Assembly (NCBI RefSeq): GCF_900111565.1
Contig: NZ_FOIK01000001.1
Coordinates: forward strand, 558,001-622,000
Reading direction: 5' to 3'
Length of the DNA stretch: 64,000 bases
DNA from: Paenibacillus sp. NFR01
Lineage (GTDB): Bacteria > Bacillota > Bacilli > Paenibacillales > Paenibacillaceae
Shown here: piece by piece, positions 1-64,000 of the stretch
Numbering within the stretch: the stretch's first letter is position 1
Layout of the letters: the number at the start of each line of letters is the position of its first letter
The notes under the pieces: generated by a model
The model's database searches: none
What the model was told of the DNA's origin: nothing
The model's input: only the letters and a program-made list of their open reading frames with translations
Program-made: the position numbers and the translations under genes

Positions 1-92
1 AAGCCATTTAATGGCTGTTTGGGATACCCTTTTGTTTTGCTTTTCCACAATCGTTCCGGCCGTTCCGCTGTTTAAGCGTATAGAGGATTCCT

Positions 93-755
93 TTAGTTCA
101 CAAACCCATATAACACAATATAATTTCCCAGGCGGTATACGGTAAACGGCGCCCATGAGCGGATGAAGATATGGCCATAACTGAATATCAGCGCCGAGAG
201 CAGCACGACCGCTGCCTGCGTCTTGTTCCACCCGATATCCGTCCCCTTGAATACCGTCAGGAGCAAAAATTGGATCACGAATACCCGGAACAGCGGCTCT
301 TCCCCGATGCCGGGGAACAAGCCGTATGCCAGTATATCTTTTACCGCATAACCTATGATCCCTTGCGTAACCCCGCCGGTCAGCGCCGATGTTCCGGACC
401 ACATTCCGATGATCACCCAGCATACCGCAACCAGTAGCGGATAAACGACGAAGAAGACTAGGATATACTTCCGGGCGGAATTCCGGTTGCGGAGATTAAA
501 ACCCAGCTCATGGAGAGACTTGCGGAACAATATTTTACAGCCGAGCAACGCTGCGGCCAGCTGCAATAATTCGTATAAAATAAACCGTGCGAGATCTTCT
601 TCCAGCCTCACGGACGAAATGAACTTAACGAGTGTTGCGGAAGGTCCGCGGAAGTCATAGGACAAGAAATTAACGAGATGCTGCAGGACGTAGAGTATGA
701 ACAGTAAAATAAGCGTCCACATGCTTGTTCTGGCGATCCCCCGGGCGTTTGTCAA
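93..755 (-). CDS. CPBP-family intramembrane metalloprotease homologue (short)
   Basis: A polytopic membrane protein of 220 residues. It shows the CPBP (CAAX protease/Abi) signature EExxxR as GEEPLFR at residues 151-157 and a FxxxH motif, FSYGH, at 191-195. These glutamates and histidines form the catalytic site in the family, which cleaves prenylated proteins in eukaryotes and is linked to self-immunity or regulated proteolysis in bacteria. Hydrophobic segments lie near 13-30, 58-72, 97-118 and 183-195. The start is TTG, chosen because GGAGG lies nine bases upstream. The protein stops about 25 residues after the second motif, so the last helix with the third conserved polar motif seen in full-length members is missing or very short. 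It may be C-terminally truncated. The substrate is unknown. Confidence 0.75.
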   Translation of the reverse strand: MTNARGIARTSMWTLILLFILYVLQHLVNFLSYDFRGPSATLVKFISSVRLEEDLARFILYELLQLAAALLGCKILFRKSLHELGFNLRNRNSARKYILVFFVVYPLLVAVCWVIIGMWSGTSALTGGVTQGIIGYAVKDILAYGLFPGIGEEPLFRVFVIQFLLLTVFKGTDIGWNKTQAAVVLLSALIFSYGHIFIRSWAPFTVYRLGNYIVLYGFVN

Positions 756-1012
756 AGCCGTATTCCTCCATTGCCGCTATCGATTCGTTAGAATTATAAC
801 GATCCATCCAGCATTTACCAAAGACGTTTGTCACTTTTGAGAATAACAAATTTATTTCATCCGAGGTGATCGTCCATAAGGACAATGGATATGAATATTA
901 TCAGGGGATCGTTAATGCCTGTATAACTTTTTAATTAACTTCTAATCTTTTTTTGTTATAGTGGTTGTACTGGCTTGGCGAAAAAAAGAGTAGAGCAAAG
1001 GAAGGGTTGGAG

Positions 1013-1615
1013 ATGGGAGATATCATACACCGCATACTGGACGTCATCACCGGGATGGGGTACTGGGGAATATTGCTGGGGCTGGCCGTGGAAGTCATCC
1101 CGAGCGAAATCGTACTGGCCTATGCCGGTTATCTGGTGTACCAGGGCGACATTAATCTGGTGGAAGCCATCGTGTTCGGATTGATCGGCTGCCTGATTCA
1201 ACAGGTGATCTTGTACGCGGTGGGATTGTACGGCGGAAGAGCTTTCGTCGACCGGTACGGGAAGTATCTGCATATCAAAACGAAACATGTGGATATGACG
1301 GAACGCTGGTTTCAGAAATACGGCGCCGGCGTTGTCTTTACGTCGAGATTCATTCCGGTTGTGCGGCAGGCCATTTCCATTCCGGCGGGCATCGCCAAGA
1401 TGAACATGGGCAAGTTTTTGCTGTTCTCGGGACTGGCTTCGATCCCTTGGGCAATCCTGTTCGTGTCCTTGGGCAAAACCCTCGGCGAGAATTGGGAGAA
1501 CATTAACGAGAAGGCAGCGCCGTATACCCAGCCTATTTTGCTGATCGCATTGGGACTTCTGGTCGCGTATATCCTGGTGAAGGTGCTAACCCGCAAGAAG
1601 AAAGTCCAAGGCTAA
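1013..1615 (+). CDS. DedA-family membrane protein
   Basis: An integral membrane protein of 200 residues in the DedA/SNARE-associated (VTT) family. These proteins act as lipid scramblases or flippases, for example for undecaprenyl phosphate or phosphatidylethanolamine, and support envelope homeostasis. The N-terminal half has a hydrophobic re-entrant stretch with a conserved Glu-Pro-Ser-Glu (VEVIPSE). The second half has the typical FTSRFIPVVRQ...PAG segment with a conserved arginine. The last helix ends in a short basic tail. The ATG at 1013 is preferred over an upstream in-frame TTG at 965 because GGAAGGG lies just before it and the length then matches the family. A strong terminator follows directly. 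The exact lipid substrate cannot be read from the sequence. Confidence 0.88.
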   Translation: MGDIIHRILDVITGMGYWGILLGLAVEVIPSEIVLAYAGYLVYQGDINLVEAIVFGLIGCLIQQVILYAVGLYGGRAFVDRYGKYLHIKTKHVDMTERWFQKYGAGVVFTSRFIPVVRQAISIPAGIAKMNMGKFLLFSGLASIPWAILFVSLGKTLGENWENINEKAAPYTQPILLIALGLLVAYILVKVLTRKKKVQG

Positions 1616-3113
1616 AGGATAAAGAGCAATCGGGGGATGCTGCCCGGGTTGCTCTTTTTTTGCTATTTATCCGAAAAGGATACACGCTGCCGTAAGGGCC
1701 TTTGAATGCCGGTGTGCCGAACGTTTTATTCCACTCCGTGATCAGCTTGCCAGAAGCTTCACTGCCGATGATCACGTAGTCGGGTTTGTCGTCGTTCACG
1801 ATTTCGGGAAGATATTCGGAAAAACCGTACATCGAGCGTTCAAACGCGTTCCAGCCCAGCGTTCCAACGGATGCTTTGGTGATAAAAGGGTCCTGCCGGC
1901 CGTCGCACAAAATGTCTGCGCCGCGGAACATGACATATCCCGAGGAGCCGTACCGGGCAAGCACCTTGGGCCGAGTCCCTGCCGGCGTGTGCTGCATGAT
2001 GTAGTCCATCTCCTTGACCGGATAGTCTCGGGTGCTGATCTCGGGCGGAACGGCAAAGATATAGGCGGTATTCAGAAGCAGACCTGCTGCGAGCAGCCAG
2101 CGCAGTGCAGATTGAGACAGGGACAGAAAGTGCAGCCGGGCCGTTTTTAGCGGAATCGCTTCAAATAAAGCCGCAGCGAAGTAGGGGATGAACAGCCACA
2201 TAAACAGGTTCTGCTTATAATTGGACACCCCGAGATATAAAATGCCGAGCATGAAGAAAAAGCGAAAGGGCTTACGCTGCAGCGCATAAGGCAGCGTACA
2301 CGCAAAAAAGAGCAGCAGCAGCATCATCGGCAGGTTCTCCAGCGAATTGAAGCGCAGCGGCTTCCATTCGTTGATGAGCAGGTTGTAGTCGTTTTTCGTG
2401 ACAGTCAGAATATACAGCAGCGCTTTCCAGCCGCCGGGGTTCAGCAGGCCGATCAGCCAGACCGATGCGAAGACGGCTACTTTTCGCAGGTCCAGCAATT
2501 TGGCGATCCAGGACTCGAGCAGCGCCATTCCCGTAAATACCGCGATGACGAGCCACACGCCTGCATGGAAATTGGCGATGGCCAGGGACAGCGCAATCAT
2601 TCCGGCAGCATATTTCAGTCGGGCGGAATGCTGATACTCCCGAAGGCAGACGAAGAACCAGACGATCATCCAGGAAGAAATCATCTGCGGACGGCCTTTG
2701 AAGTAGCTGTAATAAATCCAGGCGGAAATGAGCAGGGCAAACGGAAGCAGCAGCAAATGCTCTTCTTCAAATCCCAGCTCCTTCCGTGATACTTTGCCGA
2801 GACGCAGCAAGCCGAGAATCAGGAAGAAAAGGCAAACCGCGGTAAGCAGGTATATTCCCGGCCAGCCGAACGCCGCATACAGCGGCGCTACGATAAGCTG
2901 GAACCCGAATTCATGGGGGACATAAGGCAGCTTATCGCCGTAAAAGGTGTGAATCGCATAATGCAGGATCTGCCCATGCTCAAGCATGTACCGGCCGACC
3001 TCGATATGCCAGAAGGTATCCGGATCATTATATGAATATTTAGGAATCATCAGGAGCAGGATCGCAATGATGATCAGGCCGTACAGCCACTTGGATCGGA
3101 TGAAAGTTGTCAT
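1533..3113 (-). CDS. Polytopic membrane protein, GT-C glycosyltransferase-like
   Basis: A 526-residue membrane protein with about ten hydrophobic helices. The first helix is followed by an extracytoplasmic loop with NDPDTFWHIEVGRYML, the acidic/tryptophan loop pattern of GT-C-fold (PMT/ArnT-like) sugar transferases. A soluble C-terminal domain (about residues 370-490) follows the helices, as in that fold. GGGGAG upstream supports the ATG. The product is therefore probably a lipid-linked sugar transferase, but the substrate is unknown and the family assignment rests on topology and one loop. The 3' end is odd: the frame continues through the DedA terminator and 83 bases into the DedA gene, adding about 40 low-quality residues. 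A one-base shift in the TTTT run near 1675 would give a TAG at 1663-1665, so the annotated tail may come from a small indel. Confidence 0.6.
   Translation of the reverse strand: MTTFIRSKWLYGLIIIAILLLMIPKYSYNDPDTFWHIEVGRYMLEHGQILHYAIHTFYGDKLPYVPHEFGFQLIVAPLYAAFGWPGIYLLTAVCLFFLILGLLRLGKVSRKELGFEEEHLLLLPFALLISAWIYYSYFKGRPQMISSWMIVWFFVCLREYQHSARLKYAAGMIALSLAIANFHAGVWLVIAVFTGMALLESWIAKLLDLRKVAVFASVWLIGLLNPGGWKALLYILTVTKNDYNLLINEWKPLRFNSLENLPMMLLLLFFACTLPYALQRKPFRFFFMLGILYLGVSNYKQNLFMWLFIPYFAAALFEAIPLKTARLHFLSLSQSALRWLLAAGLLLNTAYIFAVPPEISTRDYPVKEMDYIMQHTPAGTRPKVLARYGSSGYVMFRGADILCDGRQDPFITKASVGTLGWNAFERSMYGFSEYLPEIVNDDKPDYVIIGSEASGKLITEWNKTFGTPAFKGPYGSVYPFRINSKKRATRAASPDCSLSFSLGLSSCGLAPSPGYTRPEVPMRSAK
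1621..1661 (+). terminator. Rho-independent terminator of the DedA gene
   Basis: The arms AAAGAGCAA and TTGCTCTTT enclose an inner CGGG/CCCG pairing and run into a T tract. It lies inside the 3' end of the convergent membrane-protein gene, which is unusual. Confidence 0.85.
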
Positions 3114-3337
3114 GGATGAGCTCCCCGCTTTTATAGATATCCGGATTTAATAAATGCTTAAGAATTGATTCACGGCCAGTTTATACTTCTTTCTTACAAT
3201 GAAATTACTATACAAGCGCAGTGACAGAAGGCCTGAATCTATTGCATACTATTTATAATTTCCTGCTTTTTCCCGCGTTAATCTCAATTTATGCTGAACC
3301 GCTTCGGATGAATGAATAAGGCTGGTGATCCAACAGG

Positions 3338-4804
3338 ATGTCGATAAGGCTGAAATTTTTGCTGACCTACGCGGCGATGCTGGTCGTCCCGCTGATTTTG
3401 CTGGTGATTACGGCTTTGCTGCTGAGCGTGGTTTATCATGGCGACATACAAAGCCTGAAAAGCGTGTACGAAAATAAATTCGAGGGTTTGGAAGAACGGG
3501 ACACCCGCAACCTGATCAAGCATACCTTTGGTCAAAGCGCGGACTTTCTTACCGATACCCATTTTCTGAACGATTTGTCCAAGGAACTGCTGGAGAAGAA
3601 CACGTACCTCTATATCCGCTCCGCAGGCAAAGAACTGTATGTATCGGACGGATTGACCGCCAAGCAAAGTTTGGCCGAAATGCTGCCGGCTTTCAATAAG
3701 CAAGGAAAGTATTCCGAACCGTTCCGTCTGAAATACGATAACGACCAGTATTTTATTGCCCAATACGATTTGTTATCCAATACGGGAGAACCTGTAAGCC
3801 TGTTCCTGATCAATAAAATGGACCCGCTGGTCCACTTTATCCGGACTTTTTTTCCGATTCTGCTGCTGTCCACGCTGGTCGTTCTGCTGCTGACGCATAC
3901 TTTGCTGACCCGGTACATGTCCCGGAAAATCATCCGTCCCTTGCTTGAATTGCGCAGGGCCGCCAAACAGGTAACCCAAGGGAATCTGGATTTTCAACTG
4001 AACATTTCCGGCAAGGATGAACTCGGGCAGCTGGGGATGGCTTTTGAAGAAATGCGCCTCCGGCTGCAGAACTCCATCGCCCTCCAGCAGCAGTATGAAA
4101 CCAACCGCAAGGAACTCATCACCAACATTTCGCATGATTTAAAAACGCCGATTACGGCCATTAAAGGCTACGTAGACGGGATCCTGGAAGGCGTTGCCGA
4201 TTCCCCGGAGAAATATGAGAAATATATGCGGACGATTGCTGCAAAGGCCGGCGACATGGATCATCTGATCGATGAATTGTTTTTGTATTCCAAGCTGGAT
4301 ATGCAGAAGCTGCCGTTTACCTTTGAATCGGTAGCGATCTTGCCGTATCTTGAGGACTGGGCGGAAGAATTATCGGTGGAGCTGGAAAAGCAGGGCGTGG
4401 AACTGACTGTTGCAATGAACGGAGGCGATGGGGTTCGCGTGGCCGTGGACCGGGATTCGTTCAAACGCGTGCTCGGCAATATTATCCAGAACAGCCTGAA
4501 ATATATGGATAAGCCGGAGAAGCAAATCACGGTGCAGACCTGGGTGAACAACCGGTTTTTTACGCTGGCCATCGGCGATAACGGGCCGGGCATTCCGCCG
4601 GAAGCGGCACCCCATATCTTCGAGCGGTTCTACCGTGCAGAGCAGTCCAGAAACACGAATACCGGCGGTAGCGGGCTGGGGCTGGCGATTGCCAAACAGA
4701 TTATCATAGAACATCAGGGCGAGATTCATGCGGAGAGCCGGCAGGGGATGGGTACCGTGATCCGCATTGTTTTGCCAATGGAAGAAGGGAGCATGGAAGA
4801 ATGA
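3338..4804 (+). CDS. HAMP-domain sensor histidine kinase
   Basis: A membrane histidine kinase of 488 residues. An N-terminal helix (about 7-30), an extracytoplasmic sensor region (about 31-165) and a second helix (about 168-190) precede a HAMP linker. The HisKA domain carries NISHDLKTPITAIKGY with the phosphoacceptor His266. The ATPase domain shows the N box NIIQNSLKYM, DNGPGIP (G1), FERFYRAE (F) and GGSGLGLAIAK (G2). All catalytic boxes are intact. The stop overlaps the start of the response-regulator gene as ATGA, so the two are translationally coupled; kinase before regulator is the less common order. The sensed signal cannot be inferred from the extracellular region. Confidence 0.92.
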   Translation: MSIRLKFLLTYAAMLVVPLILLVITALLLSVVYHGDIQSLKSVYENKFEGLEERDTRNLIKHTFGQSADFLTDTHFLNDLSKELLEKNTYLYIRSAGKELYVSDGLTAKQSLAEMLPAFNKQGKYSEPFRLKYDNDQYFIAQYDLLSNTGEPVSLFLINKMDPLVHFIRTFFPILLLSTLVVLLLTHTLLTRYMSRKIIRPLLELRRAAKQVTQGNLDFQLNISGKDELGQLGMAFEEMRLRLQNSIALQQQYETNRKELITNISHDLKTPITAIKGYVDGILEGVADSPEKYEKYMRTIAAKAGDMDHLIDELFLYSKLDMQKLPFTFESVAILPYLEDWAEELSVELEKQGVELTVAMNGGDGVRVAVDRDSFKRVLGNIIQNSLKYMDKPEKQITVQTWVNNRFFTLAIGDNGPGIPPEAAPHIFERFYRAEQSRNTNTGGSGLGLAIAKQIIIEHQGEIHAESRQGMGTVIRIVLPMEEGSMEE

Positions 4805-5490
4805 AACGGACCGTGCTGATTGTCGAAGATGAACTATCCATTGCGGAGCTACAGCGTGATTATCTGGAGATGGACGGATTTCAGACCGAAATCGCGGAGA
4901 ACGGGGAGCTTGGCCTGGAGCTGGCGCTCAGCGGCCGGTTCGATTTAATCGTGCTGGATGTGATGCTGCCCAAATTGAGCGGGTTCGACCTTTGTAAAAT
5001 CGTCCGCAAAGAGCTGGACATTCCGATTCTGATGGTCACCGCAAGAAAAGAGGATATTGATCTGGTACGCGGACTGGGACTGGGGGCAGACGATTATATA
5101 ACCAAGCCGTTCAAACCCGCGGAGCTGGTGGCCCGCATAAAGGCCCATATCTCGCGGTATGACCGGCTGAAGGGCCGGGGCAACAACACGAATGAGCTGG
5201 AAGTCAGAGATTTAAGGCTGAATATGGATTCCCGCCGGGCGTATGTCCGGGATTCCGAAGTGGTATTGACGACCAAGGAATTCGACCTGCTTTACTTTCT
5301 GGCCCAGCACCCGAATCATGTATTCAGCAAGGATCTGCTATTCGAACGGGTGTGGGGAATCGATTCGCTGGGCGACGCCCAGACGGTCACCGTGCATATC
5401 CGCAAGCTCCGGGAGAAGATCGAAGAGAATTCGGCCAATCCGGTATATATCGAAACCGTATGGGGGTCAGGGTATCGTTTCCGGGCCTGA
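4801..5490 (+). CDS. OmpR/PhoB-family response regulator
   Basis: A two-domain DNA-binding response regulator of 229 residues. The receiver domain has the acidic pocket VEDE (9-11), the phosphoacceptor Asp53 in LDVMLPKLSG, the conserved Thr in MVTA and Lys in TKPF. The C-terminal winged helix (about 130-229) includes the recognition region QTVTVHIRKLREKI and ends in the usual GSGYRF. It is read with the overlapping kinase gene upstream, which is its cognate partner. The target genes are unknown; no clear regulon member is adjacent. Confidence 0.93.
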   Translation: MKRTVLIVEDELSIAELQRDYLEMDGFQTEIAENGELGLELALSGRFDLIVLDVMLPKLSGFDLCKIVRKELDIPILMVTARKEDIDLVRGLGLGADDYITKPFKPAELVARIKAHISRYDRLKGRGNNTNELEVRDLRLNMDSRRAYVRDSEVVLTTKEFDLLYFLAQHPNHVFSKDLLFERVWGIDSLGDAQTVTVHIRKLREKIEENSANPVYIETVWGSGYRFRA

Positions 5491-5582
5491 ACCGCAGCGA
5501 TTAACTTATGAGCCTTTTAGCTGGTGTATTTCTCCAAGTTAATTTAGTATGATAAAGCCATCTCGTACAGGGAGGGATTCTC

Positions 5583-6116
5583 TTGATCGAATGGGCTACT
5601 TATGTTCTGGAGGATATGAACAAACAATTGGAACGCATCGAGCGGAGCCTGAATTTGCTGAGCGATGAACAGATCTGGAGCAAGCCGAAGGATTCCATGA
5701 ACAGCGTCGGCAATCTTTGCCTGCATTTGGCCGGCAACGAGTATCAGAACCTCGTAAGCGCCATCGGCGGCAAGCCGTTCATCCGGGAGCGGACCCGCGA
5801 ATTTACGGCGGACGGGGGACTTACCCGGCAAGAGCTGATCGATCTGCTGCGCAACACCCGTTCCCGGTCTACGGAGGTTCTAACAGCTTTAACTAATGAG
5901 GATTTGACCCGGGAAGTCGTCATCCGTTTTGGCCATGAGGACTGGAACCGGATGCACCGCAGCGCTGTATCCGCAGAGGAGGCACAGGATATAAGAGTGG
6001 TCAGCCGCCTGCTCATCCAGGTCTCGACGCATTACGGCTATCATGCAGGGCAGATCGTCGTATTGGCTAAACTGCTGCAGGATACGGATGAGCATATTTC
6101 AGGTCAGTATCATTAA
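5583..6116 (+). CDS. DinB-superfamily protein (DUF1572-like)
   Basis: A 177-residue helical protein of the DinB/YfiT-like metalloenzyme superfamily. The conserved histidines expected to hold a divalent metal are visible in NLCLHLAGNE near residue 47 and in THYGYHAGQ near the C-terminus (two histidines). Members of this superfamily are often thiol S-transferases (for example bacillithiol-dependent), but no substrate can be assigned here. The start is TTG at 5583, supported by GGGAGG six bases upstream. A GNAT gene begins 20 bases downstream, so the two may be cotranscribed up to the terminator at 6653. Confidence 0.75.
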   Translation: MIEWATYVLEDMNKQLERIERSLNLLSDEQIWSKPKDSMNSVGNLCLHLAGNEYQNLVSAIGGKPFIRERTREFTADGGLTRQELIDLLRNTRSRSTEVLTALTNEDLTREVVIRFGHEDWNRMHRSAVSAEEAQDIRVVSRLLIQVSTHYGYHAGQIVVLAKLLQDTDEHISGQYH

Positions 6117-6136
6117 AGAACGAAAGGCGGACGGCT

Positions 6137-6646
6137 GTGATCAGACTTGAACCTTTTGAACGCGCGGACTTCAAACTCCTTATCGGCTGGATCGATTCAC
6201 CGGAATTCATGGTGCAGTGGAGCGGGAAGACGTTTCATTTTCCATTAACCGAGGAACAGCTGGAGCATTATAACGAGAGCAATAACCACAACTATAAGGT
6301 CATTCTTGAGGAGAGCAATGAGGTAATCGGCCATATCAGCTTGTCGGTGGATGAAGAGAATCATTCCGGAAGAATCGGCAAGGTCATTATCGGGGCTAAG
6401 GACCGGCATGGACAAGGCATTGGCCAAATGATGATCCGTAAAGTCGTGGCGATTGCATTTGAACGATTGAACCTGCACAGAGTCAGTTTAGGCGTATTCG
6501 ATTTTAATCATGCCGCCATGGCTTGTTACGAGAAGGCAGGCTTCATCAAGGAAGGGATGCTCCGCGAGTCGCGTAAAGTCGGCGAGGAATATTGGAATCT
6601 GTGGGAAATGAGCATTTTGCAGAAAGAATGGATACCAGCGGACTAG
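6137..6646 (+). CDS. GNAT-family N-acetyltransferase (RimJ/RimL-like)
   Basis: A 169-residue GNAT acetyltransferase. The acetyl-CoA pyrophosphate-binding loop is visible as DRHGQGIGQMM (a Q/RxxGxG/A-type motif), followed by the usual NxHR...VFDFNHAAMACYEKAGF segment. The overall layout resembles the RimJ/RimL type that acetylates protein N-termini or small amines. The start is GTG, preceded by AAAGGCGG. It lies 20 bases after the DinB-like gene and is followed by a strong terminator. The acceptor substrate is unknown. Confidence 0.85.
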   Translation: MIRLEPFERADFKLLIGWIDSPEFMVQWSGKTFHFPLTEEQLEHYNESNNHNYKVILEESNEVIGHISLSVDEENHSGRIGKVIIGAKDRHGQGIGQMMIRKVVAIAFERLNLHRVSLGVFDFNHAAMACYEKAGFIKEGMLRESRKVGEEYWNLWEMSILQKEWIPAD

Positions 6647-6652
6647 ATTCCG

Positions 6653-6698
6653 GAAGCTGTCCCAAAGGCCTTAAATGGTCCTTGGGGCAGCTTTTTTG
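6653..6698 (+). terminator. Rho-independent terminator
   Basis: The arms AAGCTGtCCCAAAGG and CCTTGGGGCAGCTT, closed by a short AT-rich loop, run into TTTTTT. It ends the DinB/GNAT unit. Confidence 0.85.
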
Positions 6699-7062
6699 TT
6701 GAGGAAAAAGAACCATAACGTGAGCATAACCCCGCCGGCTGTGCTTGTAGAAGATTTTGCCCCCTGATCATGGAATTTTCCCCCTATCCAATCCCATCCA
6801 TTTCCGTGACAATAGAATTGTCTCCGATTATCCAAAAGTTAACATTTGACCCATGCTTATTCCATTTGCTGCGCTTATTTTCTGCTGCCTTCTGCCGCTC
6901 TCATATCCTACCAAATCACCTGCTAGAATTTGGAGTTAAAACCGCCCATAGATTGTGCCGATAGTGAAGGCAAGCGTATGGCGCAAGGAGGTGACCGGGA
7001 AATCCCGTTTCTGCGGAGGTTGGATTGCGATGCAAGAAACCATTGAAGGAGGCGCAAAGGAA
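6699..7062 (+). promoter_or_regulatory. Chitinase upstream region
   Basis: A 364-base gap with no convincing gene. An extended -10-like TGCTAGAAT lies at 6921-6929, about 130 bases before the chitinase start, but no good -35 pairs with it. A clear ribosome site (GAAGGAGGCGCAAAGG) precedes the ATG at 7063. Transcription probably starts in this region, but the promoter call is weak. Confidence 0.3.
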
Positions 7063-8751
7063 ATGAGATTTTTCAACGGCAAAAAACGCAGAATGGTCTC
7101 TGTCGGAATGATCGTAGCGCTAATTTTTTCGCTTTTTCCTGTCTTTGGGACAAACCTAAAATCCGTTCAGGCGGCAACGAATTACAAGCTGGTCGGCTAC
7201 TATGCATCCTGGGCTGCCTATGGCAGAGCGTATAATGTGTCGGATATCGATCCAACCAAGCTGAACGTCATCAATTATGCGTTTGCGGACATTTGTTGGA
7301 ACGGCATCCACGGCAATCCGGATCCTACGGGACCGAATCCCGTCACCTGGACCTGCCAGAACGAGCAAAGCCAGACGATTAACGTGCCGAACGGCACCAT
7401 TGTTCTTGGCGATCCCTGGATCGATGCCGGAAAAAGCTTCGGCGACGACAAATGGGACGATCCAATCAAAGGCAATTTGAAGCAGCTGTGGAAGCTGAAA
7501 GACCGTAATCCGAACTTGAAAACGGTGATTTCGGTCGGCGGCTGGACGTGGTCGAACCGGTTCTCGGATGTGGCCGCAACCGCAACGACGCGCGAGGTTT
7601 TTGCAAACTCCGCCGTTGATTTTATCCGCAAATACAAGATGGACGGCGTCGATCTTGACTGGGAATATCCGGTGAGCGGCGGCCTGGCCGGAAACAGCTA
7701 CCGCGCCGAAGACAAGCAGAACTATGTTCTGCTGCTGCAAAAAATCCGTGAGAAACTGAACGCGGCAGGTACCGCCGACGGCAAAACCTATCTGCTGACC
7801 ATCGCCTCCGGTGCAAGCCCGGCGTATGTCCAGAATAACAATCTGGCCGGCATTGCCTCCGTCGTCGACTGGATCAACATCATGACCTATGACTTTAACG
7901 GAAGCTGGAATACGACGACCGGGCATAACGCCCCGCTTTATTACGATCCTGCGGCGGCCAGCTCGGGCCTGACTGATCCGGCCAATTACAATATCGACAA
8001 AGCAGTCACCAACTATTTGCAAAATGGCGTACCTGCCAGCAAGCTTGTGCTCGGCATGCCGTTCTACGGCCGTGGCTGGGGCGGGGCTCCAAGCACGGGC
8101 AACGGGCAATACCAGGTATCGTCCGGCATTTCAAACACGGGAACCTGGGAGAAGGGCAACTATGATTTCTCTGACCTGGAGGCCAACTATATCAACAAGA
8201 ACGGCTATACCCGTTACTGGAACAATACCTCCAAGGTTCCGTTCCTGTACAATCCGTCCACGCAAACATTCATAAGTTACGACGACGTGGAGTCGTTCGG
8301 CTACAAAACGGCTTATATCAAGAGCAAAGGCCTTGCCGGCGCCATGTTCTGGGAAACGAGCGGGGACCGCAACAAAACGCTGACCAATAAGCTATATACG
8401 GATCTCGGCAGCGGCATCGTGCCCACGCCAACACCGACTGCCAGCCCGACGGCTACGCCAACGCCAACGCCGACGCCAACTGTAAAACCTTCGGCTACGC
8501 CAACCGTTACGCCTACACCGACGCCAACGGTTAAGCCTTCGGCGACGCCAACCCCGACCCCGACGCCTTCAGTGACGCCGACCCCAACGCCAACCGCAAC
8601 TTCGGGTGCTAATGCCTGGGTGGCGGGAAAAGCCTATAAAGTCGGCGATATCGTGACTTATGGCGGTAAAACCTACTCCTGCCTGCAAGCCCATACCTCC
8701 TTGCAGGGCTGGGAGCCGGTAAACACGCCTGCGCTTTGGAAGCTGCTTTGA
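7063..8751 (+). CDS. Secreted GH18 chitinase with C-terminal chitin-binding module
   Basis: A secreted modular endo-acting chitinase of 562 residues. A basic, hydrophobic signal peptide ends at VQA|A (about residue 35). The GH18 barrel begins with [13 protein letters not shown] and contains the SVGGW strand and the catalytic signature DGVDLDWE with the general acid Glu201; MTYDF follows further on. Residues about 453-515 are a Pro-Thr-rich linker made of TPTPT-type repeats. A compact carbohydrate-binding module of the CBM5/12 type ([12 protein letters not shown]...LWKLL) closes the protein. GH18 enzymes cleave beta-1,4 GlcNAc bonds with substrate-assisted catalysis. An in-frame extension upstream to 6955 is possible, but the ATG at 7063 has the GGAGG and puts the signal peptide at the N-terminus. 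It is monocistronic. Confidence 0.93.
8419..8604 (+). repeat. Pro-Thr linker-coding repeats
   Basis: An in-frame array of ACGCCAACN-type codons and short blocks ([12 protein letters not shown]) encodes the linker between the GH18 domain and the binding module. Such tracts are prone to length variation between strains. Confidence 0.85.
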
Positions 8752-8785
8752 CCGATAACGCGATATAAAGTGCAGCACAAATAGC

Positions 8786-8826
8786 AGAGCAGCGTTCTTC
8801 TTTACGGAAGAATGCTGCTCGTTTTA
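8786..8826 (+). terminator. Rho-independent terminator of the chitinase gene
   Basis: GAGCAGCGTTCTTC pairs with GAAGAATGCTGCTC around a TTTACG loop, followed by GTTTTAT. Confidence 0.8.
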
Positions 8827-8910
8827 TGTTGGATGCCGAGTGCGATTAAGAAACTACCGCCGGGTGGTCCTGAAGTCCCTAATACACCGCTTTGCCCTTG
8901 CTTCCCGCCG

Positions 8911-9110
8911 ACGGACCTGGGCGCCGTTATTGGAGTAGATGTCAGCAGGTACGGAGGGCTAAGGCTTCGCGTAACTTCCTAACGGACCTGAGCGACGCTA
9001 TTACACTGATAATCGCATTTGAAAGCGCATTCGCATGTGAATAACGGCTTTCAGGTCCGTTAGATTGCATATTTTCTGATATTGCGGCGAATAGCGGCTC
9101 TGGTGTCCGT
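8911..9110. repeat. Four ACGGAC...TATT repeat units, two in each orientation
   Basis: Four related 21-base units occur in 200 bases. Units at 8911-8931 and 8982-9002 read ACGGACCTG...GyTATT on the plus strand. Units at 9040-9060 and 9090-9110 are the same sequence on the minus strand. Units 2 and 3 face each other and could pair as a long stem with a loop of about 37 bases. The region is non-coding and lies between the chitinase terminator and the AraC gene. It looks like a dispersed intergenic repeat family; no other copy was noticed in the window. Confidence 0.7.
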
Positions 9111-9120
9111 TAGGTCGCTG

Positions 9121-9460
9121 GCTCGCTTAGAGTCGTGCTGTTGCTCAGAGCGCTGCCGCTGCTCCACATAGAGTTCGCTACTGTTCTGCTCAGAATTTGC
9201 TGCTTCTGGTTTGGATTCTTTTGCTGCTCTCACCAGAACTGTGCCACTGCTCTGGTGGATGTTATGCAGCCGTCTCAGCCCTGAGTTCAGCAGCTAATCA
9301 CTCCGGAATTGTGCTCCGGCTCTGCCCAGAGTTATGCTTAGGCTCTGTTAGTAATGTGCTCAGCCCACAATTGTACTCCTGCTTAACCCCTTGCGCTGCT
9401 GCCGCTACGCTAGTATTGCGACGCATCTCTGCTCAGCGCACTACAGTACTGCTTTGACCA
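9121..9460. repeat. Degenerate CTGCTC/CAGAGTT-rich non-coding tract
   Basis: About 340 bases are dominated by variants of GCTCTGCTC, CAGAGTT and GTGCTC with no fixed period. The bias towards CT on one strand and lack of a supported gene suggest a decayed tandem-repeat array. A reading frame at 9197-9457 exists only because stops are rare in this composition, and it is not called as a gene. Confidence 0.5.
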
Positions 9461-9510
9461 TTCGCCCTTATACAATTCGCTTATGCAATTCGCACTTTAG
9501 CAATCCGCTC
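9459..9510 (+). repeat. Short CAATTCGC direct repeats
   Basis: CAATTCGC occurs at 9473-9480 and 9486-9493 and as CAATCCGC at 9501-9508, with a related CCATTCGC before them. The period is 13-15 bases. No function is evident. Confidence 0.5.
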
Positions 9511-9555
9511 TATTTCTATTCTCTCTTTTGATCTTCCCTTGTTTGAAATGCTATA

Positions 9556-9580
9556 AAACAGACCTTGCGGAGCGGTCTCC
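9556..9580 (-). terminator. Probable terminator of the AraC gene
   Basis: On the minus strand AGACC and GGTCT flank a nine-base loop and are followed by GTTTTAT just after the AraC stop codon. The stem is short. Confidence 0.45.
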
Positions 9581-9594
9581 AGTTTCAATCCGGC

Positions 9595-10485
9595 TTAGCG
9601 CTCTTTGGCGAATTTGCTGCGGAATGCGGAGGGCGAGAGGCCTTCCTTTTTGGAGAAGCAGGAGGAGTAATGCGACACATGGCGGAAGCCCACTTCTTCG
9701 GCAATGCGCGCGACGGGCCAGGAGGTCTGGAGCAGCAGCCGCTTGGACTGCTCGATCCGGTAATACTGCAGATAAGCCATTGGGGTCATGCCAAAGACCT
9801 TCAGCATGCTTTTGGCCAGGTAATTAGGATGGTAGTTCAGTTCTTTTTGCAGGACAGGGTTGGTCAAATCGTGCATATAATTGCTGCGGATGTACAGCTC
9901 GACCTGCTCGGCCAGATGGATCGCCGTAGCGTCGCTCGGAGAAGACAGGTCCCGGTCCAGATGCTGCAGGAAGGACTGGAAGGTGGCCTGGCGCCGCCAG
10001 TTGCGCATCGACTTCGGCTCCGATTCCTGTTCAAAGAACAGATCCAGCAGTTCCATCGCTTTCGAGGTAATTCTCATATGCTTCGGGATAAAAATCGAGC
10101 AGACATCAACGTGGTTGAGGTAGGCTTTATTTTTGTGCTCCTCAAACAACATCTGCTGATTGCCCAGACATTCGTTCATATCGGCGCATTCCTGCCAGCT
10201 GCCGAACGTCTGGAAATGAATCCAGATGATCTCTGTTTCCGCGGTGCAGGGCGCGCTGCCGTAGTGGTGGCCGTCCGGTAGAAGGATGAGGCCCTCGCCT
10301 TCCTGAAGCTCCCACAATCTGCCGTTCTCCCCTACCGGAAGACTGCCCTTCACAACAACGATCAGATCAAACACGCCAATGCAGTTGCGGTCGATATGAT
10401 AATCTCCGATCTCGTACGAGGCATGCCCGCAATCGACGAAATAGGGAATGGGCGGGGAGATGAAATGCAGGATGGGCACATTCAT
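9595..10485 (-). CDS. AraC-family regulator of the GH127/importer locus
   Basis: A 296-residue AraC/XylS-type transcription factor. The N-terminal part (about 1-150) is a cupin-like sugar-sensing fold with the GEGLILLPDGHHY strand. The C-terminal 100 residues form two helix-turn-helix motifs, ending with VARIAEEVGFRHVSHYSSCFSKKEG. The ATG has GGAGGAG upstream. It is divergent from the GH127 gene with 217 bases between them. That gap holds a two-box element of GGTTGAA repeats 21 bp apart, which fits the two HTH units of an AraC-type protein. Three further copies of the element lie in the downstream locus, so this protein is the likely local activator. Binding itself is inferred. Confidence 0.9.
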   Translation of the reverse strand: MNVPILHFISPPIPYFVDCGHASYEIGDYHIDRNCIGVFDLIVVVKGSLPVGENGRLWELQEGEGLILLPDGHHYGSAPCTAETEIIWIHFQTFGSWQECADMNECLGNQQMLFEEHKNKAYLNHVDVCSIFIPKHMRITSKAMELLDLFFEQESEPKSMRNWRRQATFQSFLQHLDRDLSSPSDATAIHLAEQVELYIRSNYMHDLTNPVLQKELNYHPNYLAKSMLKVFGMTPMAYLQYYRIEQSKRLLLQTSWPVARIAEEVGFRHVSHYSSCFSKKEGLSPSAFRSKFAKER

Positions 10486-10503
10486 AAAGAGGACTCCTCC
10501 ATA

Positions 10504-10531
10504 GGTTGAAAATATTAAAAATCAGGTTGAA
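10504..10531 (+). promoter_or_regulatory. Two-box operator A (GGTTGAA x2, 21 bp apart)
   Basis: Direct repeats GGTTGAA at 10504-10510 and 10525-10531. A TATTAT -10-like hexamer follows at 10565-10570 for the GH127 promoter. The element also lies only 19 bases from the AraC start, so autoregulation is possible. Confidence 0.65.
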
Positions 10532-10571
10532 TAACCTTGTTTATTTAAATGGTAGCTCATGTCATATTATA

Positions 10572-10587
10572 TGTAAAGCGCTTTCTT
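10572..10587 (+). promoter_or_regulatory. cre-like CcpA site before GH127
   Basis: TGTAAAGCGCTTTCTT lies just after the predicted -10 of the GH127 promoter. The right arm matches the cre consensus fully; the left arm is one base too long. Its place after the -10 would allow carbon catabolite repression. Confidence 0.45.
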
Positions 10588-10702
10588 AAATAGTGTAATC
10601 GTATAAATGTTCACAATGGCAATGGCTTAATTCCATACTGCGAGACGTTGCTTGCCGGCCGAGTCAGAGGCAAAGCCGGTAAAGAGAGGAGAGTTCCGGG
10701 AA

Positions 10703-12622
10703 ATGATTCAGATTCAAGATACGTTCTGGTCCGAGTATGTGCGCCTTGTGCGCGAAGTCATGGTTCCCTACCAATGGGAGGTGCTGAACGACCGCGTGGA
10801 AGGTGCAGAGCCGAGCCACGCCATCGCCAATTTCCGGATTGCCGGCGGCACAGAAGACGGCGAATTTTACGGCATGGTATTCCAGGACAGCGATGTCGCC
10901 AAATGGCTGGAAGCTGTGGCGTACTTGCTGGAGACCCGACCCGATCCGCAGCTGGAAGAAGTAGCCGACAACGTCATTGATATTGTCGTGCTGGCGCAGC
11001 GGGCCGACGGCTATCTCAATACGTATTTTACGCTCAAGGAGCCCGGCCGCGAGTGGACAGATTTGGCGGAGTGTCATGAGCTCTACTGCGCGGGACATAT
11101 GATTGAGGCGGCGACCGCGTATTTCCGGGCTACCGGCAAACGCAAGCTGCTCGACGCCGTCTGCCGGTTTGCCGATTACATCGATACGGTGTTTGGAACC
11201 GAGCCGGGTAAGCTGCAGGGCTATGACGGACACCAGGAAATCGAGCTGGCGTTGGTCAAATTGTTCCATGCCACCGGCGAAGAGAAGTATTTGCGGCTGA
11301 GCCGGTATTTTCTGGACCAGCGTGGAACGAAGCCGTATTTCTTTGAGGAGGAATGGGAAAAACGCGGACGGACGCTGCATTTTTCGAATCTTTCAATGGT
11401 CCACGACCATGCGTACAGCCAGTCGCATCTTCCGGTGCGGGAGCAGGACGATGCGGAAGGCCATGCGGTCCGGCTGGTCTACATGTGTACGGCAATGGCG
11501 GATATTGCGGCCGAAACCGGCGACGCCGGCATGCTCGCCGCCTGCGACCGGCTGTGGGACAGCATTGTCAACAAGCGGATGTACATTACCGGGGGAATCG
11601 GTTCAATGGAGCATGGAGAATCGTTTACCGCCGATTACGATCTGCCGGGCGATCTGGCGTATGCCGAGACCTGCGCTTCGGTCGGCCTGATCTTTTTTGC
11701 CCGGCGCATGCGCAAGCTCCGCCGGAGCAGCGCTTACGCAGACATTATCGAACGTGCGCTGTACAACACGGTGATCAGCGGGATGTCGCTGGACGGCACC
11801 AAATTCTTTTACGTCAATCCGCTGGAGGTCTATCCGGACGTCATCGGCAAAAACAAAAACTACGATCATGTGAAGCCGGAACGGCAAGGCTGGTTCACCT
11901 GCGCCTGCTGTCCGCCCAATGTGGCCCGGCTGCTCGCTTCGCTCGGAGAGTATATTTACGTGCAGGAGGAGAACCGGCTGTCGGTTGAACTCTACATCGG
12001 AAGCACCATCCAGGCGGAACTGGGCGGCATTCCGGTAACGATCCGCCAAGAGTCGAGCTATACGTCGGAAGGCCGGAGCCGGTTCATCGTTGATCCGGAA
12101 TCGCCGGGAGTATTTACGCTTGCCCTGCGCATGCCGGACTGGTGCGAGGAGGCGAAAATTACCGTTAATGGCGAAATGCAGGAATATAACACAGGAGATG
12201 TAGAAGGGTATATCGTGCTGGAACGCAGCTGGCAGGCGGGGGATACGGTCGAGGCCTGGTTTGCAATGCCGGTCAAGGAAATGGAGAGCCATCCGCTCGT
12301 CCGCCAGACCTTCGGCAAAACCGCCCTGCAGCGCGGGCCGTTCGTCTATTGCCTGGAAGAAGCCGACAACGGCAAGCGGTTGTATCAGCTGCGGCTTTCC
12401 GGGGAACACCGTTACATCATCGGAACTACGCAATGGATTCCAGGCGGTGTGAAAGTGATCTCCGCTCCGGGTTACCGCCTGAAGCCGGAAACGCAGTGGG
12501 GAGACAGTTTGTACCGTCCGGGTTCGCCGCAATCGGCAGAGGCTGCCGAACTGTCCTTTATCCCTTATTTCGCATGGGCCAACCGAGGGGTAGGCGAGAT
12601 GTCCGTCTGGGTCGGCCTATAG
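10703..12622 (+). CDS. GH127 beta-L-arabinofuranosidase
   Basis: A cytoplasmic glycoside hydrolase of 639 residues, with no signal peptide. GH127 enzymes such as HypBA1 release beta-L-arabinofuranose using a zinc-bound cysteine nucleophile. The catalytic set is visible: Glu322 and Cys324 in AETCAS, and Cys402-Cys403 in FTCACCPPN. These match Glu338, Cys340, Cys417 and Cys418 of HypBA1 in order and, within one residue, in spacing. The N-terminal part fits the alpha/alpha barrel and the C-terminal part the beta domains. The ATG at 10703 was chosen because AAAGAGAGGAGAG precedes it; an upstream in-frame start lacks a ribosome site. It is the first gene of the locus, and its substrate is probably delivered by the importer encoded next. 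Confidence 0.9.
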   Translation: MIQIQDTFWSEYVRLVREVMVPYQWEVLNDRVEGAEPSHAIANFRIAGGTEDGEFYGMVFQDSDVAKWLEAVAYLLETRPDPQLEEVADNVIDIVVLAQRADGYLNTYFTLKEPGREWTDLAECHELYCAGHMIEAATAYFRATGKRKLLDAVCRFADYIDTVFGTEPGKLQGYDGHQEIELALVKLFHATGEEKYLRLSRYFLDQRGTKPYFFEEEWEKRGRTLHFSNLSMVHDHAYSQSHLPVREQDDAEGHAVRLVYMCTAMADIAAETGDAGMLAACDRLWDSIVNKRMYITGGIGSMEHGESFTADYDLPGDLAYAETCASVGLIFFARRMRKLRRSSAYADIIERALYNTVISGMSLDGTKFFYVNPLEVYPDVIGKNKNYDHVKPERQGWFTCACCPPNVARLLASLGEYIYVQEENRLSVELYIGSTIQAELGGIPVTIRQESSYTSEGRSRFIVDPESPGVFTLALRMPDWCEEAKITVNGEMQEYNTGDVEGYIVLERSWQAGDTVEAWFAMPVKEMESHPLVRQTFGKTALQRGPFVYCLEEADNGKRLYQLRLSGEHRYIIGTTQWIPGGVKVISAPGYRLKPETQWGDSLYRPGSPQSAEAAELSFIPYFAWANRGVGEMSVWVGL

Positions 12623-12649
12623 GGTGAAAATCTGCAAAATCCGGTTGGA
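12622..12649 (+). promoter_or_regulatory. Two-box operator B
   Basis: GGGTGAA at 12622-12628 and GGTTGGA at 12643-12649 repeat with the same 21-bp spacing. The first base is the last base of the GH127 stop codon. A lone half site, GGTTGTA, follows at 12686-12692. Confidence 0.5.
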
Positions 12650-12711
12650 ATTTATGATCCTGGAATACGGCTAGCGGCCTCATCGGGTTGTACCGAGTGG
12701 CGTCATGTAAA

Positions 12712-12739
12712 GGTTGTAATTTCTAAAAATCAGGTTGTA
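12712..12739 (+). promoter_or_regulatory. Two-box operator C
   Basis: GGTTGTA at 12712-12718 and again at 12733-12739, 21 bp apart. A CAGAAT -10-like hexamer lies at 12771-12776, the same distance downstream as in copies A and D, so this is the probable promoter of the binding-protein gene. Confidence 0.65.
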
Positions 12740-12780
12740 AAATGCTATTTTGCTTCAAAGAAAATCATGACAGAATACAA

Positions 12781-12795
12781 ATGAAGCGCTTTCTA
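12781..12795 (+). promoter_or_regulatory. cre-like CcpA site before the binding-protein gene
   Basis: ATGAAGCGCTTTCTA immediately follows the predicted -10. The right half GCGCTTTCT is identical to that of the site before GH127; the left half is weak. Confidence 0.4.
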
Positions 12796-12901
12796 AAATA
12801 ACATAAATCAGATCCATCAGACACACGATCCATCAGGCTGTTGAGGTGCAGGGGGCAGACAGGCAAACCAATTCATGTAAATGATGAAGGGAGAGCGAAA
12901 C

Positions 12902-14311
12902 ATGAAAGCAGGAAAAGCATTGGGGGCAGGAATTCTTTCAGGGGTATTGGCATTAAGCGTGATCGGCTGCGGGAACAACGACAATAACACGAACAACGCG
13001 GCATCCAAGACAAACGAACCGGCCAAAGCAACCGAGGACACCTCTAAACCCGGGAAAAAGGTCAAAATCGTCTATTCGATGTGGGGCAGCGCGGAAGAAG
13101 GGAACACCACCCAGAAGGTGGCGGATAAGTTCAATGCCTCCCAGGACAAAATCGAAGTCGAAGTGCAAGCCATTCCGTGGGAAAATTACATGACCAAGCT
13201 GAACACGCTGGCAACCGCGAAGCAGCTTCCCGACACCGGAATGCTGCGCGAAGATGGGGTCGTCCAATGGTCCTCTCAAGGCATGCTGAATGATGTCAGC
13301 TCGATGTATGACGGTACCGACAGTAAACCGCTCGATAGCTTGGCCTACAAATATCAAGGCAAAACCGTAGCCTATGCGGCCGCCAATGAAATCCTGCTCC
13401 TGTATTACAACAAAGACATGTTTGACAAGGCCGGCGTCGCTTACCCGCCATCCGCTCTGGATAAAGCCTGGACCTGGGACGAATTCGTGACCACGGCCAA
13501 GAAGTTGACCAACGACAAAAACGGCAAGCATCCGGGCGACGACGGTTTCGACTCGCAGAGCATCGTGCAGTTCGGCGCATCCGTCGAGAATCTGCCATGG
13601 CAGCTGGAGACCTGGGCACTGGGCAACGGCGGAGGATTCTATTCGGGCGATGGAACCGAGGTGAGAATCGGGGAAGACGCTAGCATGGAAGCGATTCAAA
13701 AAGTCGCGGACCTGTACCTGAAGGACCATGTGGCTCCGCTGTCCGTTGGACAGACCGATGACGGCATACAGCGTACGATCATCGCGGGAACAGTCGCCAT
13801 GGCCACGAACGGCGCGTGGAACGTCGGAACAAGCTTGAATACGGCCAAGAAGGAAGGCCTGAATTACGGCGTGGCGGTTTTGCCTTACATGAAAGATAAG
13901 GTTACGCTCAACACCGGTGGCGCCAATGTCGTATTCTCGCAAACAAAACATCCGGCAGAAGCGATGGAATGGCTGAAATGGTATAATTCGGAAGAAAATA
14001 ACTGGGGTCTGATCAGCGAAGGCATCTGGATGCCGACACTGCAGAAATGGTATACGGATGAGACGCTTACCCGCAAATGGGTAGAGAACCCGAACTTCCC
14101 TCCTTATGAAGAATACAAATCCGCAGTAGTCGATTACGCGCAATCTTCGGCCGTGAAGCCCGCATCCTGGTTCTACACCAATCACACAACGGAATTTAAT
14201 ACCTTGCTCGGATCGATCCTGGGCGATGTCTGGACCGGCAAGACAACCGCCAAGGACGCGATCACCAAAAATCTGGATGCGCTGAAGGCCGCGCATTCAG
14301 GCAACAACTAA
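12902..14311 (+). CDS. ABC transporter sugar-binding lipoprotein (family 1)
   Basis: An extracellular solute-binding lipoprotein of 469 residues. The type II signal peptide ends in the lipobox LSVIGC with Cys23 as the lipidation site, followed by an Asn/Thr-rich spacer. The mature protein begins KVKIVYSMWGSAEE and has the length and aromatic content of MalE/CUT1-type binding proteins. It should capture a di- or oligosaccharide and deliver it to the two permeases encoded downstream. The ATG at 12902 is favoured by GAAGGGAG upstream. Given the neighbours, an arabinofuranose-containing oligosaccharide is the likely ligand, but this is an inference. No ATPase gene is in the locus, as is usual for importers sharing MsmX. 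Confidence 0.9.
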   Translation: MKAGKALGAGILSGVLALSVIGCGNNDNNTNNAASKTNEPAKATEDTSKPGKKVKIVYSMWGSAEEGNTTQKVADKFNASQDKIEVEVQAIPWENYMTKLNTLATAKQLPDTGMLREDGVVQWSSQGMLNDVSSMYDGTDSKPLDSLAYKYQGKTVAYAAANEILLLYYNKDMFDKAGVAYPPSALDKAWTWDEFVTTAKKLTNDKNGKHPGDDGFDSQSIVQFGASVENLPWQLETWALGNGGGFYSGDGTEVRIGEDASMEAIQKVADLYLKDHVAPLSVGQTDDGIQRTIIAGTVAMATNGAWNVGTSLNTAKKEGLNYGVAVLPYMKDKVTLNTGGANVVFSQTKHPAEAMEWLKWYNSEENNWGLISEGIWMPTLQKWYTDETLTRKWVENPNFPPYEEYKSAVVDYAQSSAVKPASWFYTNHTTEFNTLLGSILGDVWTGKTTAKDAITKNLDALKAAHSGNN

Positions 14312-14323
14312 CAGGCAGCATAG

Positions 14324-14366
14324 ATGGCCGCTGCGGAGCTTGACCGGGCATGCGGCGGCCATATTT
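14324..14366 (+). terminator. Intercistronic hairpin after the binding-protein gene
   Basis: ATGGCCGC pairs with GCGGCCAT, followed by ATTTTAAT. Such a hairpin would lower permease expression relative to the binding protein, by partial termination or by protecting the upstream mRNA. Confidence 0.55.
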
Positions 14367-14389
14367 TAATCGGCAGGTGGGAGAGAGAG

Positions 14390-15313
14390 ATGGATACGAT
14401 TAAAAAAGCTCCACGGCGGCGTTCCCGCATTAACGCAAGCGAGGCGCGCGTCGCTTATCTATTATTGATTCCTGCCTTTCTCGGACTGATCTTTCTGACA
14501 TACCTGCCCCTGATCGGGGTGCTGGGAATCAGTTTGACCAACTGGACGGGATTGGCAAAACCCGAGTTTATCGGCTTGGATAATTACATCGATCTATTTA
14601 CAAAGGACCCTTATATTAAGGATTCAATTATCGCGACAATCTATTTCGCCGTCTTATCCGTCATCGGCAGCATGCTCTATTCGCTTTTCATCGCGATGCT
14701 GCTGAACCGTAAAATTCCGGCCAGAGGCTTTTTCAGAGCGGTATTCTATGTTCCGTATGTTCTGCCGGCGGCCGCCATTTATGTAGGCTGGTCCTGGCTG
14801 TACGAAGCGAACTTCGGCTTTTTCAACTTTCTTCTGTCGGAGGCCGGACTCCATAAAGTTTCGTTTATCGCCGACTCCAGTTATGTTGTTCCGTCGCTGT
14901 CCCTGATTTCAGTCTGGTTGTCGGGGAACCTGATCGTTATTTTTCTCGCCGGGCTGCAAAATGTTCCTGGCGTCTATCATGAAGCCGCCGAAATCGACGG
15001 CGCGAACGGCTGGCAGCGGTTTGTGCACATCACGTTGCCCTGCATGTCGCCGATTATCTTTTACAATCTGCTCATGAGCCTGATCGCCAATCTCCAGATC
15101 GTTACGCCGGCCCTTTCCCTGACCAATGGCGGCCCGGGCAATTCCTCGCGGTTTTTGACTTATTTGATGTATGACCAGGCGTTTGTGAACTACAGGCTGG
15201 GTTATGCCTGCGCAACGACAGCCATTATCTTTGTTATTCTTGCCGCTTTTACCGGCGTGTTGTTCAAAACCTCTAACCGGTGGATCTTCGATGAAGGGGG
15301 CGACGACAAGTGA
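14390..15313 (+). CDS. ABC sugar permease, MalF/UgpA type
   Basis: A membrane permease of 307 residues with six hydrophobic segments. The EAA loop that contacts the ATPase is visible as EAAEIDGANGWQRF...LP in the last third. The ATG at 14390 has GGTGGGAGAGAGA before it, and the helices then begin near residue 22. The stop overlaps the next permease start as GTGA, so the two subunits are coupled. It forms the heterodimeric channel of the CUT1-type importer with that gene. The ATPase is expected elsewhere in the genome. Confidence 0.9.
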   Translation: MDTIKKAPRRRSRINASEARVAYLLLIPAFLGLIFLTYLPLIGVLGISLTNWTGLAKPEFIGLDNYIDLFTKDPYIKDSIIATIYFAVLSVIGSMLYSLFIAMLLNRKIPARGFFRAVFYVPYVLPAAAIYVGWSWLYEANFGFFNFLLSEAGLHKVSFIADSSYVVPSLSLISVWLSGNLIVIFLAGLQNVPGVYHEAAEIDGANGWQRFVHITLPCMSPIIFYNLLMSLIANLQIVTPALSLTNGGPGNSSRFLTYLMYDQAFVNYRLGYACATTAIIFVILAAFTGVLFKTSNRWIFDEGGDDK

Positions 15314-16179
15314 GCGATCTGGCCTACGGCAAATTGAAAAGCAAAAAACGCACCAACCGGATGATGAACCTGATCTCACTGGTCGTGATCGTGTTCTTCG
15401 CCATCCTTGTCCTTTTTCCGATCTGGTGGATCTTCCGCACTTCCCTGATGTCCAATGCCGAGATTTACAAATATCCGCCGGCGCTGCTGCCGGGACATTG
15501 GCTGTTCTCCAACTATGAGAAGACGCTGGATGTTTTCAAGTTTTGGCGATACCTGTGGAACACGCTGATTATCATCGTGCCCTCGTGTTTGGCGGGTACC
15601 TTTACGGCTACCCTATGCGGTTATGCCTTTGCGAGACTGCGGTTCTGGGGCAAAAAATTCATCTGGACGCTGTGCGTCGGTTCGATGCTCCTGCCGGCCA
15701 TGGTTACGCTCATTCCGCTGTACATCGGCTGGACGCGCGGGCTCGGCATTCATGACAGTTACCTGCCGCTCATCCTGCCGTATTTCTGCGGCGGCGGCGC
15801 ATTTAATATCTTTCTGATCCGGCAGTTTATTGTCTCGATCCCGCGGGAGCTTGACCAGGCCGCAACGATCGACGGCGCCGGATACATCCGCATCCTGTTC
15901 AGCATCATCATGCCGGCAATCAAATCGGCGATGATCGTAGTCGCCTTATTCATCTTCATCGGACTGTGGAACGACCTGCTGCAGCAAATGATTTATATCA
16001 ATTCCAGCGATAAATATACGATCGCCCTGGGGCTGACCGCCTTCAGGGGGCAGCTCAAGCAGGACTGGTCGCTGACAATGGCCGCCACCTGCATGTCCTT
16101 TGCGCCGGGCGTCATTTTCTATCTGATCGGTCAAAAATATTTCGTGGAAGGCATCACGCTGACCGGAATGAAAAATTAA
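15310..16179 (+). CDS. ABC sugar permease, MalG/UgpE type
   Basis: A permease of 289 residues with six transmembrane segments and the EAA-type loop ELDQAATIDGAG...MP. It starts with GTG inside the stop codon of the preceding permease gene. It is the second half of the CUT1 channel, serving the lipoprotein encoded at 12902. The C-terminus ends with the usual GQKYFVEGITLTGMKN, a common MalG-type tail. A terminator follows at 16198. Confidence 0.92.
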   Translation: MSDLAYGKLKSKKRTNRMMNLISLVVIVFFAILVLFPIWWIFRTSLMSNAEIYKYPPALLPGHWLFSNYEKTLDVFKFWRYLWNTLIIIVPSCLAGTFTATLCGYAFARLRFWGKKFIWTLCVGSMLLPAMVTLIPLYIGWTRGLGIHDSYLPLILPYFCGGGAFNIFLIRQFIVSIPRELDQAATIDGAGYIRILFSIIMPAIKSAMIVVALFIFIGLWNDLLQQMIYINSSDKYTIALGLTAFRGQLKQDWSLTMAATCMSFAPGVIFYLIGQKYFVEGITLTGMKN

Positions 16180-16197
16180 TAGGCGGATTTTTCGGAG

Positions 16198-16240
16198 AAG
16201 GCACGATTTCCTTAATGTTGAAGGGGACGTGCCTTTTTTT
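16198..16240 (+). terminator. Rho-independent terminator of the importer operon
   Basis: AAGGCACG pairs with CGTGCCTT, with partial pairing inside, and runs into TTTTTTT. The next gene therefore needs its own promoter. Confidence 0.8.
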
Positions 16241-16259
16241 GCCGGAAGCTTGTTCAGCA

Positions 16260-16287
16260 GGTTAAAATCCTTAAAAATAAGGTTGGA
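16260..16287 (+). promoter_or_regulatory. Two-box operator D before the secreted protein gene
   Basis: GGTTAAA at 16260-16266 and GGTTGGA at 16281-16287, 21 bp apart. TATTAT at 16321-16326 sits 34 bases after the second box, as in copy A. No cre-like site is present here. Confidence 0.6.
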
Positions 16288-16406
16288 ATCCATGATATCT
16301 ATTGAGTGAGGTTTATGCAATATTATAGATGAATTCCTATTTAATAGAATTTTAAGGAAGGAGGAGCATTTGGCAATCGGTATTCTAACTCTAAGGAGGT
16401 TATGGT

Positions 16407-19400
16407 GTGCTGAAGAAATTTCAGAGTCAACGCGTGAAAAAGATGTCGTTAAGTGCGGTTGTCCTTGCTGCGGCATTAGGCGTTTTTTGGTTTGCCCGTC
16501 CTGCTTACGCTTATGACTTATCAAGCAGCAATTTTCAGGTAAGCACAGGCTCGAACGGCGACATTACCAGCCTGAAGCTGGCCGGGGACAACTATCCGAC
16601 CAATTACGTGATGAACGCAACCAACGCTCCCAACCAGAATACGGCCGACCATCAGTGGCTCGGTGAGCTGATGTTTACGTACCGGCTGAATAACGGTGCC
16701 TGGACCAAAGCGTGGACCAGCAAATCAGCGGATGCCCGGACCCAGAGCCAGACGGGAAATACGGTAAATGTCGTCTATCAAAATTCGGCTAACACCGAAG
16801 GTATACGCAATTTTCGGGTCAATGAAAGCTATTCTCTTGTAAGCGATTACTTGCTCTGGCAAATTCAGGTGACCAATACAAGCACGCAGACGCTGGAGAT
16901 CGGCGATTTCGGCCTCCCGCTTCCGTTCAACGAATTCTGGACCGGCGGCGGCAATGAGCAGATCTATGAGACGCGGGTCGTTACACAATCCTTCATCGGC
17001 AATAACAGTTCATATGTCACCGTACAGCGTCCAAGCGGAATCGGACCGTCGCTCCTGCTCGTTCCCGACAGCACGACCGGTGCAGGATTCGAATACATGG
17101 ACAACTGGCGCATCCAGGACCATGCCGGCAGTAAATGGGCGGGAGACCAAGGGGGCTGGGTCGAAGGACTCTCGGTCTACTATATCCACTCCAATGTCAT
17201 TAAAAGCACCGGCAGAGGGTATTTGAACAACACCAGCCTGACGCTGGCGCCGGGCGCGAGCAAAACCTATTCGTTCAAGTTCTTCAAATCCGCCAGCGAG
17301 CAAGCGACGAAGGACCGGCTTTATTCCGAAGGAATGATCGACACGACCGTTGTGCCGGGCATGATTGTTCCGACCGACCAGACCGCGAAATTCGACCTGC
17401 GGACATCCAAGACGATCACTTCGGTCACGGCGCAATATCCATCCGAAACGACAGTGACTTCCCTGGGCACGACTTCCGGAGACCATAAGCTGTACTCGCT
17501 GAAAATGAGCCATCTCGGCCCGAATAATATCACCGTGAACTACGGTTCCGGCGAGACGACGACCCTGCAGTTCTACGCCATTGAACCGGTGGCGAATGCG
17601 CTTCAGCGGCATGCCACGTTCATGGTTAACAACCAGCAATGGAATGTGCCGGGCGATATCCGGGATAAAGTGTTCGACGACTGGATGATGCAGACCAAAG
17701 CGAAACGGAACAATTTTGCCGGGTACTGGGGCTGGGGCGACGACTGGGGTTACACCCATGCGCAATTCCTGGCCGAGAAAAATGTCCAGAATCCGGTCGC
17801 TTCGGAAATCACTGCACTCGACCAGTATTTGAAAGTCGCAATTTGGGGCAATCTGATGGCCGATCATCATACCGATTATCTGGTGCCGGATTTCCTGATG
17901 GCTGCGCCGAATACGACGCCGACTTACCGGGGCTACGCGTATCCGCATATTTACAATACGTACTTCAGCATGTACAAAATATCCAAGCTATACCCGGGCC
18001 TGATCGCGTACACCGAAACGAGCAATACCTATCTGATGAGGGCTTACAACATTATGAAAGCGCTCTATGACGGACCGGTCGCCTATAACTGGAATACCGG
18101 CCTCATGGGAGAGGTCACCACGCCGGATATCATCAAAGCTCTGCAAACCGAAGGCTACACGGCGCAGGCCAACGATCTGATCTCTAAAATGAACACCAAA
18201 TATAACAATTTCGCTGCCACGACCTATCCGTACGGCTCGGAATACAACTACGACAATACCGGCGAGGAAGCCGTTTATATGCTGGCCAAGATGAACAACA
18301 ACAACACGATCAAGAGTAAAATCAACACCAAAACCCGTGCGGTGCGCGGAAAAATGCCGGTCTGGTATTTCTACTCCGATCCGGTGACCATCAACGGCGA
18401 GCCATGGTGGCAATTCCAGTACACGGCTGCGCTGGCCGGAACGGCCATGGATGACTGGGTACGCAACAATTCGGCGACGCCGGAAGTGGAACAGCGCTTG
18501 AGCTACGCGGCCAAATTGGCGAACCTGAGCGCCATCAACTCCGGGCAAATCAGTTCCGACGCGGCGAATATCGGAGCCGTCTCCTGGACCTATCAGGCGA
18601 TGAAGGGCAACAACGGCGCACTCGGTCTGGACGGAGGACCGCTGTTCAACGGGTGGCGGGGCATGTCCGGGGAAGCCGATCTGGGACTGTTCGGCGCCAT
18701 CAAGCTGCTGAGCTCCGACGTAGCCGTTGACCCGATCTTCGGCCTTTACGGCTATGGCTGCGAGGTCACCGACAGCGGTGGCAACTATGTCGTCGTTCCG
18801 AAAGACGGGGTGTTCCAGCGGCTGAACCTCATCACGGAAAAATGGGGCATGACGCTGGAGCGCGACCGCTATACCCAAGCTACGGTTGCCAAGGCGAAGA
18901 ACGGCGTGAGCTTTACCCTTAGCAATGCGACGCCGGGAACCGCCCACACCACCAAAGTGTCCTTCACGGGTCTGGTTGCAGGAACTTATAATGTGACTGT
19001 CAATAATGTCGCATCCGGCAGCTTTACGGCAGTGAGCGGCCAGACGGCGACCGCATCGCTGAACATCGGCACCAGTGCCAGCTATACCGTGTCGATCCAG
19101 CCGGGAAACCCTGTTCCGGTACCGAGCGTCATCGTGAACTATAACATGAACCAAACCTCCGGTACGACGGTCACCGATTCCTCTGGCGCGGCTAACCATG
19201 CGGTGCTCAGCGGAACAACGAGCTGGACCACAGGCCGCACAGGCGCCGGCAATGCGCTTACTTTAAGCGGCAGCAATGGTTATGCGACCTTGCCTACGGG
19301 AGTCGTCAGCTCACTGAACGACTTCACGATTTCGGCATGGGTACGCATTACGTCAAACAGCGATTGGGCGCGAATTTTCGATTTCGGCTCCGGCACCGGA

Positions 19401-19943
19401 AGCTATATGTTTCTGGCGCCGCAGTCCGGCGGGGGCGGCGGCATGCGCTTTGCGATTACGGGCAGCGGCAACGGCTCGGAGCAGCAGCTGACGGCGAGCA
19501 GCCCGCTGACCGTCGGGCAATGGAAGCATGTCGCGGTAACGCTGTCCGGCACGACAGGCCGCCTGTATGTCGACGGCGTTCAGGTTGCGGTCAATACGAA
19601 CATGACGCTGAAGCCTTCCAGTCTTGGCGCGACCACCCAGAATTACATCGGAAAATCGCAGTTCAACGATCCTTACCTGAACGGAGCGGTGGATGACTTC
19701 ATCATTTACAGCCGCGCGCTCAGCGCAGCGGAAATCTCCTCCTTGTTCGGAGGGGCGACGATCCAAAGCCTCACAGGTGAGAAAGCGACGGATTTGCTGC
19801 AATCCGAGGATCCGTCTGCAACGCCTAGCGGGGAGCCATCCGTGAAGCCAACGGAAGAACCGGCAGCCGAGCCTGCAGCTGGGCCGTCCGCTGAGCCCGG
19901 GCTTCCGGCAGATGTTGCACCTGCCCTGCCAGATAAGGTTTAA
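16407..19943 (+). CDS. Large secreted LamG-domain protein, putative glycan-active enzyme (DUF5695-like)
   Basis: A secreted protein of 1178 residues. The signal peptide ends at AYA|Y near residue 36. Residues about 40-300 look like a beta-sandwich domain. A region rich in Trp, Tyr and helices follows (about 400-850, with WGWGDDWGYTHAQF and WWQFQYTAAL), suggesting an alpha/alpha-barrel-like catalytic domain. A LamG/concanavalin-like module occupies about 910-1125, and a Pro-Glu-Ala-rich tail ends the protein without an LPXTG motif. The overall organisation resembles DUF5695-type proteins, whose activity I do not know. The GTG start has AAGGAGGT upstream. Operator D and the neighbours suggest it attacks the polymer whose fragments the locus imports. 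No catalytic residues can be assigned. Confidence 0.65.
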   Translation: MLKKFQSQRVKKMSLSAVVLAAALGVFWFARPAYAYDLSSSNFQVSTGSNGDITSLKLAGDNYPTNYVMNATNAPNQNTADHQWLGELMFTYRLNNGAWTKAWTSKSADARTQSQTGNTVNVVYQNSANTEGIRNFRVNESYSLVSDYLLWQIQVTNTSTQTLEIGDFGLPLPFNEFWTGGGNEQIYETRVVTQSFIGNNSSYVTVQRPSGIGPSLLLVPDSTTGAGFEYMDNWRIQDHAGSKWAGDQGGWVEGLSVYYIHSNVIKSTGRGYLNNTSLTLAPGASKTYSFKFFKSASEQATKDRLYSEGMIDTTVVPGMIVPTDQTAKFDLRTSKTITSVTAQYPSETTVTSLGTTSGDHKLYSLKMSHLGPNNITVNYGSGETTTLQFYAIEPVANALQRHATFMVNNQQWNVPGDIRDKVFDDWMMQTKAKRNNFAGYWGWGDDWGYTHAQFLAEKNVQNPVASEITALDQYLKVAIWGNLMADHHTDYLVPDFLMAAPNTTPTYRGYAYPHIYNTYFSMYKISKLYPGLIAYTETSNTYLMRAYNIMKALYDGPVAYNWNTGLMGEVTTPDIIKALQTEGYTAQANDLISKMNTKYNNFAATTYPYGSEYNYDNTGEEAVYMLAKMNNNNTIKSKINTKTRAVRGKMPVWYFYSDPVTINGEPWWQFQYTAALAGTAMDDWVRNNSATPEVEQRLSYAAKLANLSAINSGQISSDAANIGAVSWTYQAMKGNNGALGLDGGPLFNGWRGMSGEADLGLFGAIKLLSSDVAVDPIFGLYGYGCEVTDSGGNYVVVPKDGVFQRLNLITEKWGMTLERDRYTQATVAKAKNGVSFTLSNATPGTAHTTKVSFTGLVAGTYNVTVNNVASGSFTAVSGQTATASLNIGTSASYTVSIQPGNPVPVPSVIVNYNMNQTSGTTVTDSSGAANHAVLSGTTSWTTGRTGAGNALTLSGSNGYATLPTGVVSSLNDFTISAWVRITSNSDWARIFDFGSGTGSYMFLAPQSGGGGGMRFAITGSGNGSEQQLTASSPLTVGQWKHVAVTLSGTTGRLYVDGVQVAVNTNMTLKPSSLGATTQNYIGKSQFNDPYLNGAVDDFIIYSRALSAAEISSLFGGATIQSLTGEKATDLLQSEDPSATPSGEPSVKPTEEPAAEPAAGPSAEPGLPADVAPALPDKV

Positions 19944-19954
19944 TGCTGACTGCA

Positions 19955-19989
19955 GTCCCGGTGATCCTTGCGATCGCCGGGATTTTTTT
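19955..19989 (+). terminator. Rho-independent terminator
   Basis: TCCCGGTGATC pairs with GATCGCCGGGA around CTTGC and runs into TTTTTTT. It ends the glycan locus. Confidence 0.85.
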
Positions 19990-20144
19990 CGGCCTAGCCG
20001 GCTGATATATAAAAATTGAAGGGAAATAACAAGGGGCGTCGAATATGTAGCAGTGAATATAACCACTGATTTTACACCTCTTTAACATGCTTCATATGAT
20101 CGCGTGATATAACAATATCAACTGACGATAGAGGAGAAGATGGG

Positions 20145-21398
20145 ATGAAGCTTAGTAAAGAGGAGAAATCGTGGATTCTGTACGACTGCGGCAATTCAGC
20201 GTATTCGATGGCGGTCACGACGGCGCTGCTGCCGATTATATTCGGCATGTTCGACAATGTCAGCAGCATGGATTTAGGGTACTTCAACTCGATTGCCAGC
20301 ATCCTGGTAGCGGTGATGAGCCCGATTCTCGGGACGATTGCGGATTACAAGGATAAGAAAAAGCGCTTCTTTATTTTTTTCGCGGCTCTCGGAATTATGG
20401 CTACCGCTTCGCTGGCGTTTGTATCACCGGCAAGCGGGGAGTGGCAGCTTCTGGTGCTGTTCTACATCTTGTCGGCCATCGGCTTTGCCGGGGCCAACAT
20501 CTTTTATGACTCGTTCATTGTGGATGTCACGCAAGACGAGCGGATGGACAAGGTATCGACGAGAGGTTTTGCGTTCGGATACATATTCAGCGTCATTCCA
20601 TTCGGCATCAGCCTTGCCCTCATTTACGTGCTGGGCATGGACAAGGCGATCGGGTACCAGATCGGATTTCTCATTACGGCGCTGTGGTGGGGCTTGCTTA
20701 CCGTGCCGCTCCTCCGCGACGTCAAACAGCGGCATTATGTCGAGCCGGACCCCCGGCCGGTCGCGAACAGCTTCCGCAGACTCGGGGCGACCTTCGCGAA
20801 TATCCGGCAGCACCGGGTCGTGTTTATCTTTTTGCTGGCGTATTTCTTCTATATTGACGGCGTCGATACGATTATCAAAATGGTTGTACCTTACGCGACC
20901 TCGGTATTGGGCGGAGAGGATCTGGACACCTTCACGCTGCTCGGCATTTTGCTCATAATCCAGATCATTGCGTTTCCGTGCGCCATCCTTTACGGCAACC
21001 TGGCCAAAAAATATTCGGCACGCAAGATGATTATCTTCGGCATTTTTACATACATCTTTTCCTGCGTGGCGGCATTCTTTATTACGTCCGTTTGGCATAT
21101 TTTTATTCTTGGCGCGCTGATCGGCTCGGCGCAGGGCGGCATTCAGGCGCTCAGCCGTTCCTATTTCGCCAAGATCATCCCCAAGGATAATTCCAATGAA
21201 TTTTTCGGCTTTTACAATATTTTCGGCAAATTCGCGGCCATTCTCGGTCCGGCTCTGATGTCGCTGGCCACGACGCTGACAGGGGACGCAAGCTACAGCA
21301 TCCTGGCCATCATTCCGCTGTTTCTAATCGGCTTCTTTGTATTTATTACATTACCTGAGGGGAATTCACATGGCGCAAGCAACCGTACACGCACCTAA
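20145..21398 (+). CDS. UMF1-family MFS transporter (YxiO/Atg22-like)
   Basis: A 12-helix major facilitator protein of 417 residues. The opening YDCGNSAYSMAVTTALLPI is the hallmark of the UMF1 family, related to fungal Atg22 vacuolar effluxers and Bacillus YxiO. Other MFS features include GTIADYKDKKKRFF in the loop 2-3 region. The ATG has GAGGAG upstream. Its 3' end overlaps the phosphodiesterase gene by 29 bases, so the two are probably an operon. The substrate is unknown; amino acids are a possibility from the Atg22 relationship. Confidence 0.85.
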   Translation: MKLSKEEKSWILYDCGNSAYSMAVTTALLPIIFGMFDNVSSMDLGYFNSIASILVAVMSPILGTIADYKDKKKRFFIFFAALGIMATASLAFVSPASGEWQLLVLFYILSAIGFAGANIFYDSFIVDVTQDERMDKVSTRGFAFGYIFSVIPFGISLALIYVLGMDKAIGYQIGFLITALWWGLLTVPLLRDVKQRHYVEPDPRPVANSFRRLGATFANIRQHRVVFIFLLAYFFYIDGVDTIIKMVVPYATSVLGGEDLDTFTLLGILLIIQIIAFPCAILYGNLAKKYSARKMIIFGIFTYIFSCVAAFFITSVWHIFILGALIGSAQGGIQALSRSYFAKIIPKDNSNEFFGFYNIFGKFAAILGPALMSLATTLTGDASYSILAIIPLFLIGFFVFITLPEGNSHGASNRTRT

Positions 21399-22677
21399 AG
21401 CCAAGCATTTGATCGTTATTTCTTACGATGCATTCTCGGAAGATAACTGGGAGACGGCCAGCCGGCTCCCCCATTTCGCGAAGCTGATGAAACGCGGTGC
21501 CTACAGCAACCGCCTTAAGAGCGTTTATCCCACGCTTACCTATGTCGTACATACCACAACAGCGACCGGCGTCTATCCGGAAAAACATGGCATCCATCAC
21601 AATAACCCGCTGCAGCCGTTTGTAAAGGAGGAGGACCAGCGCTGGTTCTGGTTCCGCAAAGCGATCAAAGCACCGACGATTTACGACGCTGCGCGGGCGC
21701 ATGGCCTGAGCACTGCCGGCCTCTTGTGGCCGGTCTCCGGCAAGTCCTCGATTCGATATAACCTTCCGGAGATCCGGGCGCTCAAGGGGGAGAATCAGGC
21801 ACTGAAGGTGCTGCGCAGCGGGAGCCCGCTGTACTGCATCCGGATGGAGCTGAAGCACGGACGTATCCGGAAAGGCATCGCTCAGCCGTATCTGGATGAT
21901 TTTTCGACGAAATGCGCCGTGGATACAATCAAACGCAAGAAACCTAATCTGCTTATGATGCATCTGATTGACCTCGACGATGCCAAGCATATGTACGGTA
22001 CCGACAGCGATGAAGTGCAGCAGGTGATCCTGCGGATGGACCATCGGCTCGGCGAAATCATGCAGGCGGTGGAGGAGGCCGGGATTCAGGACGAAACGGT
22101 CATTATGGTGCTCGGCGATCACGGCCAATTCAACGTCCGGTACAAGGTACATCTGAACAATTTGCTGCAGGCAAAGGGACTCATTTATGAAGAGAACGGC
22201 AAGATGAAGTGGCGGGCGTACTTCCAATGCGGCGGCGGTTCGGCGTATCTGCATATCCGGCCGGGCGATGAGGAAGCGGAGCGGCAGGCTTTGGCGGTGA
22301 TCGAAGAGGAGCTGCAGGATGAGGGGTCCATGGGCATCGAAAGCGTGTATACGCGGGAAGTGCTGGATAGCCTTCATGCCAGTCCGGTCACGCGGATCAT
22401 GCTGGAAGCCAAACAAGGCTACTGCTTCGATGAAACTTTGGGAGAACGGCTGATTGTCGACCTTCAGGAACAGGGCATCCGTTATGCCACACATGGCTAT
22501 TCCCCCGAGAAAAGCGGCTACCGCTGCAACATCGTCATTGCCGGGAAGCCGATCAAACCGGATTATGCTTTCGGCGACCTGGAGATGGTCGATATTGCGC
22601 CGACAATGGCCCATATTCTGGGCATTGATTTCGGGCATGCGGACGGCAGGGTGATCGAAGAGATTTTTAAGGAATAG
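21370..22677 (+). CDS. Alkaline-phosphatase-superfamily phosphodiesterase (nucleotide pyrophosphatase type)
   Basis: A 435-residue protein of the type I phosphodiesterase/nucleotide pyrophosphatase family. The metal-binding and nucleophile pattern is present in order: SYDAF (Asp), YPTLTYVVHTT (Thr nucleophile region), LIDLDDAKH (Asp and His), GDHGQF (Asp-His) and THGYSP (His). These residues hold two zinc ions in the superfamily. No signal peptide is visible, so it is likely cytoplasmic. The ATG at 21370 lies inside the MFS gene and has TGAGGGG before it; translation is probably coupled. The substrate could be a nucleotide or phospholipid headgroup and cannot be decided from sequence. Confidence 0.85.
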   Translation: MAQATVHAPKAKHLIVISYDAFSEDNWETASRLPHFAKLMKRGAYSNRLKSVYPTLTYVVHTTTATGVYPEKHGIHHNNPLQPFVKEEDQRWFWFRKAIKAPTIYDAARAHGLSTAGLLWPVSGKSSIRYNLPEIRALKGENQALKVLRSGSPLYCIRMELKHGRIRKGIAQPYLDDFSTKCAVDTIKRKKPNLLMMHLIDLDDAKHMYGTDSDEVQQVILRMDHRLGEIMQAVEEAGIQDETVIMVLGDHGQFNVRYKVHLNNLLQAKGLIYEENGKMKWRAYFQCGGGSAYLHIRPGDEEAERQALAVIEEELQDEGSMGIESVYTREVLDSLHASPVTRIMLEAKQGYCFDETLGERLIVDLQEQGIRYATHGYSPEKSGYRCNIVIAGKPIKPDYAFGDLEMVDIAPTMAHILGIDFGHADGRVIEEIFKE

Positions 22678-22741
22678 GCGAAAAATAGAGAGAGATATCC
22701 GTTTTGCGGAGCAGAGGTTGCTTTATTTTTGAAAGCAGAGT

Positions 22742-22778
22742 ATATTTGATTAGTCAAATATTGATGGGTCAAATATAT
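22742..22778. promoter_or_regulatory. Two tandem palindromes before the monooxygenase gene
   Basis: ATATTTGA-TTAG-TCAAATAT is a perfect inverted repeat at 22742-22761. A second, weaker copy (TATTGA-tggg-TCAAATA) overlaps it downstream. The ribosome site follows at about 22781. This looks like a repressor operator. No regulator gene adjoins it. Confidence 0.55.
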
Positions 22779-22794
22779 TCGAGGAGGCTATAGC

Positions 22795-23088
22795 ATGATT
22801 ATTATTCATGCAACAATGCGCATTAAACCGGAACAGGAGGCGGCCTTCCTGGAAGAAGCAACCGTTCTGGTGGCATCCACACGTAAGGAAGAGGGCAATA
22901 TTAGCTACGAACTGCTGAAATCGACCGAGCAGGAGCAGGTCTATACCATGGTTGAACTGTGGAAAGACCTTGAAGCTACCGGGCTGCATAACGCTAGCGA
23001 ACATTTTACGGCCTTCAAACAAAAGGCTGCAGAGTTCCTGGCTGCCCCAATGGACCTGAAGGTGTTTAACGGAGAAGCGTTGCAATAA
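22795..23088 (+). CDS. Putative quinol monooxygenase (ABM domain)
   Basis: A 97-residue single-domain protein of the antibiotic-biosynthesis-monooxygenase (ABM) dimeric alpha/beta-barrel fold, close to YgiN-type quinol monooxygenases. The pattern EEGNISYELLKSTE and VELWKDLEA...HNASEHF, with a conserved histidine, is typical. Such proteins oxidise quinols or help with oxidative or electrophile stress. The ATG has GAGGAGG upstream. It is monocistronic between a palindrome-bearing promoter and a bidirectional terminator, which fits an inducible detoxification gene. Confidence 0.85.
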   Translation: MIIIHATMRIKPEQEAAFLEEATVLVASTRKEEGNISYELLKSTEQEQVYTMVELWKDLEATGLHNASEHFTAFKQKAAEFLAAPMDLKVFNGEALQ

Positions 23089-23097
23089 TATTGCTAT

Positions 23098-23132
23098 AAA
23101 AAGATCCCCCGGAAGGGGGATCTTTTTATTTA
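23098..23132. terminator. Bidirectional Rho-independent terminator
   Basis: AAAAAGATCCCCC pairs with GGGGGATCTTTTT around GGAA. A-rich and T-rich flanks allow it to serve both the monooxygenase gene and the convergent YhgE gene. Confidence 0.9.
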
Positions 23133-23158
23133 ATTGCGCCTATTCGCTTGCTGGTATA

Positions 23159-25330
23159 TCACTGTCCCGGATTCAGCCGTTCTTTCCGGTAGAGGTGTCT
23201 GAACGTAAGCAGCAGCAAGCCGATAAACACCGCCAGATAACCGGCAAGTATGCCGGCTTGCGCCCACAGATGACCATAGTTGGTACCGATGGAGATGACT
23301 TCCCGGAAACCGCGGATGGAGTAAGTCATCGGCAGGAGCGGATTCAGATAATGGAACACTTTCGGCGTCAGCACCAGCGGGAAGGTGCCTTCGCTGCTGG
23401 CTACCTGCATCAGCAGAACAAGGAAGCCGAGGAACTGCCCGCGCTGCCCGAACGCGGCGGTGAGCAGGAACAACAGCGTTGTGAAGGTCAAAGCGACGAT
23501 GATGCTGAACACGATAAAGCGCCAGATGCTTTGCACCTCAAGCTCGAAGCCGCGCAGCAGCACGATCGCCGAAACCATAGCGCTAAGGGAAGCAACCGCA
23601 ATGGCGACGCTGTATTTGCTGAAGAACCAGCTGTACGCCGAAACCGGCTTCATTGAAGGGGTTCGCACCGAAAAAGCGGTGGAGAACATCAGGGATGAAG
23701 CGAAGAACCCGATACTGATGATATACGGCGCCATGCCAAAACCGTATTTCGGTACCTTATGCTCGACATGTGCCACCAGATCGGTCGGTGCGGCAAACAT
23801 TTCATAGGTGGTTTCGTTTGCCTTCGAGACCTCCTTGGACTGGGCTGCACCTGCGCTTAACCCCTTGTGAAGATCAGAGATTCCCGTGGACAAGGTGCCG
23901 GTGCCGGCTTGAAGCTGCTGCACGCCGTTGGCCAATTGGCCCGCGCCCGACTGCAGGGCGGTACCGGCCTGGGTTAATTGGCCGATGGCATTGCCGAGCT
24001 CGGTGCCGCCGGATTTCAATTCCAGCAGGCCCGCGCTCAGCTGCTGGTTGCCGCTGGCGACTTTTTGGATGCCGGCCAGCAGCGTGCCGCTTCCGGCGGA
24101 CAGCTGCTTTGCACCTTCACTGGCTTCAGCAACCTTTTGTGCGTAGGCGGACAGACTGCCGCTCAAATCCTTGCTTCCGGAGACCAAGGCATCTGCGCCT
24201 TGCGCCAACTGCTTTTGCGATCCGGAAAGGGTGGACATGCTGGTCTCCAGTTTGGTGCCGCTTGCGGCTAATTGATCTATCTGCTTCGTTACTGCTTCTA
24301 ATTGACCGGCGAGCTCAACATTCCCGGCTGCTTTGGCCGCTACCGATTTGAGCAGCGTGTTGAGCTTCCGGTAGCCGTCATTGTAAGCGGTCAGCCCGCT
24401 GCTTAAATCCTGCAGCCCTTTCGCCGACTGCGTCAATCCGCTTTGCAGCTGAGTGGCGCCGCTTAGCACCTTCCCTCCGCCGCCCGCCAGCTTAGTACCG
24501 GCTGCAGATAATTCGCCTAAGCCTTCCTCCAGCGCTTTTGTGCCTTGCTGCGCGCTTTGGGCTCCCGACGCCAGCTGCTGAGTTCCGGCGCTTAACTGCG
24601 CGGCGCTGTCGCTGGCGGTGTTTAAGCCTTGAACCAATTGGACGGCTCCGTCATTCGTCGCCGTAACGCCTTTGCTAAACGCAAGCAAACCATTGTCCAG
24701 CTTTTGCAGATTGTCACCCAGCACCTTCATGCCGGCGGACAATTTCCCGGTGCCTTCATCCAGCTTCGCCGCGCCGTCGCTGGCTTTTAGGTAGCCTTCC
24801 GCCAGTGACTTCATATTGTCAAAGATCGTCCGGGAGTACTCTTTGCGGACGGCGTCGGCGATCTGCACCTCCAGCTTCGTTACCGCCGAGGTGGTAATCT
24901 GGGAAGCGGCGAAGTTGTTGGCCGGGTCCGTGTAGTAGTTCAGCTGCATTTTCTGCGGCTGGGTGCTCAGCAGGGAGGCGGCGTTGTGCGAAAAGTCGGC
25001 GGGAATATCGATGACCATAAATACTTTTCCATCCTCCAGGTCTTGCAGCGCCTGCTCCTTATTGTCCGCGAACTGCCAATTAAAGGACTCTTCGTTCTTC
25101 AGCTGATGAACGAAATTAGACCCGATTTGCAGCGAGACATCGCCGATGGCGGCACCTTGATCGTTGTTAACGACCGTAACGGGCAGCTGGCTGAGCTTCC
25201 CGTACGGGTCCCAAAAGGAACTCAGAAAAAATAAGTTGTACAGCATCGGAATACAGATAAGGACGATTAAGGTTATCGCGAGCATCCGCTGGGAAAAAAT
25301 CGTCTTCCATTCCTGTAAAAGCATCTTCAT
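23159..25330 (-). CDS. yhgE: YhgE/Pip-family membrane protein
   Basis: A 723-residue membrane protein of the YhgE/Pip (phage infection protein) family, related to ABC-2 permeases. One N-terminal helix (about 17-36) precedes a long extracellular region; about five helices fill the C-terminal third. The extracellular part (about 190-540) is built from heptad-like repeats such as QLSAGTQQLASGA and LQAGTGTLSTGI, a predicted elongated helical stalk. Lactococcal Pip is a phage receptor, and other members accompany type VII secretion or export hydrophobic compounds. No type VII genes are nearby. The gene is divergent from a LysR regulator that probably controls it. Confidence 0.88.
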   Translation of the reverse strand: MKMLLQEWKTIFSQRMLAITLIVLICIPMLYNLFFLSSFWDPYGKLSQLPVTVVNNDQGAAIGDVSLQIGSNFVHQLKNEESFNWQFADNKEQALQDLEDGKVFMVIDIPADFSHNAASLLSTQPQKMQLNYYTDPANNFAASQITTSAVTKLEVQIADAVRKEYSRTIFDNMKSLAEGYLKASDGAAKLDEGTGKLSAGMKVLGDNLQKLDNGLLAFSKGVTATNDGAVQLVQGLNTASDSAAQLSAGTQQLASGAQSAQQGTKALEEGLGELSAAGTKLAGGGGKVLSGATQLQSGLTQSAKGLQDLSSGLTAYNDGYRKLNTLLKSVAAKAAGNVELAGQLEAVTKQIDQLAASGTKLETSMSTLSGSQKQLAQGADALVSGSKDLSGSLSAYAQKVAEASEGAKQLSAGSGTLLAGIQKVASGNQQLSAGLLELKSGGTELGNAIGQLTQAGTALQSGAGQLANGVQQLQAGTGTLSTGISDLHKGLSAGAAQSKEVSKANETTYEMFAAPTDLVAHVEHKVPKYGFGMAPYIISIGFFASSLMFSTAFSVRTPSMKPVSAYSWFFSKYSVAIAVASLSAMVSAIVLLRGFELEVQSIWRFIVFSIIVALTFTTLLFLLTAAFGQRGQFLGFLVLLMQVASSEGTFPLVLTPKVFHYLNPLLPMTYSIRGFREVISIGTNYGHLWAQAGILAGYLAVFIGLLLLTFRHLYRKERLNPGQ

Positions 25331-25399
25331 GCAAACCCCTCCTGATGTTTCAGAAACTTTACAAGGCTTATTCTAGACGCTATGATTGATAATATCCAA

Positions 25400-25417
25400 T
25401 GCATAGTTTGGCATGCA
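25400..25417. promoter_or_regulatory. LysR-type palindrome between yhgE and lysR
   Basis: TGCAT and ATGCA arms flank eight bases in the 118-base divergent gap. LysR proteins bind interrupted palindromes of this kind. Confidence 0.45.
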
Positions 25418-25448
25418 CTTATTACATATAAGATATGAGAGGTGACCC

Positions 25449-26339
25449 ATGGAGCTTCAACAGTTGCACTATTTTCAAACCGTGGCCCGATTGGAGCATA
25501 TGACCCAGGCGGCCGAAGCGCTGAACATTACGCAACCGGCGCTTAGCCGAACCATTGCCCGGCTGGAGGCGGAAGTCGGCGTACCTTTGTTTGACCGCAA
25601 GGGCCGGCAGATTCAGCTGAATGCCTTCGGGCAAATTTTCCTGAGGCATCTGGAACGGTCGTTTCAGGAACTGGAGCAGGCACAGAAGCGGATTAACGAT
25701 CTGGCGGGGCTCGAGAACCGTTCGGTATTGATCGGGACGACCAACGTCAATATTTTTCCAAGTCTGGTCGCCTCGTTCATTGAGCGGTATCCGAATGCCA
25801 GAATACGCCAGTTTCTGCGGACGGACCAGGAGATGGGGCAGCTGCTGGAAGCGGGAGAGATCGACTTATGTATCTCCGCAAGCCCGATTGTCGGGCAAGG
25901 GATCGAGTGGACGCCGTTTTTCAAGGATGAGCTTTTGTTATTAGTGCCTCTGGAGGAACGATTTATGCATCGGAAGGAAATTGCGCTGATCGAGACGGCG
26001 CATGAGAAATTCATCGGCGGCGGGACGAGCAACGAGGCCTCGAATTGGCTGGAGGAACTTTGCCGGGCCGCCGGATTCGCGCCGGATGTCTTTTTCGAGG
26101 GAAGCGATTCCGTGGTCGTTGCGGAGATGGTCAGCCGCGGGCTGGGCATCTCGTTTATCCCCAAATATCTGTGGACCCGATTTTCGGAAGTGCTGCAGAA
26201 AGCGCTGCATGTGCTGCGGATTACCGATCCGGACTGCACCATTACGACCGGCATATCGCGAATGAAGGACCGTTATCTACCGGCCACCGCTCAAGCCTTT
26301 TACGATTTTATCCTGAGAAAAGACTGGGAACCGCAATAA
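25449..26339 (+). CDS. LysR-family transcriptional regulator
   Basis: A 296-residue LysR-type regulator. The N-terminal winged helix-turn-helix is clear: LHYFQTVARLEHMTQAAEAL, then ITQPALSRTIARLEAEVG. A linker helix and a periplasmic-binding-protein-like effector domain (about 90-290) follow. The ATG has GAGAGGTGA upstream. It is divergent from yhgE with a palindrome in between, so it is likely the regulator of that gene and of itself. The effector is unknown. Confidence 0.92.
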   Translation: MELQQLHYFQTVARLEHMTQAAEALNITQPALSRTIARLEAEVGVPLFDRKGRQIQLNAFGQIFLRHLERSFQELEQAQKRINDLAGLENRSVLIGTTNVNIFPSLVASFIERYPNARIRQFLRTDQEMGQLLEAGEIDLCISASPIVGQGIEWTPFFKDELLLLVPLEERFMHRKEIALIETAHEKFIGGGTSNEASNWLEELCRAAGFAPDVFFEGSDSVVVAEMVSRGLGISFIPKYLWTRFSEVLQKALHVLRITDPDCTITTGISRMKDRYLPATAQAFYDFILRKDWEPQ

Positions 26340-26341
26340 CT

Positions 26342-26387
26342 AAAGCCGCCCCATCCCTGAAGCCGGGATACGGGCGGTTTTATTTTT
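26342..26387 (+). terminator. Rho-independent terminator of the LysR gene
   Basis: AAGCCGCCC and ATCCC pair with GGGAT and GGGCGGTTT, followed by a T-rich tract. Confidence 0.8.
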
Positions 26388-26491
26388 CGCCAGCCGCAAA
26401 TCCCTTGTCCCGCTTCATAATGTTTTAATAAATGGATGTTACGATCAATGGAGAGTCAAGCGGACTTGAGACGCGGCGGGAGGTAAGTTCA

Positions 26492-27715
26492 TTGAAGGTT
26501 TTAATCACGACGGATACGTATTCGCCAATGGTTAACGGAGTGGTCACCTCGGTCAAAAATCTGTACAAGGAACTAAAGGCGGAAGGGCATGATGTCCGCA
26601 TCCTGACCTTATCGCACTCGAAATACGATGTCGTGAAAGACGACGTCTATTATGTAAAATCCATACCTGTCGGCATCTATCCCGATGCCCGGTGCAAGCT
26701 GCCCCTGTTCAACAAGCTGATCCATGCCATCCTGGAATGGCGGCCGGATATCATCCACTCCCAGACCGAATTCTCCATGATGCTTGTCTCCAAACAACTG
26801 GCCCATAAGCTGAAAATCCCGCTCATACATACGTATCACACCTTATACGAGAACTACCTGGGTTATTTTCTGGGCGGCAGGGTCGTTACCGTCAATCTGT
26901 CGGCCAGGATTACAAGACGAATGCTGAACCGTGTGGAAGGCGTCATCGCCGCAACGGATAAAACCCGAAGCAAGCTGCTCAGCTACGGAATTCAGACGCC
27001 GATCTTCGAAGTCCCGACAGGCATCGAGCTGCATAAATTTCAGCAATCTTTTTCAGACGATCAGAAGCGGCAGCTTAAACAGAAACTGGGCTTAACGGAC
27101 CAAGACCGGATTATCGCATACGTGGGGCGAATTGCCTTGGAGAAAAATATCGGCGAGATCGTCGCTTTTCTGCCCAGACTTCTCGGGGCAATGCCTGACG
27201 TGAAGCTGCTGATCGTTGGCGGCGGGCCTTATCTGGATACGCTCAAGGAACAGGTCGGCCAGCTCGGTATCACGGACCGGGTGGTTTTTACCGGAATGGT
27301 CCGCCCGGACGAAGTGCACCAATATTACAAAATGGCCGACCTCTTCGTGAATGCATCCACCAGCGAGACGCAAGGACTGACCTATGTAGAAGCGCTGGCT
27401 TGCGGCTGTCCGGTGGTCTGCCGGTACGATCCCTGTATCGACGGGGTCATAGAGCAAGGAATAAACGGCTTCGCCTACATCAATCGGGAGGAGTTCACGG
27501 CATTCTGCTCCGGAATTTTGGCCGATGCCGGGCTTAGGGGACAGCTAAGCCGAAATGCGCTATATAAGGCGGAGTTGTTTTCAAGCCGTGTTTTTGCGAA
27601 AAAAGTTATGGAGCGCTATGTCAGCCTGGTCATGGCTTATCGGGAGCGTGAGATTCCGGCGGCGGCGAAGGCTGTGTTTACGAGGAGATTGCTCTTCAAA
27701 CGGCAGAAACTATAA
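26492..27715 (+). CDS. Family 4 glycosyltransferase (diacylglycerol glucosyltransferase-like)
   Basis: A GT-B-fold glycosyltransferase of 408 codons including the stop. The N-terminal domain starts KVLITTDTYSPMVNGVVTSV, and HTYHTLYENY follows near 115. The C-terminal GT4 domain has YVGRIALEKNI, GGGPYLDTLKE and the nucleotide-sugar-binding EX7E region around SETQGLTYVEALACG. This layout is that of enzymes adding glucose to diacylglycerol or polyprenyl carriers for glycolipid or teichoic-acid anchor synthesis. The TTG at 26492 is preferred over the ATG at 26432 because GGGAGGT precedes it and the first strand then starts at once. No operon partner is visible. Confidence 0.85.
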   Translation: MKVLITTDTYSPMVNGVVTSVKNLYKELKAEGHDVRILTLSHSKYDVVKDDVYYVKSIPVGIYPDARCKLPLFNKLIHAILEWRPDIIHSQTEFSMMLVSKQLAHKLKIPLIHTYHTLYENYLGYFLGGRVVTVNLSARITRRMLNRVEGVIAATDKTRSKLLSYGIQTPIFEVPTGIELHKFQQSFSDDQKRQLKQKLGLTDQDRIIAYVGRIALEKNIGEIVAFLPRLLGAMPDVKLLIVGGGPYLDTLKEQVGQLGITDRVVFTGMVRPDEVHQYYKMADLFVNASTSETQGLTYVEALACGCPVVCRYDPCIDGVIEQGINGFAYINREEFTAFCSGILADAGLRGQLSRNALYKAELFSSRVFAKKVMERYVSLVMAYREREIPAAAKAVFTRRLLFKRQKL

Positions 27716-27726
27716 GCGCTGATAGC

Positions 27727-27768
27727 AGACGGTTTTCGGGGATTGTGTGTCCCGCACCGTCTTTTTTT
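27727..27768 (+). terminator. Rho-independent terminator
   Basis: AGACGGT pairs with ACCGTCT, with GGG/CCC inside, followed by TTTTTT. Confidence 0.8.
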
Positions 27769-27779
27769 ATGAGTTGGAT

Positions 27780-27793
27780 GGAAAGCGTTTACA
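27780..27793 (+). promoter_or_regulatory. cre (CcpA) site before the second importer
   Basis: GGAAAGCGTTTACA matches 13 of 14 positions of the cre consensus and lies about 100 bases before the first permease start. Catabolite control of this operon is likely. Confidence 0.65.
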
Positions 27794-27890
27794 TAGAACA
27801 TCGAATCAAAACGATCAAAATCTAATCGTTGTTGCCTACCCCACTCTCCCGTTCAAAAGTAGAATGAGAGCATAGACAAGGAGGGGTCAT

Positions 27891-28784
27891 ATGCTCGCAA
27901 GGATGCTGAAATACCGCTGGCAATACGTCATGATTGCCCCGGCGGCGGTGCTGCTGTTGCTGTTCAACTATATCCCGATGGCGGGAATTCAAATCGCCTT
28001 CAAAAATTTTGCGATTGGCTCCTCGATCTGGAGCAGCGGCTGGATCGGATGGGATAATTTTGCCTTCATCCATGACGCGCAGTTCTGGAAGGTCGTCAAG
28101 AACACGCTGTACATCTCCGTATTGAAATTTTTGTTCGGCTTCCCGCTGCCGATCATGCTGGCGCTGATGATCAACGAGCTGAAAAATGCGGGGTTCAAGC
28201 GTTTCGTCCAGTCGGTCAGCTATTTGCCGCACTTCTTTTCCTGGATTGTGGTGGCGTACATTCTGCAATCCTTCCTGACGCTGGACGGCGGGTTAGTAAA
28301 TGATCTGATCGGGAAGGTGGGCGGAGACCCGGTCTTTTTCCTTGGTTCGACGGAATGGTTCCGTCCGATGATCGTTTCGAGCGGGCTGTGGAAGGAAGTA
28401 GGCTGGAATACCATTCTGTACCTGGCGGCCATCACGACGATCGACCCGCAGCTCTATGAAGCGGCCAAGGTCGAAGGCGCCGGAAAACTTGCCCAGATCC
28501 GCCATATTACGCTGCCAGGTATTCTTCCGACCATCTCCATTGTGCTGATCCTGAGCATTCCGAGCCTGATTCAGGTAGGGATGGATCAGATCTATCCACT
28601 GATGAACTCCGCGAATCAGGAAGTCGCCGACGTCCTCGATACGTATGTGCTGCGCAACGGACTGCAGCAGGGATATTTCGGCATGGCGACCGCCGTGGGC
28701 CTCGTATCCTCGGTCATCAGTCTCTTTCTCGTCCTGTCCACGAACGCAATGTCCAAAAAAATCAACGGAGAGGGGCTTTGGTAA
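27891..28784 (+). CDS. ABC sugar permease, LplB type
   Basis: A permease of 297 residues with six transmembrane helices. The start YRWQYVMIAPAAVLLLLFNY and PMAGIQIAFKNF are typical of the LplB branch, which transports complex plant-oligosaccharides such as rhamnogalacturonan or aldouronate fragments. The EAA loop is YEAAKVEGAGKLAQI...LP. The ATG has AAGGAGGGG before it. The partner permease starts three bases after the stop. It works with the lipoprotein encoded at 29749. Confidence 0.92.
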   Translation: MLARMLKYRWQYVMIAPAAVLLLLFNYIPMAGIQIAFKNFAIGSSIWSSGWIGWDNFAFIHDAQFWKVVKNTLYISVLKFLFGFPLPIMLALMINELKNAGFKRFVQSVSYLPHFFSWIVVAYILQSFLTLDGGLVNDLIGKVGGDPVFFLGSTEWFRPMIVSSGLWKEVGWNTILYLAAITTIDPQLYEAAKVEGAGKLAQIRHITLPGILPTISIVLILSIPSLIQVGMDQIYPLMNSANQEVADVLDTYVLRNGLQQGYFGMATAVGLVSSVISLFLVLSTNAMSKKINGEGLW

Positions 28785-28787
28785 ACC

Positions 28788-29681
28788 ATGAAATCGACTG
28801 CGCTGGAAAAGGCGGGTCAGGGCGTGATCGTGCTCCTGCTGACGCTGCTATGCATAAGCGTTCTCTATCCCTTTCTCTACATGCTGGCCATTTCGCTCAA
28901 TACCGGGGCGGACGCCGCAAAAGGGGGAGTGTACCTCTGGCCGCGCCAGTTCACCTGGATCAACTACGAAATCGTGCTCGGCAATCAGGTGATCCGCCAC
29001 GCCTACCTGATTACGGTTGGCCGTACGGTCATCGGCACATTCGGCGGTCTGGCGGTGACCCTGATGGCGGCTTACGGCTTGTCCTATAAGCAGCTGCCGC
29101 TTCGGAATGGCATCCTGACCTACATCTTGATTACGATGCTATTTAACGGCGGGCTCATCCCTTTCTATATCCAGCTGTTTAAGCTTGGCTTGACGAATAC
29201 GTTCTGGGTGTACGTGATTCCCGGCTTGTTCTCCGTCTGGAACATGTTCGTCATGCAGAAGTTTATCCAGGGGATTCCGGAGGCATTGATCGAATGCGCC
29301 GAACTGGATGGGGCTGGGCCGTTCCGGATCTTGCTCCAGATTATTGTCCCGCTCTCCAAACCGATGCTGGCCGCGCTGGGCCTGTTTACAGCGGTAGGGC
29401 ATTGGAATGACTGGTTCTCCGGTGCTTTCTATGTCAACGACCAGAACCTGATTCCGGTCCAGACGTTCCTGCAGCAGCTGCTGACCGCGCAGGATCTGTC
29501 GGCGGTACTCAGCTCGAACCAGAACCAGGAAGCGCTGGCTCGCAGCTCGATGAACAACATTACCTTGATGTCTGTGAAAATGGCAACGGTAATGATCAGC
29601 GCGCTGCCGATCCTGGCGGTGTATCCGTTCCTGCAAAAGTATTTTGTTAAAGGCGTCATGATCGGTTCGGTCAAGGGTTGA
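28788..29681 (+). CDS. ABC sugar permease, LplC/YtcP type
   Basis: A permease of 297 residues and six helices, the second channel subunit. The EAA loop reads IECAELDGAGPFRIL...VP, and the C-terminus ends in KYFVKGVMIGSVKG, the usual ending of the YtcP/LplC group. It follows the LplB-type gene by three bases. The sugar is not defined by sequence. Confidence 0.92.
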   Translation: MKSTALEKAGQGVIVLLLTLLCISVLYPFLYMLAISLNTGADAAKGGVYLWPRQFTWINYEIVLGNQVIRHAYLITVGRTVIGTFGGLAVTLMAAYGLSYKQLPLRNGILTYILITMLFNGGLIPFYIQLFKLGLTNTFWVYVIPGLFSVWNMFVMQKFIQGIPEALIECAELDGAGPFRILLQIIVPLSKPMLAALGLFTAVGHWNDWFSGAFYVNDQNLIPVQTFLQQLLTAQDLSAVLSSNQNQEALARSSMNNITLMSVKMATVMISALPILAVYPFLQKYFVKGVMIGSVKG

Positions 29682-29748
29682 CGCAGGCGCAGGGTATAAG
29701 CAATCATTCATATACCAATCGACTCGATGAAAAGGGGATGACATTTCA

Positions 29749-31452
29749 GTGAGTATTAGACAAAAAGGGATAAAAAGCGCGGTCGCGCTGACACTGGCGG
29801 CGCTCTTGGGCCTGACGGCCGGCTGCTCCGGCAACGGGAATAACGGCAATGCTGCGACGGGCGGCGACGGTCCGGACAGCCCGCCGGCCGGCTCCGCCGG
29901 AACCGCCAAAACGGCCGAACCGAAGGGATCGTCCAGCTTCAAGCTGTGGCTGGGCTGGACGGCGACGATCAACAACGACAGCCTCGTTCAAGATTACTGG
30001 CGCTCCGAAGAGCCGGGCATCGACGTGAAGCTCGAAGCGACGCAGGGCGATGCAGCCACCGCGCTGAATCTTAAGCTGAATACCGGCGGCTTCGAGGATG
30101 CGGCCATTTTCCAAAGAAGCCAGGTCGTCGACGATGCGATGAAACGCTCCAATCTGATCATGCCGCTGGAGCAGTATTTCAATATGCCGGATCAATATCC
30201 GAGCCTCGCGGCGATCCCGAAGGTATATCTCGATCAGATGAAGGACGCAGACGGCCATATCTGGTCGATCCCTTCCTACTTCGACCTTGACCCTACCGAT
30301 CCGTGGCCGGGCTGGTCTTCCAATGCCTGGTTTATCCGCACCGACATTCTCGAAAAGACGGGCATGACGAAGGCCGATCTTACAACGCTGTCCGGTATCG
30401 AAACGTATCTGGAGAAAGCATCCGCTCTGAAGGACGACTCCGGCAAACCGCTGCTCCCGCTCGGCATTTTGACCGATAAAAACGACGAGAACACCGTGCT
30501 GGCCACCTTCGGCGTCACCGTTGCGTCCGCAGGCGGCGTGACTCCCGTTAAGAAAGTCGGCGACAATTTCGTCTTCATGTACGACGATCCGGGCTTCAAA
30601 GCCGCTTACAAATGGATGAACAGCCTTTATCTCAAAAAGCTGATCGATCCGGAAGCGCTTACCGACAAGGGCGAACGTTATGTCGAGAAAAACAAAAGCG
30701 GCCGCTTTGCAATGAACGTCGGCAGCTTCTGGAACTTTAACCAGTCCCTCTGGGAAGTGCTCGACGGCCCGACCGGCGCCGGCTGGTACTACGAACCGAT
30801 TCCGTTCCCGAAAGTGGACGGTGTAAGCGAGCTGGGGACGACCCAGTTGATCAACCCTTATCCGGCCCATGATACCTATATCAGCAAAAACACGAAAAAT
30901 CTCGACGCCATCCTGAAGTTCTACAACTATACGCTTACGCCGGCGCCGGAGCAAAACATGATCGTAAATGAAGGACCGGCCGGGAAGTATTGGGATTGGA
31001 CCGATCAGCCGTACAGCAAATGGACGTTCATCGATCCGGAATACAAGGAGCTGCGCAACTCGGGCGATGCGGCCAAGAAAGCGCAAGTCACACCTGAACT
31101 GTATATGACTTCGAATTACAGCAATAAATGGTACGCGTGGTGGACCTCGGAGAACGTCCACGTCGGCGGTGCGAAGACCGGCGAATTCTCGCAGGCCATC
31201 GGCAAGATGGGCGCCACACGCGTGGCGGAGGATTATGATATGGTCAAAGCCAAATCCGGCGGCGTCTGGGAGAAGTACGCTCCTGAGCTGGATGCAGTTT
31301 ACAAGGAATATCGCGCCAAGCTGCTGATGGCCGACGGCGATGCGAAATTCGAAAAGGTGTGGAACGACTTTACTTCCGCACTCGAAAAACGCGGCCATTG
31401 GAGCGAACTGAAGCAGGAGTGGACCGAACTGTATCAGGCAACGGCCCAATAA
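29749..31452 (+). CDS. ABC transporter binding lipoprotein, LplA type
   Basis: A solute-binding lipoprotein of 567 residues, the larger size typical of LplA partners of LplBC permeases. The lipobox LTAGC places the lipidated cysteine at residue 26, followed by a Gly/Asn-rich spacer. The mature part is rich in surface aromatics suited to sugar stacking. The start is GTG with GGGG upstream. It is read with the two permeases and is followed by the cognate sensor kinase and regulator genes. A full-length frame on the opposite strand is an effect of codon bias. Confidence 0.9.
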   Translation: MSIRQKGIKSAVALTLAALLGLTAGCSGNGNNGNAATGGDGPDSPPAGSAGTAKTAEPKGSSSFKLWLGWTATINNDSLVQDYWRSEEPGIDVKLEATQGDAATALNLKLNTGGFEDAAIFQRSQVVDDAMKRSNLIMPLEQYFNMPDQYPSLAAIPKVYLDQMKDADGHIWSIPSYFDLDPTDPWPGWSSNAWFIRTDILEKTGMTKADLTTLSGIETYLEKASALKDDSGKPLLPLGILTDKNDENTVLATFGVTVASAGGVTPVKKVGDNFVFMYDDPGFKAAYKWMNSLYLKKLIDPEALTDKGERYVEKNKSGRFAMNVGSFWNFNQSLWEVLDGPTGAGWYYEPIPFPKVDGVSELGTTQLINPYPAHDTYISKNTKNLDAILKFYNYTLTPAPEQNMIVNEGPAGKYWDWTDQPYSKWTFIDPEYKELRNSGDAAKKAQVTPELYMTSNYSNKWYAWWTSENVHVGGAKTGEFSQAIGKMGATRVAEDYDMVKAKSGGVWEKYAPELDAVYKEYRAKLLMADGDAKFEKVWNDFTSALEKRGHWSELKQEWTELYQATAQ

Positions 31453-31513
31453 CCCGCGCCAGCAGAGGCTTGTCCGTTTAGGCGGGTACCGTGTAAACTG
31501 ATGTCACCACATG

Positions 31514-31556
31514 AAGCGGAGCAGTCCCGTCAGCGGGGCGGCTCCCTTTCCGGTTT
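31514..31556 (+). terminator. Possible intercistronic hairpin
   Basis: GGAGC and GCTCC arms with TCCC/GGGG inside lie between the binding-protein and kinase genes. The T tract is poor (CTTTCC), so termination would be partial. Confidence 0.4.
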
Positions 31557-31589
31557 CAACCCATGCGAATTTCAGGAGGAAGATGGGAA

Positions 31590-33380
31590 ATGCACATGCG
31601 GCGCTGGCTTGAGAGAATGATTCTGCGCATGACCCGGACGATGAACCTTCGCCGGAAAATCGTCGCTTTTTATGGCCTGGTCGTCTTTATTCCCACGGTC
31701 ATTCTGGGGATTGGCGCAGGGTATCTGGCGCTGCAGAATGTCAGGTCTAATTACATGCTGACCATTAACGAAGCCGTGCGTCAAACGGCGCAAAGCGTCG
31801 ACTTCCGGAAACAGAGCTACGATCTGCTGGTCAACCGGACGGGTACGGACGGCGAGCTGATTTCGCGCTTGTCCCGCACGTACGAGAATTGGGAAGATCA
31901 ACTGGCTTCCGTAAACTATGTTGACCGGTCTTTTCAGGTCATGAGCCGTTATTTGACGGGGATCGAGAACTTCCGGATTTACCACAGCAATGCGACGCTG
32001 CTGGAAGACGGCGGCTTGTTGTGGAAGCCGGGAGACCGCCCGCTGCCTGGCGGCGACGAGGAGACCTGGTATGACAATGTGATGGCATCGCCGTTCGCAC
32101 TGCAGTGGTCCGACGTTACCGGAGAGCATGCCAAGCTGATCGTTTCGCGGAAAATCATGAATACCGGCGGTTATGTATTCGGGGCCATTTATATGCTGCT
32201 GGATTATGACAGCGTCTTCGGTGAATTGATGGATCATCCCTTCAGCGGCGAAGGCAGCTTATTTCTGCTGGATGAGCATAACCGCGTAGTCGCCGCCTCC
32301 GACCGGGCGATGATCGGCCGGCCGGTCGCGGCAACGGTTCTGGCGAAGCTTGGAATCGGAAACGGTGATACGGATACGGTTACTGGCGACGGCGAATACT
32401 TCGCCGTGCGGCAGCTGAACGGCGCCTGGAAAATCGCCGCGCTGGTACAGATGCACAAAATGGAGCAGCAGTCGGCCACCACCGTATACAGCATTGTGGC
32501 GATCACAGTCTTTTTTCTGTTTATGTCGATGTTCCTAGTCATGATCGTGCTGAAGAACGTGGTCCTGCGCATCCGCAAGCTGGGCAACCGGATGAGCGAT
32601 ATCGCCGAAGGCGATTTCAATGTCTTGCTGCAGAGTCGCAGCCGGGACGAGGTCGGCGACCTGGAGGTTATGTTCAACCAGATGGCGGGCAGGCTGGGCA
32701 GCCTGATCGAACTGCTGAGCAGCGCCAAATTAAAAGAAAAGGAATCTGCCTTTCAGGCGCTGCAGGCGCAAATCAATCCGCATTTTATTTATAATTCGCT
32801 CAGCTTGCTGCAGTGGCGGGCTCTTGATCAGGGCGATCGGGTTCAGGTGGAGGCGATCGAAGCACTGACGACCTTTTACCGGCTGGCGCTTGACAATACG
32901 TCCAATATCACGCTGATCCGCAGCGAAATCGAACATGTGCGGGCGTATCTGGACATTCAGCAGCTGCGTTATCCGGACCGCGTGCGGGTTGCATGGGATA
33001 TCGATGAGTCGGTATGGGAACTGTATTCGATTAAAATGATTTTGCAGCCGATCGTAGAAAATGCCTATATTCACGGGCGTATCTTTACCGTTGCCGAAGC
33101 GTGCATATCCATTTCGATCCGGCGGGAGGGCCCGGTGATCCGTTTTGTGGTGGAGGACAACGGCACAGGCATTGATCCGGACACGCTGGTACTGATCCGC
33201 AGAGGCGAAAAAGCCGGCAAAGGCAACGGTTTCGGACTGATGAACATCAAGGAACGACTGGCTTTATACTTCGGCGAGGCTGGCAAGCTTTGGATCGACG
33301 GCGGACTTGAGCAGGGTACCGTTGTCGTGATCGAGCTGCCCGCCTGCACAGAGAAGCCGGAGCTTTACCGGGAGGGATGA
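31590..33380 (+). CDS. YesM-type sensor histidine kinase
   Basis: A membrane sensor kinase of 596 residues. One helix near 25-45 and another near 310-330 bracket an extracytoplasmic dCache-like sensor; a HAMP domain follows. The His_kinase domain has QAQINPHFIYNSLSLLQW with the phosphoacceptor histidine. The ATPase domain has VEDNGTGIDP and GNGFGLMNIKERL. YesM/YesN-type pairs next to LplABC importers sense oligosaccharides outside the cell, often with the binding protein. The ATG at 31590 is used because AGGAGG lies ten bases upstream. The stop overlaps the regulator gene as ATGA. Confidence 0.92.
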   Translation: MHMRRWLERMILRMTRTMNLRRKIVAFYGLVVFIPTVILGIGAGYLALQNVRSNYMLTINEAVRQTAQSVDFRKQSYDLLVNRTGTDGELISRLSRTYENWEDQLASVNYVDRSFQVMSRYLTGIENFRIYHSNATLLEDGGLLWKPGDRPLPGGDEETWYDNVMASPFALQWSDVTGEHAKLIVSRKIMNTGGYVFGAIYMLLDYDSVFGELMDHPFSGEGSLFLLDEHNRVVAASDRAMIGRPVAATVLAKLGIGNGDTDTVTGDGEYFAVRQLNGAWKIAALVQMHKMEQQSATTVYSIVAITVFFLFMSMFLVMIVLKNVVLRIRKLGNRMSDIAEGDFNVLLQSRSRDEVGDLEVMFNQMAGRLGSLIELLSSAKLKEKESAFQALQAQINPHFIYNSLSLLQWRALDQGDRVQVEAIEALTTFYRLALDNTSNITLIRSEIEHVRAYLDIQQLRYPDRVRVAWDIDESVWELYSIKMILQPIVENAYIHGRIFTVAEACISISIRREGPVIRFVVEDNGTGIDPDTLVLIRRGEKAGKGNGFGLMNIKERLALYFGEAGKLWIDGGLEQGTVVVIELPACTEKPELYREG

Positions 33381-34981
33381 ACATGATGCTGCAAGCGCTT
33401 ATTGTGGATGATGAGCCTTCGCATATCCAAGGTCTGATCCGGCATATCCCTTGGGGGAATTTAGGTTACGCTTTTCCGCTCACTGCGGAATCGGGCGAAG
33501 CAGCGCTGCCGATATTTCACAGTCACCGGATCGATGTCCTGATTACGGACATAACGATGCCGGGCATGAGCGGCATTGAACTCGCCGCCGCAGCCAAGGC
33601 CACGAGGCCGGAGCTGCAAATTCTGATTATCAGCGGCTACAACGAATTTGAGTTTGCCCAGGATGCCATCGAAGTCGGGGCGCATGGCTACGTGCTGAAG
33701 CCGCTTAGGCTGAGCGAAATCGAACGGAAGCTTGCTTCGTTCCGGGAGTCGCTGGAGAACATCCGGCAGATTCACGAACAGACCCGGCAGCTGCAAGCCA
33801 TGGTGTCGGACAGCCGGGAATTGCTGAAGGAGTCTTTTGTGCACGACTTGCTGGAAGAAGAAACGCTGGGGGCGGAAATACTTGCTTCCTGGGAGCATCT
33901 GCTGGAGCTTCCGGCAATCACTCATGGCATATTGGTGGCTGCGGTGTTCCTCGACGACGGAACGATCCCGGGAAAAGACGCCCGGAGCAAGCTGATGCTG
34001 AATGCCGCTCTACTGCAATCCTGCGCGGTATCCCTGCAGAATCTCGGGTACGTCCTCACCGCGGCAGTGAAGCCGGACGGCGTTGCCGCTGTGCTCATCA
34101 ATCCATCCTCGGATGAACGGGCGCAGCTTGATAAACGGATGGCTTTTGTGCAAGAGTACATGAACCAAACGTATCAGGTATCGGTGACATCCGGCATCGG
34201 GAGGGAAGGTCAGGCGTGGAATGAAGCCGGCAGGCTCTACCGGGAGCTGAAATATACGATCGCTGAGGCGCGCCGGAGCGAACAGGGCCAACGGGTGCAT
34301 GTCGGCCAAATGGAACGGAAAGCATACGAGGACTTGAGGGAGCGGGAGATTCTCCTGCCGAATCTGCTGGCGCTCGCAGACAGCGAGGAACCGGCGCGGC
34401 TGATCGAAGCGGTAGGCCAGGCGTTTGAACAGATGGGAGCCAAAGCTCATTCTTTTAGCTATATTCAGTCCTTCAGCATCAGCCTGCTCAGCGAGCTTAG
34501 CCGCAAGCTGTGGAATGATGTGGAGGCGGTGACCTATCTCAGCAGCCGCGTACTGCACCGCCTGATGGAATGCAAAACGGTAGCGGAGCTGAAAAGTGTT
34601 GAGCTTGAATATATTCAGTCGGCGTTTATGCTGGTGCGCAAGGAGCGTACCCTGCAGCAGCATCACCTGATAAACCGCATCGCCTCCTGCATAGAGGAGC
34701 AAATGCCGGAAAGCCTGACGGTCAAGCAGCTCGCCGACCGGTTTCATGTAAGCGCGGGGCACTTAAGCGTGTTGTTCAAGAAAGAAACCGGCCAGACGAT
34801 TTCCGACTTCGTCAAAGCCATGCGCATGAAAAAAGCGAAGGAGCTGCTCCAGGACCCGACAATCAAGGTATACGAGGTATCCGAGCGCGTCGGTTTTCAG
34901 ACTCCCGCTTATTTCACCTACCAGTTCAAGAAAAACGAAGGCTGCACGCCGCAGGAATACCGCGACCGGTATTACCGGTGA
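33377..34981 (+). CDS. YesN-type response regulator with AraC DNA-binding domain
   Basis: A 534-residue response regulator. The receiver domain has LIVDDEP, the phosphoacceptor Asp58 in LITDITMPGMSG and the Lys in YVLKPL. A long linker region of unclear fold follows (about 140-420). The C-terminal AraC-type pair of helix-turn-helix motifs includes VKQLADRFHVSAGHLSVLFK and VYEVSERVGFQTPAYFTYQFK. The first ATG overlaps the kinase stop, but the GGGAGGG sits right against it, so the ATG at 33383 may be the true start. It should activate the importer operon upstream. Confidence 0.92.
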   Translation: MNMMLQALIVDDEPSHIQGLIRHIPWGNLGYAFPLTAESGEAALPIFHSHRIDVLITDITMPGMSGIELAAAAKATRPELQILIISGYNEFEFAQDAIEVGAHGYVLKPLRLSEIERKLASFRESLENIRQIHEQTRQLQAMVSDSRELLKESFVHDLLEEETLGAEILASWEHLLELPAITHGILVAAVFLDDGTIPGKDARSKLMLNAALLQSCAVSLQNLGYVLTAAVKPDGVAAVLINPSSDERAQLDKRMAFVQEYMNQTYQVSVTSGIGREGQAWNEAGRLYRELKYTIAEARRSEQGQRVHVGQMERKAYEDLREREILLPNLLALADSEEPARLIEAVGQAFEQMGAKAHSFSYIQSFSISLLSELSRKLWNDVEAVTYLSSRVLHRLMECKTVAELKSVELEYIQSAFMLVRKERTLQQHHLINRIASCIEEQMPESLTVKQLADRFHVSAGHLSVLFKKETGQTISDFVKAMRMKKAKELLQDPTIKVYEVSERVGFQTPAYFTYQFKKNEGCTPQEYRDRYYR

Positions 34982-35037
34982 ACAGGTTGCTGTTGACTCG
35001 GGCGAAGAATAAATGATGCAAGCAAAGGAGCATTAAA

Positions 35038-35517
35038 ATGACCAACGAAATGAACCCGGACGAGAAGTTTATGAAGGAAGCCATCCGGTTATCCCGGCAG
35101 GCCGTAGAGAAGGGCAATGAGCCTTTTGGCGCCGTATTGGTGAAAGACGGAGAGATCGTATACGCGAACGAAAATCAAATCTATTCGTTAAGCGATCCGA
35201 CGTTCCACGCGGAATCGGGATTGCTGCGGCGGTTCTGCGCAGAGACACAAATCACGGATCTGAGCGGGTACACGCTGTATTCCAGCTGCGAGCCCTGCTT
35301 TATGTGCAGCGGCGCCATGGTGTGGACGAAGCTGGGACGACTGGTGTACGCGGCCAGCGACATCGATCTCTGCGAGATCATTGGCGAGCAGGGCTGCAAT
35401 TGCAGCCGGATTGTGTTCGACCATTCGGGGCATCGGCCTGATGTTACCGCCGGCGTGCTGCGGGAAGAGAGCGTGGACATTTTAAAAAGTTACTTTTCCG
35501 GCCACGCGAAGGGTTGA
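35038..35517 (+). CDS. Nucleoside deaminase (guanine/cytosine deaminase-like)
   Basis: A 159-residue zinc-dependent deaminase of the CMP/dCMP-deaminase superfamily. The metal site and proton shuttle are complete: His57 and Glu59 in FHAES, and Cys87 and Cys90 in CEPCFMC. The sequence is closest in style to small nucleoside or guanine deaminases rather than to tRNA-editing TadA. The ATG has AAAGGAG upstream. It is separated from the sugar locus by about 56 bases with no terminator in between, but function suggests no link. Confidence 0.85.
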   Translation: MTNEMNPDEKFMKEAIRLSRQAVEKGNEPFGAVLVKDGEIVYANENQIYSLSDPTFHAESGLLRRFCAETQITDLSGYTLYSSCEPCFMCSGAMVWTKLGRLVYAASDIDLCEIIGEQGCNCSRIVFDHSGHRPDVTAGVLREESVDILKSYFSGHAKG

Positions 35518-35561
35518 AGAAACTCGTAACTTGCAGCCTAACCGGTCAATAGGCCCATAAT

Positions 35562-35607
35562 AAAAAGCAAAGTCCCTGAGACCCTGTCTCGGGACTTTGC
35601 TTTTTGC
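35562..35607. terminator. Bidirectional Rho-independent terminator
   Basis: AAAAAGCAAAGTCCC pairs perfectly with GGGACTTTGCTTTTT; the TGAGAC/GTCTC loop also pairs. It serves the convergent deaminase and ArsR genes. Confidence 0.92.
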
Positions 35608-35609
35608 GT

Positions 35610-36512
35610 TTACTCGTAATATACGCGCACGAAAATATCCTGGTCGTAGTTGCCAAAGCCCCGTCCGAACACAGTCAGGCCGCCCCGTCTGCGCCCGGCC
35701 GGCTCCGCCGTAATCCGCAGCCGCCACTGGCTGCTGTGCCAGTCGATATCCTGCAGCGTAACCGGCGATATCTGCTGCCCGTCCATGAACGTTCCCAGCG
35801 AGTTGATCCGCAGCACCTTCAGCATGCCGTATTGATTCACGTCGGGACGCCACCAGGCAGGCGTCAGCCGGCCCCGCGTTTTGCCGAAATCCCCCGGGCT
35901 CGTCCAGATGCCGACATCCTTGCCGTTGAGCGCAAAAGAAAGATCGGAGGGCCACTTCTCATTGATATTCGGCGCCTCAGATCCCAATTCCATCGAGATT
36001 TCGATCTCCTTGATCACTTGATCCTCGAACAGATAATTCGGCACGGTATATTCCACATACCCTTTGCCGAACCAGAAGATCCCGGCATGTACATGCTCCG
36101 GATCGGCGAAGAAACGCGGATCATCATAGAAGCCGATCAGATGCTCGGTCGTCGCGATGCCGCAAGTGGGCGAGGCGGAGAAGTCGGTATACGAACCGAC
36201 CGGAAGGGACAGCTCGACCACTTTGCGGGCGATGTCCTGCGCGCCGGAGAGCTTGATCTGCAGAAAATGCACGGACAGCGAGCAATACTTAAAGGTGGCG
36301 CCGTCGATTCTGCGCATGCGCGAACTGATTAGACCGGCCTTTTGCAGCTTGCTCACATGCGAACTGACAATGGCGCTGCTCAGCCCTAGCGCAGCAGCCA
36401 GCTCTTTGATGTGCATTTCCCGGCCGTCGAGCAGCTCTACGATTTGCAGGCGGACTTCGCTGGCCAGCGCCTCGTAGACCTGCAGAGAATCCTTATTCGT
36501 CGTTAAGTACAT
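35610..36512 (-). CDS. ArsR-type regulator with long C-terminal domain
   Basis: A 300-residue protein. The first 90 residues are an ArsR-like winged helix: VYEALASEVRLQIVELLDG, then IKELAAALGLSSAIVSSHVSKLQKAGL. ArsR proteins are usually about 100 residues, so the remaining 200 are extra. That part is rich in Trp, Tyr and Phe (FWFGKGYVEY, AWWRPDVNQYG, RLRITAEP) and looks like a beta-sandwich, perhaps sugar-binding. The gene is divergent from the GH51 gene and inverted 10-bp repeats lie between them. It likely senses a sugar and represses GH51. The ATG at 36512 follows GGAGCGG; an ATG five codons upstream has no ribosome site. Confidence 0.8.
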   Translation of the reverse strand: MYLTTNKDSLQVYEALASEVRLQIVELLDGREMHIKELAAALGLSSAIVSSHVSKLQKAGLISSRMRRIDGATFKYCSLSVHFLQIKLSGAQDIARKVVELSLPVGSYTDFSASPTCGIATTEHLIGFYDDPRFFADPEHVHAGIFWFGKGYVEYTVPNYLFEDQVIKEIEISMELGSEAPNINEKWPSDLSFALNGKDVGIWTSPGDFGKTRGRLTPAWWRPDVNQYGMLKVLRINSLGTFMDGQQISPVTLQDIDWHSSQWRLRITAEPAGRRRGGLTVFGRGFGNYDQDIFVRVYYE

Positions 36513-36552
36513 GTATTTCCGCTCCATTTTCCATGCTTAGAATTAGTGATTA

Positions 36553-38903
<2,351 letters not shown>

Positions 38904-39514
38904 TTGAAGTTAGAGCCTTCGGGTGCAGCAGTTTGCCCAAACGGTCGCTTTGCAGCAGTATCCAGAGTTCATCGGCTATTTCCTCAGCGGTGCAGGGCGT
39001 GTCGCTGGTCAGCCACCATTCGAGGACGCCGGTAAGCGCCGAGGCGAAAAATTGAACCGCAACTTCTGCCCGTACATTGTTTTTAGCCGTTTCTTCTATA
39101 ATATATGGACGCAACGAGGACTGAATCTCATCCAGTATACATTTACGAATGGACAAAAATCCTACATTGGCGATTAAGTCGCGCAGGAACGCGATGTTCG
39201 CCTCCAGATAACGGAACGTTTGCTCCAGCGATTCTTTGGTAAATGCGCCGGCGCTAGCGGTGGTGCCTTTGCAATCGCGGATCAGATCCGCCAGATTCAC
39301 GGCGATGCATTTCTCCAGCAGATCATATTTGTCGACAAAGTTCAGATAAATCGTCCCCCGGTTCACGTTGGCCCGTTCGGCGATTTCATTCATGGAGATT
39401 TTGGCCAGATCCTTCTCCTTCAGCAGCTCTAGAAAGGCCTTCATAATAATATCCTGTGATTTTTGTTTTCTTCGATCCATAAACTCCGCTCCTTCCTGGA
39501 CAATTTGGCCGGAT

Positions 39515-39609
39515 TGTTGATTAATGAACAACGCTGCGGATCTGACGATTGAACATCCTGCCGGCGTCTGATACCTTGATGGTAGCAAACAAATGTTCAG
39601 TAATCAACA
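39515..39609. promoter_or_regulatory. Two TGTTnATTAATnAACA-type operators
   Basis: TGTTGATTAATGAACA (39515-39530) and TGTTCAGTAATCAACA (39594-39609) are near-identical 16-mers in opposite orientation, each close to palindromic. They flank both promoters of the TetR/reductase pair. Confidence 0.6.
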
Positions 39610-39637
39610 ATTGTTCATATCACAGGAGGCTATTTTA

Positions 39638-40564
39638 ATGAAGGTACTTGTCTATGGAGCGGGCATTCAAGGCAGCTTGCTGGCACATGTGCTGGTAAGA
39701 GCCAACCAGGACGTTACGGTTCTGGCGCGGGGACGGCGGGCGGAAGAACTGCGGGACAGCGGTCTGGTCATCCGCCATTATTTGCAGTTCAAGACAACGG
39801 TAGACCCGGTGAAGGTGATTATCGATCTGGAGCGGGAGGACCGTTATGACGTCATTTTCGTTACGATGAAATATACGGACTTTCCGCAGGTGCTGCCGGC
39901 GCTGGCTCAGAATTGCAGCGAAAATATCATTCTGGTAGGGAACAATGCCACCGCATCGGAGATGCAAGCTTATCTGGAAGCGCATAGCGTGAAGCACAAA
40001 AATGTCGCTTTCGCCTTTCAGATCAGCGGCGGCAGCCGCGGGGACAATCGGATAACGGCCATCCGGTTTAACGCCGGGGCGATGGTGGTTGGGGTTTTGG
40101 GAGGCGGCGAAATTCCTTTCAAGCGGGTCCTGGAGCAAATGTTCAAAAACAGCAAATACAAAATCAAATACGAACGCAACATCGACGCCTGGCTGAAAAG
40201 CCATATGATTTCGATTATTCCGCTCAATTTGGCGGCAGTGATCAAAAACAATCATTTGAAATCGGTAGCCAGAGACAATGAACTGCTGAAGCAGGTGGTG
40301 GATGCAATGGATGAGGGATTTGATGTGTTGAAGGCGCTTGGCGTGGAAGTGATTCCGGCCAAACCGGCCGATTGGGTCAAGAAACATAAGCGGTTAAACC
40401 GGGTCTTTTATAAACTGTATCATTATTCTCCATTGGCTGCGAAAATTGAAGGTTCAGCACTCGAAATCGAAGGGCTGGTCCAAGGATTTTATGCGCTGAA
40501 AAAAAACGGGCCGGACACCGCGACGCCGAATTTCGACGCTTTGGTAAAGCAAGCAACGAAATAA
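39638..40564 (+). CDS. Ketopantoate reductase-like (PanE/ApbA) oxidoreductase
   Basis: A 308-residue NADP-dependent oxidoreductase of the PanE/ApbA fold. The Rossmann motif GAGIQG is at residues 7-12 (KVLVYGAGIQGSLLA), followed by VTVLARGRR. The C-terminal helical domain includes KSHMISIIPLNLAAV. PanE-like proteins under TetR control, as here, often are not the biosynthetic enzyme, so the true substrate is open. The ATG has AGGAGG upstream. It is probably repressed by the divergent TetR protein. Confidence 0.8.
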   Translation: MKVLVYGAGIQGSLLAHVLVRANQDVTVLARGRRAEELRDSGLVIRHYLQFKTTVDPVKVIIDLEREDRYDVIFVTMKYTDFPQVLPALAQNCSENIILVGNNATASEMQAYLEAHSVKHKNVAFAFQISGGSRGDNRITAIRFNAGAMVVGVLGGGEIPFKRVLEQMFKNSKYKIKYERNIDAWLKSHMISIIPLNLAAVIKNNHLKSVARDNELLKQVVDAMDEGFDVLKALGVEVIPAKPADWVKKHKRLNRVFYKLYHYSPLAAKIEGSALEIEGLVQGFYALKKNGPDTATPNFDALVKQATK

Positions 40565-40578
40565 ATAAGCAGTACCGC

Positions 40579-40618
40579 AGCGGCCTTGTCCATCTGGATG
40601 ACAGGGTCGCTTTTTGTT
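40579..40618 (+). terminator. Rho-independent terminator
   Basis: AGCG and CCTTGTC pair with GACAGGG and CGCT around CATCTGGAT, followed by TTTTTG. Confidence 0.7.
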
Positions 40619-40653
40619 ATGATTTTACTATTCTACAGATCACGGGAGGACGT

Positions 40654-41181
40654 ATGATTACATTCAGTTCGATGACAATCGGGGATGCTCAGCAGATCCG
40701 CCAGATCGACCGCTCCGAATTTATCGGCAGATATTACAAATGCCAAGACGGCATCCTGAAAGAAATCGCAGCCGGTCATGAGTGTCCTAACTGGAGCGAC
40801 GGCGATTACGCCGAAATGATCGCGCGGTACGAAGATGAACTGCGGAACGGAGGGGCGGCTTACGGTGCTTACGACGGGGAAACGTTGGTCGGGTTCGGCG
40901 TGCTGGCCCACAAGTTCAGAGGGGCGGACAACGACCAGCTTCAGCTGGACCTGATGTACGTGTCGCGAAATTACCGCAGGCAAGGCATCGGCCGCCGGAT
41001 CCTGGAGGCTTTAAGCCGCGAAGCCGTCGCCAAAGGCGCCAAGTCTCTGTACATATCAGCGACCGAAACGGAGTCTGCGGTGAAGTTCTATATGAGCTGC
41101 GGATCGGATATGACCGATAGCGTGGATGCGGAGCTGTTTGCGAAAGAGCCGCTGGACATTCATATGGTGAAACGGCTGTAG
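40654..41181 (+). CDS. GNAT-family N-acetyltransferase
   Basis: A 175-residue acetyltransferase with the acetyl-CoA loop RNYRRQGIGRRILEAL and a preceding LQLDLMYVS strand. The C-terminal part (KSLYISATETESAVKFYMSCG) matches the usual end of the fold. The ATG has GGGAGG upstream. It stands alone between the reductase terminator and the convergent AraC gene. The substrate is unknown. Confidence 0.85.
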   Translation: MITFSSMTIGDAQQIRQIDRSEFIGRYYKCQDGILKEIAAGHECPNWSDGDYAEMIARYEDELRNGGAAYGAYDGETLVGFGVLAHKFRGADNDQLQLDLMYVSRNYRRQGIGRRILEALSREAVAKGAKSLYISATETESAVKFYMSCGSDMTDSVDAELFAKEPLDIHMVKRL

Positions 41182-41314
41182 AAGGGGATTAAGAGGGGAA
41201 GAGTCAGAGTCGCCCCGGAGCAAATTTTGAGCAAACGTGATACGTCTATAGAGCGAATCGTGGGATTTCCCCCCTCTAATTTAGCCGAAAACGCCGATTT
41301 CAAGGGTGAAGCTC

Positions 41315-42247
41315 TTAGCCCAGGAATGAGCCGGATGGTTCCTCCGCATTCCGCCGGTACCCCATCGGCGGCAGTCCGGTCCAGCGTTTGAATTGCTTGC
41401 TGAAATGCGAGACGTCGCGGTATCCGAGCCGGTGGGCGATGGTGTCGACCGACAAGGTATTGTCGAGCAGCAGCAGTTTGGCGTGGCGGATCGTGAGGTC
41501 GGACAGATACTGCCGCGGCGACATGCCGTAGATTTGCCGGAACGCGCGGTTGCAGTGATTCGGCGTATAGCCGAGCCGGGCGGCGATCTCCTCGATCCAG
41601 CCGCCGCGGCTCTGGGTTGCGGCTGCGGTGAAGACGGACTCCTGCAGCAGGCCTTCAACGGCATGGGCAAGGGCGACGGTATTCTCCGTCACGCCCGCCA
41701 GCACTGACGGTCCGGCATCTGGAGTTTCAGCCAGTACCCAGCCGCTTAGGGCGGCAAAAAGCTGCAGCGAGGCTTGCAACGTAACTAGGCGGTTCCGCTG
41801 CACATTGCCGGATTCGGTCAGTATCGCTGCGCGGATGACATGATCCAGCGCACGGCGGAAGGCCTGCTTTTCCGGCGTGTCGCCCCTCAGGCTGACGACA
41901 TCCAGCTTCAGCAGCGCGCGGCGCAAAGCCAGGTCATTAATATCGAAATGCATGCAATAATAAGTCATTTCGTGCTCCGGATCAGCGACAAGGCTGGAAT
42001 GCGGCACCCCGGGCCGGATGAACACAATCTCTCCGGCTGCCTGAGTGTAGGCCTTATTGCCAACGAGCATCTGCTGCCGCCCTTCCAGCACGACATTGAT
42101 CTCGAACATGGGATGCGTGTGCTCGGGGTATGACCACTTTGGATCGACCTTTCTCCAGTGGGCAGCGTAGACATGGAAGGCCGTCTGAATGTCGGGAGAC
42201 ATCCGGCCGTCGAGGGAATGAAGGGTTCCGGGTTCATTTATACTCAT
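41315..42247 (-). CDS. AraC-family regulator of the GH52 gene
   Basis: A 310-residue AraC-type regulator. The N-terminal cupin part (about 20-150) shows PEHTHPMFEINVVLEG, then GEIVFIRPGVPHSS. The C-terminal DNA-binding part has IEEIAARLGYTPNHCNRAFRQ and VDTIAHRLGYRDVSHFSKQF. The ATG at 42247 has AGAGGA upstream; a longer frame lacks one. It is divergent from the GH52 gene (172-base gap), so it probably controls xylo-oligosaccharide use. Confidence 0.9.
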   Translation of the reverse strand: MSINEPGTLHSLDGRMSPDIQTAFHVYAAHWRKVDPKWSYPEHTHPMFEINVVLEGRQQMLVGNKAYTQAAGEIVFIRPGVPHSSLVADPEHEMTYYCMHFDINDLALRRALLKLDVVSLRGDTPEKQAFRRALDHVIRAAILTESGNVQRNRLVTLQASLQLFAALSGWVLAETPDAGPSVLAGVTENTVALAHAVEGLLQESVFTAAATQSRGGWIEEIAARLGYTPNHCNRAFRQIYGMSPRQYLSDLTIRHAKLLLLDNTLSVDTIAHRLGYRDVSHFSKQFKRWTGLPPMGYRRNAEEPSGSFLG

Positions 42248-42296
42248 GAGCGTCCTCTTTAATTGTGAAATAGATAGGCCCATTATAGCATATCCT

Positions 42297-42341
42297 CTGC
42301 AATTGCAGGATTTGCCCAAATAATCGGCAGGTTTGAACCTG
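42297..42341. promoter_or_regulatory. Two palindromes in the AraC/GH52 gap
   Basis: CTGCAATTGCAG (42297-42308, perfect) and CAGGTT-TG-AACCTG (42328-42341) lie between the divergent genes. They are candidate operators, although AraC proteins more often use direct repeats. Confidence 0.4.
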
Positions 42342-42419
42342 TCGGGAAAGAGCTTCCCCGGCTAACATGAAAACATAACCCGAAACTATGGGAAATGCCT
42401 AGAGGGAGTCGTGAGAGTA

Positions 42420-44528
42420 ATGCCGGAAAATCTATTTTACAATGCCCATCATTCGCCAATCGGGGCGTTTGCCAGCTTCACCTTAGGTTTTAAGGGGGCT
42501 TCCGGAGGGTTCGATCTTGAACTGGCCCGGCCTCCGAAACAAAACATCTATATCGGCCTCGAGCGGAGAGACGGCAAAGGGTTTGATACCTTGCCCTTCC
42601 ATGACATTGAAGGCGATGACGAAAGCAAACGCTACGACGTGGAAAACACCGGTGCGGACAACGTCAAACCGCGGATTTTGTTTCCTTTTGCGGATCAGGA
42701 CATCCGTCGGCATATGGAATTATCCACGGATACCTGGCAGGCCGGCGACTTGACATTCCGCATTTTTTCACCTGTTCGAGCCGTACCCGATCCGGAGACG
42801 GCAACGGACGAAGAACTGAAGGAAGTGTTGCTGCCGGCTCTGCTGCTCGAGCTTGAAGTGGACAATACGCTGGGGACTTCGCCGCGGCGCGCATTCTTCG
42901 GATTTCAGGGGGGCGATCCGTATACCGCGATGCGCCGGCTGGATGACACCAGCGAGCAGCTGACCGGCATTGGCCAAGGCCGTTTTCTGGGCATCGCCGC
43001 CGAGAAGGGGACAATGAAGTCCGCGCAGCATTTTACGCTGGAGCAAATATTGCAGGCCGAACTGGAGGAGAACTGGACATTCGGTCTCGGCCAGACGGCT
43101 GCGCTGATCATGGACGTACCGCCGGGAGAGCGGAAGACTTTCCGCCTGACCGCGGCGTTCCACCGTTCCGGATACGTCACATCCGGCATGGATGCCTCTT
43201 ACTTTTACACCCGTTACTTCAGCAATGTGGAAGCGGTCGCCGAATATGCGCTGTCGCGGTTCGATGCCCTGAAGGCAAGCGCGGAAGAGGCAAATACGCT
43301 TTTTGACGGAAAAAATCTCAGCGAAGACCAGGCGTTCATGCTGAATCATGCGATCCGCAGCTATTACGGTTCCACCGAGCTGCTTGACTATAACGGGAAG
43401 CCGTTCTGGGTGGTCAACGAAGGCGAATACCGGATGATGAACACTTTCGATCTCACGGTCGATCAGCTGTTCTATGAACTGCGGATGAATCCATGGACGG
43501 TGCGCAACGAGCTGGATATGTACGTAGAACGGTTCAGCTATACGGATTCGGTGCGTTTTCCGGGAGAAGAGCAAACCTACCCGGGAGGTCTCAGCTTTAC
43601 CCACGATATGGGCGTAGCCAATGCGGTGTCCCGTCCGGGATATTCCTCTTATGAACTGTACGGCATCGACGGCTGTTTCTCGCATATGACCCATGAACAG
43701 CTCGTGAACTGGGTGCTGTGCGCAGCGACGTACGTCGAGCAGACCGGCGACCGGACGTGGCTGGAGCGCAACCTGAAGGTGCTGGGGGATTGCCTGGACA
43801 GCATGCTGAACCGGGATCATCCGGATCCGGCGCTGCGGAACGGCATTATGGGGCTCGACAGCTCGCGCACGATGGGCGGAGCGGAGATTACCACGTACGA
43901 CAGCCTGGATGTATCGCTGGGGCAGGCCCGCAACAACATTTATCTCGCCGGCAAATGCTGGGCGGCTTATGTGGCGATGGAGAAGCTTTTCCGCGTGTAC
44001 GGAAAAGAAGAACTCGCCTTGACCGCGGGTCTGCAGGCGGAGCGCTGCGCAGCGACGCTCGTCGCCCACGTCACGGACGAGGGCTGGATTCCGGCGGTGA
44101 TCGGCGAAGGCAACCACTCCCGGATCATCCCGGCCATCGAAGGGCTGATCTTCCCTTACATGACCGGAAGCAAAGAGGCGCTGGAGCCGGACGGCCGTTT
44201 CGGCAGCTATATCGCCGCATTGGAGCGGCACCTGCAAACGGTGCTGGTCAAAGGCGTCTGCCTGTTCGAAGACGGCGGCTGGAAAATCTCCTCGACCAGC
44301 AACAACAGCTGGCTGAGCAAAATCTATCTGTGCCAGTTTATCGCCCGCAAAATTTTCGGAATGGCGTGGGATGAAAGCGGCAGAGCAGCGGACCGGGCGC
44401 ATGTGCAGTGGCTGACGCATCCCGAGCTGTCGATCTGGAGCTGGAGCGATCAGATTATCTCCGGGGAGATTATCGGGAGCAAATATTATCCGCGCGGCGT
44501 AACCGCAATTCTGTGGCTGGAAGAGTAA
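42420..44528 (+). CDS. GH52 beta-xylosidase
   Basis: A cytoplasmic retaining beta-xylosidase of 702 residues, full length for the family. The start MPENLFYNAHHSPIGAFASF and the stretches VNEGEYRMMNTFDLTVDQ and SSTSNNSWLSKIYLCQFIA match Geobacillus XynB2 closely. By that alignment the nucleophile is Glu334 in VNEGE and the acid/base is Asp494 in TTYDSLD. The ATG at 42420 was preferred over the GTG at 42411 because the family begins MP-NLF and AGAGGGAG lies 11 bases upstream. It cleaves imported xylo-oligosaccharides from the non-reducing end. The divergent AraC gene is its likely regulator. Its terminator has been split by an insertion sequence. Confidence 0.96.
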   Translation: MPENLFYNAHHSPIGAFASFTLGFKGASGGFDLELARPPKQNIYIGLERRDGKGFDTLPFHDIEGDDESKRYDVENTGADNVKPRILFPFADQDIRRHMELSTDTWQAGDLTFRIFSPVRAVPDPETATDEELKEVLLPALLLELEVDNTLGTSPRRAFFGFQGGDPYTAMRRLDDTSEQLTGIGQGRFLGIAAEKGTMKSAQHFTLEQILQAELEENWTFGLGQTAALIMDVPPGERKTFRLTAAFHRSGYVTSGMDASYFYTRYFSNVEAVAEYALSRFDALKASAEEANTLFDGKNLSEDQAFMLNHAIRSYYGSTELLDYNGKPFWVVNEGEYRMMNTFDLTVDQLFYELRMNPWTVRNELDMYVERFSYTDSVRFPGEEQTYPGGLSFTHDMGVANAVSRPGYSSYELYGIDGCFSHMTHEQLVNWVLCAATYVEQTGDRTWLERNLKVLGDCLDSMLNRDHPDPALRNGIMGLDSSRTMGGAEITTYDSLDVSLGQARNNIYLAGKCWAAYVAMEKLFRVYGKEELALTAGLQAERCAATLVAHVTDEGWIPAVIGEGNHSRIIPAIEGLIFPYMTGSKEALEPDGRFGSYIAALERHLQTVLVKGVCLFEDGGWKISSTSNNSWLSKIYLCQFIARKIFGMAWDESGRAADRAHVQWLTHPELSIWSWSDQIISGEIIGSKYYPRGVTAILWLEE

Positions 44529-44585
44529 TGCGTGGAGGCATTCCACTGCACGGCAGCATACATGCTTACGGCAGAAATCATGCAC

Positions 44586-44602
44586 AAAAAAGGACTATCG
44601 CC
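44586..44602 (+). terminator. Left arm of a terminator split by the insertion sequence
   Basis: AAAAAAGGACTATCGCC pairs with GGCGGTAGTCCTTTTT at 45878-45893. Without the element and one target copy they form one bidirectional hairpin with an AGATC loop. Confidence 0.75.
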
Positions 44603-44606
44603 AGAT
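44603..44606. repeat. Target-site duplication AGAT (left)
   Basis: AGAT directly precedes the TG end of the element; the second copy is at 45873-45876. Confidence 0.85.
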
Positions 44607-44644
44607 TGGTCAAGACCCCATTTAGTGGACATTGAAAAAAACAC

Positions 44645-45532
44645 CTAGGCAGCAAACTGGCGTCGGTACTCTATCGGCGTCAGTTTGTTGTTTAATTTAC
44701 GTTGTGGTCGTCTTCGGTTGTAAAATCGTATGTATTTCTTAATTCGCCTTTGTGCCTCTGCCAGATTTCGGATATCATAGGGATAGAGCCCTTCCGTTTT
44801 GAGATGCGAGAAGAAGCTCTCCATGGAGGCGTTGTCTAGGCAATTGCCCCGGCGAGACATGCTGATTTGGGCGCCAACCTTGGGCAGCATGTCGTGGTAA
44901 GCGTGAGACGTGTACTGGAAACCTTGGTCGCTGTGAACGACCAATCCGGTCACGTCTTTTTGCTTGGCGAAGGCTTTGGCAAACGTCTGCAGTACCAACT
45001 CGTTGTCGTTACGTTCGCCGAGCTGGTAAGCCACGATCTCGTTGTTGAACAAATCTTTTACCGCAGAAAGATACAGCCAGCGCTCGCCTACCCGGTATTG
45101 GGTCACATCCGTTACCCATTTCTGGTTTGGTTGTTCTGCCGTAAAGTCTCGCTTAAGTAGATTCTCCGCCACACGCTCTCCAGCCTGGTATGTCATGTTA
45201 AACCGGCGTTTCCGGCGAATGCCGGCCTGTAGACCGAGCTTTTGCATAAGGCGCAGTACCTTCTTGTGGTTCATCCACACGCCGTCATCCTGCCACAAGA
45301 ACAGCTGGAGCTGCCGGTAACCATACTTTCCTTCGTAGCGTTTGTACACGGTACGGAGTAGTCGTTTAGCCTCGGCATCCCGGTCGTTACCTTTACGCTT
45401 TAAATAGGCGTAGTAACCACTTCTAGAGACGCCAAAGAGTTGGCATAGATCAGTTACTTGCCTTGGGTTTGCCGCTTGCTCGATGAGTTTGTAGCGTTCT
45501 TCCTTGCCTCCTGCATCCAGATTTCCAAGCAC
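44645..45532 (-). CDS. IS3-family transposase OrfB (integrase core)
   Basis: A 295-codon DDE integrase. The HTH-like region (VTDLCQLFGVSRSGYYAYLK) and HKKVLRLMQKLGL precede the catalytic core. The triad is complete: Asp in WVTDVTQY, Asp in VVHSDQGFQY and Glu in NASMESFFSHLKTE. The frame opens with GTG, but it is most likely made as a fusion with OrfA by -1 frameshifting at 45532-45538. It catalyses cut-out as a circle and reinsertion of the element. Confidence 0.93.
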   Translation of the reverse strand: MLGNLDAGGKEERYKLIEQAANPRQVTDLCQLFGVSRSGYYAYLKRKGNDRDAEAKRLLRTVYKRYEGKYGYRQLQLFLWQDDGVWMNHKKVLRLMQKLGLQAGIRRKRRFNMTYQAGERVAENLLKRDFTAEQPNQKWVTDVTQYRVGERWLYLSAVKDLFNNEIVAYQLGERNDNELVLQTFAKAFAKQKDVTGLVVHSDQGFQYTSHAYHDMLPKVGAQISMSRRGNCLDNASMESFFSHLKTEGLYPYDIRNLAEAQRRIKKYIRFYNRRRPQRKLNNKLTPIEYRRQFAA

Positions 45533-45798
45533 TTTTTTAACATGTCATTCTCCCGTTTGAGATGAAGAATATACTTGTCTTGATCGATATAATTCTCCCG
45601 TCGTCCTCGCTGATCCAATAATCCAAACTCACCTTGTTCCCGATATTTCCGCATCCATTTCTTAACTCTATTCTTATCCTGGATCCCAAGATGTTCAGTA
45701 ATCTGCCTGTATGTCCATTTCTCCTCCACATGTAGACGGATTGCCTCTTTCTTATCTTCTTCAGTATATGTTTTAAACTTCTGTCCTTTAATCGCCAT
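45454..45798 (-). CDS. IS3-family transposase OrfA (helix-turn-helix)
   Basis: A 114-residue DNA-binding protein with HTH sequence EAIRLHVEEKWTYRQITEHL and KNRVKKWMRKYREQG, followed by a leucine-zipper-like region (KYILHLKRENDMLKK). It overlaps OrfB by 79 bases in the -1 frame relation. The ATG at 45798 is used; a further ATG at 45822 lies in the terminal region and has no ribosome site. Alone it usually inhibits or guides transposition; fused with OrfB it is the active enzyme. Confidence 0.9.
   Translation of the reverse strand: MAIKGQKFKTYTEEDKKEAIRLHVEEKWTYRQITEHLGIQDKNRVKKWMRKYREQGEFGLLDQRGRRENYIDQDKYILHLKRENDMLKKCLEIWMQEARKNATNSSSKRQTQGK
45532..45538 (-). other. Programmed -1 frameshift site AAAAAAG
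   Basis: On the minus strand OrfA reads TTA AAA AAG TGC. Slipping back one base on A-AAA-AAG gives GTG CTT GGA, which is exactly the OrfB frame. Confidence 0.75.
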
Positions 45799-45872
45799 AA
45801 AAATGCACCCCTTAGATTTCATCGGATTAACCAGGGGGTTTTTCCAATGTCTATTCTAAGGGGTGCACTTCA

Positions 45873-45876
45873 AGAT
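45873..45876. repeat. Target-site duplication AGAT (right)
   Basis: The second copy of AGAT, directly after the CA end of the element. Confidence 0.85.
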
Positions 45877-45877
45877 C

Positions 45878-45893
45878 GGCGGTAGTCCTTTTT
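45878..45893 (-). terminator. Right arm of the split terminator
   Basis: GGCGGTAGTCCTTTTT, complementary to 44587-44602. It was half of the shared terminator of the GH52 and efflux genes. Confidence 0.7.
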
Positions 45894-45914
45894 CATATCC
45901 TGGCTTGTGTCGGC

Positions 45915-47411
45915 TTAAGCTTCTTTCGCCACCGGAATCTTTACCGGCTCCGGAGCAGGCGTTTCGCTCTTTTGACTTACCTTTTTAATAAAGAAGGTCA
46001 GCAGCAGGCCGACGATGCCGATGCCGATGATCACCAGGTAGGCGTCGTTGATGCCCTGGATCATGGCTTCTTGGCCCAGCTGCGCCTGCGACAAGCCGGC
46101 TTTGCCGCCGGATGCCATCATGTCCTTCATATGCGTCGTAGTCCGGTTCGTCATGACGGTGACGAGCAGCGAGGTGCCGATTGCTCCGGCGACCTGACGG
46201 ACGGTATTGGTAATCGCCGTGCCGTGCGCGTTAAGGCGCTTAGGCAGCTGGTTGAGACCTGCCGTTTGTACAGGCATCATGAGCAATGCCATGCCGATCC
46301 GGCGCATGGTCGACATCAGCACGAGATACGTATACGATGTCGAGTCGGTCAGGTTAATAAAGCCAAGCGTCGCAACGATGGTGACGACCATCCCGGAGAC
46401 GGCCAGCCATTTCGCGCCGAAGCGGTCGAACAGCTTGCCGGTCACCGGCATCAGGAAGCCCATCACCAAAGCGCCGGGAAGCATCAGGAGACCGGATTCC
46501 AGCGCGGTATACCCGCGGGCATTTTGCAGATACAGCGGCAGCAGCATCATATCGGCATACATCACCATGGTGATCGCGATATTAATAAACGTCGTCAGGC
46601 TGAACATGTTGTATTTAAAAGCCCGCAGGTCAAGCAGCGGCTCGCCCGAGCCAAGCTGGCGCCAAGTGAACAAAGCGAGGGCAACGATGCCGACGGCGAT
46701 GGAGGCAATAACCTCCGCGCTGGACCAGCCGAGACTGCCTGCCCGGCTAAAGCCGTACAGCAAGGTGCCGAAGCCGACCGTAGACAACACGACGCTGAGC
46801 AGATCAAACTTCGCTTTGGTGGTTTCCGATACATTTTTCAAAAGGACAAATCCGAATATAATGACGATAACCGCAATCGGAATCATGCCGTAGAACATCG
46901 TTTCCCATTTGTAATGCTCGAGAATATAGCCGGCCAGCGTCGGGCCGATCGCCGGTGCGAAGATGATGGCAAGACCCATCATGCCCATCGCCCCGCCCCG
47001 TTTCTCAGGAGGGAACAACGCCAGAATGACATTCGTAAGCAGCGGCATAATAATGCCGGCGCCGGCTGCCTGAATCATCCGTCCGGTCAGCAGCGCTGGA
47101 AAGTCGGTTGCAATCGCCGCAACCACGGTCCCGATCAGAAAAATAATCATCGAAGCCTGAAACAGCTGTCTCGTCGAGAAGCGAAGCATCAAATATGCCG
47201 TAATTGGAATCAATACGCCGTTAACCAGCATGTATCCTGTGGTCAGCCATTGCGCGGTCGTCGCGGAAATGCCGAAATCGCCCATCAGCTTCGGCGTTGC
47301 CACGCTCATAATCGTCTGATTCAAGGTAGCCAGGAAGGCACCGAGAATCATAATGAATAAAATGGGTCCTTTGCGGACCGAACCGCCTGATGCGGCATGG
47401 GTCGTACTCAA
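45915..47411 (-). CDS. DHA2-family multidrug efflux MFS transporter (EmrB/QacA type)
   Basis: A drug:H+ antiporter of about 498 residues with 14 predicted helices. Motif C appears as PAIGPTLAGYILE and the opening IMILGAFLATLNQTIMSVATPKL is typical of EmrB/QacA. A basic C-terminal tail ends the protein. The ATG at 47420 has its AGAGGGG touching it, so the TTG three codons in (47411) is taken as the likely start. The gene is divergent from a TetR regulator with a palindrome in the gap. Substrates are probably lipophilic compounds, but this is not visible. Confidence 0.9.
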   Translation of the reverse strand: MSTTHAASGGSVRKGPILFIMILGAFLATLNQTIMSVATPKLMGDFGISATTAQWLTTGYMLVNGVLIPITAYLMLRFSTRQLFQASMIIFLIGTVVAAIATDFPALLTGRMIQAAGAGIIMPLLTNVILALFPPEKRGGAMGMMGLAIIFAPAIGPTLAGYILEHYKWETMFYGMIPIAVIVIIFGFVLLKNVSETTKAKFDLLSVVLSTVGFGTLLYGFSRAGSLGWSSAEVIASIAVGIVALALFTWRQLGSGEPLLDLRAFKYNMFSLTTFINIAITMVMYADMMLLPLYLQNARGYTALESGLLMLPGALVMGFLMPVTGKLFDRFGAKWLAVSGMVVTIVATLGFINLTDSTSYTYLVLMSTMRRIGMALLMMPVQTAGLNQLPKRLNAHGTAITNTVRQVAGAIGTSLLVTVMTNRTTTHMKDMMASGGKAGLSQAQLGQEAMIQGINDAYLVIIGIGIVGLLLTFFIKKVSQKSETPAPEPVKIPVAKEA

Positions 47412-47458
47412 GTTTCTCATCCCCTCTGGTGTTTTCGCGCTGTACTTAATTTACAAAA

Positions 47459-47474
47459 TGTTAGATAATTAACA
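47459..47474. promoter_or_regulatory. TetR-type operator palindrome
   Basis: TGTTA-GATAAT-TAACA is a perfect inverted repeat between the divergent efflux and TetR genes, close to the efflux start. Confidence 0.55.
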
Positions 47475-47647
47475 TAGTATAAATTAGTCATAGAATTGAT
47501 TATATTCAGAAAATCTCTGAAAACAAGCAACAGTTACATTTGATCTGTAAAGTAATTATCATCGCCCGGGTTATCTGTCGCCCAAGTCAAACATGTTGAA
47601 CAAAAACGCCGAAACTGTAAAATAGGGATCAGGAGGAAGCAGAACAC

Positions 47648-48229
47648 ATGAATTCGGATAAACCACGCACCGATCCGCGGATCCTGCGGACGCGCCAGCT
47701 GCTGAAGGATGCCTTTATCGATCTGATGCAGGAGATGGACATCGAAAAAATATCGGTGAACAAAATCGCCGAACGCGCCACCGTCAACCGAGTCACCTTT
47801 TACCTGCATTACCGAGACATTCCCGACATGATGGACAAGCTCGCCGAAGAGATGTACGAAGATATTCAGCGTGCGCTGAATAATAACCCGCAGGATGGCA
47901 CCAAAGAAGAGCGCGATTATTATGTGATGGTCAATCTGCTGGAGCATATCGCGGAGAACGCGAAGTTCTATAAAGTGGTGCTGGCTTCGCGGCGGACCCC
48001 GATTTTTACGGAGCGGCTGCTGCGGATGGTGTCCGAATCGGTCGTATCCAAGCTGGAAAATGAGCGCGCATCGTTCATCTCCAAAGCCGGCCTGCAAAAG
48101 GATATCGTCGTCTGGTACGGCTCGGCTGCCCTGATCGGAACGGTCGTGTCCTGGCTCCGCCATGATATGCCGTACACGCCGCAGTTTCTGGCCCGGCAGT
48201 TTACGCTGCTCCGGTCGATGCAGAGATAA
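47648..48229 (+). CDS. TetR/AcrR-family regulator
   Basis: A 193-residue TetR-type regulator with DNA-binding segment ISVNKIAERATVNRVTFYLHY. The C-terminal domain (FYKVVLASRRTPIFTERLL) resembles the TetR_C_8-like group. The ATG has AGGAGG upstream. It is divergent from the efflux pump and most likely represses it until a toxic ligand binds. The pentapeptide gene follows after 31 bases and may be cotranscribed. Confidence 0.92.
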   Translation: MNSDKPRTDPRILRTRQLLKDAFIDLMQEMDIEKISVNKIAERATVNRVTFYLHYRDIPDMMDKLAEEMYEDIQRALNNNPQDGTKEERDYYVMVNLLEHIAENAKFYKVVLASRRTPIFTERLLRMVSESVVSKLENERASFISKAGLQKDIVVWYGSAALIGTVVSWLRHDMPYTPQFLARQFTLLRSMQR

Positions 48230-48260
48230 TTGAAATCGCTAGAACGCCTGGGAGGGTACC

Positions 48261-48866
48261 ATGTTTCAATATACTAAACAAGACTATGACGAGATTGATT
48301 TCGGAGGGCGGGATTTAAGATACGGGGAGCTGATCGGCTGCACGTTTATGAACTGTTCGTTTGCAAATGCCGAACTCGATGAGATTACCGTAAGCCATTG
48401 CCGGTTTATCGGCTGCAATTTCCGCGGAGCATCGCTGAACGGCTCGCTGCATAACGAATCGGCCTACGAAAACTGCAATTTTACGAGCGCCAACCTGTTC
48501 TCCGCCAAGTTCGATACTTGTAAAATGACCGGCTCGGACTTCACGAACGCGACGCTGGACGGCATCACGATGGACAATGGCGATTGGTCCTATACCAACC
48601 TGCGGAACGCCAAACTGGCCCGGCAGGATTTGCGCGAAATCCGGTTCGTGGAGACGGATTTTTCGGGTGCCGTTCTGGAGAAGGCCGATCTGCGTAAAGC
48701 CGATCTGACCATGGCGATCTTATCGGGCGCCAGACTGGCGGGAGCGGATATCCGCGGCGCAAGCATGGAAGGGATCGATTTCCGGACCTTTGCGGTCACC
48801 GGACTGCGGATGGATCAGGAACAGGCTGCTTTGCTGGCCGTTTCGCATGGCGCCAAAGTAGGCTAA
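48261..48866 (+). CDS. Pentapeptide-repeat protein
   Basis: A 201-residue protein made almost wholly of A(D/N)LXX-type pentapeptides, from FGGRDLRYGEL to LAGADIRGASMEG. Such repeats fold as a right-handed quadrilateral beta helix. Some members (Qnr, MfpA) mimic DNA and protect gyrase from quinolones; many have no known role. Its place beside a TetR/efflux pair makes a protective role tempting, but no Qnr-specific loop can be identified. The ATG has GGGAGG upstream. Confidence 0.88.
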   Translation: MFQYTKQDYDEIDFGGRDLRYGELIGCTFMNCSFANAELDEITVSHCRFIGCNFRGASLNGSLHNESAYENCNFTSANLFSAKFDTCKMTGSDFTNATLDGITMDNGDWSYTNLRNAKLARQDLREIRFVETDFSGAVLEKADLRKADLTMAILSGARLAGADIRGASMEGIDFRTFAVTGLRMDQEQAALLAVSHGAKVG

Positions 48867-48915
48867 ACTGATTTTTCCGGGGCTTGGCATTATTTATCGA
48901 ATAGGAGGCAAACCC

Positions 48916-49401
48916 ATGCAGACGATGTTTCGCTACAATTGGATTGTCCGGGAGCAGTGGTATGACTGGTGCGGGGAAGTAGCGACGGAAGAACTGCTAC
49001 GCAAGCGGACCGGAGGGGTAGGAAGCATTCTGGAGACGCTGTATCATATCGTGGATGTGGAATGGAGCTGGATTCGCACGCTCCAGGGCCATCCGGATTT
49101 TCAAGAGCCGTTCGAGCAGTACAGTACGTTGGAGAAGGTGCGGGAGCTGGACCGCCGCTTCCATCCCGAGGTGGAGGCGTTCGTGAACGCCTGGCAGGAC
49201 GAGTGGGAGACGCGTCCGCTTTATGTTCCGCAGCCGAATGGCACGATCGCGCTGGATGCCTGGGGCGAGGTCGTCCGCCATGTCGTGGCGCATGAGATCC
49301 ACCATATCGGGCAGCTGTCGGTGTGGGCGCGGGAGCTCGGCCTTCAGCCGGTATCGGCCAATGTGATCGGCAAAGGCTTGATTACGCCGAAGACAGAGTA
49401 G
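48916..49401 (+). CDS. DinB-family protein
   Basis: A 161-residue four-helix DinB-type protein. The metal-binding histidines are placed as expected: LYHIVDVEWSW near residue 46 and VAHEIHHIGQLSVWA near residue 130. Family members are bacillithiol-dependent transferases or damage-induced proteins of unknown role. The ATG has AGGAGG upstream. It follows the pentapeptide gene by 49 bases and ends before a strong terminator. Confidence 0.85.
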   Translation: MQTMFRYNWIVREQWYDWCGEVATEELLRKRTGGVGSILETLYHIVDVEWSWIRTLQGHPDFQEPFEQYSTLEKVRELDRRFHPEVEAFVNAWQDEWETRPLYVPQPNGTIALDAWGEVVRHVVAHEIHHIGQLSVWARELGLQPVSANVIGKGLITPKTE

Positions 49402-49498
49402 GATGTATGGAGAAAAGTGTATCCCGATTTGGGCTCAAGCGACGGAAGTGCGGCTATACGCAGGCACGAATGAGTAAATGGCGAGATCAATAAGAAAC

Positions 49499-49550
49499 AA
49501 GGCAAGGCAGCCATACACCCTTAATTGGTGAGTGGCTGCCTTGCCTTTTG
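49499..49550. terminator. Bidirectional Rho-independent terminator
   Basis: AAGGCAAGGCAGCCA pairs perfectly with TGGCTGCCTTGCCTT. It separates the DinB gene from the convergent cation-transporter operon. Confidence 0.88.
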
Positions 49551-49607
49551 GTATTAAGCGTCCACTTATGCACAGATGTGAACCTCTTTAGAAATTTAGA
49601 TATCCCT

Positions 49608-50492
49608 TTAATAATAAGGATTCAAATGTACCAGCACCTCGTCCACGTCGGCATGGTTGTGCTTGATGGTCGATTTGATCTCCCGTGCAATGTCATGGCC
49701 TTGCTGGATCGTAAGATCGGCGGGGATGCTGACGCGCACATCGACCAAGATGTAATGACCGTGTTCCCGGGCCCGCACGCGGTCGATGCGTTTAACTTCG
49801 GGCACGGATTTAATCAGCCGGGTGAAGTCGATCATTTTCTCAGCGTCGATGGATTTCTCCATCAGCACGTTGGCGGCTTCTTTTCCCATATGGATCGCCA
49901 GCTTCAATACTAAATAAGAAACGACAATGCCCGCAACCGGATCGCCATACGCAAGGAAATGTATGTCATAATGCTCGCCGACGAGCGACAGGCCAATCCC
50001 GGCGACAGCGGCGATCGACGCATAAACGTCGGCCAGATGGTCATAAGCCGTGGCCAGCAGACCTTTGGATTTGGCGGCTTGACCCACCTTGAAGGTGTAG
50101 CGGTAGAGCCAAAACTTCCAGATCAAGGAGATAAACGCGGCAATTAGCGCGATAAAGCTGGCCGGATGCGGCTCCTCGAATAACCCCAAAACGGCATGGT
50201 ATGCCATGTAGAAGGCGGCGATGCCAAGAATGATCCCGACAATGCCTGCCGCCAGCACCTCCGCTTTGCCGTGTCCGTAAGGATGATCCTCGTCGGCCGG
50301 ACGCTGCGAGATTCGCATGGACCCCAGTGCCGCGCCCGAAGCGATGACATCCCCCGCGTTATGTACCCCGTCCGCCAAAAGAACGGGACTGTTGAAGAAT
50401 ACGCCCACCACGATTTTTCCGATGGTCAAAATCAAGTTGCTGATCAAGCTGATACTTACGGCAAGCATGGATTCGTTTTTTTCTTTGCTCAA
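49608..50492 (-). CDS. Cation diffusion facilitator (CDF) transporter
   Basis: A CDF metal/H+ antiporter of 294 residues. The metal site in helix 2 is DGVHNAGDVI (HxxxD) and in helix 5 HLADVYAS (HxxxD), the arrangement of zinc, cobalt or manganese exporters. A C-terminal cytoplasmic regulatory domain ends with HADVDEVLVHLNP. The TTG at 50492 is chosen because GGAGG lies eight bases upstream and MSKEKNES is a usual beginning; an ATG 13 codons earlier has no ribosome site. It is the second gene of a two-gene operon with a paralogue. Confidence 0.88.
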   Translation of the reverse strand: MSKEKNESMLAVSISLISNLILTIGKIVVGVFFNSPVLLADGVHNAGDVIASGAALGSMRISQRPADEDHPYGHGKAEVLAAGIVGIILGIAAFYMAYHAVLGLFEEPHPASFIALIAAFISLIWKFWLYRYTFKVGQAAKSKGLLATAYDHLADVYASIAAVAGIGLSLVGEHYDIHFLAYGDPVAGIVVSYLVLKLAIHMGKEAANVLMEKSIDAEKMIDFTRLIKSVPEVKRIDRVRAREHGHYILVDVRVSIPADLTIQQGHDIAREIKSTIKHNHADVDEVLVHLNPYY

Positions 50493-50540
50493 TGAAAAAG
50501 CCTCCGTTACGATGCGATGCATGGTGCGCATGATTTTAGA

Positions 50541-51416
50541 TTATTTCGTCGGTTCGTAGTGCACATGGACTTCGATAATTTCCGAGGATTTTTTTAATTC
50601 ATTCTCTACATTAGTGGCCACGTCATGGGCCTTCTGAAACGCCAGATCGCCTTTGATCGACAGGACGACGTCCACCACGGCGTTGCTGCCGTAATTCCGC
50701 GCCCGCAGATCCATCACGTCTTCGACCCCTGCTACTTGCATAACCGTTTCTTTGTAGGCCTGAACCGCCGCTTCGTCATAACCGTCGGATAACTGATGGG
50801 AAGCTTCGCGGAAGATGTCCCAGGCAGTCCTGCAAATGATAAAACCAACGGCAACAGCCGTTACAGGGTCAAGCCAAGGAATGCCGAATTGCGAACCGAC
50901 GATGCCGATAACCGCGCCGATACTCACGATGGCGTCCGAAATATTGTCTTTGGCCGCCGCCATAACGGCCTGGCTCCGGATTTTAGCGGCAAGATTTTTA
51001 TTATACCGGTATACAAAGTACATCACAACCGCACAAAATAATCCGGTCCATACCGAGATCAAATCCGGCGACTGTGCCCGGCCCTTGAAAACGGATGAAA
51101 CAGCGGCCACCAATACCTCTAGACCTACGGCCATCATAATGAAGGAAGCGGTAAGCGAGGCGATCGTTTCGGACTTCCAGTGACCGTAAGGGTGGTCCAG
51201 ATCCGCAGGTCTTTGGGCAAGCTTAAGTCCGATCAACACGGCAATGGAAGCGATAATATCCGTCGCGTTGTTTAATCCGTCCGCCTTAAGCGCTTCCGAA
51301 CCGGAAAAATTGCCTATGATTAATTTGAGTGCCGAGAGGCAAATGTATGCAATGATGCTGACGATTGCCCCGCGTTCGCCCAATTTCAAGTTTTCGAAAC
51401 GCTGCTGCTGCTCCAT
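50541..51416 (-). CDS. Cation diffusion facilitator (CDF) transporter, paralogue
   Basis: A CDF protein of 291 residues, related to the next gene but diverged. In helix 2 the metal motif is DGLNNATDII, with Asn where the paralogue has His, which should change metal preference towards manganese or iron. The helix 5 site is DNISDAIVS. The C-terminal domain is EIIEVHVHYEP. The downstream paralogue begins within 50 bases of the stop. The pair could form a heterodimer; a regulator is not adjacent. Confidence 0.88.
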   Translation of the reverse strand: MEQQQRFENLKLGERGAIVSIIAYICLSALKLIIGNFSGSEALKADGLNNATDIIASIAVLIGLKLAQRPADLDHPYGHWKSETIASLTASFIMMAVGLEVLVAAVSSVFKGRAQSPDLISVWTGLFCAVVMYFVYRYNKNLAAKIRSQAVMAAAKDNISDAIVSIGAVIGIVGSQFGIPWLDPVTAVAVGFIICRTAWDIFREASHQLSDGYDEAAVQAYKETVMQVAGVEDVMDLRARNYGSNAVVDVVLSIKGDLAFQKAHDVATNVENELKKSSEIIEVHVHYEPTK

Positions 51417-51499
51417 ATCGCTTCAGCAACCTCCTTGTCGTCCCCGGCATTTTTATATATTACCAGCCGCAATTTGAGTGGGTCTAGAGAAACGTTTTT

Positions 51500-51565
51500 A
51501 CCCGGGGGACTAAAAATGTCCCCAGACAAAGAAGCTTGCGCTCGGGCAAAAAGGTTGCCCCGGTC
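51500..51565 (-). other. Two adjacent hairpins upstream of the CDF operon
   Basis: GGGGAC-N7-GTCCCC at 51505-51523 and GGGCAA-N5-TTGCCC at 51544-51560 lie in the 289-base gap between the CDF operon and the divergent AraC-type gene. They could form a structured leader of the CDF mRNA. No known riboswitch consensus was recognised. Confidence 0.35.
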
Positions 51566-51705
51566 AATTTTCTGCACAAACCAGATAAACGCGATGTGAA
51601 AATGTGGTACATCAACGGTTCAAAAATGGGCGGGCTTTGAGTATAATGAAATAGCGATTCATTGATGCCGTGCTAGAAATGATTCCAAGAACAAGGAGAG
51701 GCCGA

Positions 51706-53985
51706 ATGAAACAACGATCAATTATGTTTCAGTTGACGCTGATTTTGTTTTTTGTCATGGCTGTCCCGCTGAGTATCCTGACCTGGTACAGCGACGGGCA
51801 GATCTTGCGCAATTCCGAGAACACGATTGCCGAATCCTCGCTTGCCGGTTTGAATGCCAATCGTCAATTAAATGAAAGCGCTCTCAATTCTTTGGCGCAG
51901 GATACGGTCCGGTTTGCCGCCACGAAGGTATTCGACCCGATCCGCAACTACAAAACTTATGACAAGCTGAACATGAACTACAGCACGATCAGCAGCGCGC
52001 TGATCATCATGCATGAACTGCAAAATCTGAACAAACGAATGAACGGCGTGTACTCCTCTTATTTTTATCTCGAAGATTCGGACTATGTCGTCTCGACGGA
52101 TAAGGGGATTACTACGCTGGAGCGGTATGAGCCGCTCGATTGGATCGACAGTGCCCTTGAGGAGCAGCGGGGAATCAGCGGCGTCTGGTATCCGCGCAGG
52201 CTGTCCTCGGGGATCAATGTGGTTTCTTATGTGCTGCAGCTCAACCGGCTGACGACCACCACCCGCGGTACGCTTGTCGTCAATATGCGGGAAAGCCAGA
52301 TCGGGGATTATCTGCTGACGTCGGAGCATGGCAAGCACGGCTATTTCCTGCTGAATGCGGACGGGATGATCATCTCCCAGACGGATAAAAGCCTGCTGTT
52401 CACGAATGGGTACAAACAGCCGTTTATCGGCGAGATTATGCAGAGCGGCCAAGAGCAGGGGTATATTTTCCGCAAGCTGAAGGATGAACGGTTGATTTAT
52501 ACCTGGTCGAAATCGGACCTGTATCATTGGTGGAATATCAACGTGTATTCGATGGACGAACTGATGGCGAAGTCGCGCCATTTGCAGCAGAGCATTATTT
52601 TGCTCATGGCCATCATCATCTTCGTGGGCGCCGGAGCGACCGTCTTGATCGCAACGCGCATGTCCAAGCCGGTGAAGCGGCTCGTGCGGAACATCCATTC
52701 GCGGGGCAACCTGGAGGCGGCCAACAAAAACGAGCTGCTGTTCATCGAATCGGCCTTCAAGCGGATGCAGGAGGAGGAAGAGGAGCTGTATACGCTGCTC
52801 AAGCAGCGGGAGAAGGATTCGCTGAGCCTGGCGGTCCACAATCTGCTGCGGGGGGAAATGACCGATCAGATCGCCGAGCTGTTCCCGGCCGCTTATTACC
52901 GCGTTGCCGTCATCTCCATTGACCAATACCGGAAGTACGTGAAGCATATGAGTCCCGAAACGCGCAAATACCACCGCTACCTGCTGATTTCGCAAAGCGA
53001 CAGCCTGTTTCCGGATACGATCCTGGCCCGAACCGTGTATCATGCTGACGGCCGTTTTCTGATTGTGATGAATTACAGCGATGAAGAACCGGGAAGATGC
53101 GAGGGCGAGCTGCGCGGGATTCTGACGAAAATCCGGGAAAAAGCGGCCGAGATTCTTGGGCACACGATTACGATCGGTGTCAGCAGCCAAACCGGGGAAA
53201 GCGCCGTCATTCCGGACAAGGTGCTGGAAGCGATGGAAGGGATCAAGCAGCGGATGATCGAAGGCAGCGGCACGATCTGCTTCTGGAAGCAGGAGGTGTA
53301 TGAACGCCGGAAGTACATTTACCCGAACCACAGCGAACGGCGTATCGTTAATTTCCTCGAAAAAGGCGACCTGGACAGCATTTCCCGGGAGCTTGCGCTG
53401 ATCCGCAAGGACATCCAGTCGGCGGAGTATATCACTTATGATAATATCATGTTCATTTATAACCAGCTGATCGGCGTGACGATCAAATATCTGCGGGAGA
53501 ACAACGCGCATGCGGTGCGGATATTTGCCGGGCAGGAGGACATTTACTCGACGATCGCTGCAATCGATACGCTGGATGAACTGGAGGAATACCTCCAGAG
53601 CTTTTTCAGTGAAATCATCCGCAATTTATCCCGCAGCTCCGGCGAAGCTGGTCACGGCGAACGGATTACCCGATATCTGGAGCAGCATTTCTGCCAGGAG
53701 ATCAGTTTTGAACAGATGGCCAAGGAAATCGGCATCAGCTATTCCTACATGCGCCGGATTGTCTACGAACTGACCGGAAAAAGCCTGATCGACTATACGA
53801 ATCTGCTGCGGATCAACAAAGCGAAGCAGATTCTGCAAACGACCAACCTGACCATGGCGCAGATTGCCGCAGAAGTCGGCTATAACAACGTTCAAAGCTT
53901 TAACCGCTTTTTCCGCAAATACGAAGGCATGTCCCCGGGGAATTTCCGGACCTTGAGGCCGGAGCAGGCGGATCGTGCGCAGTAA
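51706..53985 (+). CDS. Membrane-spanning AraC-type regulator
   Basis: A 759-residue one-component regulator. One helix near 8-26 and another near 295-318 bracket an extracytoplasmic Cache-like sensor domain. A HAMP-like linker and a long cytoplasmic region lead to a C-terminal AraC DNA-binding domain with FEQMAKEIGISYSYMRRIVY and MAQIAAEVGYNNVQSFNRFFRK. Such proteins sense sugars outside the cell without a separate kinase and usually control a neighbouring LplABC importer, as here. The ATG at 51706 has AAGGAGAGG upstream. A terminator follows it. Confidence 0.9.
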   Translation: MKQRSIMFQLTLILFFVMAVPLSILTWYSDGQILRNSENTIAESSLAGLNANRQLNESALNSLAQDTVRFAATKVFDPIRNYKTYDKLNMNYSTISSALIIMHELQNLNKRMNGVYSSYFYLEDSDYVVSTDKGITTLERYEPLDWIDSALEEQRGISGVWYPRRLSSGINVVSYVLQLNRLTTTTRGTLVVNMRESQIGDYLLTSEHGKHGYFLLNADGMIISQTDKSLLFTNGYKQPFIGEIMQSGQEQGYIFRKLKDERLIYTWSKSDLYHWWNINVYSMDELMAKSRHLQQSIILLMAIIIFVGAGATVLIATRMSKPVKRLVRNIHSRGNLEAANKNELLFIESAFKRMQEEEEELYTLLKQREKDSLSLAVHNLLRGEMTDQIAELFPAAYYRVAVISIDQYRKYVKHMSPETRKYHRYLLISQSDSLFPDTILARTVYHADGRFLIVMNYSDEEPGRCEGELRGILTKIREKAAEILGHTITIGVSSQTGESAVIPDKVLEAMEGIKQRMIEGSGTICFWKQEVYERRKYIYPNHSERRIVNFLEKGDLDSISRELALIRKDIQSAEYITYDNIMFIYNQLIGVTIKYLRENNAHAVRIFAGQEDIYSTIAAIDTLDELEEYLQSFFSEIIRNLSRSSGEAGHGERITRYLEQHFCQEISFEQMAKEIGISYSYMRRIVYELTGKSLIDYTNLLRINKAKQILQTTNLTMAQIAAEVGYNNVQSFNRFFRKYEGMSPGNFRTLRPEQADRAQ

Positions 53986-53997
53986 TCAAAACAGCGA

Positions 53998-54048
53998 TGG
54001 AACTGGGCTCCGTTCGGCAGCGAACCGGTGTACAAGTTCCATTTTTGC
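53998..54048 (+). terminator. Rho-independent terminator
   Basis: TGGAACT and AGTTCCA arms with partial inner pairing, followed by TTTTTG, just after the membrane AraC gene. Confidence 0.6.
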
Positions 54049-54214
54049 TATAGATGTTCAGAAATGATTATGCCGATCAAAAGTGAAGCCCGTTATCAAT
54101 ACTCACGATTTACCGTCGGCGGGGCGGCAGGCTATGATGCAGACATAACCCGGCCGGCACCTTGCAACTCGGCGGCGTTACATTCCTACCATATCCAGAT
54201 CGGGGGTGAAACAT

Positions 54215-55180
54215 TTGAAAGTTGAAAGCGCTTCAAGCACTCGTGAAACCGCTTTAAAAAGCATCCGGCCGCGTTCGGGGGCACTCCGGAACATCTTTCG
54301 CCGGGATTGGCAGCTGTATGCGCTTCTGGTCATTCCGCTCGCTTTTGTTCTCGTTTTTAAATACGCGCCGATGACCGGGCTGATCATCGCCTTCAAAAAC
54401 TACAAGATCTCCAGAGGCTTCTGGGGCAGCGAATGGGTAGGCTTTGATATCTTCCGCCAGATCTTCGATAAGCCGGATTTCACCCGGGCGTTCCGAAACA
54501 CGGTCATGCTGAATCTGCTGGACCTGCTGTTCAGCTTCACGATGCCGATCGTGCTGGCGCTGCTGCTCAATGAAGTGAAGAATATCAAATTCAAACGCGT
54601 CAATCAGACGCTGCTGTACCTGCCGCACTTTCTGTCCTGGATCATCATCGGCGCGATCGCCTACCAACTGCTCGGGCAGAGCAGCGGGGTGGTCAATAAC
54701 GTCATCGAGAATCAGGGCGGCAACCGGGTTCCGTTCCTGCAGGAAGATACGCACTGGCTGATCAGTTATCTGGCCATCGGCGTCTGGCAGAGCATGGGCT
54801 GGGGCACGATCATTTATCTGGCCGCGATCAGCGGCGTCAATCCGGAGATGTATGAAGCGGCAACGGTGGACGGAGCCGGCCGGTGGCGCAAAATGTGGAA
54901 CATCACGCTGCCTTCCATCCGGGCAACCATCGTCACGCTACTGATCATGAACCTCGGCAAAGTCATGGAGGGCTCGTTCGAACGGGTATTTGCGCTGGCG
55001 AATAAAGCGACGACGGAATATACGACGACGATACCCGTCCTGGTGTACCGCTGGGGGATTGAAAGCGGCAACTTCAGCCGCGCCACGGCGCTTGGTTTAT
55101 TCCAGTCCGTCATCGGGCTGGCGCTCGTACTTCTGTCCGACCGGATCGCCAAAAAGCTTGGCGAAGACGGATTGATCTAG
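54215..55180 (+). CDS. ABC sugar permease, LplB type
   Basis: A permease of 321 residues with six helices. FKYAPMTGLIIAFKNYKISRG is the LplB-type start and the EAA loop is YEAATVDGAGRWRKM...LP. The TTG at 54215 is chosen because GGGGGTG lies six bases before it; a GTG nine bases upstream is possible. A near-perfect cre sequence lies in codons 4-8. It forms the channel with the next gene and serves the lipoprotein encoded at 56124. Confidence 0.9.
   Translation: MKVESASSTRETALKSIRPRSGALRNIFRRDWQLYALLVIPLAFVLVFKYAPMTGLIIAFKNYKISRGFWGSEWVGFDIFRQIFDKPDFTRAFRNTVMLNLLDLLFSFTMPIVLALLLNEVKNIKFKRVNQTLLYLPHFLSWIIIGAIAYQLLGQSSGVVNNVIENQGGNRVPFLQEDTHWLISYLAIGVWQSMGWGTIIYLAAISGVNPEMYEAATVDGAGRWRKMWNITLPSIRATIVTLLIMNLGKVMEGSFERVFALANKATTEYTTTIPVLVYRWGIESGNFSRATALGLFQSVIGLALVLLSDRIAKKLGEDGLI
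54223..54236 (+). promoter_or_regulatory. cre (CcpA) site inside the permease 5' end
   Basis: TGAAAGCGCTTCAA matches 13 of 14 consensus positions. It lies just inside the coding region, where CcpA would act as a roadblock. Confidence 0.6.
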
Positions 55181-55194
55181 AGAGGAGGCGTAAC

Positions 55195-56094
55195 ATGAAA
55201 ACATCCAATGGCGTGATCGCCATGCGTTCGAAAAAGCGTTTTGACATCTGGGATGTATTGATCCGCCTTGCTCTGATCATCGTCTCGCTGGCTTGCCTGC
55301 TGCCTTTTGTCCATGTCGTCTCGAAATCGTTCAGCGAAGATGCTTACGTGATTGCCAACAAGGTCATTTTGTGGCCGGAAGGCTTTACGATTGAGGCTTA
55401 TAAAAAAATCTTCGCCGACGACAGTATCCTGCGATCCTTCGGCGTCTCGGTGCTCGTCACGGTGCTGTTCACGATTCTGGGGATGGTGATCACCATCTTC
55501 GCCGCTTATCCGCTGTCCCGCAAACAGCTTAAAGGCCGTACCGTACTGACGCTGATCTTCACCATCCCGCTGTTTTTCAGCGGAGGTATCATCCCGGAAT
55601 TCATGAATATCAGCAATCTCGGCCTGCTGGATACGCTGTGGTCGCTCATTCTGCCGCTGGCATTCAGCGCGTTCAACCTGCTGATCATGAAAAGCTCGCT
55701 CACGAGCAGCATCCCGGTCAGTCTGGAAGAATCCGCGTGGATCGACGGCGCGAGCCACTTCCGCATTCTGTGGAGCATCGTGCTTCCGCTGTCCAAGCCC
55801 ATTCTGGCCACCTTATCTTTGTTCTACGCCGTCGGCCGCTGGAACGCTTACCAGGATGCGCTGTTCTACATCAAACAAAATACCGATCTCCGTCCGCTGC
55901 AGCTCAAGCTTTATTACCTGATTATCCAGGCCAGCGAAAGCTTCCAGCTGGAGGCCACATCCGTAAAGCTGAGCAATCCGGAAGTGCTGAAAGCGTCCTG
56001 CGTCGTGTTCGCGACCGTCCCGATTCTCTGCATTTATCCTTTCATTCAGAAATATTTCGTTCAAGGCGTCATGCTCGGTGCAATCAAGGAGTAA
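55195..56094 (+). CDS. ABC sugar permease, YtcP/LplC type
   Basis: A permease of 299 residues with six helices. The EAA loop is EESAWIDGASHFRIL...LP and the end KYFVQGVMLGAIKE is typical of YtcP. The ATG has GAGAGGAGG upstream, 14 bases after the LplB-type gene. It is the second channel subunit of the third importer in the window. Confidence 0.92.
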   Translation: MKTSNGVIAMRSKKRFDIWDVLIRLALIIVSLACLLPFVHVVSKSFSEDAYVIANKVILWPEGFTIEAYKKIFADDSILRSFGVSVLVTVLFTILGMVITIFAAYPLSRKQLKGRTVLTLIFTIPLFFSGGIIPEFMNISNLGLLDTLWSLILPLAFSAFNLLIMKSSLTSSIPVSLEESAWIDGASHFRILWSIVLPLSKPILATLSLFYAVGRWNAYQDALFYIKQNTDLRPLQLKLYYLIIQASESFQLEATSVKLSNPEVLKASCVVFATVPILCIYPFIQKYFVQGVMLGAIKE

Positions 56095-56123
56095 CCATTT
56101 CAAATCAGATGGGGGAACGCGCA

Positions 56124-57785
56124 ATGAAAAAAAGGTCAACCGTTTCACTGCTTGCCGCACTTCTTACCGCAACCACGGTGTTTGCCGGCTGTTCATCGGA
56201 CAATAGCAATACCAAGAACGCTGCGGACGCGAATACCGGCACGAACACCGCAACGAATGCACCTGCGGAAACCGCCGATGCCAAAGGGGATTACACCGAT
56301 TATTCCAAAGGGTTTCCGGAGAAAGTCAATTTGGATATCCCGGTTTATGAACGCGCTTTCGAGGGCTGGAATGTAACCGATAACTACTATACACGCTGGA
56401 TTCAGAAGGAATTCGGCGACAAGTACAACGTCAAAGTGAATTTTGTCCCGATCACCCGGAGCAGCGAAGTGACCGACTTCGAACAATTGCTGGCTTCACA
56501 TAAGGCGCCGGATCTGATTTTCCATTATGACATGCCGCAGGCCATCGCCTATTACGGCGAAGACGTTCTGCAAGAGCTCGATTATAACGAAGTTGAATAC
56601 TACGCGCCGACTTACTGGAAAAATATGAGCGAGACGATCAACCAGTACGGCAAGGTGGACGGCAAAAACATCTTCCTGTTCGCCGCGCGTCCGGCCGTGG
56701 ACAACTTCACGACGCTGATCCGCAAGGACTGGGTGGAAAAGGTCGGCATGAAGGTGGAAGACCTGACCTCGCTGGAGAAATATAACGAATTGCTGGCCAA
56801 ATGGAAGGCTGCGGGCCTTGGCACCGGCGCCGAAACGCTGAAGAAGAACTTCTTCAACTTCAACTATGCGTTCCGGGATTGGCCGGTCGACGAGAAAGAA
56901 CGGGCTTTGTACTCCGACCTCAGCGTGGCGGACCTGACGACGCCGGCGACGGAGAAATACCTGCGCAACCTGAACTATCAATACAATAACGGACTGATCG
57001 ACAAGGAATTCTATCTGCGCGACGATGACGCCAAGACCAAAGCCGAATTCGTTGCCGGAAAAACGGGCACTTACGCTCTGTATCTTGCCAGCAACACGGA
57101 TGCCATCGACGCTACTTTGAAAAATGATCCGAAGGCCGAATTCGCGATTCTTCCTCCGGGGGCGGGCGTTCCGGAAGGCAACAAGCCGCAGGGCCGGGCT
57201 TACTGGCCGTTTGGCTTCATCATGGGCGTCAACTATGAATCCTCCCCTGAAGAACGTGCTGCGCTGTATATGTACCTGGAATGGATGAGCCAGCCGGATA
57301 ACCTGTTTTTCCTGCAAAACGGGGTAGAAGGCCAAAACTATACGCTTGATGCCGACGGCATTGCCGTGAAAACCGCCGATTTCAGCGGCGAATCCGTACT
57401 GTCCCAGAACAACAACAAAGACTATTGGGCGCTGGTCACCGAAACGATCCAATACGCCGATCCGGCGGTCAACCGCAAAGCCAACATCCGCCTGTGGGCG
57501 CCTCCGGGACGCGAGGCACTGGTGGAAGACCTGCTGAAATATTATGATGAAACTGCGGAATTCCGCACGCCGGACGCGCTGTACAGCGTCGTGCTGGAGA
57601 AGGTGAACGAATATAAAGCCGATCTGAACTCGCTGTTCCAGGAGCTGTACATCAAATGCGCCCTTGCTCCGGTTGACCAGTTCGACGCGACTTACGAAGC
57701 GGCCAAGAAAACGTATCTGGATGCCGGCTATCAGGAAATTCTCGACGAGAAGCAAGCGGCAATCGATGCGGGTAAATACAATTAA
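56124..57785 (+). CDS. ABC transporter binding lipoprotein, LplA/YtcQ type
   Basis: A binding lipoprotein of 553 residues. The lipobox VFAGC makes Cys23 the lipidated residue, and an Asn/Thr/Ala-rich spacer follows. Size and order (permease, permease, binding protein) match the LplBCA arrangement. With a GH105 enzyme downstream, the ligand is probably an unsaturated pectin or glucuronan oligosaccharide; this is an inference. The ATG has GGGGGAACG upstream. The frame is open far upstream but only the ATG at 56124 gives the signal peptide. Confidence 0.9.
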   Translation: MKKRSTVSLLAALLTATTVFAGCSSDNSNTKNAADANTGTNTATNAPAETADAKGDYTDYSKGFPEKVNLDIPVYERAFEGWNVTDNYYTRWIQKEFGDKYNVKVNFVPITRSSEVTDFEQLLASHKAPDLIFHYDMPQAIAYYGEDVLQELDYNEVEYYAPTYWKNMSETINQYGKVDGKNIFLFAARPAVDNFTTLIRKDWVEKVGMKVEDLTSLEKYNELLAKWKAAGLGTGAETLKKNFFNFNYAFRDWPVDEKERALYSDLSVADLTTPATEKYLRNLNYQYNNGLIDKEFYLRDDDAKTKAEFVAGKTGTYALYLASNTDAIDATLKNDPKAEFAILPPGAGVPEGNKPQGRAYWPFGFIMGVNYESSPEERAALYMYLEWMSQPDNLFFLQNGVEGQNYTLDADGIAVKTADFSGESVLSQNNNKDYWALVTETIQYADPAVNRKANIRLWAPPGREALVEDLLKYYDETAEFRTPDALYSVVLEKVNEYKADLNSLFQELYIKCALAPVDQFDATYEAAKKTYLDAGYQEILDEKQAAIDAGKYN

Positions 57786-57813
57786 TCCGTTGTTTTTGTG
57801 AAACAGATAATGA

Positions 57814-57850
57814 CGAAAGCCCCAGCTCAATCCGGCCGGGGCTTTTGCTA
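57814..57850 (+). terminator. Intercistronic terminator-like hairpin
   Basis: AAAGCCCC pairs with GGGGCTTT, followed by TGCT. It lies between the binding-protein and GH105 genes and would reduce readthrough. Confidence 0.65.
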
Positions 57851-57865
57851 AGGAGGCATCATCAC

Positions 57866-58918
57866 TTGATCATTACAACCGGAACGACGGAACTGAAGCA
57901 GACGATTGACCGGGTCGTAAATTACACGCTGGATATGGACCTAACCTGGGACTGGCCTTGCGGCGTCGCGTATTACGGCGTCAGCCGCGCATTCGAGGTG
58001 ACCGGCGAACCGGCCTATTTGGAACGGATGGCTAAGTTTTGCGACGAATATCTGGCCGCCGGGCTTCCGGTGTGGACCGTCAACACCTGCGCCATGGGGC
58101 ATATGCTGCTGACGCTGTATGAGCAAACGAAAGATCAGAAGTATTTGGACCTGATCCTCAGCAAAGTCGATTATCTGGAGAACAAGGCGCTGCGTTTCGG
58201 CGACCGCGTGCTTCAGCATACTGTATCGGCGAACAATGATTTTCCCGAGCAGGCCTGGGCCGACACGCTGTTTATGGCCGGGTATTTCCTGCTGCGCACG
58301 GGCGTTCTGCTGGGGGACAAAAAGCTGGTCGACGACGCCCTGCACCAGTTCTACTGGCATATCAACTATTTGCAGGACGAGAATACTGGGCTATGGTACC
58401 ACGGCTACAACAACGTAAATAAAGACCATATGTCGGGCATGTACTGGGCGCGGGCCAATGCCTGGGCCGCCTACACGATGGCGCGCGCGGCCAAGGGGCT
58501 GCCGGAAGCCTATCTGTACCCGCCGATGATGCATATCTGGAGCTCGCTGCGCGACCAGCTGGCGGCGATCAAAAAGCTGCAGAAGGAAGACGGGCTGTGG
58601 GGCACCGTACTGGATTACCCTGAAGCTTACAGCGAAGTGTCGGCTTCGGCGGGAATCGCTGCGGCGATGGTCGTCCAGGGCAATCCGCTGCACGGCAAAT
58701 ACGTGCAAAAGGCGCTGGACGGCGTTCTGGCGAACATCTCGGACAACGGCCGCGTGCTGAACGTCTCCGGCGGGACCGCCGTCATGAACGACATTGCCGG
58801 GTACCTACAGATTGACCGGAAGTGGGCGCAGGGCTGGGGCCAGGGCCTCACGTTGGCGCTGCTGACGGCGGTGCTGGAGGAGGCGGAGATTGCGGAGCGG
58901 GAGAAGGCTGTGCACTGA
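57866..58918 (+). CDS. GH105 unsaturated rhamnogalacturonyl/glucuronyl hydrolase
   Basis: A cytoplasmic alpha/alpha-barrel hydrolase of 350 residues, of the YteR/GH105 family related to GH88. It hydrates the double bond of the 4,5-unsaturated uronic acid left by lyases and releases the sugar. The catalytic aspartate is Asp133 in AWADTLFMAG, equivalent to Asp143 of YteR. WYHGYNN and MYWARANAWAAYTMARA line the substrate cleft. The TTG at 57866 is favoured by AAGGAGG nine bases upstream. No signal peptide is seen. It completes the third importer locus and points to rhamnogalacturonan or similar lyase products. Confidence 0.93.
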   Translation: MIITTGTTELKQTIDRVVNYTLDMDLTWDWPCGVAYYGVSRAFEVTGEPAYLERMAKFCDEYLAAGLPVWTVNTCAMGHMLLTLYEQTKDQKYLDLILSKVDYLENKALRFGDRVLQHTVSANNDFPEQAWADTLFMAGYFLLRTGVLLGDKKLVDDALHQFYWHINYLQDENTGLWYHGYNNVNKDHMSGMYWARANAWAAYTMARAAKGLPEAYLYPPMMHIWSSLRDQLAAIKKLQKEDGLWGTVLDYPEAYSEVSASAGIAAAMVVQGNPLHGKYVQKALDGVLANISDNGRVLNVSGGTAVMNDIAGYLQIDRKWAQGWGQGLTLALLTAVLEEAEIAEREKAVH

Positions 58919-59040
58919 ATGTCCGAAAGGCGCCCTTTCATTGTACGAAATGCAATGAAGCAGAATACGCAAGTGTGAAAGATGCTTGTGAGCAGACAAA
59001 GTGGAGAATGAGATCGATGATGTCCATGAGTAGCCGCATA

Positions 59041-59079
59041 AAAAAGGTACCGGCAGATTAAATCTGCCGGTACCTTTGC
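59041..59079. terminator. Bidirectional Rho-independent terminator
   Basis: AAAGGTACCGGCAGATT pairs perfectly with AATCTGCCGGTACCTTT. It lies between the GH105 gene and the convergent MMPL gene. Confidence 0.9.
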
Positions 59080-59119
59080 ACTTTTAAGCGGATGGACGAT
59101 CGCTCTAAACGTGGCGTCC

Positions 59120-61525
59120 TTACTTATGCCCTGCTTCCTCGGCATGCAGCTTGGCGATCAGCTTGTCGCCTTCCACATCGAGGTTCGGCAGCAGGCGGTC
59201 CAGCCATTTCGGCAGCCACCAGGCTTTGTCGCCGAAGACGGCCATTACCGCCGGAACAAGCGTCATGCGGATGATGAAGGCATCGATCAGGATGCCGAAA
59301 GCAAGCGCAAAGCCGATTTGCTTGATCATGGCGTCCGGCGCGAAGATGAAGCCCGCGAAAACGGAAACCATGATAATGCCGGCGGCAAGCACGACGCGGC
59401 TGGCCAGGTCGTACCCGTGAACGACGGCGTCGTTGCCGTGGCGGCCATGGACATACGCTTCGCGCATCGAGCTGACGAGGAAGACCTGATAGTCCATGGC
59501 CAGGCCGTACAGGATACCGGTCACGAGGATCGGCATAAAGCTCAGCAATGGGCCGCCGGTGTCAAACCCGAATAGCGAATGCAGCCAGCCCCATTGATAC
59601 ACGGCGGTCGTTACGCCGAAGGTAGCGAGAATACTGAGAATGAAGCCGACGGTCGCTTTGACCGGAACGATGATCGAACGGAAGACGAGCAGCAGGATAA
59701 TCAGCGACAGCACAACGATGATGCCGATGTATACCGGCAGCGCATCGGACAGCTTGGAGGACATGTCGATGTTGATCGCGGTAAAGCCGGTTACGCCGAG
59801 CGATACATTGTTATCGGCGGCAATGCCGGAATCTTCGTTGCGCAGATCATGGACAAGGTCCCGCGTAGCCGTATCGGTCGGGCCGGTTTTTGGAATCAGG
59901 CTGATGATGGCAATGTCGCCGGTAGCGTTGACGCCCAACGGCGAGACAAGCGTGACATTATCATGCTGCTGCAGCTCCTGGGTCAGCTTGCCCAGCGTTT
60001 GCATCGTGATTTTGTCGGAAGGATTTTTCGGTTCAGCGACGATCAGCAGCGGGCCGTTAAAGCCTTCGCCGAACCCCTTAGTTGTGATATCGTAGCTTTG
60101 GCGCGCCGCCGTATCCAGGTTGGCGGAGGCGCCGGACGGAATGCCGAGCTCCATCTTGGTGACAGGAATTGCTGCGGTTCCAAGGACGATTACCACCAAA
60201 ACGATGATCAGCCAGCGGAACTTCACGGCCATGTTGGCCCAGCGGTGCGAGAAGCCTTGCGGTGCCTGATGGGCGCCGTGGCCTGCGCTTTTAGAGCGGG
60301 CTTTGGCGGAGCAGATGCGCTCGCCGACCAGGCCGAGCAGTGCAGGCAGCATGGTCAATGCCAGCAATACGGTAATCAGCACGCTGAACGCGGCGACCAG
60401 CGCCATCGTGGACAAAAACTGGATGCCAATAACCAGCAAGCCGCACAAGGCGATCATGACGGTCAAGCCGGCGAAAAAGACGGCGCTGCCGGCGGTGCCG
60501 ACCGCGCGGCTGGCCGCTTCGCGCGCGCTGAGCTTCTCGTCGAGAATCAGCCTGCGCTGGCGGTTAACGATAAACAGCGAATAGTCGATGCCGACGGCTA
60601 GGCCGATCATGACGGCCAGAATCGGCGTAAGATCCGTCATTTGAATCACATTGGAAAGGGCAAACGCGCCGCCGACGCTGATGGCGACGCCCAGCAGGGC
60701 GGTAATCAGCGGCAGGCCTGCCGCAACAACGGAGCCGAGCGTAATGAACAGTACGATTGCGGCAACGACAACGCCAACCGCTTCGGTCGAACCGATGGAA
60801 GGCGTGCTCTTCAGCGAGTCGCTCGGAATCGCGGTGATGCCGGAGCCGCCTTGCTCCACTTTGGTAACGGCAGCGATGACGTTATCCGGCACTTCCGAAG
60901 GCAGCGAGGTCTGCTGCACCGTGAACTGGAACTGGAACAAGGCGATGCTGCCGTCCGCGGACAGCATTACGCCGTTCAGCGGCGCGCCGTCCACCATCAG
61001 CGGGCCGTAGGGCAAGCCCGCTGCCGCCTGCTGCGCTGCGGCAGCAGCAGCTGCGGCGGCTTGATCTGCCGCAGCCGTGTCGGCACCGGCAGCCGCCGAA
61101 GGATCGGCTGCCGCGCCTTGGCCCGCTGCGGCGTCCTGCCCCGCTGCGGCGTCCTGCCCCGCAGCGGCAGCCTGGCCGGCGGCTTCGGCCGCCAGCTCGG
61201 CCGGGTTAATGACGTAATCCATGCTGTATACGTCATTAACGGCCTTGGCAATGAGCGCCGCACGTTCCGGCGTGTCCAGACGTTCGCCTTCCGGCGCGGT
61301 GAACGCGACACTGGCTTGCCCGCCGGCGGCGGCAGGCAGCTGCTCGGCGAGCATATCCAGCACCTTTTGCGATTCGGTGCCTTCGATCTTCATCTCCGAG
61401 CTCGAATGAATGCCGTTAACCCCGAGCAGGGAGCCGACCACGCCGAGGATGATGATCCAGGCGGCGATGAAATACCATGGCTTGGAATAAGCCGATTTTC
61501 CCAACCGGTATAAAAATGTTGACAT
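59120..61525 (-). CDS. MMPL-family RND transporter with Ala-rich insert
   Basis: An RND/MMPL exporter of 801 residues with two MMPL halves and about 12 helices. Typical stretches are MIGLAVGIDYSLFIVNRQRR and MDYQVFLVSSMREAY, which contain the conserved Asp-Tyr pairs of the proton path. Family members export lipids, siderophores or drugs. The first extracytoplasmic loop carries an alanine-rich insert (about 115-170) with repeats of AAAGQD, which is unusual. The ATG has GGAG upstream. It starts 25 bases after the TetR gene, so the two form an autoregulated operon. Confidence 0.92.
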   Translation of the reverse strand: MSTFLYRLGKSAYSKPWYFIAAWIIILGVVGSLLGVNGIHSSSEMKIEGTESQKVLDMLAEQLPAAAGGQASVAFTAPEGERLDTPERAALIAKAVNDVYSMDYVINPAELAAEAAGQAAAAGQDAAAGQDAAAGQGAAADPSAAAGADTAAADQAAAAAAAAAQQAAAGLPYGPLMVDGAPLNGVMLSADGSIALFQFQFTVQQTSLPSEVPDNVIAAVTKVEQGGSGITAIPSDSLKSTPSIGSTEAVGVVVAAIVLFITLGSVVAAGLPLITALLGVAISVGGAFALSNVIQMTDLTPILAVMIGLAVGIDYSLFIVNRQRRLILDEKLSAREAASRAVGTAGSAVFFAGLTVMIALCGLLVIGIQFLSTMALVAAFSVLITVLLALTMLPALLGLVGERICSAKARSKSAGHGAHQAPQGFSHRWANMAVKFRWLIIVLVVIVLGTAAIPVTKMELGIPSGASANLDTAARQSYDITTKGFGEGFNGPLLIVAEPKNPSDKITMQTLGKLTQELQQHDNVTLVSPLGVNATGDIAIISLIPKTGPTDTATRDLVHDLRNEDSGIAADNNVSLGVTGFTAINIDMSSKLSDALPVYIGIIVVLSLIILLLVFRSIIVPVKATVGFILSILATFGVTTAVYQWGWLHSLFGFDTGGPLLSFMPILVTGILYGLAMDYQVFLVSSMREAYVHGRHGNDAVVHGYDLASRVVLAAGIIMVSVFAGFIFAPDAMIKQIGFALAFGILIDAFIIRMTLVPAVMAVFGDKAWWLPKWLDRLLPNLDVEGDKLIAKLHAEEAGHK
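61021..61200 (-). repeat. Ala/Gly/Gln-coding repeat in the MMPL gene
   Basis: In-frame 18-base units encoding AAAGQD are followed by an almost pure alanine run. The insert probably expanded by slippage and is expected to differ between strains. Confidence 0.7.
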
Positions 61526-61550
61526 GTAGGTTTCTCCTTTTATCTCTAAT

Positions 61551-62168
61551 TTAAAAACCGCCCCGCAAATAACCGAACATGGTGTTCAAATACTGCTCAA
61601 AAGGCATTGCATCCGAGCCTTCCAGCTCCGTCTCCCCCGGCAGCATGACATTCAGCCTTCCATCCAGAATCGGCACAAACGCTCCGTACACCGCACCGGC
61701 CAGAAGATGCGTATAACCATCCGAGTAACGGTCGTGCGCGTACAGCTCCAGCATTTCCTGCGCGGCAATCTGCAAACGGTGAAACACGCTAAGAATATAC
61801 GGTTCCAGCGACGGATATTGGTTGGCGAGCGAAACGAACTGGCGCAGCTTGTGCAGGAACTCTTTGGTAAACTGCAGCTTGAGAATGTTGTACAGCACAT
61901 CCAGCGGCGCCGCGTCCGGGGGGAATAGGGCCAGCAGAGACGCTTCATTCCCCCGGGAGACGTTATCCGTAAAATACGCCGCCACGGCTTCCTCTTTGCA
62001 GGAAAAGTAATTGGCGAAGGTCCGCCGGGATACGCCGGCCTTCTGGACCACGTCATCGACGATAAAACCGTCCATCCCCCGGACAAGCGCAAGCTCGAAA
62101 GCGGCTTCGGCTAAGGCGTCGGCCGTGGCTTCCTTTTTCTTGTCGCGCAGCGTTGGCTTCGAATTCAA
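61551..62168 (-). CDS. TetR/AcrR-family regulator of the MMPL exporter
   Basis: A 205-residue TetR-type regulator. The DNA-binding region is FIVDDVVQKAGVSRRTFANYF, followed by SCKEEAVAAYFTDNV. The start is TTG with AGGAGG about 11 bases upstream. It is the first gene of an operon with the MMPL exporter. Two tandem palindromes upstream (62232-62264) are likely its operators, giving autorepression and drug- or lipid-induced export. Confidence 0.92.
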   Translation of the reverse strand: MNSKPTLRDKKKEATADALAEAAFELALVRGMDGFIVDDVVQKAGVSRRTFANYFSCKEEAVAAYFTDNVSRGNEASLLALFPPDAAPLDVLYNILKLQFTKEFLHKLRQFVSLANQYPSLEPYILSVFHRLQIAAQEMLELYAHDRYSDGYTHLLAGAVYGAFVPILDGRLNVMLPGETELEGSDAMPFEQYLNTMFGYLRGGF

Positions 62169-62231
62169 GTTCCAATCTTCCTCCTTTCCAGAAAGGATTG
62201 AACATTTTGACTCTTATCAATATAGTATATT

Positions 62232-62264
62232 TTTGCCCAAAGGGCAAATTTGCACAATGGGCAA
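62232..62264. promoter_or_regulatory. Tandem palindromes upstream of the TetR-MMPL operon
   Basis: TTTGCCC-AAA-GGGCAAA (62232-62248) is perfect, and TTGCaCAATGgGCAA (62250-62264) is nearly so. They overlap the likely promoter region (TATAGTATAT just before). Confidence 0.6.
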
Positions 62265-62449
62265 TTTAAGCCGGTTAAGATTTTGCTTAACGAGATGTCC
62301 TTTTTGTAGAGAAACGAGCGGCCCGGAAGGAATTACGGGAGATAAAGCGAAGATAACGGTGGAATACCGTAAAGTGGAAGCAGTGGGCAAAGATGCATGC
62401 AGCCAAAGCCTTGCGGCAGATCAACACTATATTTTTTCGGAGGTGCGGC

Positions 62450-63415
62450 ATGCCCGTCAGTTCAACCAAAAACAATAAAACCGAAGCAGAAATCAAAGTT
62501 ATGTGTGCCCAAGCTAAGCTCGGGGCGGTTGCCCGGATTACGGAATTGACCGAGGGCTTTTTTAACGTGGCATATGGAATTACAACTATGGAGGGCAAGG
62601 AGTATATTCTGAAAATCGCGCCGCATCCCGCTACCCCCGTCATGACGCATGAGAAAAATATCATGTTCAGCGAAGTGCAATCGATGGAGCTTATCCGGCA
62701 AAATCTGGATGTTCCCGTCGCAGAGATACTCTATTACGATGACAGCCGCACGGTATGCAACTCGGATTATTTTGTGATGTCGCGGATTCCGGGACAAAGC
62801 TTTGCCTCGATCACGGAGCAAATGACGGAGAAGGAGATCCAGGCGGTCAACCGGAGCGCCGGCAGCTATAACCGGGAGATCCATTCACTGACCCATGACC
62901 GCTTCGGCTATTTCGGGCAGGCGGATAAACAAGGAGACAACTGGTTCCAGGTGTTCCGGAGCATGATTTGCGATACGCTGGAGGATGCGCGGAGAATGAA
63001 TGTCGACCTGAAGATTGCGGACAGCGACATCTTGCGCGCACTCGACGGCGAGGCGGAGTTTTTCCGGGAAGTCACCGAACCCCGGCTGGTGCATTGGGAC
63101 ATCTGGGCCGGCAATATTTTCGTTCAGGATGGCAGGATCACCGGAATCATTGATTTCGAGCGCTGCCTGTGGGGGGATGTGCTGATGGAGGTCGGCTTCC
63201 GGACGTACGGCCTGAGCGATGATTTTCTAAGCGGCTACGGCACCGGGAAGCTGACCCCTGAACAGCTAAAACGCGCGGAGTGGTACGATATTTATTTGTT
63301 CCTGATCGCCAGCATGGAGTGCGATTACCGCCAATACGAGACCCGGGACAGCTATAACTGGGGTACAGACATGCTGCGGCAGTGGATGGAGCGTAAGTCA
63401 CAGCCCGGAGTTTAG
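62450..63415 (+). CDS. Aminoglycoside phosphotransferase-fold protein (APH/ChoK family)
   Basis: A 321-residue kinase-like protein. The Brenner motif HWDIWAGN carries the catalytic pattern HxDxxxxN (His215, Asp217, Asn222), and GIIDFE holds the metal-binding Asp235 with Glu237 where many members have Asp. The N-lobe includes FFNVAYGI and EYILKIAP with the expected lysine. Members phosphorylate antibiotics, sugars or choline; there is no evidence here for resistance. The ATG at 62450 is preferred because GGAGGTG lies six bases upstream. It is divergent from the TetR-MMPL operon. Confidence 0.85.
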   Translation: MPVSSTKNNKTEAEIKVMCAQAKLGAVARITELTEGFFNVAYGITTMEGKEYILKIAPHPATPVMTHEKNIMFSEVQSMELIRQNLDVPVAEILYYDDSRTVCNSDYFVMSRIPGQSFASITEQMTEKEIQAVNRSAGSYNREIHSLTHDRFGYFGQADKQGDNWFQVFRSMICDTLEDARRMNVDLKIADSDILRALDGEAEFFREVTEPRLVHWDIWAGNIFVQDGRITGIIDFERCLWGDVLMEVGFRTYGLSDDFLSGYGTGKLTPEQLKRAEWYDIYLFLIASMECDYRQYETRDSYNWGTDMLRQWMERKSQPGV

Positions 63416-63564
63416 CGGGATTTTAGTGACCGGTTCGAGCGCTTCCACCGACTTGCCGTATTTGCGCCTTCGGAAGACTCATTGCCAAATCCTGGATTCC
63501 CCAATTACAATAAAGATGCTGATGCGACAGGGGGCATTTATTTTTACATAAAGGGCTGGTTTAA

Positions 63565-64000
63565 TTGAAGCTGAATATTGCGATTTGCGACGATGAACGG
63601 GCAGAAATCGATTACTTGCTGCAGCTGGCGGGACAATGGGCGGATGCCCGGGGAATTGCCGCGGCGTTTACTACTTATGAGAGCGCGGAAAGCTTCTTGT
63701 TTCATTATGCGGACCGGCCGAACGCCGAGCTGGTTTTATTGGATGTCCAGATGGGGCATCTGAGCGGCATCGAGTTGGCCAAGCAAATCCGCAGGGATAA
63801 CGACAGCATGCAAATTGTCTTCATCACCGGCTATCCCGATTTTATGGGGGAAGGCTACGAGGTATCCGCGCTGCATTATCTGATGAAGCCGGTCAAAGCG
63901 GAGAAGCTGTTTGAAGTGCTGGACCGGGCGCAGGCTCGTCTGCAGACGGTCCCGCGGACGCTTTTGCTACCCAGGGGGGGCGGCAGCATTCGGATCAAAG
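63565..64000 (+). CDS. LytTR-type response regulator, truncated by the window end
   Basis: The first 145 residues of a response regulator. The receiver domain has ICDDE, the phosphoacceptor Asp60 in LLDVQMGHLSG, the conserved Thr in FITGYPDF and Lys in LMKPVK. The segment after it (LLLPRGGGSIRIK) is the beginning of a LytTR DNA-binding domain. The start is TTG with AAAGGG upstream, a weak site. The rest, and a possible partner kinase, lie beyond 64000. Confidence 0.85.
   Translation, partial: MKLNIAICDDERAEIDYLLQLAGQWADARGIAAAFTTYESAESFLFHYADRPNAELVLLDVQMGHLSGIELAKQIRRDNDSMQIVFITGYPDFMGEGYEVSALHYLMKPVKAEKLFEVLDRAQARLQTVPRTLLLPRGGGSIRIK

Follow-up and report, generated by a model that had tools for sequence, protein, structure and literature searches.

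Paired GGTTGNA boxes as probable operators of an AraC-family regulator of arabinofuranoside-use genes in Paenibacillus

Four pairs of GGTTGNA boxes, with the two boxes of each pair exactly 21 bp apart, occur on the forward strand of the window, i.e., the whole stretch of 64,000 nucleotides of the Paenibacillus sp. NFR01 genome that was analysed. Judging from sequence comparisons, we consider it very probable that the AraC-family protein encoded at 9595-10485 (- strand) uses these pairs as operators, in line with the AraC regulon proposed in the preliminary description of this DNA, and that it activates genes for the use of arabinofuranosides.

All four pairs were found where the preliminary description had placed them, with boxes starting at 10504/10525 (operator A, 10504-10531), 12622/12643 (operator B, 12622-12649), 12712/12733 (operator C, 12712-12739) and 16260/16281 (operator D, 16260-16287). 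Operators A and C match GGTTGNA-N14-GGTTGNA exactly, and B and D have one mismatch each, located in the first box (GGGTGAA and GGTTAAA, respectively). The spacer between the boxes is also conserved (AAAAT). Operator A lies in the divergent region between the regulator and a GH127 gene, B overlaps the stop codon of the latter 90 bp upstream of C, C lies ahead of the genes for an ABC importer, and D ahead of a gene for a secreted DUF5695 protein. With at most one mismatch, these four are the pairs spaced by 21 bp in the window, all within 10.4-16.5 kb, and the remaining 22 spacings between 10 and 32 bp gave three pairs in total (one each at 15, 26 and 32). Allowing up to two mismatches resulted in nine pairs against 3.9 expected, a number reached by two of 100 dinucleotide shuffles, so that the count at this threshold is just mildly unusual. 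When the AAAAT spacer was included in the pattern, operators A to D were the sole matches with at most one mismatch in the whole 5.39-Mb genome. Three further matches had two mismatches, and the reversed pattern had no match in the same genome.

The regulator is 296 residues long and carries a C-terminal double-HTH domain of about 100 residues (Pfam HTH_18 over residues 214-290, 2e-20; HTH_AraC over 252-289, 3e-16). Its N-terminal part scored 20.8 bits with the profile of the cupin-like ligand-binding domain (AraC_binding, PF02311), just under the cut-off of 21.1. With the NCBIfam equivalog model of E. coli AraC itself, the protein scored 55 bits, far below the cut-off (208). In E. coli, AraC binds 17-bp half-sites spaced by 21 bp that overlap the -35 region, and its gene is divergent from its target. 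In the AraC family, the two subunits occupy two 17-bp half-sites, each of which accommodates both HTHs of its subunit. The preliminary description had read the 21-bp repeat as the mark of a two-HTH protein: the repeat is indeed of the AraC type, but 21 bp fits the distance between two subunits and not that between the two HTHs of one.

The genes next to the operators encode functions consistent with the use of arabinofuranosides. The GH127 protein (10703-12622, + strand; Pfam 2e-111) is probably a beta-L-arabinofuranosidase, its best sequence match in the PDB being a GH127 enzyme with this activity (4qjy, E 9e-246). Its assignment as an aceric acid hydrolase was rejected (457 bits with NCBIfam NF049879, cut-off 950). 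The importer comprises a solute-binding lipoprotein (12902-14311, + strand; SBP_bac_1, 1e-29), with an arabino-oligosaccharide-binding protein as best PDB match (6rjy, E 6e-22), and two permeases (14390-15313 and 15310-16179, both + strand; BPD_transp_1). The secreted protein (16407-19943, + strand) carries DUF5695 (1e-72) and LamG domains. It matched the profile of BACCELL_00875 (E 7e-8), the L-rhamnose-alpha-1,4-D-glucuronate lyase of polysaccharide lyase family 27 (PL27) acting on gum arabic. The same enzyme was the best Foldseek match of its predicted structure (E 6e-24), a model of moderate confidence (mean pLDDT of 73). The two proteins differ, with 16% identity and an rmsd of 6.1 Å in the Foldseek alignment. 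By predicted fold and profile match the DUF5695 protein is related to PL27, with putative lyase activity. It also has an N-terminal beta region followed by a helical region, an order given for PL27 too (PMC8377490).

We examined 199 relatives, of which 33 hold an orthologue of the divergent regulator gene (58-90% identity); the loci compared share ancestry, and the counts that follow are not counts of independent events. A site was found at no more than about 14 kb from the regulator in all 34 genomes with the orthologue (that of the window and the 33 relatives). Fifteen of these 34 genomes together contain 21 exact matches to the refined pattern, whereas there were none in 34 control genomes lacking the orthologue, 25 of which hold a more distant relative of the regulator (E 1e-40 or better). 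The refined pattern did not discriminate at up to two mismatches, with some match in 34/34 orthologue and 31/34 control genomes. A pattern with the wrong spacing (20 bp, up to three mismatches) showed no enrichment (29/34 in both sets). The preliminary description had set beforehand, as the search that could refute it, one covering the whole genome and the relatives near regulator orthologues. Pairs are present there and the spacing is kept: across the 33 orthologue loci, exact GGTTGNA pairs number 15 at 21 bp, and none of the remaining spacings between 8 and 60 bp has more than one. Seven outgroup or paralogue loci had no exact pair at 21 bp.

The site lies within 270 bp of the regulator on its own divergent side in 24 of the 33 orthologue loci; relative to the start codon, it is found at +16 to +25 in 19 of these and at +207 to +268 in five. 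The other nine loci, all with regulators of 58-61% identity, lack a site scoring at least 15 on that side, and have sites 2.5-13 kb away on the other side of the regulator. These scores come from a matrix trained on 18 distinct sites, taken from the window and the orthologue loci (operators B, C and D score 28.0, 42.8 and 34.5, respectively). The only loci new to this matrix are therefore 19 others, from Paenibacillus and Cohnella. A site scoring at least 24 was identified in 17 of the 19, three of these sites being letter-identical to a training site and several identical to one another. The best score on reversed sequence across 29 loci was 14.2, and a single match scored at least 15 in 1.7 Mb of reversed sequence, counting both strands. 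The two new loci without a site encode a truncated regulator (L266) and one with 52% identity (L267).

Sites in the relatives precede homologues of the solute-binding protein or importer, of GH127, of the DUF5695 protein or of GH51. This supports the earlier proposal that a single circuit joins the GH127 gene, the importer and the secreted protein, although in many relatives the importer beside the site is a different one (proteins about 25-29% identical). A GH51 gene stands beside the regulator in 9 of the 33 orthologue loci, with a site about 120 bp ahead of it. The genome of the window also has a GH51 gene at a distance of 166 kb, with a weaker site ahead of it (G000:C4:402773). Hence, the regulon that had been described as local does include four local operators, but this list is incomplete and we rejected a strictly local regulon.

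The arrangement of the predicted promoters fits that of an AraC activator. TATTAT, a -10-like hexamer, begins 33 bp past the second box in promoters A (10565-10570, + strand) and D (16321-16326, + strand), in agreement with the 32-34 bases given previously; in both, transcription is predicted to start about seven bases past this hexamer. The best candidate in C is weak and slightly off (CAGAAT, 12771-12776, + strand, 31 bp), and operator B has no clear -10. In 35 of 41 non-redundant promoters, the distance from the start of box 2 to that of the best -10 was 37-41 bp, compared with 15 of 41 in the control stretch, where the scan did not include the small bonus for common -10 words used in the observed one. 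The -35 hexamers are poor, with two to four of six matches in 40 of the 41. The proximal half-site lies beside the -35 of the predicted promoter, as expected of an AraC-type tandem operator, and a pair ending just ahead of a poor -35, with the -10 at 37-41 bp, corresponds to the layout of AraC activator sites.

The cre-like sites reported to follow the -10 in A and C were recovered, as AAAGCGCTTT over the predicted transcription start of A (10575-10584, + strand) and as AAGCGCTT in promoter C (12784-12791, + strand); no cre-like core follows operators B and D. With a loose core pattern, such cores were found in 15/16 promoters of solute-binding proteins, 6/6 of GH127, 6/7 of GH51, 0/4 of DUF5695 and 4/8 of other genes. 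CcpA probably shuts off the GH127, importer and GH51 genes through cre sites over their starts, leaving out the DUF5695 promoter.

The lone extra box noticed earlier is present (GGTTGTA, 12686-12692, + strand), but none of eight relatives has a box at the corresponding place, 26 bp before the importer operator. It was rejected as a conserved element and may be due to chance. Single half-sites occur elsewhere upstream of the importer operators of relatives, of which that at -133 in L248 scores highest (12.2). The place of operator B, 90 bp ahead of the importer operator, holds no pair in these same eight relatives. We therefore rejected B as a conserved auxiliary site; despite its high score, it would be either a lineage-specific site or a remnant.

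A third half-site downstream of the operator was suggestive in the test with the strict matrix. In a softer test, 13 of 41 best half-sites were at +87 to +90 (mean of 6.6 for permuted matrices, reached by 8/500), and a stricter redundancy cut left 37 diverged promoters, 10 of which had their best half-site at +86 to +90 (null mean of 2.3, reached by 1/500), the B-to-C pair of the window being included in these promoter sets. The new loci alone gave 3/15 (reached in 17/500). In the window, this half-site is degenerate in A and absent from C and D. It is clear in the GH51 promoter and in the divergent promoter of Paenibacillus sp. HW567. We kept it as a candidate accessory feature, near +88, of a subset of promoters only.

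The closest parallel to these operators is found with E. coli AraC. Like araI1-araI2 at the araBAD promoter, they consist of two direct half-sites 21 bp apart with the second beside the -35, the regulator gene is divergent from a target, and the targets are arabinose-related. They differ in the box (GGTTG...AAAAT), in a cre that takes the place of the CRP site, and in targets that are oligosaccharide genes instead of araBAD; no upstream loop site comparable to O2 of the araI1/araI2/araO2 scheme (PMC4760080) was established. A second parallel is with the arabinan utilisation clusters of Geobacillus. The closest solved sequences, 4qjy and 6rjy, come from this genus; one is a GH127 beta-L-arabinofuranosidase and the other an arabino-oligosaccharide-binding protein, the latter only a distant relative of the Paenibacillus binding protein. 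The arabinan cluster tables in PMC4428132 also bring together an importer and alpha- and beta-L-arabinofuranosidases. The AraC regulators in these tables stand beside histidine kinases, unlike the one described here (PMC4428132).

Three other explanations of the pairs were weighed. That they are a chance or coding-driven pattern might be suggested by the plain box pattern, which at two mismatches is only about twice as frequent as expected in the window, and by the refined pattern, which then matches nearly every genome. Yet the spacing peak, the specificity of exact matches and the prediction in new loci in effect already refute it, and with the gene context they leave it practically no credibility. 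It is also very unlikely that binding is due to another regulator, e.g., a paralogue of the same AraC subfamily encoded elsewhere, and that the adjacent gene controls something else. The genome does encode two paralogues (40 and 42% identity), paralogues beside GH127 genes have a related sequence in the same place (mostly weak statistically), and in one control genome (G003), which lacks an orthologue, a strong site (32.7) lies ahead of the DUF5695 gene. Against this, the site accompanies every orthologue, frequently on the orthologue's own divergent side, and exact matches are lacking in the control genomes, most of which hold a distant relative.

The regulator could instead repress through the pairs and be released by arabinose-type sugars, which we regard as unlikely. 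Box 1 of operator A adjoins the ribosome-binding site of the regulator gene, 18 bp from its start codon, and in some promoters the candidate third half-site lies beyond the predicted start, both points in favour of repression. The pairs of forward promoters, however, end just ahead of poor -35 hexamers, a geometry of activation. Since operator A is directly upstream of this ribosome-binding site, autorepression of the regulator is likely, alongside activation of the targets.

With activation as the preferred reading, the operator would consist of two head-to-tail half-sites (GGTTG followed by an A-rich tract), one per subunit of the dimer. As the second half-site abuts the -35 region, the dimer, once it has bound its ligand, would bring RNA polymerase to promoters whose -35 is poor (class II activation, as by AraC at araI1-I2). 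It would act on the GH127 gene through A, on the importer through C, on the DUF5695 protein through D and on GH51 elsewhere in the genome; B might assist operator C as an auxiliary site. The likely purpose of the circuit is the uptake and cleavage of plant oligosaccharides containing L-arabinofuranose. A more specific version is possible but doubtful, in which the circuit is dedicated to arabinogalactan proteins of the gum-arabic type: the PL27-like DUF5695 protein would uncap side chains, with the uptake and cutting of L-arabinofuranosides left to the importer, GH127 and GH51. In this version, the AraC dimer would also serve as a compact switch in part of the clade. Without inducer, it would bridge from the tandem pair to the third half-site, located some 88 bp downstream, so that the promoter is looped out or blocked, and with inducer it would close onto the tandem pair.

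In the non-subscription literature consulted, the accessible portions of PMC4867992 and PMC4428132 do not describe such a regulon, and DUF5695, as far as accessible, is named just once, as one of the domains in a table that deals with fungal proteins. The analysis provides, from sequence alone, an operator code for the AraC subfamily that accompanies GH127 in Paenibacillus and Cohnella, supported in loci outside the training of the matrix, and a precise design of reporters follows from it. It also ties DUF5695, a family of unknown function in Pfam, to arabinofuranoside use and to PL27, with an activity that is directly testable.

The four pairs of GGTTGnA-type boxes reported in the preliminary description, each with a spacing of 21 bp, were all re-found on the forward strand of the window (operators A, 10504/10525; B, 12622/12643; C, 12712/12733; and D, 16260/16281). 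They share an A-rich tract, AAAAT, at positions 15–19, and the consensus is therefore longer than initially described. The refined pattern, GGTTGnAn(4)Tn(2)AAAAWn(2)GGTTGnA, is matched exactly by A and with one mismatch by each of B, C and D. When at most one box mismatch was allowed, the window yielded four pairs at 21 bp, against a total of three over the other 22 spacings between 10 and 32 bp. When the spacer was included, A–D were the sole matches with at most one mismatch in the organism's own genome (5.39 Mb), which has three further matches at two mismatches; the reversed pattern matched nowhere in this genome.

Pfam profiles identified an AraC-family protein, the putative regulator (9595–10485, minus strand), a GH127 protein (10703–12622), a solute-binding protein with two permeases (12902–16179), and a secreted protein with DUF5695 and LamG domains (16407–19943). 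Among solved sequences, the GH127 protein comes closest to a GH127 beta-L-arabinofuranosidase (E 9e-246), and the solute-binding protein to an arabino-oligosaccharide-binding protein (E 6e-22). Between an upstream open reading frame (6955–8751) and the 3' end of the regulator gene lies an unusual stretch rich in C, T and G (9001–9540) that holds no convincing gene.

We searched 200 genomes, i.e., the window's own and 199 relatives, for orthologues of the regulator. They were found at 58–90% identity (E 3e-102 or better) in 33 relatives, separated by a gap from the next level of identity (44%). We then compared about 20 kb around each orthologue and around seven more distant or paralogous genes. 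Exact GGTTGNA pairs near the 33 orthologues peaked at 21 bp, as predicted (15 pairs, versus at most one for each other spacing between 8 and 60 bp), and the seven outgroup loci had none at 21 bp. Scanning with a 29-position matrix built from 18 distinct sites placed a site 16–25 bp from the regulator's start codon, on its divergent side, in 19 of the 33 loci, and at +207 to +268 in five. The other nine, all at 58–61% identity, had no site scoring at least 15 within 700 bp on that side; six had one on the regulator's other side inside the fetched locus, and three (genomes G086, G094 and G189) had one 10–13 kb away. Taken together, there is a site within about 14 kb of the regulator in all 34 genomes, the window's own included.

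The exact refined pattern had 21 matches in 15 of the 34 genomes with the orthologue, versus none in 34 relatives lacking it, whereas at up to two mismatches it did not discriminate (34/34 versus 31/34 genomes). A strict search of the 200 genomes had matches in 29, of which 23 encode the orthologue; its reversed control had matches in four. Two strict-search matches (L090 in G094, L101 in G083) lie beside an AraC gene of 33–35% identity and a distant GH127 relative. A strong operator also stands before a DUF5695 gene of genome G003 (G003:C18:48800-52900), which lacks the orthologue. A scan of named genomes gave 29 loci, of which ten were on contigs already used and 19 were new (Paenibacillus and Cohnella). 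Best sites scored at least 24 in 17 of the 19 (three identical to a training site), and the top score in reversed sequence of all 29 loci was 14.2. Of the two new loci without such a site, one encodes a regulator of 52% identity, and the other, from Paenibacillus albidus, a truncated one. In the P. albidus locus, which has no operator, the regulator match is confined to residues 206–296 and the GH51 matches beside it come in two pieces; from its sequence, this looks like a decayed locus.

We inspected the genes downstream of the strict-search sites and of 12 further fetched places, applying Pfam to eight of the proteins. High-scoring sites stand before genes for DUF5695, GH127 or solute-binding proteins; in one locus (L230) the gene had no Pfam match and its reading frame is cut off by the locus end. 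Low-scoring strict-search matches (L079, L088, L091, L095, L106) adjoin unrelated genes. Several relatives have another importer next to the regulator, with proteins only about 25–29% identical to those of the window. The regulon had been described as local. Yet a weaker operator (score 17.0; L005 1501–1529, G000:C4:402773-402800), 166 kb from operator A in the same genome, precedes a gene for a GH51 alpha-L-arabinofuranosidase (Alpha-L-AF_C, E 3e-44). A full-length GH51 relative lies just past the 3' end of the regulator in nine of the 33 orthologue loci, each time with a site scoring at least 15 about 120 bp upstream. Hence, the regulon extends outside the window.

The best -10 element starts 37–41 bp after the start of the second box in 35 of 41 non-redundant promoters, versus 15 in the control stretch; ties favoured this place in both scans, and a bonus for common -10 words applied to the observed scan only. 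Judged by the predicted -10 elements, the 17-bp half-sites of A and D would span roughly -73 to -57 and -52 to -36, adjoining the -35. The araI1-araI2 pair likewise adjoins the -35. AraC is described as alternating between looping and occupation of the adjacent pair (PMC4760080).

Some promoters have an additional GGTTG..AAAA half-site 86–90 bp after the first box, inside the predicted leader. The clearest examples stand before GH51 (L005, in the window's own genome, L038 and L054), at a similar site of L043, and in three divergent promoters (L046, L050 and L054). Among 37 promoters of less than 60% identity, the best half-site fell at 86–90 bp in ten (mean with permuted matrices 2.3; one of 500 permutations gave as many or more); in the new-locus promoters alone it did so in three of 15 (as many or more in 17 of 500). 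Operator A has merely a degenerate copy, and the distance from B to C is likewise 90 bp. This half-site is probably an accessory feature of a subset of promoters, with an uncertain role. In L043, a GH51-type operator with a clear third half-site and a cre-like core lies at about -1012 from the regulator start; it points at the regulator's 3' end with no GH51 gene after it, and is perhaps the leftover of a lost gene.

AraC paralogues next to GH127 (L073, L074 and L075, the last in the window's own genome) carry an operator-like but diverged element, TGTGAAATATTATAAAAAA..GTTG or a variant of it, 24–41 bp from their start codons. L074 scored above all 200 shuffles; 41% (L073), 36% (L075) and 6.5% (L071) of shuffles equalled the others. 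With statistics this weak outside L074, the resemblance is one of wording and position. Its recurrence at the same place suggests that regulator and operator change together.

Most importer, GH127 and GH51 promoters carry a cre-like core. Such cores were found in none of four DUF5695 promoters (window 16260–16330, L051, L094, L098) and are present in some of another genus (L063, L065). The secreted DUF5695 enzyme may thus escape catabolite repression, these four promoters being without the core. A profile of 17 DUF5695 homologues matches the PL27 enzyme BACCELL_00875 (full-sequence E 7e-8, spread across three weak collinear stretches). The same enzyme is by far the best match of the predicted structure (mean pLDDT 73; Foldseek E 6e-24, next 3e-7; TM 0.67 on target, 0.52 on query). 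Profile and predicted fold both relate the DUF5695 protein to polysaccharide lyase family 27. PL27 is described as stripping rhamnose caps off gum arabic (PMC8377490).

The AraC regulon first proposed from the box pairs thus holds overall, with three corrections. As far as sequences can tell, the switch is of a well-known type and the regulon itself is new; the relation of DUF5695 to PL27 suggests that its substrates are of the arabinogalactan type.
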